Shown: positions 1 to 64,000 of the stretch, in pieces
How positions within the stretch are numbered: position 1 is the first letter of the stretch
Layout of the letters: every line of letters starts with the position of its first letter
DNA from: Salinibacter pepae
GTDB taxonomy: Bacteria > Bacteroidota > Rhodothermia > Rhodothermales > Salinibacteraceae
Length of the DNA: 64,000 bases
Assembly: GCF_947077775.1 (NCBI RefSeq)
Contig: NZ_CAMTTE010000001.1
Location: 1,426,001-1,490,000 of the forward strand
Direction of reading: 5' to 3'
Position numbers and translations under genes: made by a program
Notes under the pieces: model-generated
The model's input: the letters and a program-made list of their open reading frames with translations, nothing else
Database searches by the model: none
What the model was told of the DNA's origin: nothing

Positions 1-16
1 TGAAATTTCTAGCGCG

Positions 17-1045
17 ATGCTGAAAACAAAATCGTTTCCGAGTGTCTTCGAAACCAACACGACCGAGCTGGTCGACGTGGCCGACGGGCTTCTCGAGGGC
101 CTGAAGGTCCAGGTCGATGATGAGCAGTACGTCGTCGGGGACCTTGCCCTCCGCGAGGGGACGGCCCCCCACAAGGGCATCAACAACGCCCCCTCCGACC
201 TCGACTACCGCCTGTTGCTGCGGGCCGGGCTTCTGGTCGCCCAGGCCGGCGGGGCCGACACGCCACTGACGCTGACGACGGGCTTCCCCTACTCGTCGTA
301 CCGGGTCCACCGCCGGAGCGCGGGCACCCTGATTGAAGGCAAGCAGGAAATTGAGTTCGACGGGCGCCCCTTCGGCGAGGGCGAGCATTCGGTCGTGGGC
401 CTGGACATTGCGGACGTGGAGGTCCTTCCGGAGATCGAGGGCCACGTGACGGCGACCCGCGAGGGGGAGGTGGGGGAGGACGATCCCTTCTTCGCCGTCT
501 CGTTGGGGTACGGAACGTTCGAGTCCGTCTTGAGCCTTCCCTCCGGCCCCGTCCAGCGAACGGCGACGAGCGGACACGGGCTCCGCTACGCCACGTCGAT
601 GATGGCCGAGCGGCTCCGGGAGAAGCACTACCTGGACATGCCCACCGAGCACCAGATCGACATGGCGATGCGCCGGGGCACCGTCGTGGCCGGGCGCCAG
701 CGGTACGACCTCTCGGAGCTTCGGCAGAAGGTGCTCCGCGTCTACTACAACGACGTCGTCTCCCCGGCCCTCAAAAAGGCCTTCGACGACAGCGACTTCG
801 GACAGACCCGCAAGATGTACCTCGCCGGGGGCGGCGCGCTCTACACGGAGCTCGTGGACGCCTTCGACGACGAGTTTGGGGACGTGCTCTCCCTGGAGGT
901 GGTGCCGGACCCGCCCACGCACGTGAGCCGAGGGTTTGCGCTCCACGCCGCCGGCGTAAACGGCAAGAGCCCGGACCACGCCGTCGGGCTCGACCTGGGC
1001 AACGCCAACACCTCCGTCACGCTGTTCGACCGGGAGCGCGCGTAG
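17..1045 (+). CDS. ParM/Alp-like actin-family ATPase, possibly 5'-partial, with C-terminal phosphate-1-like motif
   Basis: Actin-like (ASKHA fold) filament ATPase of the ParM/archaeal-actin type, 342 residues from the first ATG. The opening FPSV segment (7-10) and the YVVGDLAL stretch (38-45) match what normally follows the N-terminal phosphate-1 hairpin. A phosphate-2-like loop, SLGYGTFES, lies at 162-170 but has Ser where Asp is usual. The adenosine-type motif LAGGGALY is at 269-276. The last 21 residues carry VGLDLGNANTSV, which looks like the phosphate-1 loop expected at the N-terminus. The frame is open to the window edge, so the start is uncertain; the AT-rich bases before ATG 17 look intergenic. 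It lies 45 bases before a bactofilin gene, suggesting a cytoskeletal pair. Confidence 0.75.
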   Translation: MLKTKSFPSVFETNTTELVDVADGLLEGLKVQVDDEQYVVGDLALREGTAPHKGINNAPSDLDYRLLLRAGLLVAQAGGADTPLTLTTGFPYSSYRVHRRSAGTLIEGKQEIEFDGRPFGEGEHSVVGLDIADVEVLPEIEGHVTATREGEVGEDDPFFAVSLGYGTFESVLSLPSGPVQRTATSGHGLRYATSMMAERLREKHYLDMPTEHQIDMAMRRGTVVAGRQRYDLSELRQKVLRVYYNDVVSPALKKAFDDSDFGQTRKMYLAGGGALYTELVDAFDDEFGDVLSLEVVPDPPTHVSRGFALHAAGVNGKSPDHAVGLDLGNANTSVTLFDRERA

Positions 1046-1090
1046 CCCCGAGGCCCTTCGCCTGTTCCGTTCGCACCACTGCCGGCCGCC

Positions 1091-1807
1091 ATGTTCGACT
1101 TTTTTCGACGCTCGACCGACGACGAGGACACCGCCCCCTCGTCGGCCCTCTCGGTGCTCGGGGAGGACACGACCGCCCAGGGGACGTTTGACCTGAAGAA
1201 GGACGACCTCCGGGTCGACGGGATCCTCAACGGGGACGTGACGACCGAGGGGCACGTGCACGTGTCCCGCGGGGGCAGCATCCACGGGGAGATTCGGGCC
1301 GGGTCGATCCGGATCGCCGGCGACGCGGCGGGAATCCTGCACGCGCAGGCGGACCTCGTCGTGCTGCAAACCGCGTCGGTGCACGGCATTCTGTGTGCCG
1401 ACGCCCTGACGATCGAGGACGAGGCCGACTTTGAGGGGGGGCTGTGTGACACCGCGGACCAGATCCCCGCCCTGAAGGACGCCTTCTTCTCCGCCGAGGC
1501 ATACACAATCCCTGCCCTTTCGTCGTCCCCCGACGAGCCCCCGGCCGACTCGTCGGGGCAACAGCCGTCCGAGGCCGCCGAGCGGTCCGTTACGCTCGAC
1601 ATTGAGCCGTCGTCGCCCCCCGAGCCCACCGATACCGGGGAGGAGACCGCATCCTTTCGCTCCCTCCAAGAAGGGGACGGCCTTCCGGAATCCCCGTCCT
1701 CCTCGCCGGCCGCCCCGACGACGGAACCGTCCGACGCCGAGCCCGAGACGCCGGATGCCGAGAACACCGACGACACGGAAGACACCCTCTCCACGATTGA
1801 GTGGTGA
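1091..1807 (+). CDS. Bactofilin (polymer-forming cytoskeletal protein)
   Basis: Bactofilins polymerise without nucleotide into membrane-associated filaments that position cell-wall and envelope machinery. Residues about 29-118 form the typical beta-helix core of short repeated turns: RVDGILNGDV, HVSRGGSIHGEI, GSIRIAGDAAG, TASVHGILCADAL. The N-terminal end MFDFFRR is a short amphipathic, positively charged stretch as found in membrane-targeted bactofilins. Residues 120-238 are low-complexity, rich in Asp, Glu, Pro and Ser, and probably disordered; this acidic tail suits a high-salt cytoplasm. The gene follows the actin-like gene closely on the same strand and is probably co-transcribed with it. 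The family assignment is firm; the cellular job is not shown. Confidence 0.9.
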   Translation: MFDFFRRSTDDEDTAPSSALSVLGEDTTAQGTFDLKKDDLRVDGILNGDVTTEGHVHVSRGGSIHGEIRAGSIRIAGDAAGILHAQADLVVLQTASVHGILCADALTIEDEADFEGGLCDTADQIPALKDAFFSAEAYTIPALSSSPDEPPADSSGQQPSEAAERSVTLDIEPSSPPEPTDTGEETASFRSLQEGDGLPESPSSSPAAPTTEPSDAEPETPDAENTDDTEDTLSTIEW

Positions 1808-1931
1808 TGCCGCCGCCCTCACCACGCGGCCTCCCAAATTGCCGGCGAAAAGCCCCGCCCCCGCCGAACGAACCGGGGGCCCATGCCGTCCATATACACC
1901 GCGAAATTGGTGTTCAAGACGTCCCGACGGC

Positions 1932-3623
1932 ATGACGGAAGCCCCTTCCTACACTGACATCGACACCCTGGCCGACCGGCTGCGGGACGTTCCCTACGAG
2001 TCGATCCTGCGCACAATCGGGCGCGTGGCCGAGCGGGAGGGCATCGAGGCGTACGCCGTGGGCGGCATGGTGCGCGACGTGCTCCTGGGCCGCTCCACCA
2101 CGGACCTCGACTTCGTCACCGTGGGGCCCGAGACCGGCATTGCACTGGCCGAGGCGGTGGGCGAGGCCCTCGGCGGCCGCACCGCACACGTCTACCCCAA
2201 GTTCGGCACCGCCGCAATCCGCCTCCCCGCCGCGGACGCGCTCCCCGACGGCCACCCGGACGACGCGCTCGTGCTGGAGTTCGTGGCCGCCCGCAAGGAG
2301 AGCTACCGCTCCGACTCCCGGAAGCCGGAGGTGGAGGCCGGCACGCTGGAGGACGACCAGTACCGCCGCGACTTCACGGTCAACGCGATGGCGATCCACC
2401 TCACGCCGGCCCGCTTTGGCGCCCTCCTCGATCCGTTCGGCGGCCGGCGCGACCTGGAGCGGGAGACGATCGACACGCCCCTCGACCCGGCGGACACGTT
2501 CGAAGACGACCCCCTCCGCATGATCCGGGCCGCCCGCTTTGCCACGCAGCTCGAGTTTCGGGTGTCCGACCGCGTGTTTGACGCGATGGGGACGCAGGCC
2601 CACCGCGTCGAGATCCTGAGCCAGGAGCGCATCACCGAAGAGCTCCACAAGATGCTGGAGGCCGACACGCCGTCCATCGGCTTCAAGATCCTGGAGGCCT
2701 CCGGCGTGCTGGCGCACTTTATGCCCGAGATCCAGCGGCTGAAGGGGGTGGACGTGGTCAACGGACGCGACCACAAGGACAACTTCTACCACACGCTCGA
2801 GGTGCTCGACAACGTCGCGGAGCGGACCGCCGGCCGGCCCGGAACGGAGACGCGCTGGCTCCGGTGGGCCGCCCTCCTCCACGATATCGCCAAGCCCAAG
2901 ACCAAGCGATTCGATCCGGAGGACGGCTGGACCTTTCACGGCCACGAGGACGTGGGCGCCCGCATGATTCCGGACCTCTTCCGCAAGTGGCGCCTGCCGA
3001 CCGACGAGCGGCTGGACTACGTGCAGAAACTGGTCCGCCTCCACCTCCGCCCCATCGCCCTGGCGGACGAGAAGGTCACCGACTCGGCCGTGCGCCGCCT
3101 GCTCTACGAGGCCGGGGACGACATCGACGACCTCATGACCCTGGTGCGGTCGGACGTCACCTCGAACAACCCGGACCGGCGCCGCCGCTACCAGCGCGCC
3201 TTCGACCGCGTGGAGAAAAAGATGCGGGCCGTGGAGGAGAAGGACCGCCTCCGCAACTTCGAGCCGCCGGTAGACGGGTACGAGATCATGGAGACGCTCG
3301 GCATCGAGGAGGGGGTGGCCGTGGGCATCGCCAAGACGTGGATCCGCGAGGCGATTCTCGACGGCGAGATCGCCAACGAGCACGACGCGGCCTACGACCA
3401 CCTCATGGCGATCAAGGACGCGGCGCTCCGCCGCGGCGCCCTCTTCGAGGCGATGCAGGACCGCCTGGAGGGGCCGGAGAACCGGGCGCTGGGGGCGATC
3501 AAGGAGGTCGTCTTTGAGGACCCGGACCTGCCGGACGACCGCGAGGCGGCACTGGACTACCTGGACGCGGTTAAGACGGAGGTGCTAACCGCGGACGATG
3601 CGGACTCCAACGACGACGCCTGA
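1932..3623 (+). CDS. cca: CCA-adding type tRNA nucleotidyltransferase with HD domain
   Basis: Class II nucleotidyltransferase of the tRNA CCA-adding/poly(A) polymerase family, 563 residues. The catalytic head has the GG motif (44-45) followed by DLD (58-60), the metal-binding aspartates. RRDFTVNAMAI (145-155) and the DPFGG and EDPLRMIRAARFA segments (168-205) are the nucleotide- and tRNA-handling signatures. An HD metal site, LLHDIAKPK, lies near 315-323, and the C-terminal third is helical. The ATG at 1932 is chosen because the conserved domain begins shortly after it; the open frame upstream overlaps the bactofilin gene. In bacteria with one such gene it repairs tRNA 3' ends; a poly(A) polymerase role cannot be excluded by eye. 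Confidence 0.9.
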   Translation: MTEAPSYTDIDTLADRLRDVPYESILRTIGRVAEREGIEAYAVGGMVRDVLLGRSTTDLDFVTVGPETGIALAEAVGEALGGRTAHVYPKFGTAAIRLPAADALPDGHPDDALVLEFVAARKESYRSDSRKPEVEAGTLEDDQYRRDFTVNAMAIHLTPARFGALLDPFGGRRDLERETIDTPLDPADTFEDDPLRMIRAARFATQLEFRVSDRVFDAMGTQAHRVEILSQERITEELHKMLEADTPSIGFKILEASGVLAHFMPEIQRLKGVDVVNGRDHKDNFYHTLEVLDNVAERTAGRPGTETRWLRWAALLHDIAKPKTKRFDPEDGWTFHGHEDVGARMIPDLFRKWRLPTDERLDYVQKLVRLHLRPIALADEKVTDSAVRRLLYEAGDDIDDLMTLVRSDVTSNNPDRRRRYQRAFDRVEKKMRAVEEKDRLRNFEPPVDGYEIMETLGIEEGVAVGIAKTWIREAILDGEIANEHDAAYDHLMAIKDAALRRGALFEAMQDRLEGPENRALGAIKEVVFEDPDLPDDREAALDYLDAVKTEVLTADDADSNDDA

Positions 3624-3712
3624 GGCCCCTTTCCACCCAGCTGCCCGCCCTGAACGGGTTCGCCGATCAATCACGGCCTTCCGTTCACGGACTGGACCGC
3701 GCTCGATGGGCC

Positions 3713-4447
3713 TCACGCCGGCCGTCCGTGAAGCCGAAGCCCTCCCTGGAAGGACGCGCTCGACGTCGGGCGACCCATTCGATCGAGGAGCCGACACAGC
3801 AGGGGCAGTGGGCTGGGCAGGTCCCCGCTCGGGACGAAATCCCAGAAGCCCACCTCCGGGATCAGTCCACTTTCTTCCAGGAGCCGCCGCCCCTCGGCCG
3901 GGCGCAGCCGCCGGTCGGTCGAGAGATGGCGTGTGGGCAGCCCGAGGCGATCGGCCAGGCGGTACCACCAGTACGTCCCGTTGAGCGTGAGGGCGAGGAA
4001 TCGGCCCGTCGGCTTCAACACACGCGCCGCCTGCCCTAGCACACGACGTGGACGGAGCACGTGCTCCAGCACCCCCACGCAAATCACCTTGTCAACCGAT
4101 CCGGCCGGGACCGTCGATAGGGTCTCGGCATCATCGACCCGAAAACAGAGGTCGGGGTGATCGGCATGCTGCCGCGCCGTCGCGATCATCTCTCGGGACA
4201 GATCAACTCCGATGCCGCTCTCAATCCGACCGGCGAGGGCTCGGAGATGCGTGCCGTCGCCACACCCGATGTCGAGGACTGTGTCGGACGGGGCGATCTG
4301 GGCGTGGCGGTCGAGAATGCGCAGTCGGTGCCGCAGCAACTTGTCGGCACGGCCGTGCCGCTCGGACGGGTCGGCGGCCAGCGCATCAAAAAAGGCGCGG
4401 AGGTCATCGTTGTCGTCGGCTGGAGTCGGCGTGGGAAACGCAGACAT
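3713..4447 (-). CDS. Class I SAM-dependent methyltransferase
   Basis: Small-molecule or lipid-type methyltransferase of 244 residues with a Rossmann fold. Motif I, VLDIGCGDGT, is at 57-66, the acidic ribose-binding end of strand 2 (GVDLS) at 80-84, and the motif IV region ICVGVLEHV at 122-130. This is the Methyltransf_11/25 pattern common in ubiquinone/menaquinone-type and sugar or lipid methyltransferases. The substrate cannot be read from the sequence. It faces the CCA-adding gene tail to tail and starts 10 bases after the stop of the membrane sulfatase-like gene upstream, so the two are probably one transcript. Confidence 0.85.
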   Translation of the reverse strand: MSAFPTPTPADDNDDLRAFFDALAADPSERHGRADKLLRHRLRILDRHAQIAPSDTVLDIGCGDGTHLRALAGRIESGIGVDLSREMIATARQHADHPDLCFRVDDAETLSTVPAGSVDKVICVGVLEHVLRPRRVLGQAARVLKPTGRFLALTLNGTYWWYRLADRLGLPTRHLSTDRRLRPAEGRRLLEESGLIPEVGFWDFVPSGDLPSPLPLLCRLLDRMGRPTSSASFQGGLRLHGRPA

Positions 4448-4457
4448 ACAATGAAAA

Positions 4458-6230
4458 CTAGGGAGTAGGGAGAAGCGCGGAGTGCTCTATGCCTTGCGGA
4501 TGGTACGGCGGCAGGACGGGCGATGAGTCGATGTCAGTTTCGCTGTGCGCGGTGAGCACGCGGGTGAGCATCGAATACAGTCCGGCGTGGTGAAGCGTGT
4601 CGGGGGCTGCGGACGGCTGGAGCCCCTCGGAAAAGCCGTAGTCTTCGAAGCGACGGACCAGAGACGCGTCGCGGCTCAGCATGTGAACGGGGGTTGCCGA
4701 GCCTGCGTTGTCGATTCCGGGCGGCTGATGGTCCCCCAGAACGACAACGAGGCTGTTCGAGGGCGCCTTGGCCTGGAGGTAGTCCGCAAGTACGCGCCAG
4801 TCGTACTCGATCTGGCGGAACAGCTGCTCGACCGGCGGCCGCTCTTGCAGGGAAGCAGCATCATCTGCCGAAGGTGACCGGCTAGTCTCGGGGCGGCCCT
4901 CCGATGCGCGGTTGCCCAGCGACAGTGGGTCGTCGACGAGTGGGGGCGGTGGAGCGGTCCAGGGGGCGTGCGACGACACCGCCTCGAAGAACAGAAAGAA
5001 CGGCCGGGCCGTCTGCTCGACGAACTGGTTGTGAGCCACGGCCAGGCTATACTGGTCCGGCACGATGCCCCATCCGTAGTCGGGCCCCCGGTAGTCGAGG
5101 TCTTCGAAATAAAAGGTCCGGTCGAACCCGTACAGGTTGTGCACGGAGAGGCCCGCGCGCTTCCGAACCGGCGGCTGCAGGGTTGCCGTGGTGTACCCCT
5201 GCTGCTGGAGGGTCCGGACGAGGTGCGGATAGCGCGGCAGCTTTGGCCGTAGCATGTCGAACAAGGGTTGGTGCTCGATTGGCGTCCCCAAGAGTGTCGT
5301 CGCCACACTGAGCCACGAGAGGCCTCCGGAGACGGGCGCGCTGCTGTGGGCCGTGGCCGCGTGCCAGCCCGACGCCGCCAGGGAGTCGGACACCGGTCCC
5401 ATGAGCCCATCGTACAGTGCGCGATGGGGAGGGGCCGCAAGGACGGAGCCGTACGACTCCAGCACCACGACGTACAGCGAGGGCGGGCGGTCCCAACGAA
5501 GAGCCTGGTACGTGCGGTAGGTTGAGTCCGCGGGCGTGGAGGAGGAGCGCGCAAGGTCGCGGCTCAACTCGATGGAGGCGTTCGCGTTGCGGACCATGCA
5601 TTCGGCCACGGAGAAGCAGGCGGACTGGTACGTTTCTCGCTCCACGCCGCGATCCGTCACGGCGGCCCACAGAACAAGGACAAGAATGACGCCGGACACG
5701 CCGAGTACACTGTGATGCAGAGGCGGGCGTCGAAGATGGACGTGCAGGTACCGGATCAGGCCCGGCAACGTCCTTGCAAGTAGAGCGAGCACCCCCAGAG
5801 CCACAACCAGCCCCAGAACGTGCCACCAGGGCATCTGCAGGTTCAGAAGCAGGTGCCCCGCACCGACGAGGTGAGGAGCGTCCGCATAGACGATGGGGCT
5901 TCGGTGGAGCATGCTCTGCACGGCAGCATCGTAGACCCCGTAGCACAGAAGAAACGGAACGCTCCCCGCCACGAGTGCCCGGACGGGGGACCATCCAGCC
6001 CTGTAGGGGATCAGGGCGAGCACGCAGGCAAGCCCAAGAAGATCAAGGCTGAGCAGGTGGTGAAGTCGTAGGGGGTCTACAAGGTAGGAACTGGCAAGCG
6101 GCCACGGCAGCGTACCAAAGAGCAGAGCAGGGACCTGCAGCAGCACATTCAGGCCCATGAGGCCCCCCACGGCCACCGCCCATCCTGGCCAATCGGGCAT
6201 CCACGAAGGCGCAGATTCAGAGACCGACAC
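4458..6230 (-). CDS. Membrane-anchored sulfatase/phosphoglycerol-transferase-like protein
   Basis: A 590-residue membrane protein of the alkaline phosphatase superfamily (LTA-synthase/sulfatase branch). Several hydrophobic segments lie in residues 15-190, followed by a large extracytoplasmic domain. That domain opens with SLYVVVLESYGS (251-262), the first metal-binding strand, has APVSGGLSWLS (298-308) in the nucleophile region, and VVVLGDHQPP near 495-505, the usual late metal site. The nucleophile appears to be Ser or a nearby hydroxyl rather than the Cys of true sulfatases, favouring phospho-group transfer or hydrolysis. It precedes a methyltransferase gene by 10 bases. The actual substrate, perhaps a surface glycan or lipid head group, is unknown. 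Confidence 0.75.
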   Translation of the reverse strand: MSVSESAPSWMPDWPGWAVAVGGLMGLNVLLQVPALLFGTLPWPLASSYLVDPLRLHHLLSLDLLGLACVLALIPYRAGWSPVRALVAGSVPFLLCYGVYDAAVQSMLHRSPIVYADAPHLVGAGHLLLNLQMPWWHVLGLVVALGVLALLARTLPGLIRYLHVHLRRPPLHHSVLGVSGVILVLVLWAAVTDRGVERETYQSACFSVAECMVRNANASIELSRDLARSSSTPADSTYRTYQALRWDRPPSLYVVVLESYGSVLAAPPHRALYDGLMGPVSDSLAASGWHAATAHSSAPVSGGLSWLSVATTLLGTPIEHQPLFDMLRPKLPRYPHLVRTLQQQGYTTATLQPPVRKRAGLSVHNLYGFDRTFYFEDLDYRGPDYGWGIVPDQYSLAVAHNQFVEQTARPFFLFFEAVSSHAPWTAPPPPLVDDPLSLGNRASEGRPETSRSPSADDAASLQERPPVEQLFRQIEYDWRVLADYLQAKAPSNSLVVVLGDHQPPGIDNAGSATPVHMLSRDASLVRRFEDYGFSEGLQPSAAPDTLHHAGLYSMLTRVLTAHSETDIDSSPVLPPYHPQGIEHSALLPTP

Positions 6231-6448
6231 TACGAGGGACTTTTGTGTGCGGGAAAGGACAGCCTACCAGCGTCTGTGAACACCTGTGCCTGTGACATGG
6301 ATGGCCAACACGGTGAGAGTATCTAGCACGGGGGGGTCTTCCATGCCAGGGACCCGCGCGACTCTGAATTCTGTGACGCGACGCCACACGAACGAGAACG
6401 GCGCCTCCGACCTGAAGCGAAGCTCCCGCACGAGATGAGTCGCAGGGG

Positions 6449-7675
6449 CTATCCCGCCCGTCCAGACACGTCCGCGTCGGTCGGCCCCTGTCCGTCGTAG
6501 GCGGCGACGAACTCGTCGAGCCGGTCGGGATCGTCGGCGCCGGGCAGCGGCCGGGTCGCCGTCTCGCACGCGGCATCCACGCCGAGCTCGCCACAGACAT
6601 GGTCGGACACGGCCTCCGCCATCTGTCGGTAGGTCGTCAGCTTGCCGCCGACGATGCTGGTAAAGTTGTCCACCCCGTCGGCGGCGTGGTCCACGGTGGT
6701 AAAGCCCCGCGAGATGCCGCGCCGATTGCTCGCCTGCTCGTCGGGGGCGTAGAGCGGCCGCACGCCCCACCACGTGCGCACCGTCGGGGCGTCGGCCACG
6801 GGGGGCAGCATGGTGGCGCACTCCCGGACGGACGTCTCGACCTCCCAGTCGGCCTCTTCGTAGTCGTCCGGGTCCGACACCGGCACGCTCGTGGTTCCCA
6901 GCACCACCTCCTCGTCGTGGGGCACGACGATGTCCCCGTCGTCCGGGTCGCGACACCGGTTCAGCGCCGGGCCGAGGCCCTCGTACTCCACCGAGATCAT
7001 GACGCCCCGGGAGGGGGCCATTCCCAGGTCGACATCGGCCATCGACGCGACCGTGCCCGCCCAGGCCCCCGTCGCATTCACGACATATGTCGGCTCGACC
7101 GCCGCGTCGACCGTCCCACCGATCAGTGCCTTCACGACCTGTCCCCCCTCAACCACCAGGTCCTTGAGGGGTGCGTGGGGACACACAAACCCGCCATGGG
7201 CCTCGGCATCGGCGGCGTTGGCGGCACCGAGGCGCGACGGGTACACCACCCCGTCGGGCACCCCCATCGCCCGCTCCACCTCGTCCGACAGGCCCGGCAC
7301 GCGGGCCCGGGCCGCCGCCGCGCTGAGCAGGGTCGTCTCGATCCCAATCGCGTCGCAGGCCGCCCGTTTCTCCTCGAAGTAGCCCGGGTCGTCGTCGGCC
7401 AGCTGGACGAACAGGCCGCCGGTGTCGCGGATGCACGCCCCGGCGATGGACCGGAGGATGCGGTTCTCCGCAATGCACTCCTCCGCCCCCACCCGGTTGG
7501 CCTCGGCGTAGCGGGCCCCGCTGTGCAGCAGTCCGTGGGAGCGACTGGAGGCCCCGCTGGAGAGCCCCTCCCGCTCCACGAGAAGCACCTCAACCCCGCG
7601 CAGCGCAAGGTCCCGGGCAATGCCCGTGCCGGTGGCGCCGCCGCCAATCACGAGTACTGTGGGGGAGTCGTACAT
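6449..7675 (-). CDS. GlpA-type FAD-dependent glycerol-3-phosphate dehydrogenase, short form
   Basis: FAD-dependent oxidoreductase of the DAO/GlpA family that would oxidise sn-glycerol 3-phosphate to dihydroxyacetone phosphate and pass electrons to quinone. The dinucleotide motif VLVIGGGATGTGIARDL begins at residue 7, followed by SGASSRSHGLLHSGARY, a close match to the haloarchaeal GlpA flavin region. FTSIVGGKLTTYR near 335-347 is the C-terminal FAD contact. The protein ends at 408 residues, shorter than the 500-plus usual for GlpA, with no cysteine-rich C-terminal domain and no continuation evident in other frames. The start at 7675 is chosen because the Rossmann strand follows directly. No glpB, glpC or glpK is nearby. 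Confidence 0.82.
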   Translation of the reverse strand: MYDSPTVLVIGGGATGTGIARDLALRGVEVLLVEREGLSSGASSRSHGLLHSGARYAEANRVGAEECIAENRILRSIAGACIRDTGGLFVQLADDDPGYFEEKRAACDAIGIETTLLSAAAARARVPGLSDEVERAMGVPDGVVYPSRLGAANAADAEAHGGFVCPHAPLKDLVVEGGQVVKALIGGTVDAAVEPTYVVNATGAWAGTVASMADVDLGMAPSRGVMISVEYEGLGPALNRCRDPDDGDIVVPHDEEVVLGTTSVPVSDPDDYEEADWEVETSVRECATMLPPVADAPTVRTWWGVRPLYAPDEQASNRRGISRGFTTVDHAADGVDNFTSIVGGKLTTYRQMAEAVSDHVCGELGVDAACETATRPLPGADDPDRLDEFVAAYDGQGPTDADVSGRAG

Positions 7676-8021
7676 GTTGGACCGGGGTCCGTGGAGAAAT
7701 TGGGAAAGTGTATGATGGCCACAAAAGTTAGACACCCCTTCAGGACGTAGTTGTCCGGGCGTCGGGGATATGAGACATGTCTTTCACAACCTCGTGGACG
7801 TCCCGACTGCAGACAAGAGGGAATGGCGGCCGCAATGAGGGAAACCGGCACACGACCAGGGGCAATTTCCCACGAGATAACACGACTGTAAGGGTAGATC
7901 GCAGGGTCGTCACGTTTGAACAGGCCTCGCTTGCACCTTCTCGACGCAGAATGAATACCGCACCTACACACTCGTTGGTGCTCTTTCGGAGCATGTTCTT
8001 CTGACTATCGAGCCTCGTCAC
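7676..8021. other. Intergenic region between divergent genes
   Basis: This 346-base gap separates the leftward GlpA-type gene from the rightward CHRD lipoprotein gene and must hold both promoters. Short open frames here have no recognisable protein features. The stretch is less GC-rich than the flanking genes, as expected for a promoter region. I could not identify a convincing consensus promoter or operator. Confidence 0.5.
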
Positions 8022-9368
8022 ATGAATGCCTTCCGTACGTCCACCCTCCCAATCCTCTGCCTTCTTCCACTGGCCCTCGGGGTGCTGGCCGGCTGTGACA
8101 GCAGCGATTCGGGGATGGATGGGGGAGGTGTGCCGGATCAGATCACCTACGACTTGACCGCCCAGACCGACGACGGCGTTAGCGGGACCGTCACTTTCTG
8201 GCGGGCCGGCCCGGACAGTAGCCTCGTCACGCTTAACCTGGATGGAGACGCGACGCTTCCAGGGGTGTCCCATCCCGCCCACATCCATAACAATTCTGCA
8301 GAGGAGGGCGGAGAGATTGAGTTTTATCTCAGTGCTGTCAACGGGCGGAGCCCAAGCGGCCAGACGGCCCGAAAGATCGGACTGCCGATCGAGGACCTTG
8401 CGTCCTTCAACGGATACGTGAATGTCCACCAGAGCCCGGCAAACCTCGGCAACGTTGTGGCGCAGGGCAACATCGGCGCAAATGCGGAGGGGACCGAGGG
8501 CCCAGGCCTGGACTTCGTGGATGACCGGAGGGCCACCACGTATCCCCTGGAGGCCAGCGCGACAGACGGAAGCGTCCTATCAGATGGAGTAAGTGGGACA
8601 GTGCGCTTCGAGGAGCTGACCGACTCGCAAACACTTGTCACTTACTCACTTGACACGGACGGCTCGGTGAACAGCGCCACGAGTGGTACTGTGGAGGTGG
8701 CCCAGATTGGGCATATCCATGAGAACAATGTCCAGCAAGGCGGTAGTATCGTGAGCAGCCCGTTCTCTGGCTACCTCGGGTCGATCGCTCCGACCGACCC
8801 GGACGCCCGGAGCAGCCGGATCATCGAGGCGAGCTTCGATGACCTGACCGGCTACAACGGCTACGTCAACATCCATGAAGCGGTGGCTGACAACCGCCGG
8901 GGATTTGTCTTCGCGCAGGGCAACATCGGGGCCAACGCCGGCGGCGGCAGTAGTAGTGGGGCCGATGTCACTATTACGGTGGACAACGTAGGCAACTCCG
9001 CCTGGGAGGTCACTGGCGTAAGCGGGGCAAGTGGCGTCGCAGGGAGCGGGGACAATCCCTCCCTGACCCTCGAAACGGGCAAGCGGTACCGAATTGACAA
9101 CAACGGGATGCGCAGCGCCCATCCGTTCGCCATCGAGACCGGAACCGATGGAGACTACCTGCTGAACCAGGACGGGGACGGAAGCCTGGAGGGCAACTCC
9201 GGGATCAGCTACGAGGAGGACGCCGAAGGCATCACCTTCACCTATACCCAGACCTTAGCCGACCAGGCCAGCGCCTACCAGTGCACCTTCCACACCTCGA
9301 TGGAGGGCAACGTCCAGACCGACGGCGGTGGGGGCGGCGGTGGAGGTGGGGGCGGCGGCGAATACTAA
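8022..9368 (+). CDS. CHRD-CHRD-cupredoxin lipoprotein with polyglycine tail
   Basis: Exported lipoprotein of 448 residues. A signal peptide ends in the lipobox LAGC (22-25), followed by a Ser/Asp/Gly linker. Two CHRD-type domains follow (about 42-160 and 170-310), each with an AHIHNN or GHIHENN histidine motif and ending in FNGYVNVHQ or YNGYVNIHE and AQGNIGANA. Residues about 325-430 look like a cupredoxin: HPFAIETG supplies a first His, and YQCTFHTSMEGNV has Cys-x2-His-x2-Met spacing for a type 1 copper site. The chain ends in a run of 12 glycines before GEY. CHRD proteins are poorly understood; copper-dependent electron transfer or surface binding is a guess. A terminator-like hairpin follows. 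Confidence 0.85.
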   Translation: MNAFRTSTLPILCLLPLALGVLAGCDSSDSGMDGGGVPDQITYDLTAQTDDGVSGTVTFWRAGPDSSLVTLNLDGDATLPGVSHPAHIHNNSAEEGGEIEFYLSAVNGRSPSGQTARKIGLPIEDLASFNGYVNVHQSPANLGNVVAQGNIGANAEGTEGPGLDFVDDRRATTYPLEASATDGSVLSDGVSGTVRFEELTDSQTLVTYSLDTDGSVNSATSGTVEVAQIGHIHENNVQQGGSIVSSPFSGYLGSIAPTDPDARSSRIIEASFDDLTGYNGYVNIHEAVADNRRGFVFAQGNIGANAGGGSSSGADVTITVDNVGNSAWEVTGVSGASGVAGSGDNPSLTLETGKRYRIDNNGMRSAHPFAIETGTDGDYLLNQDGDGSLEGNSGISYEEDAEGITFTYTQTLADQASAYQCTFHTSMEGNVQTDGGGGGGGGGGGGEY

Positions 9369-9413
9369 GGGATACTAGTGCATCCCCGCCTGGCATCATG
9401 TACCACACGAACC

Positions 9414-9456
9414 GGCAAAGGGACCGTCCGACTACGTGTCGGGGGGTCCCTTTGCC
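9414..9456 (+). terminator. Probable intrinsic terminator after the CHRD-cupredoxin gene
   Basis: A 12-base perfect inverted repeat (GGCAAAGGGACC, then GGTCCCTTTGCC) with a 19-base loop begins 45 bases after the stop codon. It is followed by TGCTCGTGTTTC, only a weak T-rich tail. It would separate the lipoprotein gene from the CBS-domain gene. Confidence 0.6.
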
Positions 9457-9553
9457 TGCTCGTGTTTCTACCCCGTGCGTCCTCTCGGACCGACGGGCCT
9501 GCTTCCGATCACTTTCGTTACTGCATTCCTGTGTCACTGCATTCCTGCGTCCA

Positions 9554-10048
9554 ATGGACGACGAACCCGCAATCCCCAACTCCAGCGTCGAGGACGTGCT
9601 TGAGGCGAAGGGCGCCCTCCACGACCCGACCACCGTGCTCACCGCCGCGCCCCAGGACAGCGTCTACGACTGCATCGACCGGATGGCCGAGATCGGGGTC
9701 GGCTCCATCGTGGTAACGACCGACGGCGCCATCGCGGGCATCTTCACGGAGCGCGACCACATGCGCAAGATGGCGCTGAAGGGACGCGCCCCCAAGGACA
9801 CCGCGGTGCAAACCGTCATGACGGAGGACGTGGCGACCGTCACGCCGGACCAGTCGCTGGAGGACGCCCTCGACCGGATGCGCGACCTGCAGTGCCGTCA
9901 CCTACCGGTGGTCGACGCCGACGGGCAGCTTAGCGGCATCCTTTCGATGCGCGACTGCATGCGGCAGCTCTCGGAGGCGGCGAAGTCCAAGGCCCTTCAG
10001 CTGATCGAGTACATGGAGGAGGAGTACGTCGTGCGCCAGTACGGATAG
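9554..10048 (+). CDS. CBS-domain pair protein
   Basis: A 164-residue stand-alone protein made of two CBS motifs forming one Bateman module. The first spans about 25-85 (VLTAAPQDSVYDCIDRMAE, then GIFTERDHMRKM) and the second about 88-150 (MTEDVATVTPDQSLEDALDRM, then HLPVVDADGQLSGILSMRD). Such modules bind adenosine nucleotides and act as energy or redox sensors; proteins this short often regulate partner enzymes in trans. The frame is open far upstream into the preceding intergenic region, but the ATG at 9554 starts just before the conserved part. The gene faces the SDR gene tail to tail. Confidence 0.88.
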   Translation: MDDEPAIPNSSVEDVLEAKGALHDPTTVLTAAPQDSVYDCIDRMAEIGVGSIVVTTDGAIAGIFTERDHMRKMALKGRAPKDTAVQTVMTEDVATVTPDQSLEDALDRMRDLQCRHLPVVDADGQLSGILSMRDCMRQLSEAAKSKALQLIEYMEEEYVVRQYG

Positions 10049-10122
10049 TCCACGATGGGACTCGGCCGGTGGGGCCGCGGCACGACCTCCGCAGCGGAGG
10101 GCCACACGGGTCGGCCCGGGGG

Positions 10123-11055
10123 CTACGACGCGTCGGTTGTGGCCGGCCCGGACACGGCGTCCCCCAGTAGCGCGTCTATGCCCAACATCTCTGCGCTATG
10201 GTGCCACAGGCGCTCGGCGGCCGCCCGGTCCCGGGCCGCAACCGCCGGCGTGGTGGGCGACTGCCCAGAGAAGTACCGCCCCGAGACGTCGGCCGTATCG
10301 GGCGACACGGCCACGTGCAGAAGCTCGGCGGCCCCGTCGGCCACCGACGAGGTGCCCGGCACCACGCCCAGCATCTGAAACAGGCCCGAGAGCGGGCCGG
10401 GCAGAAACCGCCCGAACCGGCTTCCGGGGACGAATCCGGGATGGATGCTGTTGGACGTGATGGATCGATCCGCGGCCCCCAGGCGACGGGCCAGCTCCGA
10501 CGCGAACAGCACGTTCGCGAGCTTCGAATGGGCGTAGGCCCCCATTCCGGAGTACCCATCGACCGTGCGCACGCGGTCCAGGTCGAGCTCGGCCCCGCGG
10601 TGGGCGTCGGAGGCCGTCGTGACGACGCGGCTCCCCTCGCGCAGGTGGTCGAGGAGCTCGGCGGTCAGCAGGTACGGGGCGAGGTGGTTTACGTAGAACG
10701 TGCGCTCGATGCCCTCCACGAGCCGCCCCTCCCGAAACAGCCCCCCGGCGTTGTTGAGCAGGAGGTCGAGCCCGTCCGTTCGTGTCCGGACCGCCGCTGC
10801 CAACTCCCGGATCGCGGCGGCCTCCATGAAGTCCGCCGCGACGAAGGTGGCCTCTCCGCCCTCCTCGCGGATGCCCTTCACGACCGCCTCTCCCGCCTCG
10901 CGGTCGCGACCGTGCACGATCACCTCCGCCCCGAGCCGCCCCAGCGCATGCGCCGCCACGCGGCCAATGCCGCTCGTAGAACCAGTGACGAGGGCCGTCT
11001 GTCCGGTGCAGTCGATATCCGTGACGGTCGCGAGAGACTCGGGGCGCGTGCTCAT
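10123..11055 (-). CDS. Short-chain dehydrogenase/reductase (SDR), retinol-dehydrogenase-like
   Basis: Classical SDR of 310 residues. The cofactor motif TGSTSGIGR is at 25-33, with HGRD (48-51) suggesting NADP preference. NNAGG lies at 101-105, the catalytic Ser is in TTASDAH (146-152), and the YxxxK pair is Y174 and K178 in YAHSKLAN. The sequence resembles the retinol dehydrogenase/WW-oxidoreductase-like SDR branch, but substrate cannot be inferred. It starts 48 bases after the small Cys protein on the same strand and may be the last gene of the AAA+/VWA operon. Confidence 0.88.
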   Translation of the reverse strand: MSTRPESLATVTDIDCTGQTALVTGSTSGIGRVAAHALGRLGAEVIVHGRDREAGEAVVKGIREEGGEATFVAADFMEAAAIRELAAAVRTRTDGLDLLLNNAGGLFREGRLVEGIERTFYVNHLAPYLLTAELLDHLREGSRVVTTASDAHRGAELDLDRVRTVDGYSGMGAYAHSKLANVLFASELARRLGAADRSITSNSIHPGFVPGSRFGRFLPGPLSGLFQMLGVVPGTSSVADGAAELLHVAVSPDTADVSGRYFSGQSPTTPAVAARDRAAAERLWHHSAEMLGIDALLGDAVSGPATTDAS

Positions 11056-11103
11056 TGGATCGGTGAGGGTTGGGACTCAGAACGGAGAGGGGGGCAGTGG
11101 TGC

Positions 11104-11439
11104 CTACGCGTCGGCGTTGCGGCAGCGCAGGGAGTAGCGGTTGTACTCGGCGGCCCGACCCGGATTCCCCGCCATTGACCGCAACACGTCTATGGCACGA
11201 CGGAGCTGTGCCGGGGTGGCGTTCTCACAGAAGGGCGGCGGCACCTCGGTGTCCCACCTCGCCCCCACCGCCACATCGTACGCGATGCGCTTGAAGCAGT
11301 GGTCGAACCGCACCGGATAGGCCCCCGACGCGGCCTTCGCAGGAAGAATGTCCTCCGCGAGACGCTCCATCGTGCGCACGAGCCCCGAGTGCGTCTCGTG
11401 GGGCGACGCAAACAGGCACGTCTGCTGGGGCATCGGCAT
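11104..11439 (-). CDS. Small cysteine-containing protein downstream of VWA gene
   Basis: A 111-residue protein I do not recognise. It begins MPMPQQTCLFASPHETHSG and has four cysteines spread along the chain (near 8, 48, 71 and 105), plus the basic segment RFDHCFKRIAYD. No signal peptide or membrane segment is visible. Start codons at 11439 and 11433 are both possible. It lies 70 bases after the VWA gene and 48 before the SDR gene on the same strand, so it probably belongs to the AAA+/VWA transcript and may be an accessory of that module. Confidence 0.6.
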   Translation of the reverse strand: MPMPQQTCLFASPHETHSGLVRTMERLAEDILPAKAASGAYPVRFDHCFKRIAYDVAVGARWDTEVPPPFCENATPAQLRRAIDVLRSMAGNPGRAAEYNRYSLRCRNADA

Positions 11440-11509
11440 GCTCTTGTTGGCTTTGGGAGGACGGGCGTCGATGGGGGCGTTGCGGTGACCGGCGCGAACG
11501 CCCGCGTCT

Positions 11510-12877
11510 TCACGGCCGAATCTTGCGCGCGAGCCGCCCGAACGCCTCGGTGTCGGGGCAGTGGAAGTGCCGCCCTCGGTACTGGAGCCGGACCCGCTGA
11601 TGGCGATCCCGCGCGCTCTCCCAGTAGGTCGACGGGGGGCAGTTGTCGAACCAATAGAGGGTGCAATTCCGGGAGTGCTCAACGATCTCGTCGGTTCCGT
11701 CCCAGTCGGTAAAGTAGAGGACCACGCGTCCCTCCAGGTCCCAGGCGGAGCCCCGGTCGTCGTTGACGAACCGCATCGGGCCCGGGTCAAACTGGGCATC
11801 GATGCGCCCGTTGGGGCACAGGAAGATGTCGATGTCGTCGCGGAGGAGGGCGCCGGTGGCGACCTTCGAGTAGAACACCGCCTCGTCGCGGCAGGAGGGC
11901 GAGGTGTCGACCAGCAGGGCCAGCCGGCGCTTCGTGTAGTCCATCTTGCAGTGCTGGAGGGGCCGGCGGTCGATCTGCCGTCGCATGATCTTGCGCGGGT
12001 CCCAGAACTCGTCTCCGGGCACCTGTTGGTAGCTCATGTCCTCGGCCACCTTGCTCACGAGGCGGGCAAACATCGACGCGATCCGGTGGTCCTCCCGGTC
12101 CGAAGGCGTCCACTCGGTGTCGGCAGTGCCCTCGTTGATCTCGTAGGCGAACTCTTGAAGCTCCTCCTCCACCTGCTCGGCCCCGGGCACGCGACGGTGT
12201 TCGTCGGTGAAGAACTCGTCCTCGTTCGTTTGCTCCTCATCGAGGAGAGGGGCCTCGGGCGGATCCTGGACCTGCTCGATCCACGACCCGTCGTCGGGGT
12301 CGTCCGTCAGGGCCTCGTCGTTGACCTCGCGGGCGGCCGCTCTCTCCTCGTCGGAGGGCGCCTGCGGCGGAAGCGTGTCCGCCGCCTCGTCTGGATCAGC
12401 GGGATCGGGCTGGGACTCGGTCGGGTTGCGCCCCGGGTTCCCGCCGTCGGGCGGACTCGCGTCGGGCACGTCGGCGCTGGGCGGGCCGGCCTGTTCGGGG
12501 GGGCCGCTTCCGGACTCGGAGGCGCCGTCCGGCACGGCGCTGGCCCCGGCGGACTCATCGGCCGACCCCGATTCCCCCGCCCTCCCGTGCTCCGGCGGGA
12601 CCGGCCCGTCCTGGTTCGGGTCGGGCTCAGGGGGGTGCTCCGCGGACGGGTCGGGAGCGCCCTGGTCGTGGTCGCCCTGCCCCGGCCCCTCGTCGCCCGG
12701 GGGCGCGTCGGGGGGCGACTCCGGGGCGTCGGTCGGCACGTCCGCCTCTGACGACGTGGGCGTGCGGAACGGCGCGTCGGCCACAGGCCGCCAGCGGCGC
12801 TCAACTGCGGGGGACGGCTCTTCGTCCGCCGTCGCTTCGGAATCCAGAGACGCATTGTCGGGGGCCGGGTCGGGCAT
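11510..12877 (-). CDS. VWA-domain protein with long acidic linker (CobT/MoxR-partner type)
   Basis: A 455-residue protein with two parts. Residues 1-200 are low-complexity, rich in Pro, Asp, Glu, Ser and Gly. The C-terminal part from about 319 is a von Willebrand A domain: LALLVDTSPS supplies the D-x-S-x-S metal site (MIDAS, Asp324), and VVLYFTDWDGTDE (about 386-398) supplies the later acidic position. VWA proteins of this layout (CobT, NorD, MoxR partners) work with an AAA+ ATPase to insert metals or remodel targets. The AAA+ gene lies 33 bases upstream. LYWFDNCPPSTYW near the end is not a motif I know. No cobalt or nitric-oxide genes are nearby, so the client is unknown. Confidence 0.78.
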   Translation of the reverse strand: MPDPAPDNASLDSEATADEEPSPAVERRWRPVADAPFRTPTSSEADVPTDAPESPPDAPPGDEGPGQGDHDQGAPDPSAEHPPEPDPNQDGPVPPEHGRAGESGSADESAGASAVPDGASESGSGPPEQAGPPSADVPDASPPDGGNPGRNPTESQPDPADPDEAADTLPPQAPSDEERAAAREVNDEALTDDPDDGSWIEQVQDPPEAPLLDEEQTNEDEFFTDEHRRVPGAEQVEEELQEFAYEINEGTADTEWTPSDREDHRIASMFARLVSKVAEDMSYQQVPGDEFWDPRKIMRRQIDRRPLQHCKMDYTKRRLALLVDTSPSCRDEAVFYSKVATGALLRDDIDIFLCPNGRIDAQFDPGPMRFVNDDRGSAWDLEGRVVLYFTDWDGTDEIVEHSRNCTLYWFDNCPPSTYWESARDRHQRVRLQYRGRHFHCPDTEAFGRLARKIRP

Positions 12878-12910
12878 GGCAGGCTGGAAAGTGCGGCAGG
12901 GTGCGGGACG

Positions 12911-15010
12911 CTACCCGGTAAACTCGTCGAGCGTCTGGTCGATGTTGCCGATGAGGAGCTCTGCGCGATGGGCCGTAATCTGCCGGCCCGACATCTGAGT
13001 CCCCACCGTGAGGTGCCCGTCGCGGTAGATGCTCTTGATTCCGTCCTCGATGCGCACGAGCTTCTTGCCCGGGCTCGGGCGGTCGTCGGAGGGACGGACC
13101 ACGCCGAATCCGTGGTCCTGCACGAGCGTCTTGGCGGGGACCTGCACGGCCGCCTTCCGGCGCAGGGAGAGCTTGGCGTTGGGCAGCCAGTGCTGGAGGT
13201 ACGATTCGAGCGCGGGGTCGAACGGCCCGGTAACCGACACGACGAGGTAGTCGTTCTCGTCCCCGACGAGCCCCATCAGCAGCCCGTCGAAGAGGGCATA
13301 AACGGCGTCGCCCTCCAGAATCAACGGGTCGGCGTGCGCCTCCGCGTGGTCCATGAACGCGTCGTACCCCGAGACCGCGGCGGTCTCGATGGTGTCCTGC
13401 TCGCTCTGGGTCCAGTAGTCAAAGACGCCGGCGAAGTACGGATCCGCCACGGGCTCGTCGGCATGACGGGCCTCCACAACCCCGGCCTGCTGCGTCCCGA
13501 GGCGGGCGAGCACGGGCGTCGGCAGGTCCGCAGGCCCCGCGATGTCGGCCTCGTTCAGCCAGGTGCCCCGGAACAGGTCGTCGAACGTGTCCCGCCGGGC
13601 GGTCGGCACGATGATCTCGGCACCCGCGTCCGGCGTCCAGCGGAGGTGCAGCCCGTCGTAGCGCCCGATAATCTCCTCGTCGGCGTAGGAGATGAACTCC
13701 AGCCCCCGCTCCTGCTGGAGCAGGCGCAGGTCCGCACGGGTGGCGGTTGCCTCCACGAACACGACCTCCCCCGGGTGCCCCCACAGCTCGGCCGCGTACC
13801 CGTCGTGCTCCATGAGCGGCACCGGGGCGTCGAAGGTGATGGTGTCGCCCTGCACCTGCACGCGCCCGAAGCGGTCCGGCGCCTCCGCCGGGGACTCCTG
13901 GCGGGTGAGGGCGTCGTAGACCGAGTCGCTCCCTTCCAGCGCGGCGAACGCGGCCCCCAGGTCCGGGGTCTCGTCGTTCTGGGGCGGCGTGTATCCCTTC
14001 ACGTCCGCCATGGGCGGCAGGCGCGCCCCGTCGTTCCCCTCTCCGTTGGGCGCCGGCGCCTGGTTCGGAAGGTCGACCGGGGCGTAGGCGGACGGGTCCA
14101 GCGGGTCCGCGTCGTGCTCTTCGGTCCACCCTGCGTCCTCCCAGTCGGACGTGTCCACGTCCTCAGCCTTCTTCAGAAGCCGGTGGTTGTCCCGGTCCTT
14201 GGTCACGTAGTCGAGCACGAGCTGGTCCCAGTCGGCGTCGTCGGGCCCGAGAACGCTGATTGCGTCGAGCAGCTGCTGCAGCTCCTGAATCGTACAGCTT
14301 TTCTCCATCATCGACAGCTCGCACCGCACGTAGAGGTTGACGGCCGCCTCCAGGTACGGGTGGCCGCCGTGCGACCGGCGCAGCGCCTCGCGGACGAGCG
14401 ACGGGTGCAGCGGCTCGAAGTGGAGGTACGGCATTCGCCGGTGGGCCGGCCCGGACAGGTCGCGCTCGTCGTTGAGCGTGATGCAGACGTAGAGGTTGTC
14501 CATGTTCGCCTGCACCTGGATGTCGCCGTAGTTGACCCGCCCGTTCTGCAGAAAGTCGAGCAGGAAGGCGTCGGCGGTGGGGCGCGTCTTGTCCCACTCG
14601 TCGAGGATGAGGAGCGTGTTGCCCTCGTGGCTGGCCCGGACGGCCTTCGGCAGCTCGCCCCACTGCTTCTTGATGCCGCTCTCCGCGTTCTCGTCGGGGA
14701 GCAGATCGAGGATCAGGTCCTCCTCCCGGCTGCCGGGGCTCACCTGCTTGAAGAAGGTCTCCATGTCCAGGATGTCTCCCAGCACCTCCAAGAGCCACGT
14801 CTTGCCGGTGCCGGGCGGGCCAAACGCGAAAAATCCGCCCAGGGGATCGGTCATGAGGGCAGCCATCACGCTCCGCGCCCGCTCCCGGGAGCAGATGTAT
14901 CCCGCATCGTTGAGGGCCGTGTGGAGCGCGTCGACGGTCAGGGCCTCGACCGGGTCGTCCGGAGCGTCGGGCGGCCGCGTGTCAGGGGTGGAGTCGGCCA
15001 TTGGAGCCAT
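12911..15010 (-). CDS. AAA+ ATPase (MoxR/AAA_5-like) with long C-terminal extension
   Basis: A 699-residue AAA+ protein. The Walker A motif GPPGTGKT is at 64-71, Walker B LLILDEWD at 133-140, and a sensor-1-like CITLNDERD at 176-184, with a following paired Arg (191-192). The single ATPase core spans about 25-290 and resembles MoxR/CbbQ/dynein-related AAA_5 proteins. Residues about 300-370 are an acidic Pro-rich linker. The remaining 330 residues form one or more domains I cannot place, containing VVFVEATATRADLRLL and a repeat-like acidic pattern. MoxR proteins usually lack such an extension. Starts at 15010, 15001 or 15049 are possible. The VWA partner follows 33 bases later. Confidence 0.8.
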   Translation of the reverse strand: MAPMADSTPDTRPPDAPDDPVEALTVDALHTALNDAGYICSRERARSVMAALMTDPLGGFFAFGPPGTGKTWLLEVLGDILDMETFFKQVSPGSREEDLILDLLPDENAESGIKKQWGELPKAVRASHEGNTLLILDEWDKTRPTADAFLLDFLQNGRVNYGDIQVQANMDNLYVCITLNDERDLSGPAHRRMPYLHFEPLHPSLVREALRRSHGGHPYLEAAVNLYVRCELSMMEKSCTIQELQQLLDAISVLGPDDADWDQLVLDYVTKDRDNHRLLKKAEDVDTSDWEDAGWTEEHDADPLDPSAYAPVDLPNQAPAPNGEGNDGARLPPMADVKGYTPPQNDETPDLGAAFAALEGSDSVYDALTRQESPAEAPDRFGRVQVQGDTITFDAPVPLMEHDGYAAELWGHPGEVVFVEATATRADLRLLQQERGLEFISYADEEIIGRYDGLHLRWTPDAGAEIIVPTARRDTFDDLFRGTWLNEADIAGPADLPTPVLARLGTQQAGVVEARHADEPVADPYFAGVFDYWTQSEQDTIETAAVSGYDAFMDHAEAHADPLILEGDAVYALFDGLLMGLVGDENDYLVVSVTGPFDPALESYLQHWLPNAKLSLRRKAAVQVPAKTLVQDHGFGVVRPSDDRPSPGKKLVRIEDGIKSIYRDGHLTVGTQMSGRQITAHRAELLIGNIDQTLDEFTG

Positions 15011-15049
15011 ACAAACAGGAACTACAGAAAAGCGCGTCGCGATGGGCAC

Positions 15050-15655
15050 CTAGTCGCGGCTGAGCGGCGTCCCGAGAAACTCCCGGAAGATGTTGATCAG
15101 AACGTCGATTCCGAGGGACAGGCCCGTACTGCGGAGGGCGCGGCCGGGGGCCCACGTCCCTCGTTCCCAGCGGGCCTGGGCGAGGGCGCCGCCGTAGGTG
15201 GCGGCGACATTCGGGGCGTTCGGCACGCGGGCGCCGGTGGGGGTCCGGGCGACAAAGGGAGACAGCACTGCGTGCCGAAGCCGAGCCCCGGGGCCGCTGT
15301 GCCGGCCCAGACGGGGACGGATGTCAAGGTGTAGGGCGGCGGCCAGTCCGTGCATCGTGCCGGTCTGGAGCACCGATTCTCCCGTGCTCGACCCGACACG
15401 GGCCGCGTACCCGCCGACCGTCTCGCCCCAGGCGCCTGGATCATCGTCGAGGTGCGACCCGGTGGCGGATCCGATGCTCTTGAAAAAGAACCCGGGGCTC
15501 AGCACATCGCTCCGGAGCGCCGCCCAGCGTGCATCGGCCTCCCGCCGGTCGGCCCCAGCCGCCTGGGCGATGGCCGCCGGGGGCAGCGCCACGGCACTGC
15601 CCAGCAGCAGGATTCCCAGCGCGACGATGGGCAGGCCTGTCCGGGAACGAGGCAT
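15050..15655 (-). CDS. Secreted or membrane-associated protein of unknown function
   Basis: A 201-residue protein with a clear signal peptide: basic MPRSR, a hydrophobic stretch to about residue 24, and an Ala-rich cleavage region ending AIAQA. The mature part is Gly/Ala-rich with GGYAARVGSSTG and SLGIDVLINIFREF near the C-terminus. I recognise no domain. It starts 7 bases after the SdhA-type gene stops and ends about 40 bases before the AAA+ ATPase start, so it appears to link those genes in one operon. Envelope location is likely; function is unknown. Confidence 0.6.
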   Translation of the reverse strand: MPRSRTGLPIVALGILLLGSAVALPPAAIAQAAGADRREADARWAALRSDVLSPGFFFKSIGSATGSHLDDDPGAWGETVGGYAARVGSSTGESVLQTGTMHGLAAALHLDIRPRLGRHSGPGARLRHAVLSPFVARTPTGARVPNAPNVAATYGGALAQARWERGTWAPGRALRSTGLSLGIDVLINIFREFLGTPLSRD

Positions 15656-15662
15656 GAAGGGG

Positions 15663-17408
15663 TTACTCCAGGTGGTGATAGTCCAGTTCGTGCTCCTCGT
15701 CGACGGCCTGCTGGACGCGACGGGAGGGGCGGCCGGCCGTCTCCGTGTCGATCTCCATCCCGCCGTTGCCCGTGGGGAGGCTTCGGATGTTCTTTCGCCA
15801 GTCGGGATCTTTCGTGTCGTGGTCGGTGCGGGCGTGGGCGCCCCGCGACTCCGTCCGCTCCAGGGCGCCCCGCAGGATTGTCTCCGCCGTGGTGAACATG
15901 AAGCGCAGGTTCTGCGCCCGCTCGTAGCGGCGGCTCGTACGGTCGGCCTGGACCTGCAGGTCCTCAGCGTCGGTGCGGAGCCGCTGCAGCTTCCGGAGGC
16001 CGTTTAGGAGCCCATCCTCGTCGCGGAGAATGCCCGCGTGCTGCCACATCAGCCCCCGGAGCTGATCCACAATCTCGGCGGGGGTGTGCGTGCCCTCGGC
16101 GGCAGCGAGCGTGTCCTGGTTCGCCACGCGGTCCCGCACCGCCGCGTCGGAGAGCGACGGGCTCGTGCGGCTGCCCAGCGTCTCGGCGATGTGGTTCCCG
16201 GCGACCTGGCCGAAGACAACGGTCTCGATGAGCGAGTTGCCGCCCAGGCGGTTGGCCCCGTGCACGCCGGCCGTGCATTCGCCGACGGCGTAGAGGCCGT
16301 CGACCTGCGTCTGGGCCGTTTCGAAGTCGACCTCGATGCCGCCCATCGCGTAGTGGGCCGTCGGCGCCACCTCCATCGGCTCCTCGGTGATGTCGATCCC
16401 GTGCTCGGCAAACTCCTCCACCATGCGGGGGAGCCGGTCGTGAATGTAGTCGTCGTCGCGATGGGAAATGTCCAGCAGCACGGCGTCATCCTCCGTGCCC
16501 CGCCCCTCGCGGATCTCCTGCTCGTTGGCACGGGCCACAACGTCCCGGGCGTCCAGCTCCATCTGCGTCGGCGAGTAGCGCTCCATGAAGCGCTCGCCCT
16601 CCGTGTTGTAGAGCCGCCCGCCCTCCCCACGGACCGCCTCGGTGACAAGGTGCCCGGCCTCCGCCTCGGGCTTCACCTTCCCGGTGGGGTGAAACTGCAC
16701 GAACTCCATGTCGCGCAGCGGCACGCCGGCGTTGAACGCCAGGGCCTGCGCGTCGCCCGTGTTCTCGTCGGGCCGGGAGGAACTGCGGCGGTACAGCGAG
16801 GTGTGGCCGCCCGCCGCGATGACGACGGCGTCCGCGTCGAAGGCCACGGGCCGCCCCGCGTCCATGTCGAAGCCGACGGCCCCGGCGGCCTGCCCGCCCT
16901 CCACCATCAGGTCGGTGATGTATAGGTTCTCGCGGTACGGAATCTCCAGGTCCATCGCCTTCTGGACGAGCGTATCCATGAGGGCCTGCCCGGTGCGGTC
17001 GCCCACGAAGCAGGTGCGACGGAAGGACTGGGCGCCGAAGTAGCGCTGGTTGATCTTGCCCTCGTCGGTCCGGTCGAACTCCATGCCCCATTCCGCGAGC
17101 TCTCGGATGCGGTCCGGCGCCCGCTTGCAGAGCGTCTCGACGGCCGTGGGGTCGTTCACGAAGTGCCCCTCGTCGAGGGTGTCGGCGGCGTGAATCTCCC
17201 ACCGGTCCTCGGGGTCGAGGCTGCCGAGGGAGGCGTTGATGCCGCCCGCCGCCCAGATGGTGTGGGCGTCCCCGTGGGCGCGCTTGCCCAGGACGAGGCA
17301 GTCGACTCCCTGTTCGGCCAGCTCAATGCTGGTGCGGAGCCCAGCCCCGCCGGCCCCAATGATGAGAACACTCGTGGATACGGTCTCGGGGGTGGAAACG
17401 GTGCTCAT
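15663..17408 (-). CDS. Succinate dehydrogenase/fumarate reductase-type flavoprotein
   Basis: A 581-residue flavoprotein of the SdhA/FrdA/NadB family. The FAD motif VLIIGAGGAGLRTSIEL starts near residue 14. The segment AHTIWAAGGINASLG holds the His that carries covalent FAD in SdhA and FrdA, which NadB lacks, favouring dicarboxylate oxidation or reduction over aspartate oxidase. HPTG, LVTEAVRGEGG, RDVVARA, HYAMGG and GECTAGVHGANRLGGNSL are substrate- and FAD-site signatures. Start 17408 is chosen because the Rossmann motif follows closely. No iron-sulfur or membrane-anchor subunit gene is present in the window, so it is either an orphan subunit or a soluble fumarate reductase-like enzyme. A haloarchaeal-like overall character is an impression only. 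Confidence 0.82.
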   Translation of the reverse strand: MSTVSTPETVSTSVLIIGAGGAGLRTSIELAEQGVDCLVLGKRAHGDAHTIWAAGGINASLGSLDPEDRWEIHAADTLDEGHFVNDPTAVETLCKRAPDRIRELAEWGMEFDRTDEGKINQRYFGAQSFRRTCFVGDRTGQALMDTLVQKAMDLEIPYRENLYITDLMVEGGQAAGAVGFDMDAGRPVAFDADAVVIAAGGHTSLYRRSSSRPDENTGDAQALAFNAGVPLRDMEFVQFHPTGKVKPEAEAGHLVTEAVRGEGGRLYNTEGERFMERYSPTQMELDARDVVARANEQEIREGRGTEDDAVLLDISHRDDDYIHDRLPRMVEEFAEHGIDITEEPMEVAPTAHYAMGGIEVDFETAQTQVDGLYAVGECTAGVHGANRLGGNSLIETVVFGQVAGNHIAETLGSRTSPSLSDAAVRDRVANQDTLAAAEGTHTPAEIVDQLRGLMWQHAGILRDEDGLLNGLRKLQRLRTDAEDLQVQADRTSRRYERAQNLRFMFTTAETILRGALERTESRGAHARTDHDTKDPDWRKNIRSLPTGNGGMEIDTETAGRPSRRVQQAVDEEHELDYHHLE

Positions 17409-17617
17409 AGAACGTGCTCTGGTCGTGCATTTGCTTGCTAACACTGCCACAACGGACGAGGGGGCAGGCGGTATTCTTTATTTTCTGCTACGACTGAGGA
17501 ATAGAAAGAACGTAACAGCTGTGGCGATCTCGTTTGCAGAAGCTGCGCCGCGCGCAGGCGCCAGCGGAGGGCCGGCGTCCGTCCCCACGTCTACCACTGA
17601 GCGAGGGGTGCGGAGGC

Positions 17618-18418
17618 CTACACCTCGACGACCAGGTCGGCCCGGAAGCCGGGGTTCTCGTCGTCGTGCCCCTGCGGATTGGACAGCACCCGCGTGCCGC
17701 CGAGCCGATAGTCGAAGGAGGCATGGACGTGCCCGTGGACCCAGAGCGCCGCGCCGGAGGCCTCAACGAGCGGCCCCCGGCGGGCCACGAAGGCGGCGCT
17801 GGTGAGGCTGTCGGCGTATCGCGGGTCCACGGACCGGCGCGACGGGGGGTGGTGGGTCAGCACCACCGTCGCCCGTGCACCGGACGGCGGTTCCGCAAAG
17901 CGGGCCCGCAGCCACCGGATCGACGTCTGATGAACGCGCGCCGTGTCTCGGGGCCGGAGCGCACGGCGGGCGCGGAGCAGGTGGATGCGCCGGTAGTCGT
18001 CCACGTTGGCCCGGCAGGCCCGCATCGCACGGGCCCGCCGCCCCTCGAACAGGGCAAAGTCCGTCCACAAGGTGCATCCCAGAATCCGGAGGTCCCCGAG
18101 CATAATCTCGTCCCGTTCGAGGAAATACACTCCGTCTGGCGTTGCGTCGCCACGGGCCGCGGCGGACGGGTCGTCGGCGGCGCGTCGCAGCGCGGGGCGC
18201 GTCGCATCGAGGCAGCCGTCGTAGTACTCGTGGTTTCCCGCCACACACACGACCGGGCGCTCCGGAAACGTGGCCCGCATCCATCGGATGGCCTCCGGTC
18301 CTCGGTGGGTATCGCCCGCCATGAGAATGGCGTCGGCGGGCGGGTCGGCGGCCCGGCGGCACAGGTCGGGCGGGCCGTGGTCTCGGATGTGGACGTCACT
18401 GAGGATGCGGAGGCGCAT
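17618..18418 (-). CDS. Calcineurin-like metallophosphoesterase
   Basis: A 266-residue member of the metallophosphoesterase superfamily. The dimetal ligands appear in order: ILSDVHIRD (D8, H10), MAGDTH (near 33-38), GNHEYYDG (near 61-68), THHPPS, and GHVHASFDY near the C-terminus. This set is complete for an active enzyme. The family covers phosphodiesterases, phosphoprotein phosphatases and nucleases, and the substrate is not predictable. The gene reads leftward and is separated from the SdhA-type gene by about 200 AT-richer bases. Confidence 0.88.
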   Translation of the reverse strand: MRLRILSDVHIRDHGPPDLCRRAADPPADAILMAGDTHRGPEAIRWMRATFPERPVVCVAGNHEYYDGCLDATRPALRRAADDPSAAARGDATPDGVYFLERDEIMLGDLRILGCTLWTDFALFEGRRARAMRACRANVDDYRRIHLLRARRALRPRDTARVHQTSIRWLRARFAEPPSGARATVVLTHHPPSRRSVDPRYADSLTSAAFVARRGPLVEASGAALWVHGHVHASFDYRLGGTRVLSNPQGHDDENPGFRADLVVEV

Positions 18419-19072
18419 TGGCAGGAGAACTCCTTGAGCACAAATTGCAATGGGCGCACGTCATAAAAGGGCACGGGGACGCGCCTCCGACTTTCCCGAG
18501 CGCACCCGGGGCAAGGAAACGGTGGGGACCGCCCTCCCGGCAGTGGAGCCCCCCTCGCCCCCCTCACGGACCGGCGCTCCGTCTCAGACCGCCTTTTCCT
18601 TCGCTCCCCCGGAGGAAGGTGTGTCGCCACCTCGTGCGACGGTGGCGCTGCCCGTGAGGAGTCAGCCGCCCCGAAGAGAAGAACGGTCTCTCTCCCCCTG
18701 GGCCGCCGGCGGACGGCAACCCGGGCCTTGCCCGACTCAAGCCGGCGAATGCGGACGCTCTGGGACCGGGCATGAACGGCGATCGCGGAGACGCTCCGCG
18801 CAGAGCAGGGCCCCGTGTATCGACTCGGCGCGTCATCCCGACGGCCCATCGCGCTGGGGGCCCGGTTGGTCTCGGGCCCCGAACCCGTAGGCCGACCAGC
18901 CGATCTGAATCGGTGCCCCAATGGGAAATGCTCCGGCGAAAGCCCTCCGGAAAGCACCTGCGTAGTGAGCTCCTCTGAGGTGCGGATTCTCTCGAACGTG
19001 TCGACCGGTTCAGTCATGCGTTCTTTCGGTTCGGGTGCAGATGGGCCCGGCACAAGTGCTCGCGTCTCCACG
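18419..19072. other. Long gap between divergent genes, with a possible small ORF or gene remnant
   Basis: This 654-base region lies between the phosphoesterase and the thioredoxin-like gene. Frames in it are mostly Arg/Pro/Ser-rich shadows. One exception starts on the minus strand at 19017: about 40 codons (MTEPVDTFERIRTSEELTTQ and onward to LSPEHFPLGHRF) look like coding sequence, after which the frame becomes Arg-rich and degenerate. It could be a short gene or a decayed 5' end. No repeat or RNA was recognised. Confidence 0.4.
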
Positions 19073-20068
19073 ATGCATCCCGTCCTGCTTCTGGCGGTCG
19101 GCCTGGCGCTTCTGGCGGGAGGGGCCCGCCCGGCTCCCGTCCAGTCACAGGATACAGTTCGGGTGGCCGGGACCGTGCTTGCCCCCGACGACGCGGCGCA
19201 GGCGCGGCGGCTTCTGCGGGCGAAGCTCGGCCCGACCTCTCGCCACTGGACGCGGCTCCAGGACTCCACCAAACGCTTCGCGGCGGCCAGGGCCGCCTTT
19301 CAGATTGGCCGCGTGGCCTATCCCCGCGCCTGGTCCGACTCGGTGCTGATGTTTCTCCGCGAGGCGGGAACCCGACACCCCGATCCGGCGGTGCGGGCGG
19401 AGTTTCTCTTCGGGGGGCTTCAGGTCGCCGCCGCCGCCGAGCGGGGAGAGACACAAGACCAGTTCTACAGGCGCCTCACCGACGGCCACGAGGACGCCCA
19501 CTACGCCACGAAGGCCCGGCGCCTTTTTGATCCTGACAGTCAGATCCAGGCCGGAAAGCCGCTCCCGGACTTCGAGATTCCGGCCCTCTCAGCCCCGACG
19601 GCCCCCTATACGAAGCGCGATTTCGAAGGCCAGACCGTCCTGATCGATATCTGGGGCACGTGGTGCGGGCCTTGCATCCGGGCGATGCCACACCTTCACG
19701 AGGCCTATCGGACGCACGGCGGAGAGGACTTCACCATCCTCAGCGTTGCATTGCGGGACACCCGAAAGGCCGTAAAGCAATTTCGGGCCCACAAGTGGGA
19801 GATGCCCTGGGACCACGCCTTCGTGCCGAAGGGAAGCGACCTGCAGAAGAAGCTGCGGGACCGGTTCGACATCCGGGGACTCCCGGCAACCATTTTGGTC
19901 GGGCCCGACGGGCAAATTCTGCGCGTACACCGCGGGGTCGGGAGCGGGAAGAAAATGGCCCGGGCGATCTCGGAGGTCCTGGCTCAGGATCCCGGCTCGG
20001 AAAACGCCCCTTCGGAAGGCGCCGACTCAGAAGACACCAGCGGACAGGAATCGAACTCGTCCCTGTAG
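19073..20068 (+). CDS. Exported TlpA-like thioredoxin-domain protein
   Basis: A 331-residue protein for the periplasm or outer face. Starting at 19073 gives a signal peptide (MHPVLLLAVGLALLAGGARP); an upstream ATG at 19016 would add 19 residues and spoil it. Residues about 35-160 are helical and of unknown type. The C-terminal half is a TlpA/ResA-like thioredoxin fold: KPLPDFEIPAL opens the domain, the redox site is WGTWCGPCIRAMP, and the cis-Pro region is RGLPATILVGPDG. Such proteins reduce disulfides in exported proteins, often during cytochrome c maturation. The last 30 residues are acidic and disordered. Confidence 0.85.
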   Translation: MHPVLLLAVGLALLAGGARPAPVQSQDTVRVAGTVLAPDDAAQARRLLRAKLGPTSRHWTRLQDSTKRFAAARAAFQIGRVAYPRAWSDSVLMFLREAGTRHPDPAVRAEFLFGGLQVAAAAERGETQDQFYRRLTDGHEDAHYATKARRLFDPDSQIQAGKPLPDFEIPALSAPTAPYTKRDFEGQTVLIDIWGTWCGPCIRAMPHLHEAYRTHGGEDFTILSVALRDTRKAVKQFRAHKWEMPWDHAFVPKGSDLQKKLRDRFDIRGLPATILVGPDGQILRVHRGVGSGKKMARAISEVLAQDPGSENAPSEGADSEDTSGQESNSSL

Positions 20069-20223
20069 ACCGGCCGTTTAGGGCCCCGAGGGCTTGCCTT
20101 GACACGGACGTGGCACGTGCCGGGCACGCCCGTGATGCCCCTGGCATGTCCTCCCTCACCGGTTTCTGCACCGGAGGCCGAGCAAACACCCTTCACGCAC
20201 TCTCCTCTTCTTCCCACCTCGCC

Positions 20224-21045
20224 ATGAGCCGACTGCTCCTCCGATGTGTTCTTGCGCTTTTCTTCGCGGCCGTCCTTTCCGCGGCGGCGACCGTCCCGGC
20301 GGCGGCCCAGGGGCCGGACGGACCGTCGGGCGACACGGGCGGATTTGAGAAAATCGACGGCACGAAGCTGGCGCCCGCCACGCTCTCCTACGACGCCACG
20401 ATGAAAATAGACGGCCGGTCCCGGGCTCTCTCCTCGACGCAGACCTTCACCCCGACCTCTACCGGCGGGGCCGACACCTGGACGCTCGTAAACGAGATTG
20501 AGACCCCTGGGGGCCTCCGTACCGACTCCCTAATCGTAGATCGCTCCTCACTGCTTCCCATCTCGCGGCACCTCCGCGGTCGGGTCGTGATGGACCTCGC
20601 CTACACCGGCCCTTCCACGGCGGGCGGGATGGAGGCCTCCGGCACCATGAAGCGCCGGGGCCAGTCGAAACCGATCCGCAAGGACCTGGACAGCCCAACC
20701 CTTGCGGGAGGCGTTCACGACGTCGTTGCCCTCGGCGCGATGCCGCTGGAGCCCGGCTTCCGGGCGGCGCTCCGAGTCTTCTCTCCGCAGGACCAGTCGG
20801 TGAAGCGGGCCGAATTCGAGGTGACCGGCACGGAGACGGTCGAGACGCCCGCCGGCACGTTCGAGACCTACGTAGTCGACCTGAACGTCGGCGGCGGATA
20901 CATCACCGGCACCGTCCACCTCCGCAAGACGGCGCCCCGTTACTACGTCAAGTGGGCGACGGAGGTGACCACGGGCCAAGGCCCCCGCACAATCCGTCAA
21001 ACCCTGTCGTCGATGGAGATGCAAGCGTCCCCGGATGCCAAGTAG
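20224..21045 (+). CDS. Exported DUF3108-like protein
   Basis: A 273-residue exported protein. The signal peptide runs to AAAQG near residue 29. The rest is beta-rich: LSYDATMKIDGRSRALSS, then SLIVDRSSLLPISRHLRGR, and late ETPAGTFETYVVDLN and TAPRYYVKWAT. This order resembles DUF3108-type periplasmic beta-barrel proteins, but I rate that as a resemblance rather than a firm match. The ATG at 20224 is preferred over the longer frame because of the signal peptide. It follows the thioredoxin-like gene on the same strand after 155 bases. Confidence 0.65.
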   Translation: MSRLLLRCVLALFFAAVLSAAATVPAAAQGPDGPSGDTGGFEKIDGTKLAPATLSYDATMKIDGRSRALSSTQTFTPTSTGGADTWTLVNEIETPGGLRTDSLIVDRSSLLPISRHLRGRVVMDLAYTGPSTAGGMEASGTMKRRGQSKPIRKDLDSPTLAGGVHDVVALGAMPLEPGFRAALRVFSPQDQSVKRAEFEVTGTETVETPAGTFETYVVDLNVGGGYITGTVHLRKTAPRYYVKWATEVTTGQGPRTIRQTLSSMEMQASPDAK

Positions 21046-21083
21046 GACGGTCGCTGAACCATGCCCAACCGCATGCCCCCTAC

Positions 21084-22505
21084 CTACGGCCCCCGATCCG
21101 GCTTGAAGGCCTCCGCCGCCGCTGCATCGTCCGGCCCCACCGTGCCGCGGGCCGCCTTCCGAAGGGCCGCCGCCCGGTGCAGGTCGCCGCGCACCATCAC
21201 CCACTCGACGTTGCGGGTATTTCGGATGTCCGCCAGCGGGTTCCCGCGCACGACGAACAGGTCCGCCCACTTGCCCACCGCCAGGGTGCCGAGCCGGTCG
21301 CCCCTCCCGACGGCCCGCGCCCCGTTGATCGTGGCGATGCGGAGCGCCGCGGCCTCCGGGATGCCCGCCCGCACGAAGGCCTGCAGCTCTCGGTGCACGC
21401 CGAAGGGCGCCAGGTACTCGCCCCAGCTCGGGTGGTCGGTGCCCAGCGTGATGAGGTCGCCGCCCCCGGCCTCGTAGAAGGCCTTGATGCGGTCGAGCTT
21501 CAGCTCAAAGATCCGCTGGAAGCGCGGGACGGGCGCCTGGTACTCCTCTTCCGCGAGCGCGGCCCGCAGGTACGGCGTGAAATACTGCTGGGCGTCCGGC
21601 CAGTCGGCGTAGACGTCGGACTCGCGCGTGCCGTAGTAGCCGTACGCCGAGATGGTGGCGTCGAAGTAGACGTTGTGCTCCCGGAAGTGCTGCGCGATTC
21701 GGTCGAAGGCCGGGGCGTTGGGCGTGGCGGTGGGCAGCGCGTCGTAGGCCCCGGCGGTGTCGGGCAGCTGGGCGCCGCCCAGGAAGTGTTCGACGCGGTC
21801 GATGCCCATGTCGATGGCGGTGCGCGGGTTGACGCTCTGCCCATAGCCGGAGCCAAGGTGGCCCGTCACGGTGGCGCCGTGCCGGTGCGCCTGATCGATG
21901 AGGGCACGGAGGAGCGCTGCCCGCATCCGCTTCGCCTTGAAGTGCTCCACCCCGCGGGCCGCCCACCGGTCCACCTCCCGGCGAATGCTGGCGGGCGTAC
22001 GGGTCGTGTCCCAGCCGGGCCGCGCCTTGCCAAAGTAGGGGCCGGACGTGAGTATGCGCGGCCCGATCCGGTCGCCGCGCTCAATGGCCCGCCGGACGCG
22101 GCGCATCTTTTCCGGCTGCATCTCCCCCGCGGTAAACGTGGTGGTGGCGCCGTTGGCGAGGTACAGCAGCGGGTAGCCCTCCGTCTCCTCCACGCGCCCC
22201 GCCCCAAAGAAGTCGACCGCGTAGTGCGCGTGCAGGTCGACGAGCCCCGGCAGGATGACGTGGTCGGGCCCGAGCCGCACGAGCCGCGCCCCGGTCGTGT
22301 CGAGGGACGTCGCGCCCCGGTCCACGATTTTGCCGGCCCGCACGACAATGCCCGGATTGTCCGTGAGGGTCGTGTCCGTGGCGTCGAACAGCTGTCCCCC
22401 GCGGAGAACCGTCGTGTGCTGGGACCGGGCCGTTTCCAGCCCGACGCCGCCCACCAGGAGAATGCACAAAAGAGCGACAGGTGGGCGGATACGGACGGGC
22501 GTCAT
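21084..22505 (-). CDS. Exported amidohydrolase-superfamily enzyme
   Basis: A 473-residue metal-dependent hydrolase with a signal peptide (MTPVRIRPPVALLCILLVGG). The amidohydrolase core has HxH in LPGLVDLHAHYAVD, a second His in TVTGHLGSGYG, another in RVEHFLGG, and the late Asp in LGTDHPSWGEY. This is the imidazolonepropionase/prolidase-like branch. GKIVDRGA and LPGL are the usual beta-sandwich features around it. The substrate, perhaps a dipeptide or cyclic amide, is unknown. The start at 22505 is chosen for the signal peptide. It converges with the DUF3108-like gene across 38 bases. Confidence 0.85.
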   Translation of the reverse strand: MTPVRIRPPVALLCILLVGGVGLETARSQHTTVLRGGQLFDATDTTLTDNPGIVVRAGKIVDRGATSLDTTGARLVRLGPDHVILPGLVDLHAHYAVDFFGAGRVEETEGYPLLYLANGATTTFTAGEMQPEKMRRVRRAIERGDRIGPRILTSGPYFGKARPGWDTTRTPASIRREVDRWAARGVEHFKAKRMRAALLRALIDQAHRHGATVTGHLGSGYGQSVNPRTAIDMGIDRVEHFLGGAQLPDTAGAYDALPTATPNAPAFDRIAQHFREHNVYFDATISAYGYYGTRESDVYADWPDAQQYFTPYLRAALAEEEYQAPVPRFQRIFELKLDRIKAFYEAGGGDLITLGTDHPSWGEYLAPFGVHRELQAFVRAGIPEAAALRIATINGARAVGRGDRLGTLAVGKWADLFVVRGNPLADIRNTRNVEWVMVRGDLHRAAALRKAARGTVGPDDAAAAEAFKPDRGP

Positions 22506-22589
22506 GGGGGCGGCGGGGACCGATGGGCAGACAACACATGCACGCCACGGAACGGATCTCGTCGGCGCCAACGTTCCCCCAAACAGCAA

Positions 22590-22615
22590 AGGCCCGCTCC
22601 AGGTCGGAGCGAGCC
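22590..22615 (-). terminator. Intrinsic terminator after the cold-shock gene
   Basis: On the minus strand a GC-rich 11-base stem (AGGCTCGCTCC with GGAGCGGGCCT, one G-T pair) and 4-base loop is followed by TTGCTGTTT. It lies about 58 bases after the cold-shock stop codon. The placement and T-rich tail fit a Rho-independent terminator. Confidence 0.7.
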
Positions 22616-22673
22616 TCTACGTCTGCTACCAAATGGCAGTGCGTCTCAAGCCGTCGAGACGCTTCGGGCGCCG

Positions 22674-22901
22674 TTACAGCGCACCACTGGTCTCGTCGGC
22701 CGGGGCAGCGTTGAGGGCGCTGAGGCCCTTCTCCGTCTGCTCCGTCTCGTACTCAATGGTCTGACCCTCTCGGAGGTCTTCGCCGGAGGTCATGCCCGAA
22801 ATGTTGTTTGCGTGGAGGAAAACGTCCTCGCTCCCGTCGAGGGGCTCGATGAAGCCGAATCCGCGGGAGGTATCGAAAAACTTAAGCTTACCCTTTTCCA
22901 T
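22674..22901 (-). CDS. Cold-shock domain protein (CspA family)
   Basis: A 75-residue single OB-fold nucleic-acid chaperone. RNP1 is seen as GFGFIEP (residues 14-20) and RNP2 as DVFLHANNI (26-34), preceded by KGKLKFFD. Later residues are acidic (GEDLREGQTIEYETEQTEKG), consistent with halophilic adaptation. Such proteins melt RNA structure and are often induced by stress. About 200 bases of non-coding sequence precede it, which may include a structured leader, though I cannot identify one. An intrinsic terminator follows. Confidence 0.93.
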   Translation of the reverse strand: MEKGKLKFFDTSRGFGFIEPLDGSEDVFLHANNISGMTSGEDLREGQTIEYETEQTEKGLSALNAAPADETSGAL

Positions 22902-23106
22902 GTAGGTATACCTAATCTATGTTTGGAATGCCTCACCTCTGGGTGACGACCCGGCAGCGAGGGGAATTCCGTCTCGGCAGAGTCACACTGTGTGATGACG
23001 CGTATTTGATGTGAAGGCTACACCTGCCAGTCCACTCGCAGTTCCCTGAGGGAAACGCCCGTGCTCCGTATTCACGGAGTCGCCTTCTTTCCCCACCGCC
23101 CCGCGG

Positions 23107-24588
23107 TCAGCCGCTCGCGTACTCCCGCACCCCGGCAGACTCGACCATCAGGTCGAAGAGGTCCGTGTTGCGGGTAAACGAGCCAATCACTTCGCTGCCC
23201 GGGCCCAGGGCGGCCAGCTGCACGTAGTCGGACGTGTGGTCGCCCCCCAGCCAGTTGACGGACGTGTAATTGGCCTGGATGGCCCCGAGCAGCAGGTCGG
23301 GGGCGCTCTTTTCGCGGTAGGCCGCCTGGTACTCGCCCCGCAGCGCGTCCTGGAGGAGCTCCGCCTCGTCGCGGCGGATGGGAAACTGCCACGCCTCCTC
23401 CACGCGGTCCTGTATTTGTCGGTAGGTGCTGTTCGCGTCGAGCTCCGAGAGGACCCAGCTGTTGGTGTACTGGAAGCCCGCGACCCGGTCGAACATCGGG
23501 TTCGACTGGTTGTAGCGGTCGCCGGCGGCGTTGATGCCGGGGTTGGCGTTGCCGTGGTCGGTGGTGATGATGACGAGCGTGTCGTCGCGCCCCTCGACGA
23601 ACTCGAGCACGCGCCCGATGGCACGGTCGAACTCGATCTGGTCGTAGATGAGGCCGCCCGTGTCGTCCTCGTGGGCCGCGTGGTCCACGCGTCCCCCTTC
23701 AATCTGAAGGAGGAACCCGTCGTCGTTCCGGTCGAGGCGCTGGAGGGCTGCGTCGGTCATTTCGGGAAGGCGCGGCACCTGCTGCTGGTGCGACGGGATG
23801 TTCTGGTGATCGAGGACGTAGGGGAGGTGGGTGTCGTAGAACGTGCCCAAGAACGCCCCGTCATGGCCCCAGTAGCTCAGGTCCTGTTTCGACCGGGCGA
23901 CCGTGTAGCCCTTGTCCGCGAAGTGCTGGTGCAGGTCCGTCCCGTCGCCGCGGTGGTCGGGATCGAAGTGGCGGGCGCCGCCCCCCATGAGCACATCGTA
24001 CTCGCGCTCCAGGTACTGCGCCGCAATCTTGTCCTCGCTCCACCGCTCGGGCATGTTGATCCCGAAGCCCGCCGGGGTGGCGTGGGTAATGCGGGTGGTG
24101 GTGACGAGGCCCGTGCCCCGCCCCGCGTCGCGGAAGATCTCGAGGATCGTCCGGTACTTCTCCCCGTCCTGGCTCATGTTGAGCGTCTCGTTGAACACGC
24201 GGTGGCCCGAGCCCCAAGAGGAGGCCCCCGCCGCGGAACCGGTGACGACCGAGTTGGCGGCGGCCATGTCCATCAGGCCGTGCCGCACGCGGCCCTCCTC
24301 GTAGAGACGGAGCCAATTCGACCGCCGCCCCTCGTGCCGCCGGAGGTGCAGGTCCGCCATCGTAAGCGTGCCGGCACTCATGCCGTCGCTAACCAGAAAG
24401 ATGACGTTCTTGGCGTCGCCCGGGGCCTCAACGTTCGAGACGTCGGTGCGGGCCTGCCCGCGGGCCGTGCCGGCCATGCCGCCGGTGCCGAGGGCAAGGG
24501 CGCCGAGGGCCCCGGTCTTCAAAAAGTCGCGGCGGGAGGGCGCGTCGTCGGACGCAGCGGCGAGGCGATCGTGGTACGTGTCACTCAC
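23107..24588 (-). CDS. Tat-exported alkaline phosphatase (PhoA family)
   Basis: A 493-residue secreted phosphomonoesterase. The N-terminus holds a twin-arginine signal, SRRDFLKTGALGALALG (18-34), so the enzyme is exported folded and probably metal-loaded. FLVSDGMSAG carries the first metal Asp, VVTGSAAGASSWGSG the catalytic Ser region, and IITTDHGNANPG a late metal site; LQIEGGRVDHAAHEDD is also typical. No in-frame ATG lies near the domain; GTG at 24588, giving VSDTYHDRL, is the likely start, since the only upstream ATG would overlap the FetB-like gene. It follows that gene by 113 bases. Confidence 0.88.
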   Translation of the reverse strand: MSDTYHDRLAAASDDAPSRRDFLKTGALGALALGTGGMAGTARGQARTDVSNVEAPGDAKNVIFLVSDGMSAGTLTMADLHLRRHEGRRSNWLRLYEEGRVRHGLMDMAAANSVVTGSAAGASSWGSGHRVFNETLNMSQDGEKYRTILEIFRDAGRGTGLVTTTRITHATPAGFGINMPERWSEDKIAAQYLEREYDVLMGGGARHFDPDHRGDGTDLHQHFADKGYTVARSKQDLSYWGHDGAFLGTFYDTHLPYVLDHQNIPSHQQQVPRLPEMTDAALQRLDRNDDGFLLQIEGGRVDHAAHEDDTGGLIYDQIEFDRAIGRVLEFVEGRDDTLVIITTDHGNANPGINAAGDRYNQSNPMFDRVAGFQYTNSWVLSELDANSTYRQIQDRVEEAWQFPIRRDEAELLQDALRGEYQAAYREKSAPDLLLGAIQANYTSVNWLGGDHTSDYVQLAALGPGSEVIGSFTRNTDLFDLMVESAGVREYASG

Positions 24589-24701
24589 GACGGAAGCGGG
24601 GGGCTTGGGTGGGAAAACGAGAAGGCACAATACGAAAACCAACGGAGAGCCCAAAGATCCCTGCCCCGCCGACGGCGACGCATTACCAAAGGATGATTTC
24701 T

Positions 24702-25508
24702 CTAGTCCCCGTCGTCCCCAATCCGCCGCAGCTGCTCGGCTGCCGTCATCACGCGGCGGCCCATCAGGAGGCTCGTGAGCATGCTCGTGAGGCCGCCCGC
24801 GGCGAAGATCATGGCCATGATGACGAACTGGTAGAGCGCGGCGTAGACGGGATTCTCGCCCCCCAGGATCATTCCGGCCATGACGCCGGGAATCCACACC
24901 CACCCCAGGCTCTTCAGCGAGTCGACCACGGGGATGAGCGACGCCCGCACGCCGGTCCGCAGGTGCCGGGCCAGCACGGCCGCGGGCGGCCCCCCGAGCG
25001 CGAGCCCCACCTCAATCTCGGCCCGCTTGTCGCGGAGCTCGTCCTTGAGGCGGTTGAGGGCCAGGCCGTTGATCTTCATCGCGTTGGCGATGACGAGGCT
25101 GCCCACCGGCACGAGGCTGCGCACCGTGGGCTCGATGGCACCGGCCGCCGTCATCGTCACGATCACCAGGCCCGCCCCCACCGTGATGGCCAGAAACGAG
25201 ACCTGCGTGACGCCCGGCAGCCCCGTCCCCCGCTGCCGCGAAATCCAGGTGGCCCCGCCCACCATCCCCAGCAGGATGAGCGCGCTCCAGGCGACGGGCA
25301 CCGTCAGCAGCCCCCCAATGACGAGGCCGACGGCCACGATCTGCACGAAGCCGCGGGCGAACGCGATGCTCAGCTCCGCCTCCAGCCCCAGGCCGCGCCG
25401 GCGGGACAGCAGCACCACGAGGACCGCCAGCACGGCCGCCGCCCCCACCTGGGTGAGTCCGGTCCAGACGATGGGGTCCTGGATGTGGTTGAGGAGGTCC
25501 TGAGACAT
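24702..25508 (-). CDS. fetB: FetB/UPF0014-type ABC permease
   Basis: A 268-residue integral membrane protein with about seven hydrophobic segments. It matches the UPF0014 family: SIAFARGFVQIVAVGLVI near 50-67, MKINGLALNRLKDELRDKRAEIEVGLALGG split around 165-193, and WIPGVMAGMILGGENP near 220-235. E. coli FetB with FetA forms an iron exporter that improves oxidative-stress resistance. The ATPase gene lies directly upstream, 67 bases away on the same strand. Iron export is inferred from this family; it has not been shown for halophile members. Confidence 0.85.
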   Translation of the reverse strand: MSQDLLNHIQDPIVWTGLTQVGAAAVLAVLVVLLSRRRGLGLEAELSIAFARGFVQIVAVGLVIGGLLTVPVAWSALILLGMVGGATWISRQRGTGLPGVTQVSFLAITVGAGLVIVTMTAAGAIEPTVRSLVPVGSLVIANAMKINGLALNRLKDELRDKRAEIEVGLALGGPPAAVLARHLRTGVRASLIPVVDSLKSLGWVWIPGVMAGMILGGENPVYAALYQFVIMAMIFAAGGLTSMLTSLLMGRRVMTAAEQLRRIGDDGD

Positions 25509-25575
25509 TGACGTGTGGTTTCATGCGACACGCCCAAACGTTCAACGTTGGCCGCCCGAGCGTTAAAAACGCATC

Positions 25576-26256
25576 TTATACAGAAAGCAAAGCGTCGAGG
25601 GAACCCGTTGCCACTCCCCCACCATCACGCAGGCGCACCCCGCGGTGCCCCAGCCGGCGGGCCCGGTCGGCGTCGTGGGTGACGAGCACGGCGGTGAGGG
25701 CGTACGCCGCCATCACGTCCGCCAGGAGCGATTCGACGCGGTCGGCCGCCGCGGCGTCGAGGCTGGAGGCTGGCTCGTCGAGCAGCACCACGTCGGGGTC
25801 GTTGAACAAGGTGCGGGCGATGGCCACGCGCTGGGCCTCCCCGCCCGACAGCCGGTCGGCGTCCCGCTCCGCAAACCCCGACAGGCCCAGCCGATCGAGC
25901 AGCGCACGGAGGCGCGCCGTGTCGACCGGCTCGTCCCGCAGCGTGGGGCCCCACGCCACGTTCTCCGCCACCGTGCCGTCAATCAGCGTCGGATCCTGTG
26001 GCACCCACCCGACGCGCCGCCGCAGCGTGCGCGGGGCGATCGTGCGGTAGTCGGTGCCGTCGAGGTACACGGTGCCGCCGGTCGGCTCATCGAGGCGGTT
26101 CAGCAGCCGCAGGAGCGAGGTCTTGCCGGAGCCGGACCGCCCGAAGACGACGAACACCTCCTCCGCCCGCACCTCGATCGACACGTCCGCCACCAGGGTC
26201 TCGCCGTCGACGACGCGGGTCAGGTGCTCCGTGGCAAGGGGCGGGGCCTCCGGCAT
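25576..26256 (-). CDS. fetA: FetA-like ABC transporter ATP-binding protein
   Basis: A 226-residue ABC ATPase. Walker A is GRSGSGKTS (39-47), the Q-loop is in VPQDPTLIDGTVAENV, the signature is LSGGEAQRVAIAR, and Walker B is DVVLLDEPASSLD, followed by the switch His in LVTHDADRA. It is paired with the FetB-like permease immediately downstream, which decides the assignment; on its own it could serve another exporter. It starts 49 bases after the DoxX gene, so the pair may belong to the longer metal-stress transcript upstream. Confidence 0.85.
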   Translation of the reverse strand: MPEAPPLATEHLTRVVDGETLVADVSIEVRAEEVFVVFGRSGSGKTSLLRLLNRLDEPTGGTVYLDGTDYRTIAPRTLRRRVGWVPQDPTLIDGTVAENVAWGPTLRDEPVDTARLRALLDRLGLSGFAERDADRLSGGEAQRVAIARTLFNDPDVVLLDEPASSLDAAAADRVESLLADVMAAYALTAVLVTHDADRARRLGHRGVRLRDGGGVATGSLDALLSV

Positions 26257-26305
26257 TTCGGATCGAAATCAGCGAGAAGAACGCCGAGCGGCGACGCCGT
26301 GTCGT

Positions 26306-26767
26306 CTACGTCGAATCGGCCGCCCACGGCCCGGCGCCGGCGATCGCCAGCACGAGCGAGCCGAGCAGCATCGCCCAGTCGGTCCGCATCGCGTGCGCCA
26401 TGCTCCAGAAACCGTACTCCCCCAGCGTCCGCACCTCGAACGGCCCAAAGCCCGTGCCCAGCCAGATCGGAATTTTCGTCGTGATGATCGCCACCGTCAT
26501 GATCGTGGCCGTCCCCGCCGCGGCAAGCCGCGTGTAGAAGCCGATCAGAATGAGCAGTCCACAGACAACCTCCGTCCCGCCCACGAGGCCTGCGCCCCCC
26601 TCCGGCACCGGCCCCCCCATGTCGGCAAACCGACCGGGGCCGCGCAGGGTCGGATACAGAAACTTCTGGAGTCCTTCCGACAGGAAGACGGCCCCGACCA
26701 TGAGGCGGACGAGGGGGAGCGTCCACCACGCAGCCTTCGACGACGCACGGGACTGGGACGTTACCAT
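26306..26767 (-). CDS. DoxX-family membrane protein
   Basis: A 153-residue four-helix membrane protein. LVRLMVGAVFLSEGLQKFLYP near the start is the DoxX signature, followed by GLVGGTEVVCGLLILIGFYTRLAAAGT and two further hydrophobic segments. DoxX proteins are linked to thiosulfate oxidation, quinone redox or oxidative-stress protection depending on context. Here it lies between a fluoride channel and an iron-exporter-like ABC pair, next to the arsenic genes, so a stress role is plausible but unproven. Confidence 0.85.
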   Translation of the reverse strand: MVTSQSRASSKAAWWTLPLVRLMVGAVFLSEGLQKFLYPTLRGPGRFADMGGPVPEGGAGLVGGTEVVCGLLILIGFYTRLAAAGTATIMTVAIITTKIPIWLGTGFGPFEVRTLGEYGFWSMAHAMRTDWAMLLGSLVLAIAGAGPWAADST

Positions 26768-26848
26768 GACGCAGATCGGACAAAGAAACAGGTACGACGG
26801 AGCCCCGCGCAGTCAATTCCAGTGCTCTGGCCACTGCTTCCAGTGAGC

Positions 26849-27250
26849 CTATGTATCGAACGCAGCAACGGGTTCCCCCAGCAGAAGAAGGGCACATCCA
26901 GCGCCAATCGCAACCAGGACGAGGCCGAGCACAGTGCTGAGCAGCACATTGCCCAGTCCCGCCACGATTCGTCCCTCCCGGAGCAGCATCAGACTCTCCA
27001 GGCCGTAGGTCGAAAACGTCGTCAGCGACCCGATTCCTCCAGTAAAGACAAACAGCCGGGCCTCCTGCGAGAACGAATACTCAGCGGCGAGGACCCACAG
27101 CCCCCCGATGAGGAAACAGCCCGAGAGGTTGGCCGCGAGCGTGCCCCACGGAAAATTCGACGGCAGAAGACGGTGCGCGAGGACGGAGAGGCCGTGCCGA
27201 GACAGGGCACCGAGGCTTCCGCCAAAGGCGATCCAGAGCAGCTTCATCAT
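26849..27250 (-). CDS. crcB: CrcB/Fluc fluoride ion channel
   Basis: A 133-residue dual-topology membrane protein that exports fluoride. All family signatures are present: GGSLGALSRHGLS (9-21), WGTLAANLSGCFLIG (35-49) with the pore Asn, and TGGIGSLTTFSTYGLE (70-85) with the TTFST and central Na+ site region. Only one gene is seen, so it should form a homodimer, unlike species with two crcB genes. It starts 204 bases after arsN2. The leader has a hairpin near 27278-27306 but I do not see the fluoride riboswitch consensus. Confidence 0.92.
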   Translation of the reverse strand: MMKLLWIAFGGSLGALSRHGLSVLAHRLLPSNFPWGTLAANLSGCFLIGGLWVLAAEYSFSQEARLFVFTGGIGSLTTFSTYGLESLMLLREGRIVAGLGNVLLSTVLGLVLVAIGAGCALLLLGEPVAAFDT

Positions 27251-27277
27251 ACGGTGTTCAGGGGGTCAAAAACGGAG

Positions 27278-27306
27278 CTCCTACGTGGAATGAGAGATGG
27301 TAGGAG
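27278..27306. promoter_or_regulatory. Hairpin in the crcB leader
   Basis: CTCCTAC and GTAGGAG form a perfect 7-base stem with a 15-base loop, 28 bases upstream of the crcB start codon. It could be an attenuator, a terminator for arsN2 transcription, or chance. It does not match the fluoride riboswitch core that I remember. Confidence 0.3.
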
Positions 27307-27454
27307 TCACCAGCTTCGGACGTGCGGCGCTGCGCGGGAGCAGTTATCGGCAAATTCCATTGCCATTACCAGACACGCGGAGAAAGCGGCGTCCGCCCGG
27401 CAAGTTTCCCCGGTGGGAGCGCCAGCCTGCCGCATTGTTCTTGACAGTTTCTAT

Positions 27455-27901
27455 TCAGGGGCCGGCCGCCGCGAGTCTCTTCTGCAGGCAGGTGGCGCTC
27501 GCCGGGCAGAGCCGAGCGGCCTCTTCGGTCTGCTGAATGGCCTCGGGGAGCCCATCTCGATCCATCGTCTCGTATCCCCGACGGCGAAAGTAGTCTGCGG
27601 CCGTCGTGGTGAGCAGGTAGAGCGCGTGGACACCCTCATTCTGAGCGTGTTGCTCGATTGCGTCTATGAGGCGCGCGCCGAGGCCCGCATTCCGGCATTC
27701 CGGCGCCACGGCCAGCGAGCGCAGCAGGGCCGCGGTGCCGCAGTGCTCCACCCCCACGGTGCCCACCATGTCCGCCCCGTCGCGGGCCGCGAGAAAGTGG
27801 GTCAGGTGGGCGGGCCCAAGGTCCTCGTGCGGCAGGTCGGCCCGCCGGAGCAGGTCCCGGATGGCATCGAGGTCGTCAGGCGCGGCTGGTTGAATCGTCA
27901 T
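27455..27901 (-). CDS. arsN2: ArsN2-like GNAT acetyltransferase
   Basis: A 148-residue GNAT-fold protein. The acetyl-CoA loop region is SLAVAPECRNAGLGARLID (the R/Q-x-x-G-x-G/A pattern), preceded by DMVGTVGVEHCGTAALLRSLAV. LYLLTTTAADYFRRRGYE is the C-terminal half typical of ArsN2 proteins, which occur in arsenic operons and are thought to acetylate organoarsenical or related compounds. The gene follows arsC by 15 bases, supporting the arsenic role. The substrate remains an inference. Confidence 0.82.
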   Translation of the reverse strand: MTIQPAAPDDLDAIRDLLRRADLPHEDLGPAHLTHFLAARDGADMVGTVGVEHCGTAALLRSLAVAPECRNAGLGARLIDAIEQHAQNEGVHALYLLTTTAADYFRRRGYETMDRDGLPEAIQQTEEAARLCPASATCLQKRLAAAGP

Positions 27902-27916
27902 TGGTCTGTTGCAAGG

Positions 27917-28345
27917 CTATTCCGACGCCAGAGAGCCATTCGGCCCGAACGTCACGTCGATCCAGCCCGCCAGTTCATCGCGGATGCGCCGGAAGGCCGC
28001 CCGCTTCCTGTCGTCATCCCCCTCGACCGCGGAGGGGTCCTCGAAGCCGCGGTGCAGGTTGTCCTTCTCCGCGGGGATGTACGGGCAGTGCTCCGCCGCG
28101 TCGTCGCAGACGGTGACCACGATGTCGAGCGATGTGTCGGCGTAGGCGTCGACGGAGTCGGAGGTGTGATCGGTAATGTCGATGCCGATCTCCTTCATCA
28201 CCGCGACGGCGAACGGATTCACGCCGCCGGGATTCGTGCCCGCGCTATGGACCTCGCAGCGGTCGCCGTGGCGGTCCCGGAGCAGCCCCTCGGCCATCTG
28301 GGAACGAGAGGAGTTATGGGTACAGACAAAGAGAACGGTGTTCAT
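27917..28345 (-). CDS. arsC: Arsenate reductase, thioredoxin-coupled LMW-PTP type
   Basis: A 142-residue cytoplasmic enzyme reducing arsenate to arsenite. The phosphatase-like P-loop CTHNSSRSQ starts with the nucleophile Cys8. The two further redox cysteines, C80 and C87 in VTVCDDAAEHCPY, have the spacing of Staphylococcus-type ArsC that is recycled by thioredoxin. FEDPSAVEGDDDRKRAAFRRIRDEL is the usual C-terminal helix region. It sits between the CC-motif gene (24 bases upstream) and arsN2 (15 bases downstream). Its product arsenite would be exported by the acr3 product. Confidence 0.94.
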   Translation of the reverse strand: MNTVLFVCTHNSSRSQMAEGLLRDRHGDRCEVHSAGTNPGGVNPFAVAVMKEIGIDITDHTSDSVDAYADTSLDIVVTVCDDAAEHCPYIPAEKDNLHRGFEDPSAVEGDDDRKRAAFRRIRDELAGWIDVTFGPNGSLASE

Positions 28346-28369
28346 GGAGGCATCCGGGTTGAGACCGAA

Positions 28370-28684
28370 CTACATCTGCGACGCGGCACCCTCGACGTAG
28401 AGCGACGACCACAGCCAGAGCCGGTCGAGGCCCACGTGCAGCGGCGTGTCACTCAACGACACGAAGCTTGTGTGCACGTACACCGTGAGGCCCTGCTGCT
28501 CCGTCTCCAGATAGGCCTCGGGGTCGGCCGGCGGCTCCGTACCGACAGTCGCCAGGTCGACGCGCCCCCCACAGCACCCGTGGCGCGGGCTCGGGCGGAT
28601 CATGAGCACCCCGCCCTGCTCGCGAGCGTAGGTCGCCGCCTCCTCGTCAATCGATAGCTCTAACTGGGATTTGATTTCAGGCAC
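28370..28684 (-). CDS. Small CC-motif protein of the arsenic cluster
   Basis: A 104-residue protein with the motif RHGCCGGRVD near 34-43. It resembles small proteins described as the CC/Se motif family, in which the adjacent cysteines, or Cys-selenocysteine in some species, are conserved. Here both codons are ordinary Cys (TGC TGT). The rest is acidic with a beta pattern: ATYAREQGGVLMIRP before the motif and GLTVYVHTSFVSLSD after it. No signal peptide or membrane span is seen. It immediately precedes arsC, so thiol chemistry or metalloid binding in arsenic handling is plausible. It has no assigned enzymatic function that I know of. Confidence 0.75.
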   Translation of the reverse strand: MPEIKSQLELSIDEEAATYAREQGGVLMIRPSPRHGCCGGRVDLATVGTEPPADPEAYLETEQQGLTVYVHTSFVSLSDTPLHVGLDRLWLWSSLYVEGAASQM

Positions 28685-28728
28685 CTCTTAATCTGAACTG
28701 TAAGCTGTGTGAGAGCCCGCCGGCCTTG

Positions 28729-28853
28729 GAGAAAATGCCGCTCGGAGATCTGCAGAGGCGAAGCGTCCGTAAATTCTTCAGTGTCCGAGCGAACGGAGTG
28801 AGCAAGTTTGAAGAATTTCAGCGAAGCCGAGGCAGATGTCAGGCATTTTCTTC
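28729..28853. repeat. Long imperfect inverted repeat containing a GAGCGAACGGAGTGAGC core
   Basis: Outer arms GAAAATGCC (28731-28739) and GGCATTTTC (28842-28850) are perfect. Inside them, AAATTCTTCA (28771-28780) pairs with TGAAGAATTT (28809-28818), and shorter matches AGATCTGC/GCAGAT and GGC/GCC lie between. The centre is the palindrome-like GAGCGAACGGAGTGAGC. The whole can fold into one hairpin of about 125 bases. It lies between acr3 and the CC-motif gene. A small non-coding repeat element or a structured RNA are both possible. Confidence 0.7.
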
Positions 28854-28871
28854 ATAGCCTTGATCTTTTCA

Positions 28872-28899
28872 GCCCCTTTTGCATCAATCCAAAAGGGGC
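28872..28899. terminator. Hairpin downstream of acr3
   Basis: GCCCCTTTTG and CAAAAGGGGC form a perfect 10-base stem with an 8-base loop, 67 bases after the acr3 stop codon. There is no T-run directly after it on either strand, so termination efficiency is unclear. With the inverted repeat beside it, it may reduce read-through into the CC-motif gene and arsC. Confidence 0.45.
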
Positions 28900-28965
28900 A
28901 TCCCAAAATGCTGGTGATGGTGAATACGTCGAATAAAGAAGGCCCTTTGATTCAGCGAGACCGGA

Positions 28966-30162
28966 CTATGCCGCAGCCGTCCGCCGCTCAAACTGCGACC
29001 GTGTCGCGTTGGCGATCCGGACGAGGGCCAGCATGACCGGCACCTCCACCAGCACGCCCACCACCGTAGCGAGCGCCGCGCCGGAGGCAACGCCGAACAT
29101 CGCGATGGCCGCCGCCACGGCCAGTTCGAAGAAGTTGCTGGCCCCAATCATCGCGGCCGGGGCGGCCACGTCGTGCGGCACCCGCCAGCCGTAGGCCCAG
29201 CCATAGGCGATGGCAAACACGAAGAAGGTCTGCACGACGAGCGGCACCGCAATCAGGGCGATGTGGAGCGGGTTCTGGAGAATCACCTCGCCCTGGAAGG
29301 AGAACAGGAGCACGAGCGTGAGCAGCAGGCCCACCATCGTCACCGGCCCGAGCCGCTCCAGGAAGACATCGTCGAACCACTCCTCTCCCTTCGCCCGGAT
29401 GATCCAGGTGCGGGACAGGGCGCCCGCCGCCAGCGGAATTACGATGTAGAGGCCCACCGACAGCAGCAGCGTGTCCCACGGCACGATGACGTCCGAGAGC
29501 CCCAGCAAGAACGCGACGATCGGCGCGAAGGCCACCAGCATGATGAGGTCGTTGATCGACACCTGCACGAGCGTGTAGGCCGCATCCCCGTCCGTCAGGT
29601 AGCTCCACACAAACACCATCGCCGTGCAGGGGGCCGCCCCCAGCAGGATCGCCCCGGCCACGTACTCGCTGGCCAGTCCCGGCTCGATGAACGGGCCGAA
29701 GAGGCCCTTCAGAAAGAGCCACGCGAAGCCGAACATGGTAAACGGCTTGACGAGCCAGTTCACCACCAGGGTCACCGTGATGCCCTTCGGGTGGCGCCGC
29801 ACGCCGAGGATGCTTTTGAAGTCGACCTGCACCATCATCGGGTAGATCATCGCCCAGATGAGGACGGCGATCGGCAGGTTGACCTGTGCCACCTCCATCT
29901 CCCCGAGCACGTTGGGCACGGCCGGGATCAGTTGGCCAATCGCCACGCCGGCGGCAATGCACAGGGCCACCCACAGGCTCAGGTAGCGTTCGAACACCCC
30001 GAGCCCCTCCTGCGCCTTCTCGGCGGTGGCGTCCAACGTGTTTGGGGGATCCGTCTCGCTGTGGCCGTTGGCGGACGGATCGGGGGAAGCGTCCGTCGCG
30101 TCGGGAGCGGTCGTCGGGTCGGGCATCAAGTCGAGGCGGTTCGGAACAGGCAGATCGGACAA
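28966..30162 (-). CDS. acr3: Acr3-type arsenite efflux transporter
   Basis: A 398-residue membrane transporter with about ten helices that exports arsenite using the membrane potential. YPMMVQVDFKSILGV and KGITVTLVVNWLVKPFTMFGFAWLF are family signatures, and AILLGAAPCTAMVFVWSYLTDGD holds the conserved Cys of helix 4 needed for transport. The N-terminal 55 residues are an acidic, Pro/Asp-rich extension not usual in Acr3; the start could be internal, since MPDPTT begins 12 residues in. It lies 11 bases after arsM on the same transcript. Confidence 0.94.
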   Translation of the reverse strand: MSDLPVPNRLDLMPDPTTAPDATDASPDPSANGHSETDPPNTLDATAEKAQEGLGVFERYLSLWVALCIAAGVAIGQLIPAVPNVLGEMEVAQVNLPIAVLIWAMIYPMMVQVDFKSILGVRRHPKGITVTLVVNWLVKPFTMFGFAWLFLKGLFGPFIEPGLASEYVAGAILLGAAPCTAMVFVWSYLTDGDAAYTLVQVSINDLIMLVAFAPIVAFLLGLSDVIVPWDTLLLSVGLYIVIPLAAGALSRTWIIRAKGEEWFDDVFLERLGPVTMVGLLLTLVLLFSFQGEVILQNPLHIALIAVPLVVQTFFVFAIAYGWAYGWRVPHDVAAPAAMIGASNFFELAVAAAIAMFGVASGAALATVVGVLVEVPVMLALVRIANATRSQFERRTAAA

Positions 30163-30173
30163 AACGGGCCGTG

Positions 30174-30986
30174 CTACGCCGTGGCGTCCGGGCGGCGGCC
30201 AACCACCGTGACGCTCTGCAGGGCGGCGTCGCCCGCCCGGAAGCGGTCGAGTTCGGCGGCGTCTAGGTGCTCGGCCAGCAGCGCGTCTGGCAGCGAGATG
30301 GGCTTTTCGGTGGCGATGCGCACGTCGGAGAACCCCGCCTCTCGAAGCCGGCCCCGGTACATGTTCCGTTCCATCGCCCCGGCCACGCAGCCCACGTACA
30401 GCTCGGCGGCCTCACGCAGCCCGTCGGGCAGGGCCCCCGCGTGCACGACATCGGACACCGAAAACCGGCCGCCGGGCCGCAGCGCCCGGTGCATCTGGGC
30501 GAACGCGGCCTCCTTGTCCGGCACGAGGTTGAGCACGCAGTTGCTCAGAACGACATCGAACGCGCCGCCCTCGACCGGCAGGGCCTTGATGTCCCCCTGC
30601 TCGAAGGTCACGTTGCCGTAGTCCAGTGTGTTGGCGTTGGCCCGGGCTTTTTCAACCATCTCTTCGGTGAAGTCGACGCCGTGGACGTGGCCGTCGGGCC
30701 CCACAGTGCGACGCGCCACGAAGGCGTCCATGCCCGCCCCCGAGCCGAGGTCGAGCACACGCTCGCCCGGCTGCAAACCCGCATGATCGGTGGGGCGCCC
30801 GCAGCCGAGGTCCAGATCGGCGTCCGTGGCAATCGCGTCGGCGTAGTCCTCGCTCATGTCGACGTCCAGGCCCGCCTCCCCAGAGCCGGACGGTCCGCAA
30901 CAGGAGTCGTCGGCGGTCGCAAGGGCCGCGTATTTGGCCCGGACGGTCGATTTAAGGTCATCGGCGGAAGCGTGAGGGCGGGTCAT
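30174..30986 (-). CDS. arsM: Arsenite S-adenosylmethionine methyltransferase
   Basis: A 270-residue methyltransferase converting arsenite to methylated arsenicals. Motif I is VLDLGSGAGMDAFVA. Cysteines match ArsM: the N-terminal DDSCCGPSGSG pair, SNCVLNLVPDK, and LYVGCVAGAM, the last two corresponding to the As(III)-binding pair. The start at 30986 avoids overlap with arsR, whose stop lies 5 bases upstream. Together with acr3 and arsC it offers both efflux and methylation routes. Volatile or less toxic products would be the outcome if active. Confidence 0.92.
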   Translation of the reverse strand: MTRPHASADDLKSTVRAKYAALATADDSCCGPSGSGEAGLDVDMSEDYADAIATDADLDLGCGRPTDHAGLQPGERVLDLGSGAGMDAFVARRTVGPDGHVHGVDFTEEMVEKARANANTLDYGNVTFEQGDIKALPVEGGAFDVVLSNCVLNLVPDKEAAFAQMHRALRPGGRFSVSDVVHAGALPDGLREAAELYVGCVAGAMERNMYRGRLREAGFSDVRIATEKPISLPDALLAEHLDAAELDRFRAGDAALQSVTVVGRRPDATA

Positions 30987-30991
30987 GGCCA

Positions 30992-31357
30992 CTAGCAACA
31001 ATGTTGAGGGGTCTGCGAGAGCGACAGGGCGTCGAAGAAGTCACCCGTGTCTTCGCTGAGGGCCCGCATCGCCTCCGGGTTGAGGCAGTAGCAGGTCCGC
31101 CGTCCCTCGATGGTCCCCTGAATCAGCCCGACCTCCTTCAGCGCCTTCAGGTGCTGGGAAACGGTCGACTGGGCGAGCGGCAGGTCGTCCACGATTTCGC
31201 CGCAGACGCACTCGTCGCGCTCGGCCAGCAGCCGGACGATGGCGATACGGGCCGGGTGCCCCAGGGCTTTGAAGGCCTGGGCAAGGCGACGATCCGTGTC
31301 CGTGAAGGCGGCGTCGGCGGTCGCGGGCATGGGGGAGCACGCATTTTGATCGTTCAT
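30992..31357 (-). CDS. arsR: ArsR/SmtB-family arsenic-responsive repressor
   Basis: A 121-residue winged-helix repressor. DNA contacts are expected in LPLAQSTVSQHLKALKEVGLI (59-79). Cysteines C50 and C52 in ECVCGEIV form an ArsR-type arsenite site; more cysteines lie at 89, 91 and the C-terminal pair 120-121, which could complete metalloid binding. It is the first gene of the arsenic transcript, and a palindrome overlapping its start codon is a likely operator. Loss of DNA binding on As(III) would derepress arsM, acr3 and probably the genes beyond. Confidence 0.93.
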   Translation of the reverse strand: MNDQNACSPMPATADAAFTDTDRRLAQAFKALGHPARIAIVRLLAERDECVCGEIVDDLPLAQSTVSQHLKALKEVGLIQGTIEGRRTCYCLNPEAMRALSEDTGDFFDALSLSQTPQHCC

Positions 31358-31371
31358 CGTCGATATACGAT
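31356..31371. promoter_or_regulatory. Candidate ArsR operator
   Basis: ATCGT-CGATAT-ACGAT is a perfect 5-base inverted repeat with a 6-base AT-rich centre, overlapping the first codon of arsR. Its size and position fit an autoregulatory ArsR/SmtB site. The flanking bases (TAAGATTAAA) are unusually AT-rich for this genome and could hold the promoter. Confidence 0.55.
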
Positions 31372-31490
31372 AAGATTAAAAGTCGGGGATGTTTCGCATC
31401 GTCTCCCGATGCCATGCCGCCGAGGGAGACGGTGAGGAACTGAACGACCCACGATGTTTTTCGTCGCGAGTGAACGGCACACCGCTCCGA

Positions 31491-32204
31491 ATGCCCCGCC
31501 CAGCCATGCTTCCGCGCCCCATCTGCCTTTTGCTTCTCCTCGGAGGTTTCGGCCTGGGACTCTTCTCGACCCCGCTTCATGCCCAGCAGGTGCTGGTCGA
31601 CGACCCGACGAGCGTTCCTCGCGGCGCGGCCCAGTTGGAGGCGTGGCACAGCGTGGAGGAGTCCTGGATGGCCCCGGCCCTACGGGTGCATCCAGCCCTG
31701 GAGCTGGCCGCGGGCGCCGCGTTTTTCGCGACCGGGATCGAGGACCGGCGGACCGTCGAGTACAGCGCGGAGGGAAAACTGCTTCTTCGCCCAGGGTCGG
31801 CGCACCGGATTGGGGTGGCGGCCGTCGGCGGGGTGGGCGTCCGCCAGCTCGGCGTGCCTCGGGACCGACCGGCCAGTGTCTACGGGTACGGCGTCGTTAG
31901 TCAGGACCTCGGGGCCGGCCTCACCGCCTACCAGAACGTCGGGTGGGTGAACGAAGAGAATGGGCCCCACGAGCTCACCTGGGGGGCCCGGCTCGACTGG
32001 TCTCCCCTCGATCGGGCCACCCTCATTGGGGAGGTGTACGGGGAGGGACGCTCGGATCCCTCACTGCAGGCCGTGCTGCGCACCGTGCTCCTGCCAGACC
32101 GCATCGAAATGGACGTGTCGGTCACGCGTGGCGGGTCGGTCGACGGACGGAGCACGTGGGCCACCCTCGGGTTCACCTTTATGTCGGCGCCACTGTACCG
32201 GTAA
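31491..32204 (+). CDS. Exported protein of unknown function, beta-rich
   Basis: A 237-residue exported protein. The signal peptide ends near LHAQQ; ATG 31491 or 31506 both keep it intact. The mature chain has alternating polar and hydrophobic residues, as in outer-membrane beta strands: AHRIGVAAVGGVGVRQLG, ASVYGYGVVSQDLGAGLTAYQNVGW, ATLIGEVYGEG, and a C-terminal STWATLGFTFMSAPLYR ending in an aromatic-rich strand. This suggests a small beta-barrel or a transporter-like outer-membrane protein, but I cannot name a family. It is divergent from arsR; a metalloid link is only positional. Confidence 0.6.
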   Translation: MPRPAMLPRPICLLLLLGGFGLGLFSTPLHAQQVLVDDPTSVPRGAAQLEAWHSVEESWMAPALRVHPALELAAGAAFFATGIEDRRTVEYSAEGKLLLRPGSAHRIGVAAVGGVGVRQLGVPRDRPASVYGYGVVSQDLGAGLTAYQNVGWVNEENGPHELTWGARLDWSPLDRATLIGEVYGEGRSDPSLQAVLRTVLLPDRIEMDVSVTRGGSVDGRSTWATLGFTFMSAPLYR

Positions 32205-32428
32205 CCCCGGTCGCGTGCTCGGGGGGTGAATTCCTTCCGGCGCTTCGAGCCCGTCTCGCTGCGTCGCCACGGCCGCTGGGGCGTCTCCGGCGCCTGCGTT
32301 CGCAGATCTCATCGTCCAGTGCGGCCGCGCGGGCCTGGGTTGGGGTCACGAGCAACCATTGGGAGGGCATGAGGGGGCTGCACTGGTCCATCCACATTCA
32401 CGCCATCAGGGATTCTCCCGATACCCGC

Positions 32429-33001
32429 ATGCCGGCCTCGTCTCCGTCCGACACCAGCAACGAAGGGCGGCTCATGCAGGCGGCCCGTGCCGCCGCGTCG
32501 CTGGCCGCCCGGCTCACCACGGCCGCCGGCGCCTTGGCGGGCACCTCGGCCGGGGCCGGGCTGCTGCTGTGGGGCCTCCTCTGGTGGCCTGTGGGCAGCC
32601 GCTTGGCGTCCCTCGTGGGGGCCGGGGGCACATTCGTGTTGCTCTTGGGCCCGTCGGCCGTCCTTGCTCTTTTCTACCTGGGCCTCCGCGACCTGCGGGC
32701 CCTCCCGGACCGGCTGGCCAACCGGACGGCCCGCACCGTCGAGCAGTCCGCCCACGCCGCCGAGGCAGTGGCCTCGGGCCCATCGGGGTCGGGCCTGTTC
32801 GGCCGCCTGTGGGGGATCGTAACGCACATCTGGGCCCTCCGCGGCGTGCTTCTGGAAAACCGGGCCCTGCTCGTCCGCTACGGCGCGCTGCTCCGATTCG
32901 CAAATCCGGGCTTTCTGCTCCTCGTCGTGGGCGCCACCGTCGCCACGGGCCTGCTCGTGCCGGGCGCCCTGCTCGCCGTTCTCGTGGTCGGGCTTGTGTA
33001 G
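32429..33001 (+). CDS. Membrane protein of unknown function
   Basis: A 190-residue protein with two hydrophobic hairpins. Residues about 30-85 contain a long Ala/Gly/Leu-rich pair of helices (GAGLLLWGLLWWPVG and GTFVLLLGPSAVLALFYLGL). The middle is a basic and polar helix (LRALPDRLANRTARTVEQ), and the C-terminus has a second hydrophobic pair (NPGFLLLVVGATVATGLLVPG). No motif allows a function. The start at 32429 avoids an Arg-rich upstream frame. Its stop codon lies inside the first unit of a 17-bp tandem repeat. Confidence 0.6.
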   Translation: MPASSPSDTSNEGRLMQAARAAASLAARLTTAAGALAGTSAGAGLLLWGLLWWPVGSRLASLVGAGGTFVLLLGPSAVLALFYLGLRDLRALPDRLANRTARTVEQSAHAAEAVASGPSGSGLFGRLWGIVTHIWALRGVLLENRALLVRYGALLRFANPGFLLLVVGATVATGLLVPGALLAVLVVGLV

Positions 33002-33081
33002 GCACAACGTCTCTGTAGGCACAACGTCTCTGTAGGTGCAACGTCTCTGTAGGTGCAACGTCTCTGTAGGTGCAACGTCCC
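32997..33081. repeat. 17-bp tandem repeat, five copies
   Basis: Five head-to-tail units of TGTAGGYRCAACGTCTC run without gaps. Units 1 and 2 have CA and units 3-5 have TG at the variable pair; unit 5 ends CCC. The first unit includes the stop codon of the preceding membrane-protein gene. This is a likely VNTR locus. Confidence 0.9.
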
Positions 33082-33594
33082 CGGCCTCGTCCACGCCATT
33101 TGGATCATCGCCCGCCGGTAGGGCCGCCGCCCCGTCAGGGCTGTAGAACCACGACCGACCGGGTGACGACTCGTCGATCCGTGGTGCGGCTCACCGAACG
33201 CCCCGGATCGACGCGCCGCCTGCGCGTACGGTGTCGCGCGTGCTCATCCGGACGAGGATGACGCACCGTTGTTTTTCCTCTCAACACGAACGCGCAGTGG
33301 GAACCAGGACACACAACCATGCGAATCTCACGTCCGTCTCCCCTTCTTCGGCTCTTTCTCGCGAGTCTTCTGTTCGCGGGCCCCCAACAGGGGCGCTCCC
33401 GACGACGAACCGGGTGCGGAGGAACAGGGCGCCGGCTTCTTTGCCGTCGGCACGGCCTCGCCCGCCCCGAACAAATTCCGAGATTCTGCAAGTGTCCTTG
33501 AACAGTCCGTCGTGCCCGACGTACCCCGATGTGCTATGTCGGTCCCGAGTGGCCCGACCCCTCGTCGACTGATCACTCACGCCTCCGACCGCCC
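33082..33594. other. Gap with a possible broken small secreted-protein gene
   Basis: This 513-base stretch has no convincing intact gene. At 33319 a frame starts MRISRPSPLLRLFLASLLFAG, like a signal peptide, then turns Arg-rich. A different frame nearby reads acidic, protein-like residues (DDEPGAEEQGAGFFAVGTAS). Together these suggest one frameshifted small secreted-protein gene, but chance cannot be excluded. Confidence 0.35.
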
Positions 33595-34023
33595 ATGCAC
33601 GACTTTCTTGACCTTCCCGACCCCAACCTCGTCGGCATCACACTGAGCGACACGCTGACGGAGGACGACTACGAGGCGTTCACCTCGGCGCTCGAAGACC
33701 AGTTCGCGGCCCACATCACGACCCGCGTGCTGCTCGTGATGGAGGACGTGGACGACTGGGCCCCGGAGGAACGCTGGGAGGACCTGGCGTTCGACATCCG
33801 CCACCTGAGCGACGTAGACAAGGTGGCCATCGTGAGCGACGCCCCCTGGGAGCGCTGGCTGGAGAAGACCGAGGCCCTCTTCCCGATGTCGACGATCCGA
33901 ACCTACGACGCGGCGGACCAGGAGGAGGCGCTCGACTGGATCCGGGGCGACATGGATGTGCCCGGCGTCGGCCCCGGCAGTTCCTCCGACCCGGAGGCCT
34001 CCTTCGCCGACCAGGACGAGTAG
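33595..34023 (+). CDS. SpoIIAA/STAS-like protein
   Basis: A 142-residue acidic protein. LPDPNLVGITLSDTLTEDDYEAFTSALEDQ at the start, split over strand and helix, then RVLLVMEDVDDWAPEERWEDLAFD and VDKVAIVSDAPWERWLEKTEALFP follow the SpoIIAA-like (STAS-fold) pattern found in stand-alone bacterial proteins. The Glu/Asp-rich tail is dispensable-looking. Function of these proteins is not established. The start at 33595 is favoured because the conserved fold begins there. A small winged-helix-like gene follows. Confidence 0.75.
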   Translation: MHDFLDLPDPNLVGITLSDTLTEDDYEAFTSALEDQFAAHITTRVLLVMEDVDDWAPEERWEDLAFDIRHLSDVDKVAIVSDAPWERWLEKTEALFPMSTIRTYDAADQEEALDWIRGDMDVPGVGPGSSSDPEASFADQDE

Positions 34024-34053
34024 CCCCTGTTGGACTGTCCCCACCCGTCCCCG

Positions 34054-34275
34054 ATGTCGTCCCCCGACCTCTCCGACACCGAGGCCGACGTGCTTCGGGC
34101 CGTTCAGTCCGAGGCCACTGCCGACCTGTACGACCTCGCCCGGGCGGTGGGCGCGGGCCCTCGGGCGGTGCAGGACGCCGTGCGGCGCCTTGCCCGATAC
34201 GACCTCGTGCACGCATCGGGGCGCCACGTGCGCTGCACAAGCACGGGCGATCAGTGGGTTCGCGCCCATTCGTAG
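34054..34275 (+). CDS. Small winged-helix-like protein
   Basis: A 73-residue protein with a helix-turn-helix pattern: LSDTEADVLRAVQ, then ADLYDLARAVGAGPRAVQDAVRRLARYDLVHASG, and a short wing RHVRCTSTG. This is like MarR- or IclR-type DNA-binding ends but shorter, with no effector domain. Another start 24 bases upstream (TTG) is possible. It follows the STAS-like gene by 30 bases. It may regulate transcription, but no target is evident. Confidence 0.6.
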   Translation: MSSPDLSDTEADVLRAVQSEATADLYDLARAVGAGPRAVQDAVRRLARYDLVHASGRHVRCTSTGDQWVRAHS

Positions 34276-34311
34276 ACCGCCGCCGGGAGGGCCCCGCCCA
34301 TCGAAATAGAA

Positions 34312-34339
34312 GAGGCCCCGCTACGTAGAACGGGGCCTC
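34312..34339. terminator. Bidirectional hairpin terminator
   Basis: GAGGCCCCG and CGGGGCCTC form a perfect 9-base GC-rich stem with a 10-base loop. On the minus strand TTCTATTTC follows, serving the tRNA gene; on the plus strand it lies 37 bases after the winged-helix-like stop codon. It is well placed to end both transcripts. Confidence 0.7.
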
Positions 34340-34365
34340 AACGGCAATCTGGTGAAGACATCAAG

Positions 34366-34438
34366 AGCCAACGACCGGACTCGAACCGGTGACCTGTCCC
34401 TTACGAGGGGACTGCTCTACCAGCTGAGCTACGTTGGC
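34366..34438 (-). tRNA. tRNA-Thr (anticodon CGU)
   Basis: A 73-base cloverleaf on the minus strand. The acceptor stem GCCAACG pairs with CGTTGGC and is followed by a U discriminator. The anticodon arm is GTCCC-CTCGTAA-GGGAC, giving CGU, which reads ACG (Thr). The T arm is CCGG-TTCGAGT-CCGG with the TTCGA loop. CCA is not encoded, so the CCA-adding enzyme would be needed. Confidence 0.95.
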
Positions 34439-34571
34439 GTCGCGCTGGCATCTTTTTCCCGACGGATAGGCACGAACGGCCCGTAATGGAAGATCCCGGC
34501 CGCCCCCTACTTTCACGGTCGATTAACGGTCCAGAGAGCGACACGCGTTTCGACACTGGGTCCCACGCTCG

Positions 34572-35327
34572 ATGATTCAACTCGACGGCGTTACCAAGCG
34601 CTACGGCGACGCCTACGCGGTACAGGACATCACCCTGACCGCCGCGTCCGAGGCCACAACCCTGCTCATCGGCCCGTCCGGCAGCGGCAAGTCAACCCTG
34701 CTCCGCCTGGTGATGGGGCTGACCTCCCCGGACGCCGGCACGGTCACCGTGGCGGGGGACCGGCTCACCCCGACCACCGCCCAGGCCCTCCGCCGCCGCA
34801 TGGGGTACGTGATCCAGGAGGGCGGCCTCTTCCCCCACCTCACGGGCCGGGCCAACGCCGCCCTCATGGCCCGCCACCTCGACTGGTCCCGGGAGCGCAT
34901 CGACGCCCGCATCGAGGAGTTGACCCGGCTCGTCCAGCTCGACCCGGACCGCCTCGCGCAGTACCCCACGGAGCTCTCCGGCGGCCAGCGCCAGCGCGTG
35001 AGCCTCATGCGCGCCCTCATGCTCGACCCCGACGTGCTCCTGCTCGACGAGCCGCTCGGCGCCCTCGACCCCATGATCCGGGCCGACCTGCAGGACGACC
35101 TGCGCGACATCTTCCGGCGGCTCGGCAAGACGGTCGTCTTCGTCACCCACGACATCGGCGAGGCCGCGTTCTTCGGCGACCAGATCGTCCTTCTCCGTGA
35201 GGGCCAGATCGAACAGCGCGGCGCCATGGCCACCCTCCTCGACGACCCGGCCTCCCCCTTCGTCACGGACTTCATCCAGGCCCAGCGCGCCCCGCTGGAG
35301 CATTTGCGGACTGAGGGTCGCGAATAA
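34572..35327 (+). CDS. Osmoprotectant ABC importer ATPase (OpuBA/OpuCA-like)
   Basis: A 251-residue ABC ATPase for glycine betaine, carnitine or choline-type uptake. Walker A is GPSGSGKST (34-42), the Q-loop is VIQEGGLFPHLT, the signature is LSGGQRQRVSLMR, and Walker B is DVLLLDEPLGALD, followed by the switch His in FVTHDIGEA. It lacks the C-terminal CBS domains that sense ionic strength in OpuA. The fused binding-protein/permease gene starts 3 bases after its stop, so they are co-transcribed. Osmoprotectant uptake fits a halophile, although the ligand is not proven. Confidence 0.9.
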   Translation: MIQLDGVTKRYGDAYAVQDITLTAASEATTLLIGPSGSGKSTLLRLVMGLTSPDAGTVTVAGDRLTPTTAQALRRRMGYVIQEGGLFPHLTGRANAALMARHLDWSRERIDARIEELTRLVQLDPDRLAQYPTELSGGQRQRVSLMRALMLDPDVLLLDEPLGALDPMIRADLQDDLRDIFRRLGKTVVFVTHDIGEAAFFGDQIVLLREGQIEQRGAMATLLDDPASPFVTDFIQAQRAPLEHLRTEGRE

Positions 35328-35330
35328 GCC

Positions 35331-36866
35331 ATGCACGCCCCCATGCCCCAAAGCGCGAGTCCCATTGCCCGAGCCTCGATTTTCAGCGCCCTCCTCTCAG
35401 TCTTCGTCGCCCTGTCCCTCACCGCGGCCCCGGCCCAGGGACAGGCGACCGACTCCACCCTCGCCCTCGGCTCCAAGAAATTTACCGAGAACGTCATTCT
35501 GGGGTGGATGGGGACGCACCTGGTTCGGGCCGAGGGGCTGACCGCCACGCACCGCGAGGAGCTGGGCGGCTCGCGCTTTCTGTGGGAGGCCCTCCGGCGG
35601 GGCGACATCGACGCGTACCCCGAGTACACCGGGACGCTTCGCCAGGAGCTGCTGGCCGACGTGGACGTGGCCCCCGGCGCCCTGGCCGACACGCTGGCCC
35701 GCTACGGCATCGCCATGACCGCGCCGCTCGGCTTCAACAACACCTACGCCCTCGGCATGCGGGCCGACCAGGCCGCGGCGCTCGGCATCGAGACGATCGC
35801 CGACCTGCGAGACCACCCCGACCTCCGGCTCGGCTTCACGAACGAGTTCATGGACCGCTCCGACGGCTGGCCCTCCCTGCGGCGGGCCTACGACCTGCCG
35901 CAGTCGGCCCGGGGGCTGGACCACGACATCGCCTACCGCGGCCTCGCCAACGGGGAGATCGACGTGATCGACCTCTACTCGACCGACGCGAAGATTGAGC
36001 AGTACGATCTCCGCGTTCTGGAGGACAACAGGGACCACTTCCCCGCCTACGAGGCCCTCTTCCTCTACCGGCGCGACCTGGCGACGCGGGCGCCCGCCGC
36101 CGTCACGGCCCTCAAGCGCCTCGCCGGCCGGATTCCGGCCGACACCATGCAGCGGCTCAACGCCCGGTCCAACATCGACCAGACGGACGAGGCGACGGTG
36201 GCGGCCGACTTCCTGAATCAATCGCTCGGCCTCAACGCCACGGCCGAGACCGACACGCGGGCGGAGCGCCTGCGCCGGTACACGGCCGACCACCTCGTGC
36301 TCGTCGGCCTCTCGCTCGGCCTCGCGATCCTGTTCGGCGTCCCGCTGGGCGTCGTGGCCGCGAAGCGGCGGATCCTGGGCCCCGGCGTCCTGATCGTCGT
36401 GGGCGTCATCTACACGATCCCGGCGCTCGCCCTGCTGGCGATGATGGTGCCCCCGCTCGGCCTGGGCCGCGTGCCCGCCGTGACGGCCCTCACCCTCTAC
36501 AGCCTCCTCCCGATCGTGTGGACCACGTACACGGGCCTGAAGGGCATTTCGGGGCCCCTGCGGGAGTCGGCCGACGCGCTGGGGCTGTCGGCCCCGGCGA
36601 AGCTGTGGCGGGTGGAGCTGCCGCTGGCGGGCCGGTCCATCCTGGCCGGCATCAAGATCGCCGTCATTATCAACATCGGCGCGGCCACGCTCGGGGCCCT
36701 CATCGGGGCGGGCGGCTACGGGCAGCCCATTCTTACCGGCATCCGGCGGGCCAACCTGGGGCTTATCCTGGAGGGGACGGTGCCGGCCGCCGTGCTCACG
36801 ATCCTCGCGCTGGCGCTGCTGGAGGGGCTGGAGCGCGGCCTGCTGCCGCGGTCGATGCAGTCGTAG
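35331..36866 (+). CDS. Osmoprotectant importer: substrate-binding protein fused to permease
   Basis: A 511-residue fusion. A signal-like first hydrophobic stretch (to about 40) precedes an OpuBC/OsmF-type binding domain (40-300): TLALGSKKFTENVILGWMG, ELGGSRFLWEALRRGDIDAYPEYTG and FNNTYALGMR. The permease follows (about 315-505): GVPLGVVAAKRR, YTIPALALLAMM, PIVWTTYTGLKGI, and the EAA-loop-like RESADALGLSAPAKLWRVELPLA. Binding domain first, permease second is less common than the reverse order. The first stretch may stay as a membrane anchor. It pairs with the ATPase upstream. A second start at 35343 is possible. Confidence 0.9.
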   Translation: MHAPMPQSASPIARASIFSALLSVFVALSLTAAPAQGQATDSTLALGSKKFTENVILGWMGTHLVRAEGLTATHREELGGSRFLWEALRRGDIDAYPEYTGTLRQELLADVDVAPGALADTLARYGIAMTAPLGFNNTYALGMRADQAAALGIETIADLRDHPDLRLGFTNEFMDRSDGWPSLRRAYDLPQSARGLDHDIAYRGLANGEIDVIDLYSTDAKIEQYDLRVLEDNRDHFPAYEALFLYRRDLATRAPAAVTALKRLAGRIPADTMQRLNARSNIDQTDEATVAADFLNQSLGLNATAETDTRAERLRRYTADHLVLVGLSLGLAILFGVPLGVVAAKRRILGPGVLIVVGVIYTIPALALLAMMVPPLGLGRVPAVTALTLYSLLPIVWTTYTGLKGISGPLRESADALGLSAPAKLWRVELPLAGRSILAGIKIAVIINIGAATLGALIGAGGYGQPILTGIRRANLGLILEGTVPAAVLTILALALLEGLERGLLPRSMQS

Positions 36867-36910
36867 CGAACGCCGGGGTCCAACCTGGCCCCGATGGATG
36901 CCGGACTCGA

Positions 36911-37333
36911 CTATCCAGGTTCCAGAGGGGTAAGCCCCTCAAATCGATTGAAGTCCGTGTCGTACGTGTACACCTCCTCAAGCCCGTGGTGCTCCATCCA
37001 GGCCGCGATGTAGCAATCAGCGAAATCGACGTTCTTCTCTTCGTACCATACGATGGCCTGTAGCAGCACATTCTGATCCTCGACGGTCAACCCCGGAAGC
37101 CCAAGAATGGCCACCACTTTCGCTCGGATGGACGGCCGATCAAGTTCGTAAACCGATTCGAGGACCCAGACAATCTCCGCAATGGTGAGGGCAGTCGTCA
37201 CGAGGGCCTCTTCCCCGCGCTCCGCCCGCTCCAGAAGCGTCCGCGCTTTCCTGGCCTGCTCGGGAATGTCTCCCGTCAGATACCGGAGGAAGATGTTTGC
37301 GTCGACCAGTGCGGAGTCGGCGTTATTGGGCAT
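36911..37333 (-). CDS. vapC: PIN-domain toxin (VapC-like)
   Basis: A 140-residue PIN-domain ribonuclease-type protein. The four acidic residues are recognisable: the Asp in ALVDANIFLRYL, the Glu in LTIAEIVWVLE, and the pair in NVDFADCYIAA and YTYDTDFNRF. VapC toxins cleave tRNA or rRNA. It overlaps the upstream AbrB-type antitoxin gene by 11 bases, the usual arrangement. The frame extends upstream through the antitoxin, but ATG 37333 gives the standard N-terminus. Confidence 0.9.
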   Translation of the reverse strand: MPNNADSALVDANIFLRYLTGDIPEQARKARTLLERAERGEEALVTTALTIAEIVWVLESVYELDRPSIRAKVVAILGLPGLTVEDQNVLLQAIVWYEEKNVDFADCYIAAWMEHHGLEEVYTYDTDFNRFEGLTPLEPG

Positions 37334-37604
37334 CGGACTGAGCCGTCTCGGATGAAACGTCCGCTTGAACGCGCTCTTGCGCCTTCCGGCGACGGGCCTC
37401 CGCGCGGAGGGCGTCGAAATCCTGCGGGCCCTCCACGTCAATTGACCCGTAGTGGTTGGCAAGGGACTCGTTGAGCGGAAGCAATGAGATAGATCCGCCA
37501 CGCCTCACGAAGGCAACCCGTTGTCCTTCGTCGATGTCCAGCTCTTCCCGAATGTCTTTCGGCAACGTCAGTTGTCCCCGTCGCCCAACCTTCGCAGTGT
37601 TCAT
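37323..37604 (-). CDS. vapB: AbrB/SpoVT-type antitoxin (VapB-like)
   Basis: A 93-residue protein. The N-terminal AbrB/MazE-type swapped-hairpin DNA-binding domain is seen as KVGRRGQLTLPKDIREELDIDEGQRVAFV (5-33). The acidic C-terminal tail (FDALRAEARRRKAQERVQ and onward) would block the VapC active site. It is first in the operon and probably autoregulates with the toxin. The 5' region is AT-rich (AAAATATTTTTTGAC), a likely promoter just before the start. Confidence 0.9.
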   Translation of the reverse strand: MNTAKVGRRGQLTLPKDIREELDIDEGQRVAFVRRGGSISLLPLNESLANHYGSIDVEGPQDFDALRAEARRRKAQERVQADVSSETAQSDAQ

Positions 37605-37808
37605 GGCAAAATATTTTTTGACAGCCAGAAGTGAACTTGACAGTCGTTTTCACGAGTTTAGGATCGGATCGGTTCCTTCCCGACGCGCCGCCAATGACCG
37701 GCAACGGAGACAGAAGAAGGCCTGCGTTCAATCCCCGCGGCCCCGTCCGACATCCTTGGAGATGGGTGGGCCTGCTGTCCGAATCAACGCAGTTGCCGCG
37801 GGGAATCC

Positions 37809-38207
37809 TCAGCGGGCCTCAAAGTAGCGGTCGTGGTGCCGGGCGCAGCCGGGGTTGAACACCGCCCCGCAGGACGGGCAGGTGTGCTCGGCGTCCAGGT
37901 ACTGCTGAATGGTGAGGACTGCCTGACACATCCCGCACACGACCGCTGGTGTATGAAACCGATCTATGGGCCATCGCTGTGACTCGTGGTCCGTCGTTTC
38001 TTCGTGGCATGCGAAGCAGGGGTAGAACGCGTCGCAGCACGGGAAGCGGATCGCGATGAGGTCGCGCGGGCCGTGGTAGTGCGCACAGCGGGCTTCGGGC
38101 CCCACCTCGACGCCGCGGACGGGCACGTCGAATCGAGGGTCCGCATTCGGCGCGCGGGTGGTGCGCCGCGGCCCCCATCGGTCAGATTGAGCGTCGTTGG
38201 TGGCCAT
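37809..38207 (-). CDS. CHY zinc-finger protein
   Basis: A 132-residue protein with a CHY-type zinc finger. RCAHYHGPRDLIAIRFPCC and FYPCFACHEE give the first zinc-ligand set; VCGMCQAVLT and HTCPSCGAVFNPGC give more Cys-x2-Cys pairs. Eukaryotic homologues include RING-associated proteins and Hot13, but bacterial ones are uncharacterised. Starts at 38207 and further upstream are possible. It lies 16 bases after the last DUF5687 permease gene and may be part of that transcript. Confidence 0.85.
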   Translation of the reverse strand: MATNDAQSDRWGPRRTTRAPNADPRFDVPVRGVEVGPEARCAHYHGPRDLIAIRFPCCDAFYPCFACHEETTDHESQRWPIDRFHTPAVVCGMCQAVLTIQQYLDAEHTCPSCGAVFNPGCARHHDRYFEAR

Positions 38208-38223
38208 TGAATCGCAGAAGAGG

Positions 38224-39699
38224 TTATTCATCTCGGAAGCCCATCGCCATGGCGTGGCGCTGCCGCCAAAGCAGCCGGCCCACGCCACGGGTCCAGAGCG
38301 GTACCGTCACGAGCCCAAGAAGGCCCAGCCCCGCGGCAACGAGCAGCGTTGACGACAGTCCTACCCCCACCACGAGCCCAATTGGCAGGCCCATGATTGG
38401 CAACACCATAAGGAAGTGATAGCTGGACGTGCCCTGGTAGTTGAAGAACGTACTCTGGTCGAGCTTCAAGGCCGTGCGGCTCCACGTTCCGAGGACAAGG
38501 AGCAGAGGGGCAGTGACCCCGGCGTTGTACAGAAAAAAACTGCCGAGCGACGCAAGCAGCTGTGGACGAACGGCCGCAATGACCGGCACGATAAGCATCA
38601 GCGGGGCCATACACAGTCCCACGAACGTGACAAACTGCGCCTGCACCAGCAATCGCGGCGCCACCGCTCGGGCGAGGAATCCATCGAAATGAGTCCCGTG
38701 CCAGGCGTAGCCGAACTGCGTGTAGGTGAGGCCCAGATAGCCGCTCAGCAGAAAGCCGAAGATCACCTCATTCATCGGGGGTATCTTCTCCCCGAGCAGC
38801 AAAATCAGGAGAAACGGCCCGATGACCAAGAGGCCAGCGCCGAGCATTTGCCGCGGCCGCTTGTTGCGCAGGATGAGCTTCAGATCCAGCAGCGCCAGCG
38901 ACACGACGCGGCCCTGTCCGTGCCCTATCCCTTGGAGGAGCCCCGTGGACTGCGTGCGGGGGGAGTCCGCATCCCCCAACACGCTGTAGAGCCGACGCCG
39001 AAGCATCCGGTGGGCCGCCCCGGCTAGGGCAGCCGTTCCAGCGATAAGTACGATCAGCGGAAGGATCCGCCCCGCCGCCAGCCCCCCGAAGCGCCACGCC
39101 GAGGCCGCCCGCAGTACACCCGTCCTCATCCAGTTACTGCCCACCACCAGGACCGCGACCAGCCCCGCCGCGCCGAGCACGAGCCCGGCGTGTCGGTCCC
39201 ACACGGCCCGCAGGAGGCCGTTCAGGAACTGCGTGGTCGCCACCAGCAGGAGCGCTCCGATGGCCCAAAAGGCCGCCCCCATCGCCGAGGTGGCCGGCAG
39301 CACCGTGCGCCCCCAGAGCGACGCGAGGACGACGACCGGCAGCAGATTCAGCAGGCTGAGCGACGAGAGCACCTGCAGGATGCGCACCACCTGTGCGCGG
39401 CGGAGGGGCAGAGGCAGATACGGGCGCACGTCGGTTCCGGCGGACCGCTGCAGGAAGAAGCGCATCGGGACGAGCCCCACCGCGCCGTACAGCAGAAACT
39501 CATTGAGCAACCGCAGCGGATCTTGCCCCGGTGCCACCTCCGCTACAATCTCCGGGAAAAACCAGCCGACCGCCACAAAGAGGGACCCAAAGTACGCGGC
39601 CGCCAGCAGGAGGAGCAGCCCCCCAATCAGGCTGCGTCCGAAGGTCGGCGAGCGAGTCCGTTGATGCCACTGGTGGCGGAGGACGTCAAGAAGCGTCAT
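38224..39699 (-). CDS. DUF5687 membrane protein, paralogue 1 (ABC-2 permease-like)
   Basis: A 491-residue integral membrane protein with about twelve hydrophobic segments. YLPLPLRRAQVVRILQVLSSLSLLN after two helices, GFLARAVAPRLLVQAQF in the middle, and the C-terminal RQRHAMAMGFRDE are shared with the two paralogues nearby. This is the DUF5687 family of Bacteroidota, which probably works as the permease of an ABC-2-type exporter. The ATPase gene in this cluster is its likely partner. Substrate is unknown. It is the last permease in the series, 59 bases after paralogue 2. Confidence 0.8.
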   Translation of the reverse strand: MTLLDVLRHQWHQRTRSPTFGRSLIGGLLLLLAAAYFGSLFVAVGWFFPEIVAEVAPGQDPLRLLNEFLLYGAVGLVPMRFFLQRSAGTDVRPYLPLPLRRAQVVRILQVLSSLSLLNLLPVVVLASLWGRTVLPATSAMGAAFWAIGALLLVATTQFLNGLLRAVWDRHAGLVLGAAGLVAVLVVGSNWMRTGVLRAASAWRFGGLAAGRILPLIVLIAGTAALAGAAHRMLRRRLYSVLGDADSPRTQSTGLLQGIGHGQGRVVSLALLDLKLILRNKRPRQMLGAGLLVIGPFLLILLLGEKIPPMNEVIFGFLLSGYLGLTYTQFGYAWHGTHFDGFLARAVAPRLLVQAQFVTFVGLCMAPLMLIVPVIAAVRPQLLASLGSFFLYNAGVTAPLLLVLGTWSRTALKLDQSTFFNYQGTSSYHFLMVLPIMGLPIGLVVGVGLSSTLLVAAGLGLLGLVTVPLWTRGVGRLLWRQRHAMAMGFRDE

Positions 39700-39758
39700 G
39701 ATGAATCAGCTCCATGGCGGGACGCGTCGGCAGGGACCTCTTCGTTTCTGTTCTCGTC

Positions 39759-41267
39759 TCAGATCGGCTCGTTCTCGCGGAAGCCTTCCAGCATCGCGTG
39801 CCGGTGTTGGTTCAGCTGACGTGAGAAGGGGCGCAGCGTCCACGCAACCACGCCGAGCCCAGCGAGTCCGGCGCCGCCCAGTACCGCCGCGACAAGCAGC
39901 CAGCCGCCCGTCGCGTACGCCGCAATCGTTCCCACCAACAAGCCGAAGGGGATCGGAAGCAATATCAGCCCTCTTGAGGATTCAGTCATGGCCATCGAAG
40001 CGCTTGACGCAGACGTGTCGACCGGCGTCCGGAAGCGGGGCCCGACGTATGCGATGGCGGGAGTGCCCACGCCCCACCAGTACAGGGTACAGCCCAGAAG
40101 AAACACCGCGTAGTCGGGCCGAATCCAGGGCGCCAGCGCAGGCAGGAGCAGGCTTCCGGGAAGCAGTCCCGTCCAAAGCAGAGCCAGCTTGGACGTCACG
40201 ACCTTCGAGAACGAATGTGGACGGGTGAACAGGCCATCGACGTGCCCCGCCGAGATCCCGTAGATTGCACTTCCGACGGTAAAGGATGGCCACCCAATTC
40301 CAAAAAACGCGATGTACAGGATCCCATTGAAGCCGATCGCGCCTTTCAGCACGAGCTCGGAAACCCCAATTCCGTAGAACAGCACCGCGCAGATGATCCC
40401 TATCAGGGCGATTCCCCGCATCCTTCGCGTCCGGAGCATCTGTCGTAGCTCCAGCGCCACGAGGCGCCCCGCCGGCAGCGTCCGTTCGGCCCAGCGGCAG
40501 AGCGCCTGCTCCCACCACGAGGGCCCGTCCCGCCGACGCATCGTCCGCCGGTCCACCTCCAGTCGTGTCTGCAGGGCACGGAGGAGTCCGACATGCAGCC
40601 CAGTCGCTAGGAAGGCAGTACACGCGAGCCCCACCAGCGGACGGCCAAAGATGACCCGAGACGCGGCCCGGAACAGATCGGGGCCCAGGGTAGCGTCCAC
40701 CGAGAAGAGCCCAACAACCAGTGCGATCACACCCGCGAGGCCCCGTGGCCGCCATCCCAGTAACAGATGAAGAAGGATGGCCCCGTGGCTCGCGAGCACC
40801 ACCGTCAGCAGCAGCGCCGTGGCGAGCCACGCGCCCGCCGCGCCCGGCGACCACGCCGTCACGACCTCTGCCGCCCACACGGGGACCACCAGCACGACGG
40901 CAAACACCGTGTGCACCGACAACAGCGACAGAAGCGCCTGCCCATTGAGCAGGCCCCTCCGCGACACCGGGAGCGCCGCGTAGGACGCCACCTGCTCCGA
41001 CGGGGGCGACTGCAGAAGGAAACGGCTCGCCATCAGAGCAGGCATCAGGTAGAGCATTCCCCCGTTGATGAGCGCCTGCCCATCGGCCTCCGGGAAGAGC
41101 TCCCGCAGCACGTCGCTCAGCACGTAGCTGCCCAGCCCCAGGGGCGCCATCAGGAGCAACAAGAGGCCGACCAGCACGACTTGGCCGGCCACCGTGCCGG
41201 TGCCCCACGTCGGGTCGCGCAGCCAGCGCGTCACGCGGTGCCGCAGGAGGATCCGAAGTGCACGCAT
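39759..41267 (-). CDS. DUF5687 membrane protein, paralogue 2
   Basis: A 502-residue paralogue of its neighbours. YAALPVSRRGLLNGQALLSLL near the N-terminal quarter, GLFTRPHSFSKVVTSKLALLW in the middle, and the ending NQHRHAMLEGFREN align by eye with the other two. It has similar hydrophobic segments. It lies 47 bases after the ATPase gene and 59 before paralogue 1. The three may form alternative permeases using one ATPase, or one hetero-oligomer. Confidence 0.8.
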   Translation of the reverse strand: MRALRILLRHRVTRWLRDPTWGTGTVAGQVVLVGLLLLLMAPLGLGSYVLSDVLRELFPEADGQALINGGMLYLMPALMASRFLLQSPPSEQVASYAALPVSRRGLLNGQALLSLLSVHTVFAVVLVVPVWAAEVVTAWSPGAAGAWLATALLLTVVLASHGAILLHLLLGWRPRGLAGVIALVVGLFSVDATLGPDLFRAASRVIFGRPLVGLACTAFLATGLHVGLLRALQTRLEVDRRTMRRRDGPSWWEQALCRWAERTLPAGRLVALELRQMLRTRRMRGIALIGIICAVLFYGIGVSELVLKGAIGFNGILYIAFFGIGWPSFTVGSAIYGISAGHVDGLFTRPHSFSKVVTSKLALLWTGLLPGSLLLPALAPWIRPDYAVFLLGCTLYWWGVGTPAIAYVGPRFRTPVDTSASSASMAMTESSRGLILLPIPFGLLVGTIAAYATGGWLLVAAVLGGAGLAGLGVVAWTLRPFSRQLNQHRHAMLEGFRENEPI

Positions 41268-41314
41268 ATCGAGGGAGTGGGCCTATCGGCACGGACGAAT
41301 CAGAGGCTCCGGCC

Positions 41315-42043
41315 CTACGCGTCGGCGGCCTCGGTCTCCTTCGGCCGAATCGCCTCCGCGAAGTAGGTCGTCAGGTCCTCCAGCGTGTCCGGATCGGTCG
41401 GCTCGTCGCGCACGATCTCCCCGCCCTCCAGGATGGCAATCCGGTCGCTCACGTCGGTGACGTGCCCGAGGTCGTGGCTGGAGACGAGCATCGTCGTGTC
41501 CCCGCGGCGCGCCTGCAGCAGCTCCTTGAGTTGGATTTGCGACCGCGGGTCGAGGCTGGCGAACGGCTCGTCGAACACGAGCAGGTCCGGCTGTGGCAGC
41601 AGCGCGGCGACGAGGCCCGCCTTGTTCTTGTTGCCGGTCGAGAGGTCGCGGATGTACTTGGTCGTCTCCCCAATCGGCTCGTCCACGTAGAAGTCGTCGA
41701 ACGCGGCCAGTCGCTCGTTCACGGTCGCCTCGCTCAGGTCGTAGGTCTGGCCCACGAAGTGCCAGTACTCGTCCGGCGTCAGGAAGTCGATCAGGAACGA
41801 GGGGCCGAGGTAGGAGCCGGTGCGCTCCTTCCAGTCGAACGCGTCGGCCACGTCGTCGCCGTCGAGTTCCACGGTGCCCGCGTCGGCCCGGATCAGGTCG
41901 AGGACGAGGCGGAGGAAGGTGGTCTTGCCCGCCCCGTTGTTGCCGACGAGGCCGAGGGCCGTGCCCCGCTCAACCGTCAGGTCGGGGATGGACAACTCAA
42001 ACTCGTCGTAGCGCTTCGTGAGGGTGTCGGTGGTGAGCTTCAT
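41315..42043 (-). CDS. ABC transporter ATPase for the DUF5687 permeases
   Basis: A 242-residue ABC ATPase of the ABC-2 exporter class. Walker A is GNNGAGKTT (near 33-41), the signature is DLSTGNKNKAGLVAALLP rather than the canonical LSGGQ, and Walker B is DLLVFDEPFASLDP, followed by the switch His in VSSHDLGHV. The altered signature is typical of ABC-2 transporters in this group. Only one ATPase is seen for three permease genes. The start at 42043 fits the beta-strand opening MKLTTDTLTKRYD; the longer frame is not needed. Confidence 0.88.
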   Translation of the reverse strand: MKLTTDTLTKRYDEFELSIPDLTVERGTALGLVGNNGAGKTTFLRLVLDLIRADAGTVELDGDDVADAFDWKERTGSYLGPSFLIDFLTPDEYWHFVGQTYDLSEATVNERLAAFDDFYVDEPIGETTKYIRDLSTGNKNKAGLVAALLPQPDLLVFDEPFASLDPRSQIQLKELLQARRGDTTMLVSSHDLGHVTDVSDRIAILEGGEIVRDEPTDPDTLEDLTTYFAEAIRPKETEAADA

Positions 42044-42201
42044 CGCTGAAGGAACGAGCGGTTGTTGGGTGTACGGCGAATCAGGCTTTGATTGATTTGT
42101 GCAGAACTGTTTCAACGTTTCCCTACCCAGATGGATTGAACGCAACCTCACTCAATATCTCCGTCTCGGAAGAATCGACCTCACGCAGCACGCCTCACGC
42201 A

Positions 42202-43716
42202 TCACTCCCCCGACGCCCGGAAGCCACGCAGCATGGCGTAGCGGTTGTAGTTGTACAGCCGCGTAAGGCCGCGCAGCCAGACCGGCAGTGCAAGCAGCGA
42301 AAGGAGTCCGAGTGCGGCCACCCCACCAAATTGGAGGACCAGGCGGTCGAACGAGAACAGAAACAGGAAAGGAACGACGAACAGCGGAAACGTAACGGCC
42401 ACGCGTCCGCCGGAGAAGTTGGTTTGCATGAACGTCTGCTCATCCACCGCGAGGGCCTTGCGGTTAAAGGTGGCGCCGGCAATTATGGCGGGCACCACGA
42501 CCCCGGCGTTGTACAGGAAAAACGTGGTGTGCACGATCAGAAACGGATTCTGCGACAGAAGCAAGGTCGGAAGCGGGATCAGGAAGCAAAAGAGGGTTCC
42601 CCCCTCCAGAAACAGCAACTTTCCGCCCATGCGATGACGGGCAGAGACGGGGCGGGCCATGCAGGCCTCCACGCCCGTGCCTTCGTAGCTGAAGAGGTTC
42701 TGGCCGTGGTAAATCGCGAACACCCCCGTTGCGAACAGGCCCGGGAAGAGCGTTATGTTGATCAGTTCTAGGGGCGGGGCCGCCCGCAAATCTGCCACCT
42801 CGATCGGAAAGACGGCAAATCCAGAAATGACCAGAACAAAGAAGAGCGCCGTAAAGAACGTCCAGCGGGTCTGGGCGTTGCGGAGCAGGAGCCGTGCCTC
42901 CAAAACGGCTTCTCGCCAGACGGGCCCGCGCCGCGCGAGCCAATCGAGCCCATCGCTCGTTCGTCTCGCCGTCCCCGAGCGCCGGTTCTGGTCCACGACC
43001 ATCGCCCGCCGGAGCCAGCGCGCGTATCCGCCCACGATGCCGACGAGGCCGATCCCTGCGGCCGAGGCGGGCAGGAGCCGTCCCTGCACCGCCCCACCGA
43101 AGAGCCACCCCGACACGTCGAGCAGCGACGCAACCCCGCCCGCCACATTGACCCATTCGAGTCCGGCGCTCGCCACCAAGAGAAACAGGCCCACGGCGGC
43201 GAGGACGGGCCGTGCCGACACGCCCCGCCGCAGCATCGGCACTGTGTAGGTCACGGCCACCAGCACGCCCGCCCCCACGAGTCCAAACCGGAGCGCAGGC
43301 CCCAGGGCCCCGTCCAGCGCGGCCTCCACGCAGACCGTCGCCACAAACGCCAGCGGCACCGCGTTCCAGAGGCTGAAGAGGGACAGTGCCGCCAGCACAG
43401 CCACAAGGCCGGACCGGCGGACGGGCAGCGGCAGGTAGGGCCGCAACTCCGCCCCGATCCCCGACTCCACAAACACACGCACCGCGGCGTAGGCGAGGGC
43501 GAACGGCAGCAGCCCCCGGCTCGCCACGAGCAACGGATCGGCGCCCGGCGCCGCCTCCCGCACCAGATCGTCGAACACGATTCCCAGCAGAACGAGCCCG
43601 CCCCCCAGATACAGAGCCAGGAAGCCGCCCAGGATGAGCGAGAGGCCCCGCCGCCCTACGAACGGAACGCGCACGAAGGCGTGGAGGCGGTGGCGAAGCA
43701 GGGACCAGAGCGGCAT
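42202..43716 (-). CDS. DUF5687 membrane protein, paralogue 3
   Basis: A 504-residue paralogue and the first gene of the cluster by transcription. YLPLPVRRSGLVAVLAALSLFSLWN, ACMARPVSARHRMGGKLLFLE and the ending YNYNRYAMLRGFRASGE match the other two copies. About a dozen hydrophobic segments are present. It lies 158 bases upstream of the ATPase gene, a larger gap than inside the rest of the set, so it may have its own promoter or the ATPase may. Confidence 0.8.
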   Translation of the reverse strand: MPLWSLLRHRLHAFVRVPFVGRRGLSLILGGFLALYLGGGLVLLGIVFDDLVREAAPGADPLLVASRGLLPFALAYAAVRVFVESGIGAELRPYLPLPVRRSGLVAVLAALSLFSLWNAVPLAFVATVCVEAALDGALGPALRFGLVGAGVLVAVTYTVPMLRRGVSARPVLAAVGLFLLVASAGLEWVNVAGGVASLLDVSGWLFGGAVQGRLLPASAAGIGLVGIVGGYARWLRRAMVVDQNRRSGTARRTSDGLDWLARRGPVWREAVLEARLLLRNAQTRWTFFTALFFVLVISGFAVFPIEVADLRAAPPLELINITLFPGLFATGVFAIYHGQNLFSYEGTGVEACMARPVSARHRMGGKLLFLEGGTLFCFLIPLPTLLLSQNPFLIVHTTFFLYNAGVVVPAIIAGATFNRKALAVDEQTFMQTNFSGGRVAVTFPLFVVPFLFLFSFDRLVLQFGGVAALGLLSLLALPVWLRGLTRLYNYNRYAMLRGFRASGE

Positions 43717-43932
43717 GGCGGATCACACGTGACCGGGGAGAACTCGAACGGCCGGACGGTAGACCAGCACGACGCGGCGCCCGCCCCCACCTCTTTCTCG
43801 CCTCAGTGTCGACCTGTTCCCAGCGTCAGACGTGGGGTCATCTCGCGGCCGCTCGCTTTTCAGGTCGCCCTCAGACGCTGCAACAATGCTCGACGGAGAC
43901 ACCCGAGGACACCCACGGCGGTCTTGCGTGCA

Positions 43933-44847
43933 CTACGGCTTCCGGGACGGCGCCGCCGGTGCCGCTCGTCGCTCATCCTCATGCTCGACGTACGGGAGCG
44001 GTTCGTAGAGCGCCCCGCCGCAGCGCCCGAGGAGCCCGACGAGAAGGACGCCCGAGGCGACCAGGGAGACACCCCCGAAGACGCCATCGCCCGCCCCGCC
44101 CGTGATGAGTTCGAAGCCGGCCTCCACCGGCAGGCCCCCAAACAAGGCATTCGCGTTCCCCAACGCATGCATCGCGATGGGGGCCCAGAGGCTGCGGGTG
44201 TGCACGTAGAGAAGCGTGGTCACCCCCGCAAAGACAAACGCGCCGAGGACGTGGCCGTGCAGCAGCGCAAACGGCACCGCGGCGGCCCCCAGCGCGAGGG
44301 CCGGGCGGTTCCAGGCGTACGCCCAACGCTGATACACGACGCCCCGAAAGAGGACCTCCTCTACGAATGGGGCCGCAATGACAACCGACCCAATCAGTCG
44401 AAGATACTCTCTCGTTCCCGTGGGCGTCTCCACGGCGTTCATCACGTACCGGTCGGCCAGCCGGGGGGCCACCTGCTCCAGCCACGGCACGAGCAGGTGA
44501 AACTCGGCGCTGTTGAAGAGGTCGAGCGCCAGAACGCCGACGAGGACAGTCCCCCACGCCGACGGGGACGACGGAAGCGGGCCGAAGAGGGCGGACAGGT
44601 CCAGGCCCTGCCTCCACAGGGCCTGGCCGAGCCACCCGACCGTCGTGCCCCCGATGAGCCCCATCCCGAGCATTCTTTCCGAAATGTCGGGCCCCACCTC
44701 AAGCCCAGAGGCGATCAGCAATCCCGCCGCCCCGAACAGCGCGCACACGGCCCAGAGGGCGAGGTGGCGCACGCGGATGCGGTCGAGCGCTGTGTCGGAT
44801 GTGGATGCCGGAGCAGACGCGGACGAATCGTTGGAAAGCGGACCCAT
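43933..44847 (-). CDS. CPBP-family intramembrane metalloprotease
   Basis: A 304-residue membrane protein of the CPBP/Abi (Rce1-like) family. The catalytic motifs are present: EEVLFRGVVYQRWAY (near 163-177), FALLHGHVLGAF (near 193-204), and the late His and Asn in IAMHALGNANA. About seven hydrophobic segments surround them. The enzyme would cleave within the membrane; bacterial members process peptides or contribute to defence and bacteriocin immunity. Its substrate is unknown. It reads in the same direction as the DUF5687 set. Confidence 0.88.
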   Translation of the reverse strand: MGPLSNDSSASAPASTSDTALDRIRVRHLALWAVCALFGAAGLLIASGLEVGPDISERMLGMGLIGGTTVGWLGQALWRQGLDLSALFGPLPSSPSAWGTVLVGVLALDLFNSAEFHLLVPWLEQVAPRLADRYVMNAVETPTGTREYLRLIGSVVIAAPFVEEVLFRGVVYQRWAYAWNRPALALGAAAVPFALLHGHVLGAFVFAGVTTLLYVHTRSLWAPIAMHALGNANALFGGLPVEAGFELITGGAGDGVFGGVSLVASGVLLVGLLGRCGGALYEPLPYVEHEDERRAAPAAPSRKP

Positions 44848-44925
44848 CGGCCGAAGTGGACGAACGTGTGCGGACGCGTCGTGCGACAGAATGGGAGCGA
44901 CGGGGCCGGACCCGTCTCGTCTTCG

Positions 44926-45441
44926 TTAGGCAATTTCAAGCCGTCCGTCCAGCTCTCCGGAGGGGTGATCGATCTCGGCACTCGCCGGCAGGCGGGCGAC
45001 CAGCTTCTCAATCAGATCGTCGCTGTCCTGAACATGTCGATGAAAGGTGAGGGCCGGCTCGTGGTCGGCGTCCACGTAGATCTCGACGCTCACGCCCCCA
45101 ATAAACACGCGGCGCACCTCCTCGAAGGAGACCTCTCGACCGGCTCGGAGGGGGCGCTCCTTCCGAAGCCGATCCTCCGTCAGGGACAATTCCGCAAGGA
45201 GAGAGGGGACCGACACAGCAGCGCCAACTAGCCCCGCAATTGCGCCTGCATACGCTCCCCAATTCATCCCGGACAGCCCCTTGATAACCATCGTTCCGGA
45301 AATCGCGAGGACCGAGAGGGCAACGATGCCGGCCGTTCCGTACGCCCCCCACCGGTAGAGAGGCCCGTGGCGGTAGACCTCCGTATGCTCAAAGGAGCGT
45401 TCAGGGGACCGGGCATCGTTGTCCGACGTGCGAGAGCTCAT
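44926..45441 (-). CDS. Small membrane protein with possible PH-like domain
   Basis: A 171-residue protein. Two hydrophobic helices near 35-80 (GTAGIVALSVLAISGTMVI and GAYAGAIAGLVGAAVSV) are followed by a soluble part with RAGREVSFEEVRRVFIGGVSVEIYVDADHEPALTF, a beta pattern like the PH-type domains of YdbS-class membrane proteins. The C-terminus is acidic. This is a resemblance only. The start at 45441 gives a compact N-terminus. Confidence 0.55.
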   Translation of the reverse strand: MSSRTSDNDARSPERSFEHTEVYRHGPLYRWGAYGTAGIVALSVLAISGTMVIKGLSGMNWGAYAGAIAGLVGAAVSVPSLLAELSLTEDRLRKERPLRAGREVSFEEVRRVFIGGVSVEIYVDADHEPALTFHRHVQDSDDLIEKLVARLPASAEIDHPSGELDGRLEIA

Positions 45442-45535
45442 GGTGGAACGCGGAGGGATGTGCTCGGAGTCATCGATCCTTGACGAAGGGCGCTCGGGAC
45501 AGATTGACGAAGGGAACCTCCATGCTGCTCGCGTC

Positions 45536-45832
45536 TCACGAGAGAAGGAGCCCCCCCACCTGCACCCCGGCCGTGAGGACGAAGATCCCGATGCCTGCGT
45601 AGCGCCACCCGTTCGCCTCGGCTCCTCGCTCCTCCCGAATCCGTGCCCAGACGAAGCACCCACACCCGATGCCAATCCCGACGAGACTCGCGGCCTGTCC
45701 GAAGGCGCCGACCCAGAGCGTCAGCCCGATGGCAGCGACCAGCAGTGCGTTGACGGCCCAAATCGCAGGCCAGTTGATCGGAGAAGAGCTCCAGAAATCG
45801 ATTTCGGGGCGTTCGGAAGCAGCGCTCGACAT
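45536..45832 (-). CDS. Small membrane protein, unknown function
   Basis: A 98-residue protein with three hydrophobic helices: INWPAIWAVNALLVAAIGLTLWVG, ASLVGIGIGCGCFVW, and YAGIGIFVLTAGVQVGGLLLS. The N-terminal 20 residues are polar and acidic. No motif is recognised. It lies 94 bases upstream of the PH-like gene on the same strand and may be co-transcribed with it. Confidence 0.55.
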   Translation of the reverse strand: MSSAASERPEIDFWSSSPINWPAIWAVNALLVAAIGLTLWVGAFGQAASLVGIGIGCGCFVWARIREERGAEANGWRYAGIGIFVLTAGVQVGGLLLS

Positions 45833-46043
45833 TGCAGGGCCACCGGCTTGGTGTATAGAATCGATGAACAAATACTGTGACAGGTATATTTTTTATCCCA
45901 GCACTGTTTCACAGGAAGCCTCACTGCGAGCGCGCGCCCCTGGGTCTTGCCCAATTCGACCCATCTTTTCGCGGGATGCGGCACCTGATTTGTCGCCGTG
46001 TCGTTTTTCTTCGTCGGTTCTTTTCCACCGTCCACTCTTGTCC

Positions 46044-47546
46044 ATGCCCACTCCCATCGAAGCCCTTCGCACCTACCTCGCCCCCATCGAAGACCTGAAG
46101 GCCGCCGCCGCGGTGCTCCGGTGGGACCAGGAGACGCACATGCCCGAGGGCGGCGCAGAGGCTCGGGCACAGCAGCTCTCCACGCTCCAGTCCACCGCCC
46201 ACGAGCGCTTCGTGGCCGACGAGACCGGGGAGCTGCTGGACCGGGCGGCCGACGCCGTGGGCGACGCCGACCCGCTCGATCCGGACGCGGCCCTCGTCCG
46301 TGTGACACGCCGCGACTACGAACGGGCCGTGCGCATCCCGTCGTCGCTCGTCGCCGAGCTGTCGAAGGCCCGGTCGCAGGCCCAGCAGGCGTGGACCCAG
46401 GCCCGGCAGAACGACGACTTCTCGCGGTTCGCCCCGCACCTGGAGCGCCTCGTGGACCTGTCGGTGGAGAAAGCGGAGGCCATCGGGTACGACGACGAGC
46501 CCTACGACGCGCTGCTCACCGAATACGAACCGGGCCGCACCACCGCCGAGGTGAACGCCCTCTTCGACACGCTGCGCGAGGACCTCGTCCCCTTCGTCGA
46601 CGCCATCGGCGACGCGCCGCCGATCGACGACTCCCTCCTCCGCGGCTCCTATCCGCAGTCCGACCAGCGGGCGTTCGGACGCTCGGTGACCGCGGACTTC
46701 GGGTACGACTTCGACCGGGGGCGGCAGGACGTCTCGGCCCACCCGTTCACCACTGCCTTTTCGCCGACCGACGTGCGCCTCACCACGCGCTACGACGAGG
46801 CGAACGTGGCCTCGGCCCTCTTCTCGACGATCCACGAGGCCGGACACGGCCTGTACGAGCAGGGCATCGCCCCGTCGCTCGCCCGCACGCCCCTCGGCGA
46901 CGGCACGGCGCTCAGCACCCACGAGTCGCAGGCGCGCCTCTGGGAGAACCACATCGGCCGCAGCCGTCCGTTCTGGCGCCACTACCTGCCCCGCCTGAAA
47001 GACACCTTCCCCGACGCCCTCGGCGACGCGGCCCTGGAGCCGTTCTACCGCGCGATCAACCGGGTGACGCCGTCCCTGATCCGGGTGGAGGCCGACGAGG
47101 TGACCTACCACCTGCACGTGATGCTCCGCTTCGAGCTGGGGCGCGGCCTCATCGACGGCTCGGTGTCGGTCAACGACCTGCCGGCGCGCTGGAACGAGGC
47201 AATGGACGCGTATCTCGGCGTGACGCCGTCGTCGGACGCGGACGGGGTGCTGCAGGACGTGCACTGGTCGCAGGGTGCGTTCGGCTACTTCCCCACCTAC
47301 ACGCTCGGCACCCTCACGGCCGCTCAGCTCATGGAGGCGATCCAGGACGACCTTCCGAGCCTGTCCGAGCAGGTTGCCGACGGTCGCTTCGATCCGCTGC
47401 TCGACTGGCTCCGCACTCACGTCCACCGGCACGGACGCATCCTAACGGCCCCCGATCTCTTGGAGCGCGCCACCGGCGCTGAGCTGTCGGCCGCCCCGTG
47501 GCTGCGGTACGCCCACGAGAAATTTGGCGCGCTGTACGACCTGTAG
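46044..47546 (+). CDS. Carboxypeptidase Taq (M32 metallopeptidase)
   Basis: A 500-residue zinc carboxypeptidase of family M32. The active-site HExxH is HEAGH (264-268) in STIHEAGHGLYEQG, and the third ligand Glu is in STHESQARLWENHIGRS. HPFTTAFSPTDVRLTTRYDE just before it and RVEADEVTYHLHVMLRFELGR after it are family signatures. It removes C-terminal residues from peptides in the cytoplasm. ATG 46044 is used because the helix PIEALRTYLAPIEDLKAAAAVL is the standard start; the open frame upstream is not coding. Confidence 0.93.
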   Translation: MPTPIEALRTYLAPIEDLKAAAAVLRWDQETHMPEGGAEARAQQLSTLQSTAHERFVADETGELLDRAADAVGDADPLDPDAALVRVTRRDYERAVRIPSSLVAELSKARSQAQQAWTQARQNDDFSRFAPHLERLVDLSVEKAEAIGYDDEPYDALLTEYEPGRTTAEVNALFDTLREDLVPFVDAIGDAPPIDDSLLRGSYPQSDQRAFGRSVTADFGYDFDRGRQDVSAHPFTTAFSPTDVRLTTRYDEANVASALFSTIHEAGHGLYEQGIAPSLARTPLGDGTALSTHESQARLWENHIGRSRPFWRHYLPRLKDTFPDALGDAALEPFYRAINRVTPSLIRVEADEVTYHLHVMLRFELGRGLIDGSVSVNDLPARWNEAMDAYLGVTPSSDADGVLQDVHWSQGAFGYFPTYTLGTLTAAQLMEAIQDDLPSLSEQVADGRFDPLLDWLRTHVHRHGRILTAPDLLERATGAELSAAPWLRYAHEKFGALYDL

Positions 47547-47557
47547 CTGCCCAAAAC

Positions 47558-47576
47558 GACGGGTCCTTCTCCCGTC
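47558..47576. terminator. Possible terminator between convergent genes
   Basis: GACGGG and CCCGTC form a 6-base stem with a 7-base loop, 11 bases after the M32 stop codon, followed by CTCTCCCCC rather than a T run. It lies between the convergent M32 and histidine-kinase genes. Weak evidence. Confidence 0.35.
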
Positions 47577-47602
47577 TCTCCCCCACCGGGCCGCTCGGAT
47601 TG

Positions 47603-49078
47603 CTACGCCTCCGGCCCACTCGGCGCCTCCACCGGCAAACGGAACCGAAAAACGGTTCCCTCCCCCACCGTACTCTCCACCTTCAGCGTGCAGTCGTGGA
47701 GCTCCAGGATGGTCTTCGCGATGGCGAGGCCGAGGCCGGCCCCGCCCCGGTCCCGGTCCCGGCTCTTGTCGACCCGGTAGAAGCGCTCGAAGATGTGGGG
47801 CAGGTCGTCCTCCGGGATGCCGGGCCCCGTGTCCGCCACCGTCCCGCAGACCTCGCCCTGCTCATTGTCGAGCCGGACGCGGACCTGCCCCCCCTCGGGG
47901 GTGTAGTGGATCGCGTTGTCGATGAGGTTCGACAACGCCCGCTCCACGAGGCCGATGTCCGCCTCCACCCGGACGTGCCGCTCCGGCAGGTCGGGCCGCA
48001 GGTTCACGGCCTGCTCCTCCGCTCGGGGCTCGTACTGCATGACCACGTCCTGCACGAGCTCGGCGATGGGAAAGGCCTCGATCGTCGGCTCGACCTGCTT
48101 CGTCTCCAGCTTCGACAGCTCGAAGAGCTCGTTCACGAGGGTGTTGAGGCGCTTCGTATTCCGGAGCGCCGTCGTGACGTAGCGCTGGCGCTCCTCGGGG
48201 GGCAGGTCGCCGTCTTTCATCGAGACGGTTTCCAGGTACCCCTGAATGGAGGCGATGGGACTGCGCAGGTCGTGCGACACGTTCGCCACGAGCTCGCGCC
48301 GCATGCGGTCGGCCTGCCGCAGCTCCTCCATGGTCTCTTCCAGGTTGTCGGCCATGCGGTTGAAGCACGTGCCGAGCCGCCCAATTTCGTCGTTCGAGGT
48401 TGCGTCCACGCGGCGCCCGAACGCGCCCGCCTCGAAGTCGGCCACCACGTCTTTCATGGCCCGCAGGCGCTGCGTGAGGCGCCGAAACAGCAGCAGCCCC
48501 ACCCCGGCCGTCACCAGCACGATCAGCCCGAGGCCCCAGAGGGCCGTCTGTAGGATGTAGCTCTCCCCCACCATGCTGGCCACCGAGGCGTACTGTTCGC
48601 TCCCGAGGATGACGTAAAGGTAGCACCCCGCCTGGCCCATAATCTCGATGCGGGCGGCCGAAAACGGCTTTTCCGTTCCCGCCGCCATCGGGTCGTCGCC
48701 GAGCACCGGAAGGTCGCCGCCTTTCATGAACCGACGGACGGGCGCAAGGTCGACGCGACGCTGCTCAATCGAGGCGTCCGGGACCGCGAACGACGCCTTC
48801 AGGGCCCCGTCCCGCTCCAGCAGGTAAATCTCGATCCGCCGGTTGATGCCCGTCATGTCCTGAATGGTGGCCTCGATCGCCCCCGTGTCGATGCTGTCTC
48901 TCAGGTGCGGCTCGAAGCGGGGCACCATCTCCTCCGCCAGGGTGCGGTTGAGCTTCTGCTCCACCTCGTCGGCGTACTGCCGCGCGGCCCGCACCCCGAA
49001 GGTCGCGAGGACAACCCCGAGCCCCACGATCAACACGAGGAAGAGGGCGCTCAGCTTGGCGTAGAAGCTGTTGAGCAT
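47603..49078 (-). CDS. Sensor histidine kinase (BaeS/CpxA-like)
   Basis: A 491-residue membrane kinase. Transmembrane segments lie near 10-28 and 170-190, bounding an extracytoplasmic sensor region. A HAMP domain follows (RRLTQRLRAMKDVVADFEAG), then the dimerisation/phospho-acceptor helix NVSHDLRSPIASIQGYLETV with the phospho-His. The ATP-binding domain has the N box LIDNAIHYTPEGGQ, G1 VADTGPGIPEDDLPHIFERF, and G2 GGAGLGLAIAKTI. The cognate response regulator gene lies just upstream. The signal sensed is unknown; the sensor domain has no obvious named fold. Confidence 0.93.
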   Translation of the reverse strand: MLNSFYAKLSALFLVLIVGLGVVLATFGVRAARQYADEVEQKLNRTLAEEMVPRFEPHLRDSIDTGAIEATIQDMTGINRRIEIYLLERDGALKASFAVPDASIEQRRVDLAPVRRFMKGGDLPVLGDDPMAAGTEKPFSAARIEIMGQAGCYLYVILGSEQYASVASMVGESYILQTALWGLGLIVLVTAGVGLLLFRRLTQRLRAMKDVVADFEAGAFGRRVDATSNDEIGRLGTCFNRMADNLEETMEELRQADRMRRELVANVSHDLRSPIASIQGYLETVSMKDGDLPPEERQRYVTTALRNTKRLNTLVNELFELSKLETKQVEPTIEAFPIAELVQDVVMQYEPRAEEQAVNLRPDLPERHVRVEADIGLVERALSNLIDNAIHYTPEGGQVRVRLDNEQGEVCGTVADTGPGIPEDDLPHIFERFYRVDKSRDRDRGGAGLGLAIAKTILELHDCTLKVESTVGEGTVFRFRLPVEAPSGPEA

Positions 49079-49157
49079 GGGGATTCAGAGATACGTGCTG
49101 GGTGAACCCGTAGCGTGGGGCGGCAGGAAGAACCAGGAAAGCCAGAATCGGGGAGGT

Positions 49158-49213
49158 CGTATTTCGTGGTGCGTATTGCGTAAGTGACCCCGAAATACGC
49201 AATACGAAATACG
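49158..49213. repeat. Inverted repeat between response regulator and kinase genes
   Basis: CGTATTGCGT (49172-49181) and ACGCAATACG (49197-49206) are perfect arms. CGTATTTCG (49158-49166) and CGAAATACG (49205-49213) form an outer pair overlapping by two bases, so either nested hairpin may form. It lies 2 bases after the regulator stop codon and is AT-richer than its surroundings. It could control read-through from regulator to kinase or be a dispersed repeat. Confidence 0.7.
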
Positions 49214-49215
49214 CG

Positions 49216-49944
49216 CTACGCAACAAGCTCCTCCGGCTCGGCAAACCGGTACCCGACGCCCCACACCGTCTTCACGTACCGGGGCTCGGAGGGGTCCGGC
49301 TCAATCTTGTTGCGGAGGCGGTTGATGTGGGTGTTGACGGTGTGGCTGTACCCGCTGTACTGGTAGCCCCAGACCTCGTCGAGCAACTCGTCGCGGCTGA
49401 AGGCCCGCCCCGGGTGCCGGACAAAGAGAAGCAGCAGCTTGAACTCTTTGCTCGTGAGGTCGACGGCCTCCCCCTCGACGGCCACCTTGCGCTTCTCCGG
49501 CTCGACGGCGAGCGCCCCGAGCTCAATGGGCGTGTCGTCGGCCTGCCCCTGCGTCTCCTGGTCCACCTCCACGCGCCGGAAGAGGGCCTTCACGCGCGCC
49601 AGCACCTCGCGGATGCTAAACGGCTTGGTGATGTAGTCGTCGGCCCCCAGCTCCAGGCCCAGCACCTTGTCCACCTCTTCGGTCTTGGCCGTCACCATGA
49701 GAATGGGCGTCGGGCACTTCTCCTGGCGCAGCCGGCGGCAGATGTCGAAGCCGTCGGTGCCGGGCAGCATGATGTCGAGGACAATCAGGTCGTACGCCTC
49801 GGTCAGCGCCCGCGCCAGCCCGTCGTCGCCGTCCCCAACCACGTCGACCGCATGCCCCGCGTCGGTGAGGTGCAGCTCCAGCAGGTCCGCGATGTCGTCG
49901 TCATCCTCGACGAGCAGAATGCGTTTCTCGGCGGCGGTCGTCAC
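49216..49944 (-). CDS. OmpR-family response regulator
   Basis: A 242-residue regulator. The receiver domain has EDDDD (13-17) and the phospho-acceptor Asp57 in DLIVLDIMLP, with the conserved Thr in MVTAKTEE and Lys in ADDYITKPF. The C-terminal winged helix ends SHTVNTHINRLRNKIEPDP and VKTVWGVGYRF. The histidine kinase gene follows after a 137-base gap that contains an inverted repeat. The pair forms a two-component system with regulator first. Target genes cannot be inferred. Confidence 0.94.
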   Translation of the reverse strand: MTTAAEKRILLVEDDDDIADLLELHLTDAGHAVDVVGDGDDGLARALTEAYDLIVLDIMLPGTDGFDICRRLRQEKCPTPILMVTAKTEEVDKVLGLELGADDYITKPFSIREVLARVKALFRRVEVDQETQGQADDTPIELGALAVEPEKRKVAVEGEAVDLTSKEFKLLLLFVRHPGRAFSRDELLDEVWGYQYSGYSHTVNTHINRLRNKIEPDPSEPRYVKTVWGVGYRFAEPEELVA

Positions 49945-50141
49945 GGGCGGACGGGCGGTGGGTTGCGAAACGGGCGCTTTCGCGGGTTCGTCGGTCGCAC
50001 GGGACGCAGTGTTACGGAGGCACGGCGCCGATGGTTATCTCGCTCGTCTCCGGCCGACGTCATCACCCACGCTTCCAGAAACGTGTGCGCGGCGGGGTTC
50101 GTTGTCCAGGCACTCATTGTCGTACGAACACTTCTCTGCCC

Positions 50142-51500
50142 ATGTCTGAGCCCACCATTCAGGACTGGTCGCTTCACTCCTGGCGCGAAAAAGACGCCCT
50201 TCAGCAGCCCACCTATCCCGACGAGGCGGCGCTGGAGGCGAAGCTCGACCACGTCGCGGCCCTCCCCCCGCTCGTCACGTCGTGGGAGGTTGAGAACCTC
50301 AAGGCGGAGATCGCCCGGGCCGCGCAGGGGGACCGGTTTCTGCTGCAGGGCGGGGAGTGCGCCGAGTCGTTCGGCAACTGCCGGGCCGACGTCATCACCG
50401 GCCGGCTCAAGATTCTGATGCAGATGAGCCTCGTGCTCACCTACGGGCTCAACACGAGCATCGTGCGGGTCGGGCGCTTTGCGGGGCAGTACGCCAAGCC
50501 GCGCTCCTCGGACACCGAGACGCGCAACGGCACGACGCTCCCCAGCTACCGGGGCGACATCATCAACGGCCCCGAATTCTCGGCGGAGGCGCGCCGCCCG
50601 GACCCGGAGCGGATGGTGGAGGCCTACTCCAGCTCCTCCCTCACCCTCAACCTCGTCCGGGCCCTCGCCGAGGGGGGCTTCGCGGACCTCCGGCACCCGG
50701 AGTACTGGGACCTCGACTTCATGGACCACTCGCCGCTCGCGGAGGAGTACCACGCCCTCGTCGACGCGATCGGGGACACGATCGATTTCGTGGAGGCGGT
50801 GACCGAGCAGGAGCTCGACTCCCTCGAAAGCGTCACGTTCTACACGAGCCACGAGGCGCTGCTGCTGCCCTACGAGGAGGCCCTCTCCCGCTCGGTCCCC
50901 CACAAGGACGGCATCTACAACCTGGGCACGCACCTGCCCTGGGTGGGCAAGCGCACCAACCAGATCGAGAACGCCCACGTCGAGTACGCGCGCGGCATCG
51001 AAAACCCGGTGGGCCTCAAGGTGGGGCCGGACATGACGCCGTCGAGGCTCAAGACCCTCGTCCGCACGCTCGACCCCGAGGACGAGCCGGGCAAGCTGAC
51101 GCTCATCTCGCGCCTCGGGGCCGACACGATTGGCGACCGGCTGCCCGCCCTCGTCGAGGCGGTGCAGGCCACCGGCCAGTCGGTCCTCTGGATCGCGGAC
51201 CCGATGCACGGCAACACCGAGACGACCGACGACGGCACCAAGACGCGCCACTTCGACAACATCCTGGGCGAGCTGGAGCAGGCCCTCGACGTCCACGCGG
51301 CCGAGGGGTCGCACCTGGGCGGCGTCCACTTCGAGCTCACCGGCCGGGACGTCACCGAGTGCATCGGCGGGGCCCGCGGGCTGAGCGAGGCCGACCTCGG
51401 GCGGGCCTACGAGTCGCGCGTCGACCCGCGGCTCAACTACGAGCAGTCTCTCGAGATGGCCTTCAGCATCGTCCGCAAGTACCGCCAGCTGCACGGGTGA
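50142..51500 (+). CDS. Class II 3-deoxy-7-phosphoheptulonate (DAHP) synthase
   Basis: A 452-residue enzyme starting the shikimate pathway, joining phosphoenolpyruvate and erythrose 4-phosphate. FLLQGGECAESFGNC holds the metal-binding Cys and the PEP-site pattern, followed by RVGRFAGQYAKPRSS, SYRGDIINGPEF and YTSHEALLLPYEEAL. WIADPMHGNTE and GGVHFELTGRDVTECIGG are late metal- and substrate-site signatures. This is the plant/Mycobacterium type, not the AroFGH type. The ATG at 50142 is used; the open frame upstream is not needed. No other aromatic pathway gene is nearby. Confidence 0.94.
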   Translation: MSEPTIQDWSLHSWREKDALQQPTYPDEAALEAKLDHVAALPPLVTSWEVENLKAEIARAAQGDRFLLQGGECAESFGNCRADVITGRLKILMQMSLVLTYGLNTSIVRVGRFAGQYAKPRSSDTETRNGTTLPSYRGDIINGPEFSAEARRPDPERMVEAYSSSSLTLNLVRALAEGGFADLRHPEYWDLDFMDHSPLAEEYHALVDAIGDTIDFVEAVTEQELDSLESVTFYTSHEALLLPYEEALSRSVPHKDGIYNLGTHLPWVGKRTNQIENAHVEYARGIENPVGLKVGPDMTPSRLKTLVRTLDPEDEPGKLTLISRLGADTIGDRLPALVEAVQATGQSVLWIADPMHGNTETTDDGTKTRHFDNILGELEQALDVHAAEGSHLGGVHFELTGRDVTECIGGARGLSEADLGRAYESRVDPRLNYEQSLEMAFSIVRKYRQLHG

Positions 51501-51527
51501 GCCCCCCCGACGCACGCCGGCCGGCCG

Positions 51528-52598
51528 CTACAGCGAGACGCTAAACTCCTCGTCCGCCCCGAAGGAACGCACGAGCGCCGCGTAGAGCTGCACGCAGTGC
51601 TCGATGTCGTCGGTGTCGGCCACCTCGACGGTCGAGTGCATGTAGCGGAGCGGCACGGACAGGAGCACACTGGGCACGCCGCTGCGGGTCTTGAAGATGG
51701 AGTCGGTGTCGGTGCCGGTGCGGCGGCTGCTCGGCTCGTGCTGGAGCGGAATGTCCTCGGCGTCGGCCACCTCGATGACGCGCTCCACGAGCTGCGGGTG
51801 GTTGGACGTGCCGTGCGTTACGGTCGGCCCCGCCCCGAGCTCAACGTCGCCGTGCTTGGTGCTGCTGATGCCCGGCGAGTCGGTGGCGTGGGTCACGTCG
51901 AACGCGATCGCGGCGTCCGGATCGAGGCGGTGCGTGATCATCTTCGCCCCGTGCCCCCCGATTTCTTCCTGCACCGAGTTGGCCGCCTGCACCTGCCACG
52001 CCGGGCGCTCCTCGGCCAGCCGCGCCACGGCCTGCGCGAGGATGAAGCCGCCAAGTCGGTTGTCGATGGCGCGGGCGGTGATGCGGGTGTCGGTCAGCTC
52101 GGTCGGGCCCACGTCGAACACCATCGGGTGGCCCACCCGGATGCCGCGGTCGTGCACCTCCTCCTCGTCCTCGGCCCCGATGTCCACGAACAGCTCGTGC
52201 ACCTTGGGCACCTTTTCGTTTTTGGTGTCGCGGATGTGGATGGCCGTGTTGCCCACCACGCCGGTGACCGGCCCGTCGTCCCCCAGGATGCGCACACGCA
52301 GCCCCCGCGCGATGGCGCGGTCGGACCCGCCGATGCGGTTGATGTGGATGAAGCCGTCGTCGGTGATGTGGCGCACCATGAACCCGATCTCGTCGGCGTG
52401 CGCGTCGAGCATGACGCTCGGGGCCTCGTCGGCCGTGCCCTCCAGGCGGGCCCAGGCCGTGCCGTATGCGTCGGCCTCCACCGCGTCGGCGTGATCGCGC
52501 ACGTACTCGGTCCACACGCGCTGCCCGGGCGCCTCGAAGCCGGTGGGGCTCGGGGTGTCCAGAAGATCGAAGAAGAACGATTTCGCGTCGTCGGTCAT
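51528..52598 (-). CDS. M42-family metallo-aminopeptidase
   Basis: A 356-residue peptidase of family M42 (TET/glutamyl aminopeptidase-like). The dimetal ligands are recognisable: MLDAHADEIGFMV, RAIDNRLGGFIL (bridging Asp), SVQEEIGGHGAK (catalytic Glu pair), AFDVTHATDSPG, and the final His in LRYMHSTVEVAD. Such enzymes form dodecameric tetrahedra that trim short peptides downstream of proteases. They are frequent in halophilic archaea and bacteria. It converges with the DAHP synthase gene across 27 bases. Confidence 0.92.
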   Translation of the reverse strand: MTDDAKSFFFDLLDTPSPTGFEAPGQRVWTEYVRDHADAVEADAYGTAWARLEGTADEAPSVMLDAHADEIGFMVRHITDDGFIHINRIGGSDRAIARGLRVRILGDDGPVTGVVGNTAIHIRDTKNEKVPKVHELFVDIGAEDEEEVHDRGIRVGHPMVFDVGPTELTDTRITARAIDNRLGGFILAQAVARLAEERPAWQVQAANSVQEEIGGHGAKMITHRLDPDAAIAFDVTHATDSPGISSTKHGDVELGAGPTVTHGTSNHPQLVERVIEVADAEDIPLQHEPSSRRTGTDTDSIFKTRSGVPSVLLSVPLRYMHSTVEVADTDDIEHCVQLYAALVRSFGADEEFSVSL

Positions 52599-52842
52599 GC
52601 GGACGGAAGGAATGGGTGAACGGAATCGTGGGCGTCGGACTGGCTACCGTCTTCTATACGGGACGCCCCCGCGTGGTGTCCGGCGCCCGCATCAAATTTC
52701 GGCATGCCCGACGGTTTCCAACCCAACCGTCACAGCCCCATCGCCCGCCCCGGGACCAATACGAGAAGAAAGAGCTATGTTATAGTCGCTTCTCGGACAC
52801 CGTTCTCGCGCGTTCTCCCTTCCCCGATTCACCCCGCCGATC

Positions 52843-53553
52843 ATGCAGACGACAACGGACCGCACCTACCACATGCTTATTGTGGAGGACGACACCGACA
52901 TCCTCATGGGGCTCGAAGAGTATTTTGAGCTCGAAGACTACGAGGTGGACACGGCCGAGGACGGGGAGACGGCCCTCCAGAAAATGAAGGACATGGACAA
53001 GTGCGACGTGGTCCTCCTCGACGTCATGCTGCCCGAGAAGGACGGCTTTGAGGTGCTTGAGGCCTCGCAGGAGATGGGCTTCAGCGCCCCCGTTCTCATG
53101 ATTACGGCCCGCGGGGAGCAGGAGTCGAAGTTGAAGGGGTTCGGCCTTGGGGCGGACGACTACATCACCAAGCCGTTTAACGTGGAGGAGCTGGCGGCCC
53201 GGGTGAAGGCCATCCTCCAGCGCACCATGCCGCCCGCCGAGGCCCCGATGGACGTCTACGAGATCGGGGAGGTGGAGGTCAATTTCTCGACCCACGAGGC
53301 GTACCGGAACGGCGACGAGCTGAACTTCACGGCCCTGGAGTTCGACATTTTGCGCTACCTCATCCAGCACAAGGGCCGCACCGTCACGCGCAAGCAGCTG
53401 CTGCGGGACGTCTGGGGCATCGACGAGAACATCATCACACGGACGATTGACCGCCACATGGCCTCGGTCCGCAAGAAGATCGAACCGGACCCGTCCGACC
53501 CCACCTACATCGAGACGGTCTACGGCATCGGCTACCGGTTCGACGAGGAGTAG
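52843..53553 (+). CDS. OmpR-family response regulator (orphan)
   Basis: A 236-residue regulator. The receiver domain has EDDTD (15-19), Asp60 in CDVVLLDVMLP, Thr in MITARGEQE and Lys in ADDYITKPF. The C-terminal winged helix ends TIDRHMASVRKKIEPDP and IETVYGIGYRFDEE. No histidine kinase is adjacent. It converges with another OmpR-type regulator gene. The AT-rich bases before it (TATGTTATAGTCG) could hold a promoter. Confidence 0.93.
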   Translation: MQTTTDRTYHMLIVEDDTDILMGLEEYFELEDYEVDTAEDGETALQKMKDMDKCDVVLLDVMLPEKDGFEVLEASQEMGFSAPVLMITARGEQESKLKGFGLGADDYITKPFNVEELAARVKAILQRTMPPAEAPMDVYEIGEVEVNFSTHEAYRNGDELNFTALEFDILRYLIQHKGRTVTRKQLLRDVWGIDENIITRTIDRHMASVRKKIEPDPSDPTYIETVYGIGYRFDEE

Positions 53554-53560
53554 TCCGGTT

Positions 53561-53576
53561 GGGCGCCCCGGCGCCC
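53561..53576. terminator. Possible shared terminator between convergent regulators
   Basis: GGGCGCC and GGCGCCC form a 7-base GC stem with only a 2-base loop (or a shorter stem with 4 bases), 7 bases after each stop. There is no T run on either strand. Position is right for a shared terminator but the structure is tight. Confidence 0.35.
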
Positions 53577-53583
53577 CCTGCCC

Positions 53584-54324
53584 CTACACCGTCTCCTGCT
53601 CGGACCCTGTCGTCCGCTCGGCGCCTTCCAGTTTGTACCCAATTCCGTACACGCTCTGGATGGGCCACTCGTCTTCCGCCTCGCCGTCCATAACGTCGCG
53701 GAGGGCGTTGACGTGCCGGTCGATGGTGCGCGTCTCTACCTCGGTGGGCAGGTCCCACACGTCGCGGAGAATCTGCTCACGGGTGGCCGTGCGGCCGCGC
53801 CGGCGCAGCAGATAGGCGAGCAGCTTGTACTCCAGGTCTGTGAGGTCGACGGGCTCTCCGTCCCGTGAGACATCGTCCTCTTCGAGGTCCACGCGGAGCC
53901 CCCCGACCCGAAACGTCCCGGTTTCGTCGGTTGCCTCCGCCTCCCGACGAAGCAGCACGTCAATGCGTGCCACCAGCTCCTCCGTCTCGAACGGCTTCGT
54001 TAGGTAGTCGTCGGCGCCGACCTGGAAGCCCCGCATCTTGTGCTCGTGGTCGCCGAGGCCCGTGAGCATGAGCACCGGCGTGCGGACCCCGTCGTCCCGG
54101 GACTGCCGGAGCACTTCGAAGCCGCTGAGGTCGGGTAGCTTCGCGTCGAGCACGATCAGGTCGTACCCCGGAAGCCGTGTGGCCTCTTGCAGGGCCGTTT
54201 CTCCCGTCTCGGCGAGCGTCACCTCGTAGCCCTCGGATTCCAGGTAGAGCAGAAGACTCGTGCTAAGCTCGCTATCGTCCTCGACGACGAGAAGAGACGG
54301 GCCTTCGGGGTCGGAGTCGGACAT
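53584..54324 (-). CDS. OmpR-family response regulator (orphan)
   Basis: A 246-residue regulator. Receiver residues are EDDSE (15-19), Asp60 in DLIVLDAKLPD, Thr in MLTGLGDHE and Lys in ADDYLTKPF. The winged helix carries TIDRHVNALRDVMDG and IQSVYGIGYKLEG. It has a Ser/Glu-rich N-terminal ten residues. Start 54324 is chosen because the domain begins soon after. It lies tail to tail with the other orphan regulator, and no kinase gene is near, so partners must be elsewhere. Confidence 0.92.
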   Translation of the reverse strand: MSDSDPEGPSLLVVEDDSELSTSLLLYLESEGYEVTLAETGETALQEATRLPGYDLIVLDAKLPDLSGFEVLRQSRDDGVRTPVLMLTGLGDHEHKMRGFQVGADDYLTKPFETEELVARIDVLLRREAEATDETGTFRVGGLRVDLEEDDVSRDGEPVDLTDLEYKLLAYLLRRRGRTATREQILRDVWDLPTEVETRTIDRHVNALRDVMDGEAEDEWPIQSVYGIGYKLEGAERTTGSEQETV

Positions 54325-54503
54325 GGAGGCAAAAGAAGTTAGGCAGAGAGAAGAGTCGGCGCGGAACTGGACAACCCATACGATACGAAGCACGGTACGC
54401 TTCCGACAGGGCGCCCGATCCTATTACCCTCTCGCAACAAGAGAAGCTGCTTCAACAGATTCATATCCCTGCGGCCACGCTGGGAGCCGTACCGACCGCA
54501 TTC

Positions 54504-54533
54504 CTCCTGCAGTCGGCCCTCCTGCAGTCGGCC
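54504..54533. repeat. 15-bp tandem duplication
   Basis: CTCCTGCAGTCGGCC occurs twice head to tail in the spacer between the RtcB-family gene and the response regulator gene. Each unit contains a PstI-like CTGCAG palindrome. No function is evident; probable slippage product. Confidence 0.75.
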
Positions 54534-54584
54534 GGGGCCCGGTCGGCACACGGATGGGGCGGGCCGTACAACGATGCCAGGGGT

Positions 54585-56015
54585 TCACCCGTGCATGACG
54601 GCGAGGGGCTCCAGCCGCGCCACCTTGCCGGCGAGGCGCGACCCGGCGACCGTCTCCACGACCCCGCCGATGTTTTCCTTGAGCTGGACGCCGGCGGACG
54701 CGGATCCGTCGCCGGACCGAACGGCGACGCCGTCCCCGTCCCCGTCGAGCGGCACCGGCTCGGCCTGGTGGTTTGCCTCGTGGCGACTCATGGTCCGTCC
54801 GGCGCCGTGACAGGCCGACCCAAAGCTCTTCTGCATTGCGTCGCGGGTGGCCAGCATGACCCACGAGGTCTCGCCCATGCTTCCGGGGACCAGCACCGGC
54901 TGTCCGAGGGCCCGGTACGGGAGCGAGATGCCCGGCGTGCCGGGGCCAAAGGCGCGCGCCGCCCCCTTGCGGTGGACGTAGCAGCGCATGTGCTTGCCGT
55001 CGACCTGATGCATCTCCACCTGCCCCAGGTTGTGGGCCACGTCGTAGACCGTCTTGAGCCGTTCCCCCGCCCCCTCAAGCAGATCGTCGAACACTTCGCG
55101 GACGCGGTGGGCCAGCACCTGTCGGTTGGCGTAGGCGTAGTTGGCCGCGGCCCGCATGGCCCCCATGTAGTCCTCCGCCTCGCCCGAGTCGAGCGGCACC
55201 GACGCCAGGTTCGGGTCCGGCGGGTCGATGTCGTAGGAGGGGGCCACCTCCTGAAACCGCTCGATGTAGTCGGCACAGACCTGTCGCCCGTAGCCACGGG
55301 AACCGCAGTGAATCTGGGCGACGAGGGTGCCCTCTTTGAGGCCCATCGTGACGGCCGCCGCGCGGTTGAAGACCTCCTCCACGGAATGGATCTCAATGAA
55401 GTGCTCCCCGCCCCCAAGCGTCCCGAGCTGCTGCGCCCCAATCGACCGGGCCGCCTCGCTCACCTTCTTCGGGTCCGCCTCGTTGAGGCGCCCCCCCTCC
55501 TCGGCGCGGACGAGGTCGTCCTGCTGCGCCATGTCCTTGCGCAGGGCCCACTGGGCCCCGGACTGGGCGACGTGGTCGACCTCGCTCTTGTTGAGCGAGA
55601 TGGACCCCTCCGCGTCCGTCCCGCTCGGAATGTGGTTCTTCAGGGCGTCGGCAAGGGCGTCGAAGTTGCCCTCCGCCTCTTCGGTCTTGATGTCCGACCC
55701 CAGCAGTCGGACGCCCGCGTTGATGTCGTGTCCGATGGCGCCGGGCGCAATGGTGCCCACCGGCCATTTCGACACGGCCACAATGCCCACCGGCGCCCCC
55801 TGCCCGCTGTAAACATCGGGCATCACCACGAGATGCCCCACCAGCCCGGACAGCATCGAGGTGCGAATCGCCTGACCGATGGCCTTTCGGTCGAGAATCT
55901 CGTCGATGAGATTCTCACTCGCGAGGATGCGCACGGGCACCCGCATCGCGTCCTGGAACGACTGGGGGATTTCCCATGTGAATTCGTCGATCCGCGTCAG
56001 GTCCGTGCGTTTCAT
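54585..56015 (-). CDS. Divergent RtcB-family protein with altered active site
   Basis: A 476-residue member of the RtcB 3'-phosphate RNA ligase family. Retained are the DIN Asp (D97), H205, H236 in IHCGSRGYG, H328 in VAHNLG, and the guanylation His H403 in CHGAGR. Three positions normally invariant differ: DINAGVR has Ala100 where canonical RtcB has the metal-binding Cys; GGGEHFIE has Glu204 where Asn contacts GTP; and the chain ends LAVMHG where canonical proteins have a Lys in VKG. PDVYSG also replaces PDVH-x-G. A ligase role is therefore doubtful; a changed reaction or cofactor is possible. No archease gene is adjacent. Confidence 0.85.
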   Translation of the reverse strand: MKRTDLTRIDEFTWEIPQSFQDAMRVPVRILASENLIDEILDRKAIGQAIRTSMLSGLVGHLVVMPDVYSGQGAPVGIVAVSKWPVGTIAPGAIGHDINAGVRLLGSDIKTEEAEGNFDALADALKNHIPSGTDAEGSISLNKSEVDHVAQSGAQWALRKDMAQQDDLVRAEEGGRLNEADPKKVSEAARSIGAQQLGTLGGGEHFIEIHSVEEVFNRAAAVTMGLKEGTLVAQIHCGSRGYGRQVCADYIERFQEVAPSYDIDPPDPNLASVPLDSGEAEDYMGAMRAAANYAYANRQVLAHRVREVFDDLLEGAGERLKTVYDVAHNLGQVEMHQVDGKHMRCYVHRKGAARAFGPGTPGISLPYRALGQPVLVPGSMGETSWVMLATRDAMQKSFGSACHGAGRTMSRHEANHQAEPVPLDGDGDGVAVRSGDGSASAGVQLKENIGGVVETVAGSRLAGKVARLEPLAVMHG

Positions 56016-56243
56016 ACGCTAGAGGCTCGCGCACGCTCCAGGGCTAAACGCCGCCGTCTGGAACGCCGCGTCTTGTTATTTTTGAGACGTAATTGAGCGG
56101 AAATTGAACCATGGGAAGAAATTCAATGTTCCACTTCCATCTTCCTCATGGAGATTTCCCTGTGGGCTTTCTTTGCGAGCGACGTGCGTTGCGCCGCCGC
56201 TGTGCCCCTCTCCAGCGAGGACGGTGCCCTGGCGTCGGTGGGG

Positions 56244-57395
56244 CTACGCTGGGGCCTCGGCCGCCCGCTCCGCCGCCTCGTTCTCAGCCCCGCCCACCTC
56301 GTGAATCCACCCCCCGCCGAGCACATCGTCGTCCTCGTACAGCACGAGGCTTTGCCCCGGCGTGATGGCGCGCTTCGGCTCGGCAAAGGCCACCTTCAGG
56401 GTGTCCTCGTCCGGCTGCCAGGCCAGGCACCCCGCCCCATCGTCGTTGTAGCGGATCGTGCCCCAGGCCGGGCGCTCCCCGTCGAGCTCGGGGTACTTTA
56501 CGAGGTTGATCTCGTGGGCCGTCAGGGTCTGTTCCATGAGCTCCTCCCTCGGCCCCACCGTGATCGTGTTTGTCTCGGGGTCAATGTCGGTCACGTAGAC
56601 CCGCTCGCCAAGCGCAAGGTCGAGGCCCCGACGCTGGCCGATGGTGTAGAAGGGATAGCCGTCGTGCTCCCCCACCACGGTGCCGTCGCTGAGCACGAAC
56701 GTGCCGCCGCTTACCTCCTCCTCAAGTCCGTCGACGCGGTCCTTCAGGAACCGAGGGTAGTCGTTGTCCGGGATGAAGCAGATCTCGTAGGAGTCCGGCT
56801 TGTCGGCCACGTTGTCGAGGCCGAACTCCGCCGCCATCTTGCGGATCTCCGGCTTCTCGTGCGCACCAAGGGGGAAGATCGAGCGGGCGAGGTGCCCCTG
56901 CGGCAGGCCCCAGAGCGCGTAGCTCTGATCCTTGTTGCGGTCGAGCCCGCGGCTCAGGAGGTAGCGGTCCCGTTCGTCGTCGTAACGGACGTTGGCGTAG
57001 TGGCCCGTAGCGATGTACTCGCAGTCCAGGTCATCGGCCCGCTGCAACAGGGCGTCCCACTTGATGTGGGTGTTACAGAGCACGCAGGGGTTGGGCGTGC
57101 GGCCCGAGAGGTACTCGTCGGTGAAGCGCTCGATCACCCAGTCCCCAAACTCCTCCCGCAGGTCTACCACGAAGTGCGGAAAGCCGTGCTCAGTCGCCAC
57201 CACACGGGCGTCGTTCATCGACTCGATGGAGCAACAGCCCACTTCTTTTCCGTCGCGCCCCCCGCTGGTGGAATAGTCCCAGGTTTTCATGGTGAGGCCC
57301 ACCACGTCGTAGCCGCGCTCTTTGAGCAGCACGGCCGTCACCGAGGAGTCGACCCCGCCACTCATGGCGACGAGCACGCGTCCCTTTTTGCTCAT
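56244..57395 (-). CDS. mnmA: tRNA-specific 2-thiouridylase MnmA
   Basis: A 383-residue enzyme that puts sulfur on U34 of tRNAs for Lys, Glu and Gln. The PP-loop SGGVDSS is at 12-18. The catalytic cysteines are in NPCVLCNTHIKWD and SYEICFIPDNDY, and the tRNA-binding segment is RGLDRNKDQSYAL. The beta-barrel end includes VYVTDIDPETNTITVG and the last residues are acidic and Ala-rich. All signatures are intact. It is separated from the RtcB-like gene by about 230 bases with no obvious gene. Confidence 0.95.
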   Translation of the reverse strand: MSKKGRVLVAMSGGVDSSVTAVLLKERGYDVVGLTMKTWDYSTSGGRDGKEVGCCSIESMNDARVVATEHGFPHFVVDLREEFGDWVIERFTDEYLSGRTPNPCVLCNTHIKWDALLQRADDLDCEYIATGHYANVRYDDERDRYLLSRGLDRNKDQSYALWGLPQGHLARSIFPLGAHEKPEIRKMAAEFGLDNVADKPDSYEICFIPDNDYPRFLKDRVDGLEEEVSGGTFVLSDGTVVGEHDGYPFYTIGQRRGLDLALGERVYVTDIDPETNTITVGPREELMEQTLTAHEINLVKYPELDGERPAWGTIRYNDDGAGCLAWQPDEDTLKVAFAEPKRAITPGQSLVLYEDDDVLGGGWIHEVGGAENEAAERAAEAPA

Positions 57396-57626
57396 GATTC
57401 AGGTGGTGAGTCAAAAGAGAAGACTTCAGAACCGTAAAACCGCCGCGCACGGATGGGCGTTCCTCAGTCGCGTCGGGGCCCGCCGATCAGCCCCACACGC
57501 GCCCCCCTGCTGCCCGGCCGCCTTGAGCAGGAAATGGTCTTCAGAAAATATTTGCTTGTACCACGACCCCGGAAAGCAGAAGTTTGAGGGCATCACTCCC
57601 TGCCAAATGCCCCCGGTACGTATTCT

Positions 57627-58025
57627 ATGTCCACGTCGACCTCTGCGTCTCGCAGTACCGTCACGACCCCCCTCGCCCCCGCGGCCATCGGCCCGTACAG
57701 CCAGGGCGTCCTCGTCGACGACCGTCTGTACGTCTCGGGCCAAATCGCGATCGACCCGGACACCGACAGCATGGTGGACGGGTCGATTGAGGCGGAAACG
57801 GAACGCGTGCTCGAAAACGTTGGTGCCGTCCTGAAGGCCGCGAGCATGTCGTTCGAGAACGTGGTGCGGTGCGAGGTCTTCATGGCCGACATGAACGACT
57901 ACGCGCAGATCAACGAGGTGTACGCGCGATACTTCAACGAAAAACCGCCGGCCCGGCAGGCCGTGGAGGTTGCCAAGCTCCCCCGAAATGCACGGGTCGA
58001 GGTGTCCTGCATCGCCATTCGGTAG
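57627..58025 (+). CDS. RidA-family protein (enamine/imine deaminase)
   Basis: A 132-residue trimeric protein of the YjgF/RidA family, which hydrolyses reactive enamines from PLP enzymes. IGPYSQGVLVDDRLYVSGQIAID is the N-terminal signature, and the substrate-binding Arg lies in NVVRCEVFMADMNDY; the late ARVEVSCIA is also typical. The first 15 residues are Ser/Thr-rich and may not be conserved. It is divergent from mnmA and convergent with the lipoprotein gene. Confidence 0.9.
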   Translation: MSTSTSASRSTVTTPLAPAAIGPYSQGVLVDDRLYVSGQIAIDPDTDSMVDGSIEAETERVLENVGAVLKAASMSFENVVRCEVFMADMNDYAQINEVYARYFNEKPPARQAVEVAKLPRNARVEVSCIAIR

Positions 58026-58041
58026 AGCCCCGGAGGGCATC

Positions 58042-58596
58042 CTACACGCCCTCCACTTTGAGTCGGTAGTAGACTTTGGCCTGGACTGCTCCATCGCCGG
58101 CGCTTTCTAGCCCAAACCGGCCGTAGAGCGTTCGCACCTCGTCGTTTCGTACAGCCTCGAAGACGGGTGTAGACGTGTCGTCGACGACGAACGAAGCGCC
58201 GTCCGGAAAAGACGTGACCTGTGCAACGCGAGGGCCTTCCGCGTTTGCCCCCAGAAACACATCTGCGTCTCTCAGCGACGGGGCAGATTCCGGATTGATA
58301 ATCTTTACACTATCAATTCGGGCATCGACCACATCGCTCCGGCTAAATCCGTTGTCGGACAAAATGGCGTCGAGGTCATCCGACTGAATCATTGACTCGA
58401 CCGCCACGTCTCTCTCCACAACGTCCTCGTCCTTGTACTCGAACCGATGCTGCACCGTCGGAGCGATGGGGGAGTTCGCATTCAGGAGGGCGGTGTTGCC
58501 CGCCGACGCAAGGTCGCAGCTGGTCCATACCGCACTTGCGGCCAGCAGCACGATTAGCAGCGGTCCTCGGCGTAGGGTCCGTTCGGCAGCGGTCAT
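58042..58596 (-). CDS. Probable lipoprotein or exported protein, unknown function
   Basis: A 184-residue protein. The N-terminus MTAAERTLRRGPLLIVLLAASAVWTSC has a basic region and hydrophobic stretch ending in a Cys, consistent with a lipobox though SAVWTSC is not ideal. The mature part is acidic and beta-rich (RDVAVESMIQSDDLDAIL, and VQAKVYYRLKVEG at the end). No family is recognised. It follows the amidase gene on the same strand after 84 bases. Confidence 0.6.
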   Translation of the reverse strand: MTAAERTLRRGPLLIVLLAASAVWTSCDLASAGNTALLNANSPIAPTVQHRFEYKDEDVVERDVAVESMIQSDDLDAILSDNGFSRSDVVDARIDSVKIINPESAPSLRDADVFLGANAEGPRVAQVTSFPDGASFVVDDTSTPVFEAVRNDEVRTLYGRFGLESAGDGAVQAKVYYRLKVEGV

Positions 58597-58680
58597 GGCA
58601 CGTGCGGTTGGCTGTGAGGAACGGGGCACCAGTACGAGCAGCCCAGCCCCGTCTCTACAAGGGCCGCACGCGAACGGGCC

Positions 58681-59961
58681 CTACTCGCTGGAGACGATGC
58701 CCTTGTTGTACTGGTTCTTGTACTTGCGGACGGCCCGGAAAATGGCGCTCGCCAGGTAGGTCTGGCCCCGGTCGCTGTTGAGGAAGCGGGCCTCCTGGCG
58801 GTTGGTCAGGTACCCAAGCTCCACGAGGACCGACGGCATCGAGGCGCTCCACAGGACGTAGAACCCGGCCTGGTGCACCCCCCGGCTGCGCCGCTGGACC
58901 CGCTTCTTGAACTGATTCTGGACGATCGACGCGAACTCTTCGCTGAACTGCATGCTGGCGCTCAGGAAGAGTTCGCCCTTCACGAAGGCCTCCGCGTCGT
59001 ACTCGTCGTAGCGGTCCGGATTCTCCTCGTACTCCCGCACAACGCTGTTCTCCTGCTTCATGACGCGCCGCGCCGCGTCCGTCTTGGAGCGCCCCAGGAA
59101 GTACGTCTCGGTGCCCTGGACGGACGAGGACTGAAACGCATTGGCGTGGAGTGAGATGAAGAGGTCGCCGCCCCTCCGGTTGGCCAGGTGCCCGCGCTCC
59201 TCCAAGGCAATAAATCGGTCGTCCGCTCGGGTGTAGACCACCTCCAGGTCCAGGCGGTTCTCGATGTAGTCACCCAGCTTGTGGGCCACGTCCAGCACAA
59301 TGTCCTTCTCGTACAGCCCGTGGGCCACCGCTCCCGGGTCCTTGCCCCCGTGCCCCGGATCGATCACCACCGTGTCGAGCCGGGAGCGTTCGGGAGAAAA
59401 GGCGGCCATCGGGTCTCGCTGACGTTGTCCCGCCTGAGAGGGCGTCGGTTCTTCGGCGGCGGACGAGACGGACGCGGTCGACGCGGGGGACGAGGCGGCC
59501 CCTGCGGCCACCGGCGGGGCGTCGTCGTACGCAAGGTTTAGTAGCACGTCGTCGGACGCCCCGTCGCGGTAGGCCGTGGGCGAGATCGAGCGGTCCGAAG
59601 TGAGGGTGACCCGGAGGATCAGGTGGCCGTTTTGCTGCGTCACTGTGTAGTCCTCAACCGGCCCTGCCGGCGCCCGCTTGTCGTAGTCCGCGTGGAGGGT
59701 CGTGTTGTAGAGCACCCACTTCAGTTCGCGCGCCTGCTCCGGCTGCAGCATGTACGCCTCGGGGGAGGCCGTCGTCCGGACGCGCACGACGTAGCCCTGC
59801 CCGTCGGACCGGGGAGAGAAGATCACGTCGGTCACGAGCACGTCGGCCTGGGCCGGCCCCGCCGCCACGAGCAGAAGCCCGACCAGGAGCCACGACGGGC
59901 CCCAACGCGACCGATGCCCGGCGTCGACACAACGAGCGATGTGGGCCCGGAACCAATCCAT
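58681..59961 (-). CDS. N-acetylmuramoyl-L-alanine amidase (Amidase_3)
   Basis: A 426-residue exported cell-wall hydrolase that cuts the bond between MurNAc and the stem peptide. A signal peptide (to about 43) precedes an N-terminal beta domain like AMIN (45-155) and a Ser/Ala linker. Zinc ligands and catalytic Glu of Amidase_3 are visible: VVIDPGHGGKDPGAV, GLYEKDIVLDVA, FISLHANAF, and SVLVELGYLTNRQE. Start 59961 places the signal correctly. It lies downstream of the ECF sigma/anti-sigma genes, suggesting envelope-stress control. Confidence 0.92.
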   Translation of the reverse strand: MDWFRAHIARCVDAGHRSRWGPSWLLVGLLLVAAGPAQADVLVTDVIFSPRSDGQGYVVRVRTTASPEAYMLQPEQARELKWVLYNTTLHADYDKRAPAGPVEDYTVTQQNGHLILRVTLTSDRSISPTAYRDGASDDVLLNLAYDDAPPVAAGAASSPASTASVSSAAEEPTPSQAGQRQRDPMAAFSPERSRLDTVVIDPGHGGKDPGAVAHGLYEKDIVLDVAHKLGDYIENRLDLEVVYTRADDRFIALEERGHLANRRGGDLFISLHANAFQSSSVQGTETYFLGRSKTDAARRVMKQENSVVREYEENPDRYDEYDAEAFVKGELFLSASMQFSEEFASIVQNQFKKRVQRRSRGVHQAGFYVLWSASMPSVLVELGYLTNRQEARFLNSDRGQTYLASAIFRAVRKYKNQYNKGIVSSE

Positions 59962-60110
59962 AGACAGATGCGACACCCCTGACGAAAAGCGACGTGCGGA
60001 CGGTGGCTGCGTGTCCCGCCGCCCCACAAGATGCGGCGCAGCCCACTTAAAGTAAAGGATGAGGTGACAACGAGGACGATGCGGGCGGTGGACGGCCCTG
60101 TGCGGCCTCG

Positions 60111-60854
60111 CTATCGGCCACGCGTGGAGTCGATGAGTTGGCGGAGGTGGCGGTCAATCATGCGGTCTCGCATCTGGGCCCGTCGCTGAAGGTTTTCCTG
60201 CAGCTCACGGATCTGTCGTTGTAGGCGCTCGATCTCGCGACGCCGGTTTTCCTGCTTCACCGCAAAAATGTCTTCGAGCATGGCGCGAAGCGTGTCGATC
60301 TGGGCCCGGCGCTCCGCGCCCTCCGGCAGGAGCCGGATGGTGCGCGCGAGGGTCTGCGCGTTCTGCTCCATTTGGCGCTCGCGCTGAAGCCGCTCGTAAA
60401 GCTCCCGGCTGGAGCGTTGCACGGCGTCGAGGTACTGCCGGTGCGACGCCTCGGGGGCGCTCGCGGCCTCAACCCTGTCACGGGACGAAGAGGCCCGCGC
60501 CTGCACCCCGCCACTTCCCAACACGACGGAGGCCCGCTGCCGCCGCACCTCCTCCTCCGTGATGGGCCTCAGCCCATCCTGCACGACGAAGAGGCGCCCC
60601 CTGAGCTCAACGACGGGGCGCTGGACCCCGACGAACCGGTAGTTGGCCCGCACCCCTCGCAGGTCCAAGCTGTCCGGGAGCTGGTCCGCCGACAGAGGCC
60701 GCCCGTCGACGTAGACGGTGCCGTTCCGGATGTTGAGCGTGCGGGTCTGCTGGGCCGACGCGGCGGGCAGAAGCAGGCCCCACAGCAGGAATCCGAGGGC
60801 GAGCCCAGCGACGACTTGACGACACGTAGAACCCAGGCGGTGCAGAACGGTCAT
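60111..60854 (-). CDS. Exported coiled-coil protein
   Basis: A 247-residue exported protein. The signal peptide runs to AASAQ (near 35). A short beta region follows (TLNIRNGTVYVDGRPLSADQLPDSLDL and VQRPVVELRGRLFVV). From about 130 to the end it is a continuous charged helix rich in Arg, Glu and Gln with heptad spacing (QYLDAVQRSSRELYERLQRERQMEQ and REIERLQRQIRELQENLQRRAQ), typical of a coiled coil. It lies between the anti-sigma gene and the amidase gene on the same strand. It could scaffold or regulate envelope enzymes; this is inference. Confidence 0.7.
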   Translation of the reverse strand: MTVLHRLGSTCRQVVAGLALGFLLWGLLLPAASAQQTRTLNIRNGTVYVDGRPLSADQLPDSLDLRGVRANYRFVGVQRPVVELRGRLFVVQDGLRPITEEEVRRQRASVVLGSGGVQARASSSRDRVEAASAPEASHRQYLDAVQRSSRELYERLQRERQMEQNAQTLARTIRLLPEGAERRAQIDTLRAMLEDIFAVKQENRRREIERLQRQIRELQENLQRRAQMRDRMIDRHLRQLIDSTRGR

Positions 60855-60904
60855 GGGGAGGCGAGACGTGAACAATGGGACGCGAGGCGAGGCGGAAACG
60901 GATG

Positions 60905-61468
60905 TTAGGGCCGGCTGACCCGCTGGAGGGAGCCCCACCGGTCCGGCGCGCTCCGTGCCTGCAGCCGGTCGATGCGGCGCTGTATGCGGATCAACGCCTC
61001 CCCGTCGTCCCACGCCGGGATGGCGTCCGCGTCGCTCGACCGGGTTTGGGCGGTCGCGGGGGCCTGCTGGCTCGTCCCGTCGATCGCGCCGGGCGTCGCG
61101 GCGTCCGCGGCCGGGCCGTCGGACGTTCCGTCGCCCTGCCACCACCCCAGGCCAATCACCAGCAGGAGGGCGAGCGCGGCACCGGCGGGCTGCAGGCGAC
61201 GGGTCCAGGCGTGAGAGGGGGCCCGCGCCGGGCGGTCCTCGCTCGGGGGCGCGGCCGGGGAGGCGGCCGTGCGGGCCTCGTTTACCACCTGGTCCACGAC
61301 CGCCGCGTCCGGTTGGCGCGCGGGCCGGTCGTCCAGCGCCCGCTTCGTCGCGGCCAGCTCCTCGTACTCGCGGTAGAGGTCCGGATCGTCGGACAACCGC
61401 TGCGCGAGCGCCGACGCGTCCACCTCTTCGTCGTACAGATACCGAATGAGACGTAGCCGATCGTCCAT
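60905..61468 (-). CDS. Transmembrane anti-sigma-factor-like protein
   Basis: A 187-residue single-pass protein. Residues 1-45 (MDDRLRLIRYLYDEEVDASALAQRLSDD and on) resemble the sigma-binding helices of anti-sigma factors but lack the zinc-binding HxxxCxxC. A transmembrane helix (AGAALALLLVIGLGWWQ) lies near 94-110, followed by a linker and a charged C-terminal helix (ALIRIQRRIDRLQAR) outside. It follows the ECF sigma gene by 48 bases, the usual partner arrangement. Confidence 0.8.
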   Translation of the reverse strand: MDDRLRLIRYLYDEEVDASALAQRLSDDPDLYREYEELAATKRALDDRPARQPDAAVVDQVVNEARTAASPAAPPSEDRPARAPSHAWTRRLQPAGAALALLLVIGLGWWQGDGTSDGPAADAATPGAIDGTSQQAPATAQTRSSDADAIPAWDDGEALIRIQRRIDRLQARSAPDRWGSLQRVSRP

Positions 61469-61516
61469 AGGGGCAAAGGGTCACTCTGTGAAGCAGGCCG
61501 GACCGCGCCGGGGTCC

Positions 61517-62122
61517 TTACGTGTCGATCGTGCCGACCAGCGCGGTCTCGTCGGAGGCCTCCATCATCTTGCGAAGGTTCTTGAGGGCGTACCGCATGCG
61601 GCCGAGGGCGGTGTTGATGGACACGTCTTGGAGCTCGGCGATCTCCCGAAAGGTCAGGTCCGTTTCCTGGCGCAGGAGCAGCACCTCTTTCTGCTCGGGG
61701 GCGAGCTGCTCGATGTGCTCGTCGAGCCACTCGCGCTGCTCCGCGCGGTGGAGCTGCTCGTCGGCGTAGGGCGAGTCGTCCTCCAGGGTGTCCCAGAAGG
61801 ACCGCCCGTCGTCTTCGTCCTGCGGCACGTCCGTCCACTTCTTTTGCTTCCGCGTGTGGTCGATTGCCGCGTTGCGCGCGATGCTCATCACCCAGCTCAG
61901 CCACTGGCCCTGCCGGTCGTACGACCCGCGCTCGCCGTGCATGGCTTTGATGACGCGCTCGAAGGTTTCCTGGAAGAGATCGTTGGCCACCGCCCGGTCC
62001 TTCACCATGCCCATCAGGTAGCCAAAAATACGGTCCTGGTGCCGTTCGACGAGCCGCCGAAAGGCCTGCTCGTCGCTCTCGTCCAGGTACGCCGATACCA
62101 GTTCCTCATCCGTAGGCTGCAT
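61517..62122 (-). CDS. ECF-type RNA polymerase sigma factor
   Basis: A 201-residue extracytoplasmic-function sigma factor. Region 2 is RHQDRIFGYLMGMVKDRAVANDLFQETFERVI with the DxxQExF pattern, and ends WLSWVMSIARNAAIDHTRKQKK. Region 4 is LAPEQKEVLLLRQETDLTFREIAELQDVSINTALGRMRYALKNLR with a helix-turn-helix. The ATG at 62122 is preferred over the TTG at 62134. It leads a series with an anti-sigma-like gene, a coiled-coil envelope gene and the amidase gene, so a cell-wall stress regulon is likely. Confidence 0.93.
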   Translation of the reverse strand: MQPTDEELVSAYLDESDEQAFRRLVERHQDRIFGYLMGMVKDRAVANDLFQETFERVIKAMHGERGSYDRQGQWLSWVMSIARNAAIDHTRKQKKWTDVPQDEDDGRSFWDTLEDDSPYADEQLHRAEQREWLDEHIEQLAPEQKEVLLLRQETDLTFREIAELQDVSINTALGRMRYALKNLRKMMEASDETALVGTIDT

Positions 62123-62275
62123 GCGGAAACCCAATCAGTGGCAGGTGCCGGGACGTGGGGACATGGTGCCGATCCAAACGAGTGTCCCAGCGCAATTATT
62201 GTGTGTCCCCTTGTGCTCGGCCATCTACGTTTACAAGGACCGTTCCGGAGCGGCGATCCGCCGTCACAAGACGCG

Positions 62276-63655
62276 CTACAGCACCACGTCCACGACCTCC
62301 CTCAGCTGCTGGGCACCGGTCACGTCGATGTCGTAGTCCCCCGCAATGCGATCGAGGTTGTTCTCCGGCACCACCGCCCGGTCGAAGCCCAGCTTGGCGG
62401 CCTCCTTGAGGCGCGGCTCCACGCGGCTCACGGTGCGAATCTCGCCGCCGAGCCCCACCTCGCCGATGAGGGCCGAGCCGGTGTCGGCGGGAATGTCGCG
62501 GAACGACGACGCCGCCGCGATGGCGACGCCCAGGTCCACGGCCGGCTCCTCCAGTTTGACCCCCCCGGCCACGTTGATGAACACGTCATGGTCGCTGAAG
62601 GCCAGTCCGGCGCGCTTCTCCAACACCGCCAGAATCATCTGGAGGCGCTGGGCCGCGAAGCCGGTGACGGTGCGCTGGGGGGTGCTGTAGGAGGTGGGCG
62701 TGACGAGCGCCTGAATCTCGACCAGGATGGGCCGGGTGCCCTCCAGGGAGCACACGACCGTGGAGCCGCTCACGCCGTAGCCGCGCTCGGACAGGAAGAT
62801 CTCACTCGGGTTGGGCACCTCCCGCAGCCCGTCTTCCCGCATCTCGAACACCCCAATCTCGTTGGCCGCCCCGAACCGGTTTTTCACACTCCGGAGGATG
62901 CGGTACGCGTGGTTCTGATCGCCCTCAAAGTACAACACCGTGTCCACCATATGCTCCAGCACCCGGGGCCCCGCGATGGTGCCCTTCTTGGTAACGTGCC
63001 CCACGAGGAAGGTGGAGAACTCCCGCTCCTTCGTCAGCTTCAGCAGCGAGGCGGTGCTCTCCCGCACCTGACTGACCGAACCGGGGGCGCTCGTCAGGTC
63101 GGGCCGGTAGATCGTCTGAATGGAGTCGGCCACCAGCAGGTCGGGCTCCACGTCGTCGACGGCGTTGGCGATCTCCTGCACGTTCGTCTCCGCCAGCAGG
63201 TAGAGGGCGTCGCTGTCGACCCCGAGCCGCTGGGCGCGCAGCTTGACCTGTCGCTTCGACTCCTCCCCGGTCACGTACAGGATCCTGCGGCCCGGCAGGT
63301 AGCCGCCCAGCTCGGTCATGAGCGTGCTTTTGCCGATGCCCGGGTCCCCGGCGATGAGGCTGAACGAGCCCTGCATGATGCCCCCGCCCATGACGCGGTC
63401 GAGCTCGTCGACCCCGGTCTTCAGCCGAGACTCCCCCTCCATCTCCACCTCCGTCAGCTGGGTCGGCTGGTTCTGGGCCGCCGCCGTTCCGTTCTGGCCG
63501 TCCGTACTAAGGTCGGGGACCTGGGCCTCCACGTCGGCACGCTCGGTCTCCTTCACGAGCGTGTTCCAGGCCCCGCACCCGGTGCACTTGCCCATCCACT
63601 TGTGGGCCTCGTGCCCGCATTCCTGACAAACGTATCGCGGTTCGGAGCTGGCCAT
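62276..63655 (-). CDS. radA: DNA repair protein RadA/Sms
   Basis: A 459-residue RecA-like helicase that promotes branch migration in recombinational repair. The N-terminal C4 zinc finger is CQECGHEAHKWMGKCTGCGAW (9-29 region). The ATPase core has Walker A GDPGIGKST and the RadA-specific KNRFGAANEIGVFEM. The C-terminal Lon-like domain includes DHDVFINVAGGVKLEEPAVDLGVAIA and LIGEVGLGGEIRTV. Start 63655 is just before the zinc finger; the longer frame is Arg-rich and not coding. Divergent from the next gene to the right. Confidence 0.95.
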   Translation of the reverse strand: MASSEPRYVCQECGHEAHKWMGKCTGCGAWNTLVKETERADVEAQVPDLSTDGQNGTAAAQNQPTQLTEVEMEGESRLKTGVDELDRVMGGGIMQGSFSLIAGDPGIGKSTLMTELGGYLPGRRILYVTGEESKRQVKLRAQRLGVDSDALYLLAETNVQEIANAVDDVEPDLLVADSIQTIYRPDLTSAPGSVSQVRESTASLLKLTKEREFSTFLVGHVTKKGTIAGPRVLEHMVDTVLYFEGDQNHAYRILRSVKNRFGAANEIGVFEMREDGLREVPNPSEIFLSERGYGVSGSTVVCSLEGTRPILVEIQALVTPTSYSTPQRTVTGFAAQRLQMILAVLEKRAGLAFSDHDVFINVAGGVKLEEPAVDLGVAIAAASSFRDIPADTGSALIGEVGLGGEIRTVSRVEPRLKEAAKLGFDRAVVPENNLDRIAGDYDIDVTGAQQLREVVDVVL

Positions 63656-63945
63656 GCGACTACCGGCGGGTTCGTGCGTCTGACGACTAAGGGCGGACGC
63701 GGCCCGTGTTCTTCCGAGGGCCGCGCCTGCATAGTGCACTGCCATCCGTCCGCCAGAGATCCCTCCGTGCCCCCGACGTAGAGGAACCTCCGCGTCGGGT
63801 TGGATGTGCATATGCAGGCTCCGGCTCAGAGCCGTCCCGGCTCCGGGCCGCCTCGTTCGCGCCCTGTGCATTCTCTGCTTCTTCTGTCTCGTTGCTCGAC
63901 GCTCTGCTCTCTCCGTTTCGGGCCCTCGGCCGGTACGCGACACTC
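63656..63945. other. Intergenic region right of radA
   Basis: About 290 bases upstream of radA with no convincing gene; frames are Arg/Ser/Pro-rich shadows. A pyrimidine-rich tract (TTCTCTGCTTCTTCTGTCTCG near 63870-63892) stands out. It must hold the radA promoter and probably one for a rightward gene. Confidence 0.4.
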
Positions 63946-64000
63946 ATGGGCCGGGCGTTTGCCTCGATCGACAAGGTGGGCACCTACTGGAATAACCTCT
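63946..64000 (+). CDS. Possible start of a rightward gene, cut by window edge
   Basis: From ATG 63946 the frame reads MGRAFASIDKVGTYWNNL and is open to the end of the window. Only 18 codons are visible, so no family can be named. The composition is protein-like, and a rightward gene divergent from radA would be natural here. Confidence 0.35.
   Translation, partial: MGRAFASIDKVGTYWNNL

Follow-up and report, generated by a model that had tools for sequence, protein, structure and literature searches.

Actin-Like Proteins and Related Systems

In the actin/Hsp70/sugar-kinase fold, motif order is usually treated as fixed, with the first phosphate loop at or near the N-terminus. The described systems closest to the protein discussed here are the ALP/ParM proteins (PF17989; Dh-cParM1, 8x1i; pCBH ParM, 6ixw and 6izr), which share with it the actin fold, a match to the Pfam ALP_N profile, the adenosine glycines and the catalytic-Glu region, and which give the best fold matches (Z 26-27). 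The protein differs from them in having its phosphate-1 (P1) hairpin at the C-terminus, Ser or Gly at the phosphate-2 (P2) Asp position, and a bactofilin instead of ParR. The archaeal actin homologue Ta0583 (2fsj, 2fsk, 2fsn) is similar in size and fold (Z ~24-25, 281-291 residues aligned), but its segment order is conventional, and its residues 1-18, the P1 hairpin, have no sequential counterpart in our model. MreB also has the actin fold, although the MreB_Mbl matches of homologues of our protein reach at most 13.1 bits, under the cut-off of 27, and none was listed for the protein itself in the Pfam search. Unlike MreB, it has a rotated segment order and no P2 Asp. The same genome encodes a separate conventional MreB (442.6 bits), so the permuted actin does not replace it. 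The Hsc70 D199S mutant (1qqm, so named in its title; 1nge has Ser as well) carries, by engineering, the residue that the permuted family has natively at the same P2 position, whereas Hsp70 is a chaperone of conventional order.

A search of the open literature gave no actin-like protein that is circularly permuted in nature; subscription papers were mostly outside the scope of this search, and we claim no priority. One ParM paper on circular permutation concerns permuted fluorescent proteins, not ParM. A bactofilin operon with an M23 endopeptidase is known (PMC10945521). There, as here, a dedicated bactofilin lies beside a partner gene, but the partner here is actin-like and is not a cell-wall peptidase.

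Segment Order of the Permuted Gene

The window analysed is a 64,000-nucleotide stretch of the Salinibacter pepae genome (C1:1426001-1490000 of 3.63 Mb). At its left end lies a plus-strand open reading frame (17..1045) of 342 codons plus stop, the product of which begins MLKTKSFPSVFE, ends HAVGLDLGNANTSVTLFDRERA, matches ALP_N and is predicted to have an actin fold. This protein is almost certainly a conserved circular permutant of an actin-like protein, with a single copy of the P1 motif. Its N-terminus is what would be strand 3 of a conventional actin: the first strand of the full model (residues 2-8 by DSSP) and the FPSV segment are encoded at 20..46 (+), and a VVGDLA segment that is conserved in the family alignment follows (residues 39-44; 131..148, +). 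Near the other end, as judged from the AF2/DSSP assignments and the alignment ranges given below, the helix that comes last in conventional actins (residues 299-314) and a linker (residues 315-321) occupy 911..979 (+). The linker joins the old C-terminus to the old N-terminus and leads into the relocated P1 hairpin, AVGLDLGNANTSVTLF (residues 322-337; 980..1027, +), which is conserved and has two predicted strands (322-327 and 331-337). Residues 322-334 of this hairpin read AVGLDLGNANTSV. The earlier note had placed a P1-like motif at residues 323-334, and the translation of the frame has it there (VGLDLGNANTSV).

Comparison with family profiles was consistent with a rotation. The native product matches ALP_N with 45.1 bits (cut-off 26.3) over profile positions 17-145; positions 1-16, the P1 hairpin, have no counterpart at the N-terminus, and their counterpart is found at residues 322-337. 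With the hairpin moved to the front, the match grew to positions 1-145 and 54.4 bits, compared with only 47.1 bits for a control in which a scrambled tail was put in front. A homologue rotated in the same way scored 42.2 bits instead of 34.1 and covered the profile fully (1-148); two distant members had no ALP_N match in either native or rotated form. When the native family profile was searched against Hsp70 with hmmsearch, the matching pieces appeared in permuted order (profile 301-339 on chain residues 6-44, 129-185 on 186-244, and 251-313 on 337-400), each of them weak, with an i-E of 71 for the hairpin piece. Against the PDB, rotating the profile made almost no difference to the summed hmmsearch scores (28.4 vs 28.8 bits); since HMMER adds up domain scores without regard to their order, this comparison decides nothing. 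A search of NCBIfam assigned no family to the protein. Haloperoxidase matches, the sole yield of a single-sequence PDB search, were spurious.

Predicted Structure

An AF2 prediction made from 20 aligned family members gave a confident actin fold (pLDDT 87.1, pTM 0.88), and by AF2 and VIA-align together the model has the two lobes of actin. The best Foldseek matches were pCBH ParM, Dh-cParM1 and Ta0583. VIA-align placed model residues 1..317 on residues 23..360 of 8x1i (Z 27.4, rmsd 3.1, 304 aligned), 1..314 on 19..325 of Ta0583 and 1..318 on 24..356 of actin. In every VIA-align row listed, residue 1 or 2 of the model corresponds to residue ~18-59 of the solved chain and the alignment stops at model residue ~312-320; the solved actin-fold chains listed thus all align starting just past their own P1 hairpin. 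That the C-terminal hairpin of the model and the N-terminal hairpin of the target are both left unmatched is expected of a permutant in a sequential aligner.

In the conventional actin fold the sheet order is 3-2-1-4-5, and strand 3, at the edge, pairs with strand 2 only. When the hairpin was omitted from the prediction, strand 2-8 was lost and the pLDDT of residues 1-10 fell from 89 to 64. Since strand 2-8 needs the hairpin and strand 3 has no other pairing partner than strand 2, the difference between the two predictions argues that the hairpin probably lies in the P1 slot of its own chain. Whether the hairpin fills that slot had been put forward in the earlier note as a matter for structure prediction, and the difference, from which the position was deduced, supports this reading and does not refute it. 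The predicted structure is an intact actin fold in which the hairpin lies against strand 3 in cis and would complete the nucleotide site.

Alternatively, the hairpin could be exchanged in trans, filling the P1 slot of a neighbouring molecule, so that only a dimer or filament would have a complete site. The hairpin is carried on a short glycine-containing linker at a free C-terminus, and the fold predicted without it is still confident as a whole (pLDDT 84.6, pTM 0.84), so the body might exist with its slot empty. However, the hairpin has a pLDDT of about 86-91 in the single-chain model and its presence restores strand 2-8, which makes the arrangement in cis sterically possible, and both conventional termini lie in one subdomain. 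We consider exchange in trans improbable.

Active Site

The P2 loop of the protein reads VSLGYGTFE (residues 161-169; 497..523, +), and the most conserved 11-mer of the family overlaps it. In the alignment the loop corresponds to DPGFRTTD of Dh-cParM1 and to SLGGGTFD/DLGGGTFD of Hsc70, with Ser162 (window 500-502) in the column of the P2 Asp. The replacement of this Asp by Ser, suspected in the earlier note, extends through the family: the position is Ser in 19 of 20 aligned members, Gly in the remaining one and Asp in none. Gly at this position was seen in Salinibacter paralogues. A Pro-Glu pair (residues 138-139; 428..433, +) contains the invariant Glu139, which knowledge of the fold places where actins and ParM have their catalytic Glu/Gln, and the glycines of the adenosine motif (GGG, residues 271-273; 827..835, +) are likewise invariant columns. 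The best PDB match of two of our profiles (A4 and A5) was 1nge, an Hsc70 ATPase fragment with SLGGGTFD where the wild type has DLGGGTFD. Mutants of the Hsc70 D199S type bind nucleotide and hydrolyze it poorly. Because the P2 Asp is Ser or Gly family-wide, ATP hydrolysis may be slow or absent in the permuted proteins, a proposal that is about as likely as not.

The same replacement in all members could instead mark a degenerate pseudo-actin that has lost nucleotide binding, serves only as a structural partner of bactofilin and retains the P1 motif as a relic. This reading is also improbable, given that the P1 hairpin, the P2 glycines and Thr, Glu139 and GGG are among the most conserved positions, the last three groups being invariant or nearly so. 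A relic is not expected to be the second most conserved segment, and the 11-mer AVGLDLGNANT ranks 2 of 332 windows for conservation (non-redundant rows), behind the P2 loop.

Homologues and Their Distribution

The homologues recovered, ~44 distinct sequences, belong to Rhodothermota, Balneolota and Bacteroidota. The alignment of homologues that the earlier note had recommended places the C-terminal motif in every complete member and an N-terminal P1 motif in none of the ~44 checked; the motif is therefore not a chance occurrence. A regular expression for the motif missed three full-length homologues, one with a C-terminal extension and two reading GMDIGN. Homologues occur in 12 of 114 genomes of the order and in 23 of 394 genomes of a phylum sample, and 84,980 species genomes, when scanned, yielded 21 loci, all with titles of Bacteroidetes, Balneolales or relatives. 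The closest named homologue, from Salinibacter altiplanensis, is 92% identical. The S. pepae genome also has a 60% identical paralogue (C1:2513231-2514247; L004 5226-6248, minus) with the same layout and break points, and since this layout recurs in homologues from many independent assemblies, a sequencing or assembly artefact was ruled out. The paralogue is followed at 440 bp by a divergent bactofilin of its own.

All ALP_N matches in the 394 phylum genomes (12 in 11 genomes) are of the permuted form, starting at profile positions 15-21, and this sample yielded no ALP_N relative of conventional order. Neither a two-motif (fusion) intermediate nor a conventional sister group was found. The common break points suggest that the permuted form arose once, before the family tree split at its deep forks. 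No relatives turned up in viral contigs or, by tblastn, in 50,697 phages and 72,556 plasmids, and a phage or plasmid origin was rejected for this reason.

Some members have features of their own. In L012/L027 (same record) a polar extension of ~45 residues follows the relocated hairpin, which indicates that the new C-terminus tolerates fusions. In one locus (L026, 1183-4929) the gene upstream of the permuted actin encodes a 1249-residue protein in which pentapeptide repeats make up nearly the whole length (33 PF00805 stretches). A long-branch clade (L061, L062 and L063) has a GIDMGNANT hairpin and a sodium:solute symporter gene downstream (Pfam SSF, checked in L061), with no bactofilin seen.

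The Neighbouring Bactofilin Gene

The permuted actin gene is followed, after a gap of 45 bp, by a bactofilin gene on the same strand (1091..1807, +; PF04519 at window 1151-1441, E 8.4e-21, 74.5 bits against a cut-off of 27.9). A same-strand bactofilin lies downstream in 24 of 42 full-length tree rows, or at least 25 of 43 with the fragment L017; representatives were assigned by Pfam matches, and the remaining rows by BLAST clustering or through near-identical orthologues. Members paired with bactofilin occur to either side of the midpoint root, and in Mucilaginibacter the two genes overlap. The other 18 of the 43 rows, including those of Balneolaceae, Bacteroidales and others, have no identified bactofilin neighbour, so an adjacent bactofilin is not obligatory. 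In three members of one family of the same phylum (L050, L052 and L056), the gene in the bactofilin position encodes a TPR-repeat protein of ~375 residues (Pfam: L050), which is a possible alternative partner.

Bactofilin copy number tracks the permuted actins. Genomes without a permuted actin mostly have one bactofilin gene, three genomes with one permuted actin (G002, G007 and G013) have two, and our genome and those of two sister species, each with two permuted actins, have three. The actin-linked bactofilins are thus extra, dedicated copies, and the operon linkage makes a functional connection between the two proteins likely.

The nearest solved folds are of the ParM type (Dh-cParM1 and pCBH ParM), and the protein could on this account be a plasmid-segregation actin captured on the chromosome. 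We regard such an origin as very improbable in view of the plasmid and phage searches described above and of the neighbours scanned with Pfam, which were bactofilin, TPR, SSF and others, with no ParR-like partner among them.

Start Site and Upstream DNA

Because the window begins just 16 bases before the ATG at 17, the earlier note had kept open an alternative in which the gene extends further left and has two copies of the motif, and the left flank was therefore read from the genome. The preceding gene ends ~230 bp 5' of ATG 17, and the open frame, stop to stop, extends just 25 codons 5' of this ATG (translation QETQPIPPSGNVPPSLSGSLEISSA). No DLGN-type motif was found in frame in this extension or in the ~230-bp flank, and many homologues have an in-frame stop 2-8 codons before the Met. 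The conclusions that the protein begins at the FPSV segment and that the true start is near 17 were thus correct; no suitable start lies upstream, and the argument from unusual codons was not needed. A normal N-terminal P1 loop upstream of a missed start, with the C-terminal motif as a spare copy, has the position of the window edge as its sole support and is refuted by the upstream sequence; the homologue stops and the ~44 homologues lacking an N-terminal motif also speak against it.

A Model for the Permuted Actin

The rotated segment order, the single motif copy, the common break points in homologues and the unchanged predicted fold are together those of a circular permutant. The order, its conservation over the ~44 homologues and the lack of any second copy can be read directly in the sequences. 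The natural permutation that the earlier note had proposed is supported by the upstream flank, by the homologues, by rotation of the ALP_N match and by AF2 with VIA-align. Taken as a whole, with the role and mechanism outlined here, the protein is probably an actin of the ALP/ParM/Ta0583 type that has been circularly permuted in nature.

In this permutant, the P1 β-hairpin (strands 1-2) that is N-terminal in conventional actins would have moved to the C-terminus, where a linker of ~7-10 residues ties it to the old C-terminal helix, leaving strand 3 (FPSV) as the new N-terminus. The change probably arose when the gene was duplicated in tandem and fused, and the outer parts were then lost. We infer that ATP is bound between the two lobes and that the protein polymerizes or switches as other actins do; slow or absent hydrolysis would give a long-lived ATP state or filament. 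Its partner would be its own extra copy of bactofilin, which, to judge from the operon linkage, probably forms a membrane-associated scaffold with it. Such a scaffold could position cell-envelope or polar machinery, apart from the chromosomal MreB, and envelope or polar scaffolding is our best guess at the cellular role. A more speculative and rather unlikely extension is that a hydrolysis-defective permuted actin and a dedicated, nucleotide-free bactofilin filament assemble together into a hybrid cytoskeleton of two filaments, with the free C-terminal hairpin serving as a latch that can be exchanged and depends on nucleotide.

Annotation that relies on motif order can miss or mis-start genes of this kind, as the shortened ALP_N match illustrates. 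The host is a salt-loving bacterium, and many distant Bacteroidota relatives carry the same type of protein. A permutant so widespread and conserved would mean that the actin fold can be opened within lobe I, next to the ATP site, and would let one test on a natural example which connections are important for folding, nucleotide sensing and polymerization. The link with a dedicated bactofilin suggests that the Bacteroidota and their relatives have a two-component cytoskeletal module that is as yet undescribed.

Follow-up and report, generated by a model that had tools for sequence, protein, structure and literature searches.

An RtcB-Family Variant from Salinibacter and Its Relatives without the Metal-Bridging Cysteine but with Four Conserved Metal Ligands in a Rebuilt Active Site

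The window, i.e. the complete stretch of 64,000 nucleotides of Salinibacter pepae DNA that was analyzed, encodes an RtcB-family variant, hereafter RtcBv, which is flanked upstream by the tRNA 2-thiouridylase MnmA and downstream by an OmpR-type response regulator (Table 1). The original prediction had described the reading frame as intact, which we confirm, and we add that its strand is the minus one. In most loci RidA, MnmA, RtcBv, and the response regulator are found together. Within the window, a gap of 191 bp separates RtcBv from the same-strand response regulator, and scans for terminators and promoters between RtcBv and its neighbors returned nothing above chance. The two genes could be co-expressed; Longimonas and one MAG lineage have lost this adjacency. 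The gap also holds two head-to-tail copies of the 15-base unit CCTCCTGCAGTCGGC at 54503-54532. Elsewhere in the window, an ordinary-looking fluoride riboswitch (38.6 bits, 27294-27373, minus strand) directly precedes a CrcB-like ORF (26849-27250, minus strand).

Membership in the RtcB family follows from a full-length profile match combined with an RtcB fold: RtcBv matches Pfam PF01139 with 450 bits over profile positions 1-426 of 426 and aligns with the solved RtcBs of Pyrococcus (1uc2, E 9e-119) and Thermus (2epg, E about 1e-107), its scores lying below the NCBIfam equivalog cut-offs. An AlphaFold model computed from a 16-sequence alignment (mean pLDDT 67.8, pTM 0.76) retrieves 1uc2 as the best Foldseek hit (TM 0.81, E 6e-43); because the pLDDT drops below 50 around His403, we use this model for the fold only and do not argue from its active site geometry. 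The closest named relative is found in Salinibacter altiplanensis (97%), and within its own genome of 3.63 Mb RtcBv is the sole RtcB-family gene.

Table 1. Genes at the RtcBv locus and active site positions of RtcBv, with coordinates in the window (Ph, Pyrococcus numbering; counts refer to canonical RtcBs and members of the variant clade).
Feature	Position	Strand	Remarks
OmpR-type response regulator	53584..54393	-	directly downstream of RtcBv; Pfam; kept in most orthologous loci and in the type-3 locus
RtcBv, RtcB-family variant gene	56015..54585	-	476 aa; ATG at 56015; intact single ORF
MnmA, tRNA 2-thiouridylase	56244..57395	-	directly upstream of RtcBv; PF03054/PF20259/PF20258; conserved neighbor by synteny
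Tyr69 (PDVY) = Ph His67	55809..55811	-	canonical H 87/87; clade Y 16, H 2, S 2
Asp97 = Ph Asp95, metal ligand	55725..55727	-	D in clade 20/20, canonical 87/87
Ala100 = Ph Cys98, Cys bridging both metals, lost	55716..55718	-	canonical C 90/90; clade T 10, A 7, S 2, V 1
Glu204 = Ph Asn202 (phosphate contact), replaced	55404..55406	-	canonical N 90/90; clade E 17, A 2, Q 1
His205 = Ph His203, metal ligand	55401..55403	-	clade 20/20, canonical 90/90
His236 = Ph His234, metal ligand	55308..55310	-	clade 20/20, canonical 90/90
Cys237, new, beside metal ligand His236	55305..55307	-	canonical Thr/Ser; C in clade 20/20, canonical 4/90
His328 = Ph His329, metal ligand	55032..55034	-	clade 20/20, canonical 90/90
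His403 = Ph His404, guanylated nucleophile	54807..54809	-	clade 20/20, canonical 89/89
Gly442-Val-Gln-Leu-Lys-Glu447, replacing EEAPxAYK	54675..54692	-	clade K 19/20, E 17/20
His475 = Ph Lys480 (guanine contact), replaced	54591..54593	-	canonical K 74/75; H in 17/17 aligned clade members and 2/2 type-3 sequences

For the comparison of the active sites, residue columns were counted in Pyrococcus numbering across 90 canonical RtcBs from Bacteroidota, archaea, human, Thermus, E. coli, Actinomycetota, Cyanobacteria, Bacillota, and phages, and across 20 members of the variant clade; equivalent positions were taken from alignments to the solved RtcBs of Pyrococcus (1uc2), Thermus (2epg), and human (8odo). 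These alignments reproduce the numbering and all four substitutions from which the original prediction had started, namely Cys to Ala100, Asn to Glu204, Lys to His475, and PDVH to PDVY. As the affected columns are nearly invariant among canonical RtcBs, the changes are due to neither chance nor misalignment, and the solved structures together with the 90 homologues equally rule out that the Cys, Asn, and Lys have merely been displaced to other positions. Among the features expected of a canonical ligase, the metal-bridging Cys98 is missing from all 20 clade members, and the same holds for the GTP-site residues Asn202 (0/20), Lys480 (0/17), and Tyr451 (0/20). The proposed concerted exchange to Ala, Glu, and His stands for the latter two residues, which are near-fixed apart from deep branches such as Longimonas (Ala or Gln for Glu204, Ser for His475), but not for position 100, which alternates between Thr, Ala, Ser, and Val: judging from this distribution, the conserved feature at this position is the absence of Cys and not Ala itself. 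Nor is the remainder of the pocket intact, as had been assumed. An unbiased comparison of all columns revealed that EEAPxAYK (Ph 445-452), whose Tyr451 and Lys452 are each present in 82/82 canonical enzymes, is rewritten to GGVxxKE in the clade, that Arg190 is exchanged for Leu, Ile, or Ala, and that GYGF has become GQGA.

Two residues were considered as substitutes for the lost metal ligand. Cys237 is not clearly a replacement, since the four canonical enzymes that share this Cys also possess Cys98. Glu204 could in principle take over as a ligand in most members, yet two lineages have Ala or Gln at this position.

The original prediction further held that the guanylation histidine and most metal ligands remain, and here the clade is uniform: His404 as well as Asp95, His203, His234, and His329, i.e. 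four of the five metal ligands, are present in 20/20 members. Fully conserved positions are Asp65, Asp95, His203, Phe204, Glu206, His234, Arg238, His329, Lys351, Ser385, and His404, of which Phe204, Glu206, and Ser385 form the floor of the guanine pocket and Arg238 contacts the RNA.

Mutational analyses of other RtcBs indicate what the losses may entail. The RtcBs of Pyrobaculum, E. coli, and human all become ligase-dead when the Cys is replaced by Ala (PMC10630183), and the human variant C122A performs neither guanylylation nor ligation (PMC10944509). In Pyrococcus, D65A, D95A, N202A, H203A, F204A, E206A, H404A, and K480A are each inactive as single exchanges, with archease restoring K480A but not N202A (PMC3973293). 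RtcBv combines three losses (Cys, Asn, Lys) that are individually inactivating in the tested enzymes, from which we infer that standard GTP-dependent ligation has been lost; by this analogy, ordinary RtcB ligation by RtcBv is unlikely, although single mutants of other RtcBs may not predict the behavior of a protein with many coupled changes. By descent and fold RtcBv belongs to the RtcB family, yet it should not be listed as an RNA ligase.

Besides Salinibacter itself, Salinivenus, Longimonas, and uncultured Bacteroidetes from hypersaline settings (MAGs) possess orthologues of RtcBv. Either the variant or a second form, here termed the type-3 orthologue, is present in 24 of the 27 genomes of the GTDB family, including every one of the 14 with a completeness of at least 90%. 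Outside this family, 196 genomes sampled at the class level and 394 at the phylum level yielded only canonical RtcBs wherever the sequence was read; as far as seen, RtcBv is confined to the Salinibacter/Salinivenus/Longimonas family of hypersaline Bacteroidota. An origin from phages, plasmids, or defense systems was rejected: viral contigs contained no relative of RtcBv, phages and plasmids carry only distant RtcBs with less than 40% identity, PADLOC gave no hit, and the chromosomal synteny is stable. Two RtcB homologues from more distant Bacteroidota (G120:C43:5040-6431 and G414:C81:3906-5006) contain an in-frame stop codon, for which assembly errors or pseudogenes are possible explanations.

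The type-3 form (L023, L024, and L051 in genomes G020 and G026) is regarded as the orthologue of RtcBv because it occupies the same site between MnmA and the response regulator. It has kept Cys98 and has exchanged Asn202 for Gly, Asp65 for Asn, Arg238 for Ala, and HGAGR for HSGAR. Longimonas RtcBv, in turn, has lost Asn330, Arg412, and the terminal His. Nevertheless, His404 and the same four His/Asp ligands are present in 22/22 sequences across the variant and type-3 lineages. We infer that Asn202, Lys480, and the EEAPxAYK motif were probably lost first and the Cys later.

In a maximum-likelihood tree the variants form one clade (98/87), which two type-3 sequences join at 100/100, with a long stem of 0.89. 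Its sister group consists of canonical RtcBs from two class-level genomes, an exact placement that is less certain because of the long branches, and the canonical RtcBs of the family itself lie elsewhere in the tree. Forcing the variants and the family's canonical RtcBs together is rejected (p-AU 0.0002). The sequences show that RtcBv descends from an RtcB lineage other than the archease-linked canonical RtcB of its family. Eleven family genomes encode a canonical RtcB as well, usually beside archease. Among family genomes with a completeness of at least 90%, canonical RtcB and archease go together, being either both present (8/8) or both absent (6/6); archease (PF01951) was not found in G000, G003, G004, G007, G014, and G015, and the genome of the window yielded no canonical RtcB, archease, or RtcA. 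In these genomes RtcBv is not accompanied by the archease gene, in genome or operon, that would mark an archease-dependent RtcB, and an E. coli-type rtcBA RNA repair operon is likewise not seen: RtcA (PF01137) occurs in 3/27 family genomes, with that of the window not among them. Four canonical RtcBs of relatives (L040, L041, L042, and L043, from G028, G012, G010, and G008) are split by an intein of ~510 aa precisely at the position of the catalytic Cys (GYDIN|CGVR). That RtcB can harbor inteins is already known; a variant without the Cys would lack this insertion site.

Which function, then, could such a protein fulfill? The original prediction had argued for altered chemistry instead of decay. 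With respect to decay, codon models yield an omega of 0.033 for 17 variants compared to 0.043 for nine canonical RtcBs of the family, and 0.031-0.033 for close Salinibacter species pairs; as purifying selection is strong and no weaker than on canonical RtcB, RtcBv is not decaying, and the near-universal intact frames and the fixation of the new residues agree with this. That RtcBv is a relaxed paralogue on its way to loss might be read from the free choice among Ala, Thr, Ser, and Val at position 100 and from two MAG copies (L022/L064 and L067) with insertions or a frame change; in view of the omega values, the fixed replacement residues, and the retention of the gene in every complete family genome, this reading is largely refuted and highly improbable. 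Adaptation to a halophilic lifestyle was also discarded, as the residues in question are all present both in the RtcBs of haloarchaea and in the canonical RtcB of the family. The main rival reading is that RtcBv has become a non-catalytic pseudoenzyme, i.e. an RNA or nucleotide binder, scaffold, or regulator, perhaps acting with the adjacent response regulator. Three individually essential residues are gone (PMC3973293, PMC10944509), the active site losses differ between deep branches (Asp65 and Arg238 in type 3; Asn330, Arg412, and the terminal His in Longimonas), and in most loci the response regulator follows directly. Invariant retention of His404 and four metal ligands would, however, be unusual for a mere scaffold, and neither Longimonas nor the L064/L067 lineage has kept the gene next to the response regulator; we consider a pseudoenzyme rather unlikely. 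Less probable still is a re-engineered, archease-independent, and perhaps oxidation-resistant RNA ligase that dispenses with the Cys and has replaced canonical RtcB and archease in S. ruber-like genomes. The active site Cys has been described as the oxygen-sensitive weak point of RtcB (PMC13247085), six archease-free genomes of at least 92% completeness have no RtcB other than the variant, and RtcBv retains Arg238 and the guanine floor alongside His404 and the His/Asp ligands. Against this, at least 10 genomes encode the variant in addition to a canonical RtcB, which makes it no simple replacement; the RtcBs of haloarchaea from aerobic brines (L126, L127, and L130) keep the Cys, the Asn, and the AYK motif, which argues that neither salt nor oxygen demands the change; and an Asn202Ala exchange is not rescued even by archease (PMC3973293).

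We favor, with close to even confidence, the view that RtcBv is a neofunctionalized RtcB paralogue, probably a metal-dependent enzyme acting on RNA ends or in phosphoryl chemistry, that has lost canonical ligation. The argument rests on the two lineages: What was lost from the nucleotide and RNA sites differs between them, and both kept the same center, consisting of the four His/Asp ligands, His404, Glu206/Phe204/Ser385, and Lys351, which favors a function that still uses the metal/His404 center. RtcBv would thus have given up the archease-activated, GTP-dependent joining of 3'-phosphate and 5'-OH ends and might operate with a Cys-free 3-His/1-Asp metal center beside His404. Its substrates may be RNA ends or phosphorylated guanine compounds, and the chemistry could be a hydrolysis or phosphoryl transfer, for example the opening of a 2',3'-cyclic phosphate, the exact reaction and substrate being a guess. 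Retained catalytic residues are by themselves no proof of catalysis, and the four-ligand site is tied to RNA ends only through the retained Arg238, which type 3 lacks. Altered chemistry is plausible but putative. The more specific picture of a naturally Cys-free, working RtcB with new chemistry at a His/Asp metal site, independent of archease and perhaps of GTP, and directed at RNA ends or another phosphorylated substrate, is one we hold somewhat more tentatively.

In reviews, the two-metal site bridged by the Cys is regarded both as universal among RtcBs and as the point at which RtcB is vulnerable to oxygen. The RtcBv clade is a natural experiment in this regard: the Cys and three GTP-site elements are gone, and the remaining center is under strong selection. 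As RtcBv is the sole RtcB-family protein in S. ruber-like genomes, no canonical copy would there hide the effect of a gene deletion. For database curation, it is unsafe to annotate members of this subfamily as "RNA ligase RtcB".

Among known systems, the canonical RtcBs of Pyrococcus horikoshii (1uc2/4dwq/4it0) and Thermus (TTHA1785, 2epg) resemble RtcBv in their full-length fold, the guanylated His, and the Asp/His ligands at 43% identity, whereas RtcBv lacks their metal-bridging Cys, Asn202, Lys480, EEAPxAYK, and Arg190. The archease-linked canonical RtcB of the family (L032, L034, L038; some with an intein at Cys98) shares the Pfam family and the genomes with RtcBv, but belongs to a separate clade, possesses all catalytic residues, lies beside archease, and is only ~42% identical. 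Further bacterial paralogues are Myxococcus RtcB1-3, reported to be active in work cited in PMC10630183, and RtcB2-PrfH: like RtcBv, these are paralogues found with or without another RtcB in the same genome and exhibit shifted activities, with the difference from RtcB2-PrfH that RtcBv does not adjoin prfH.
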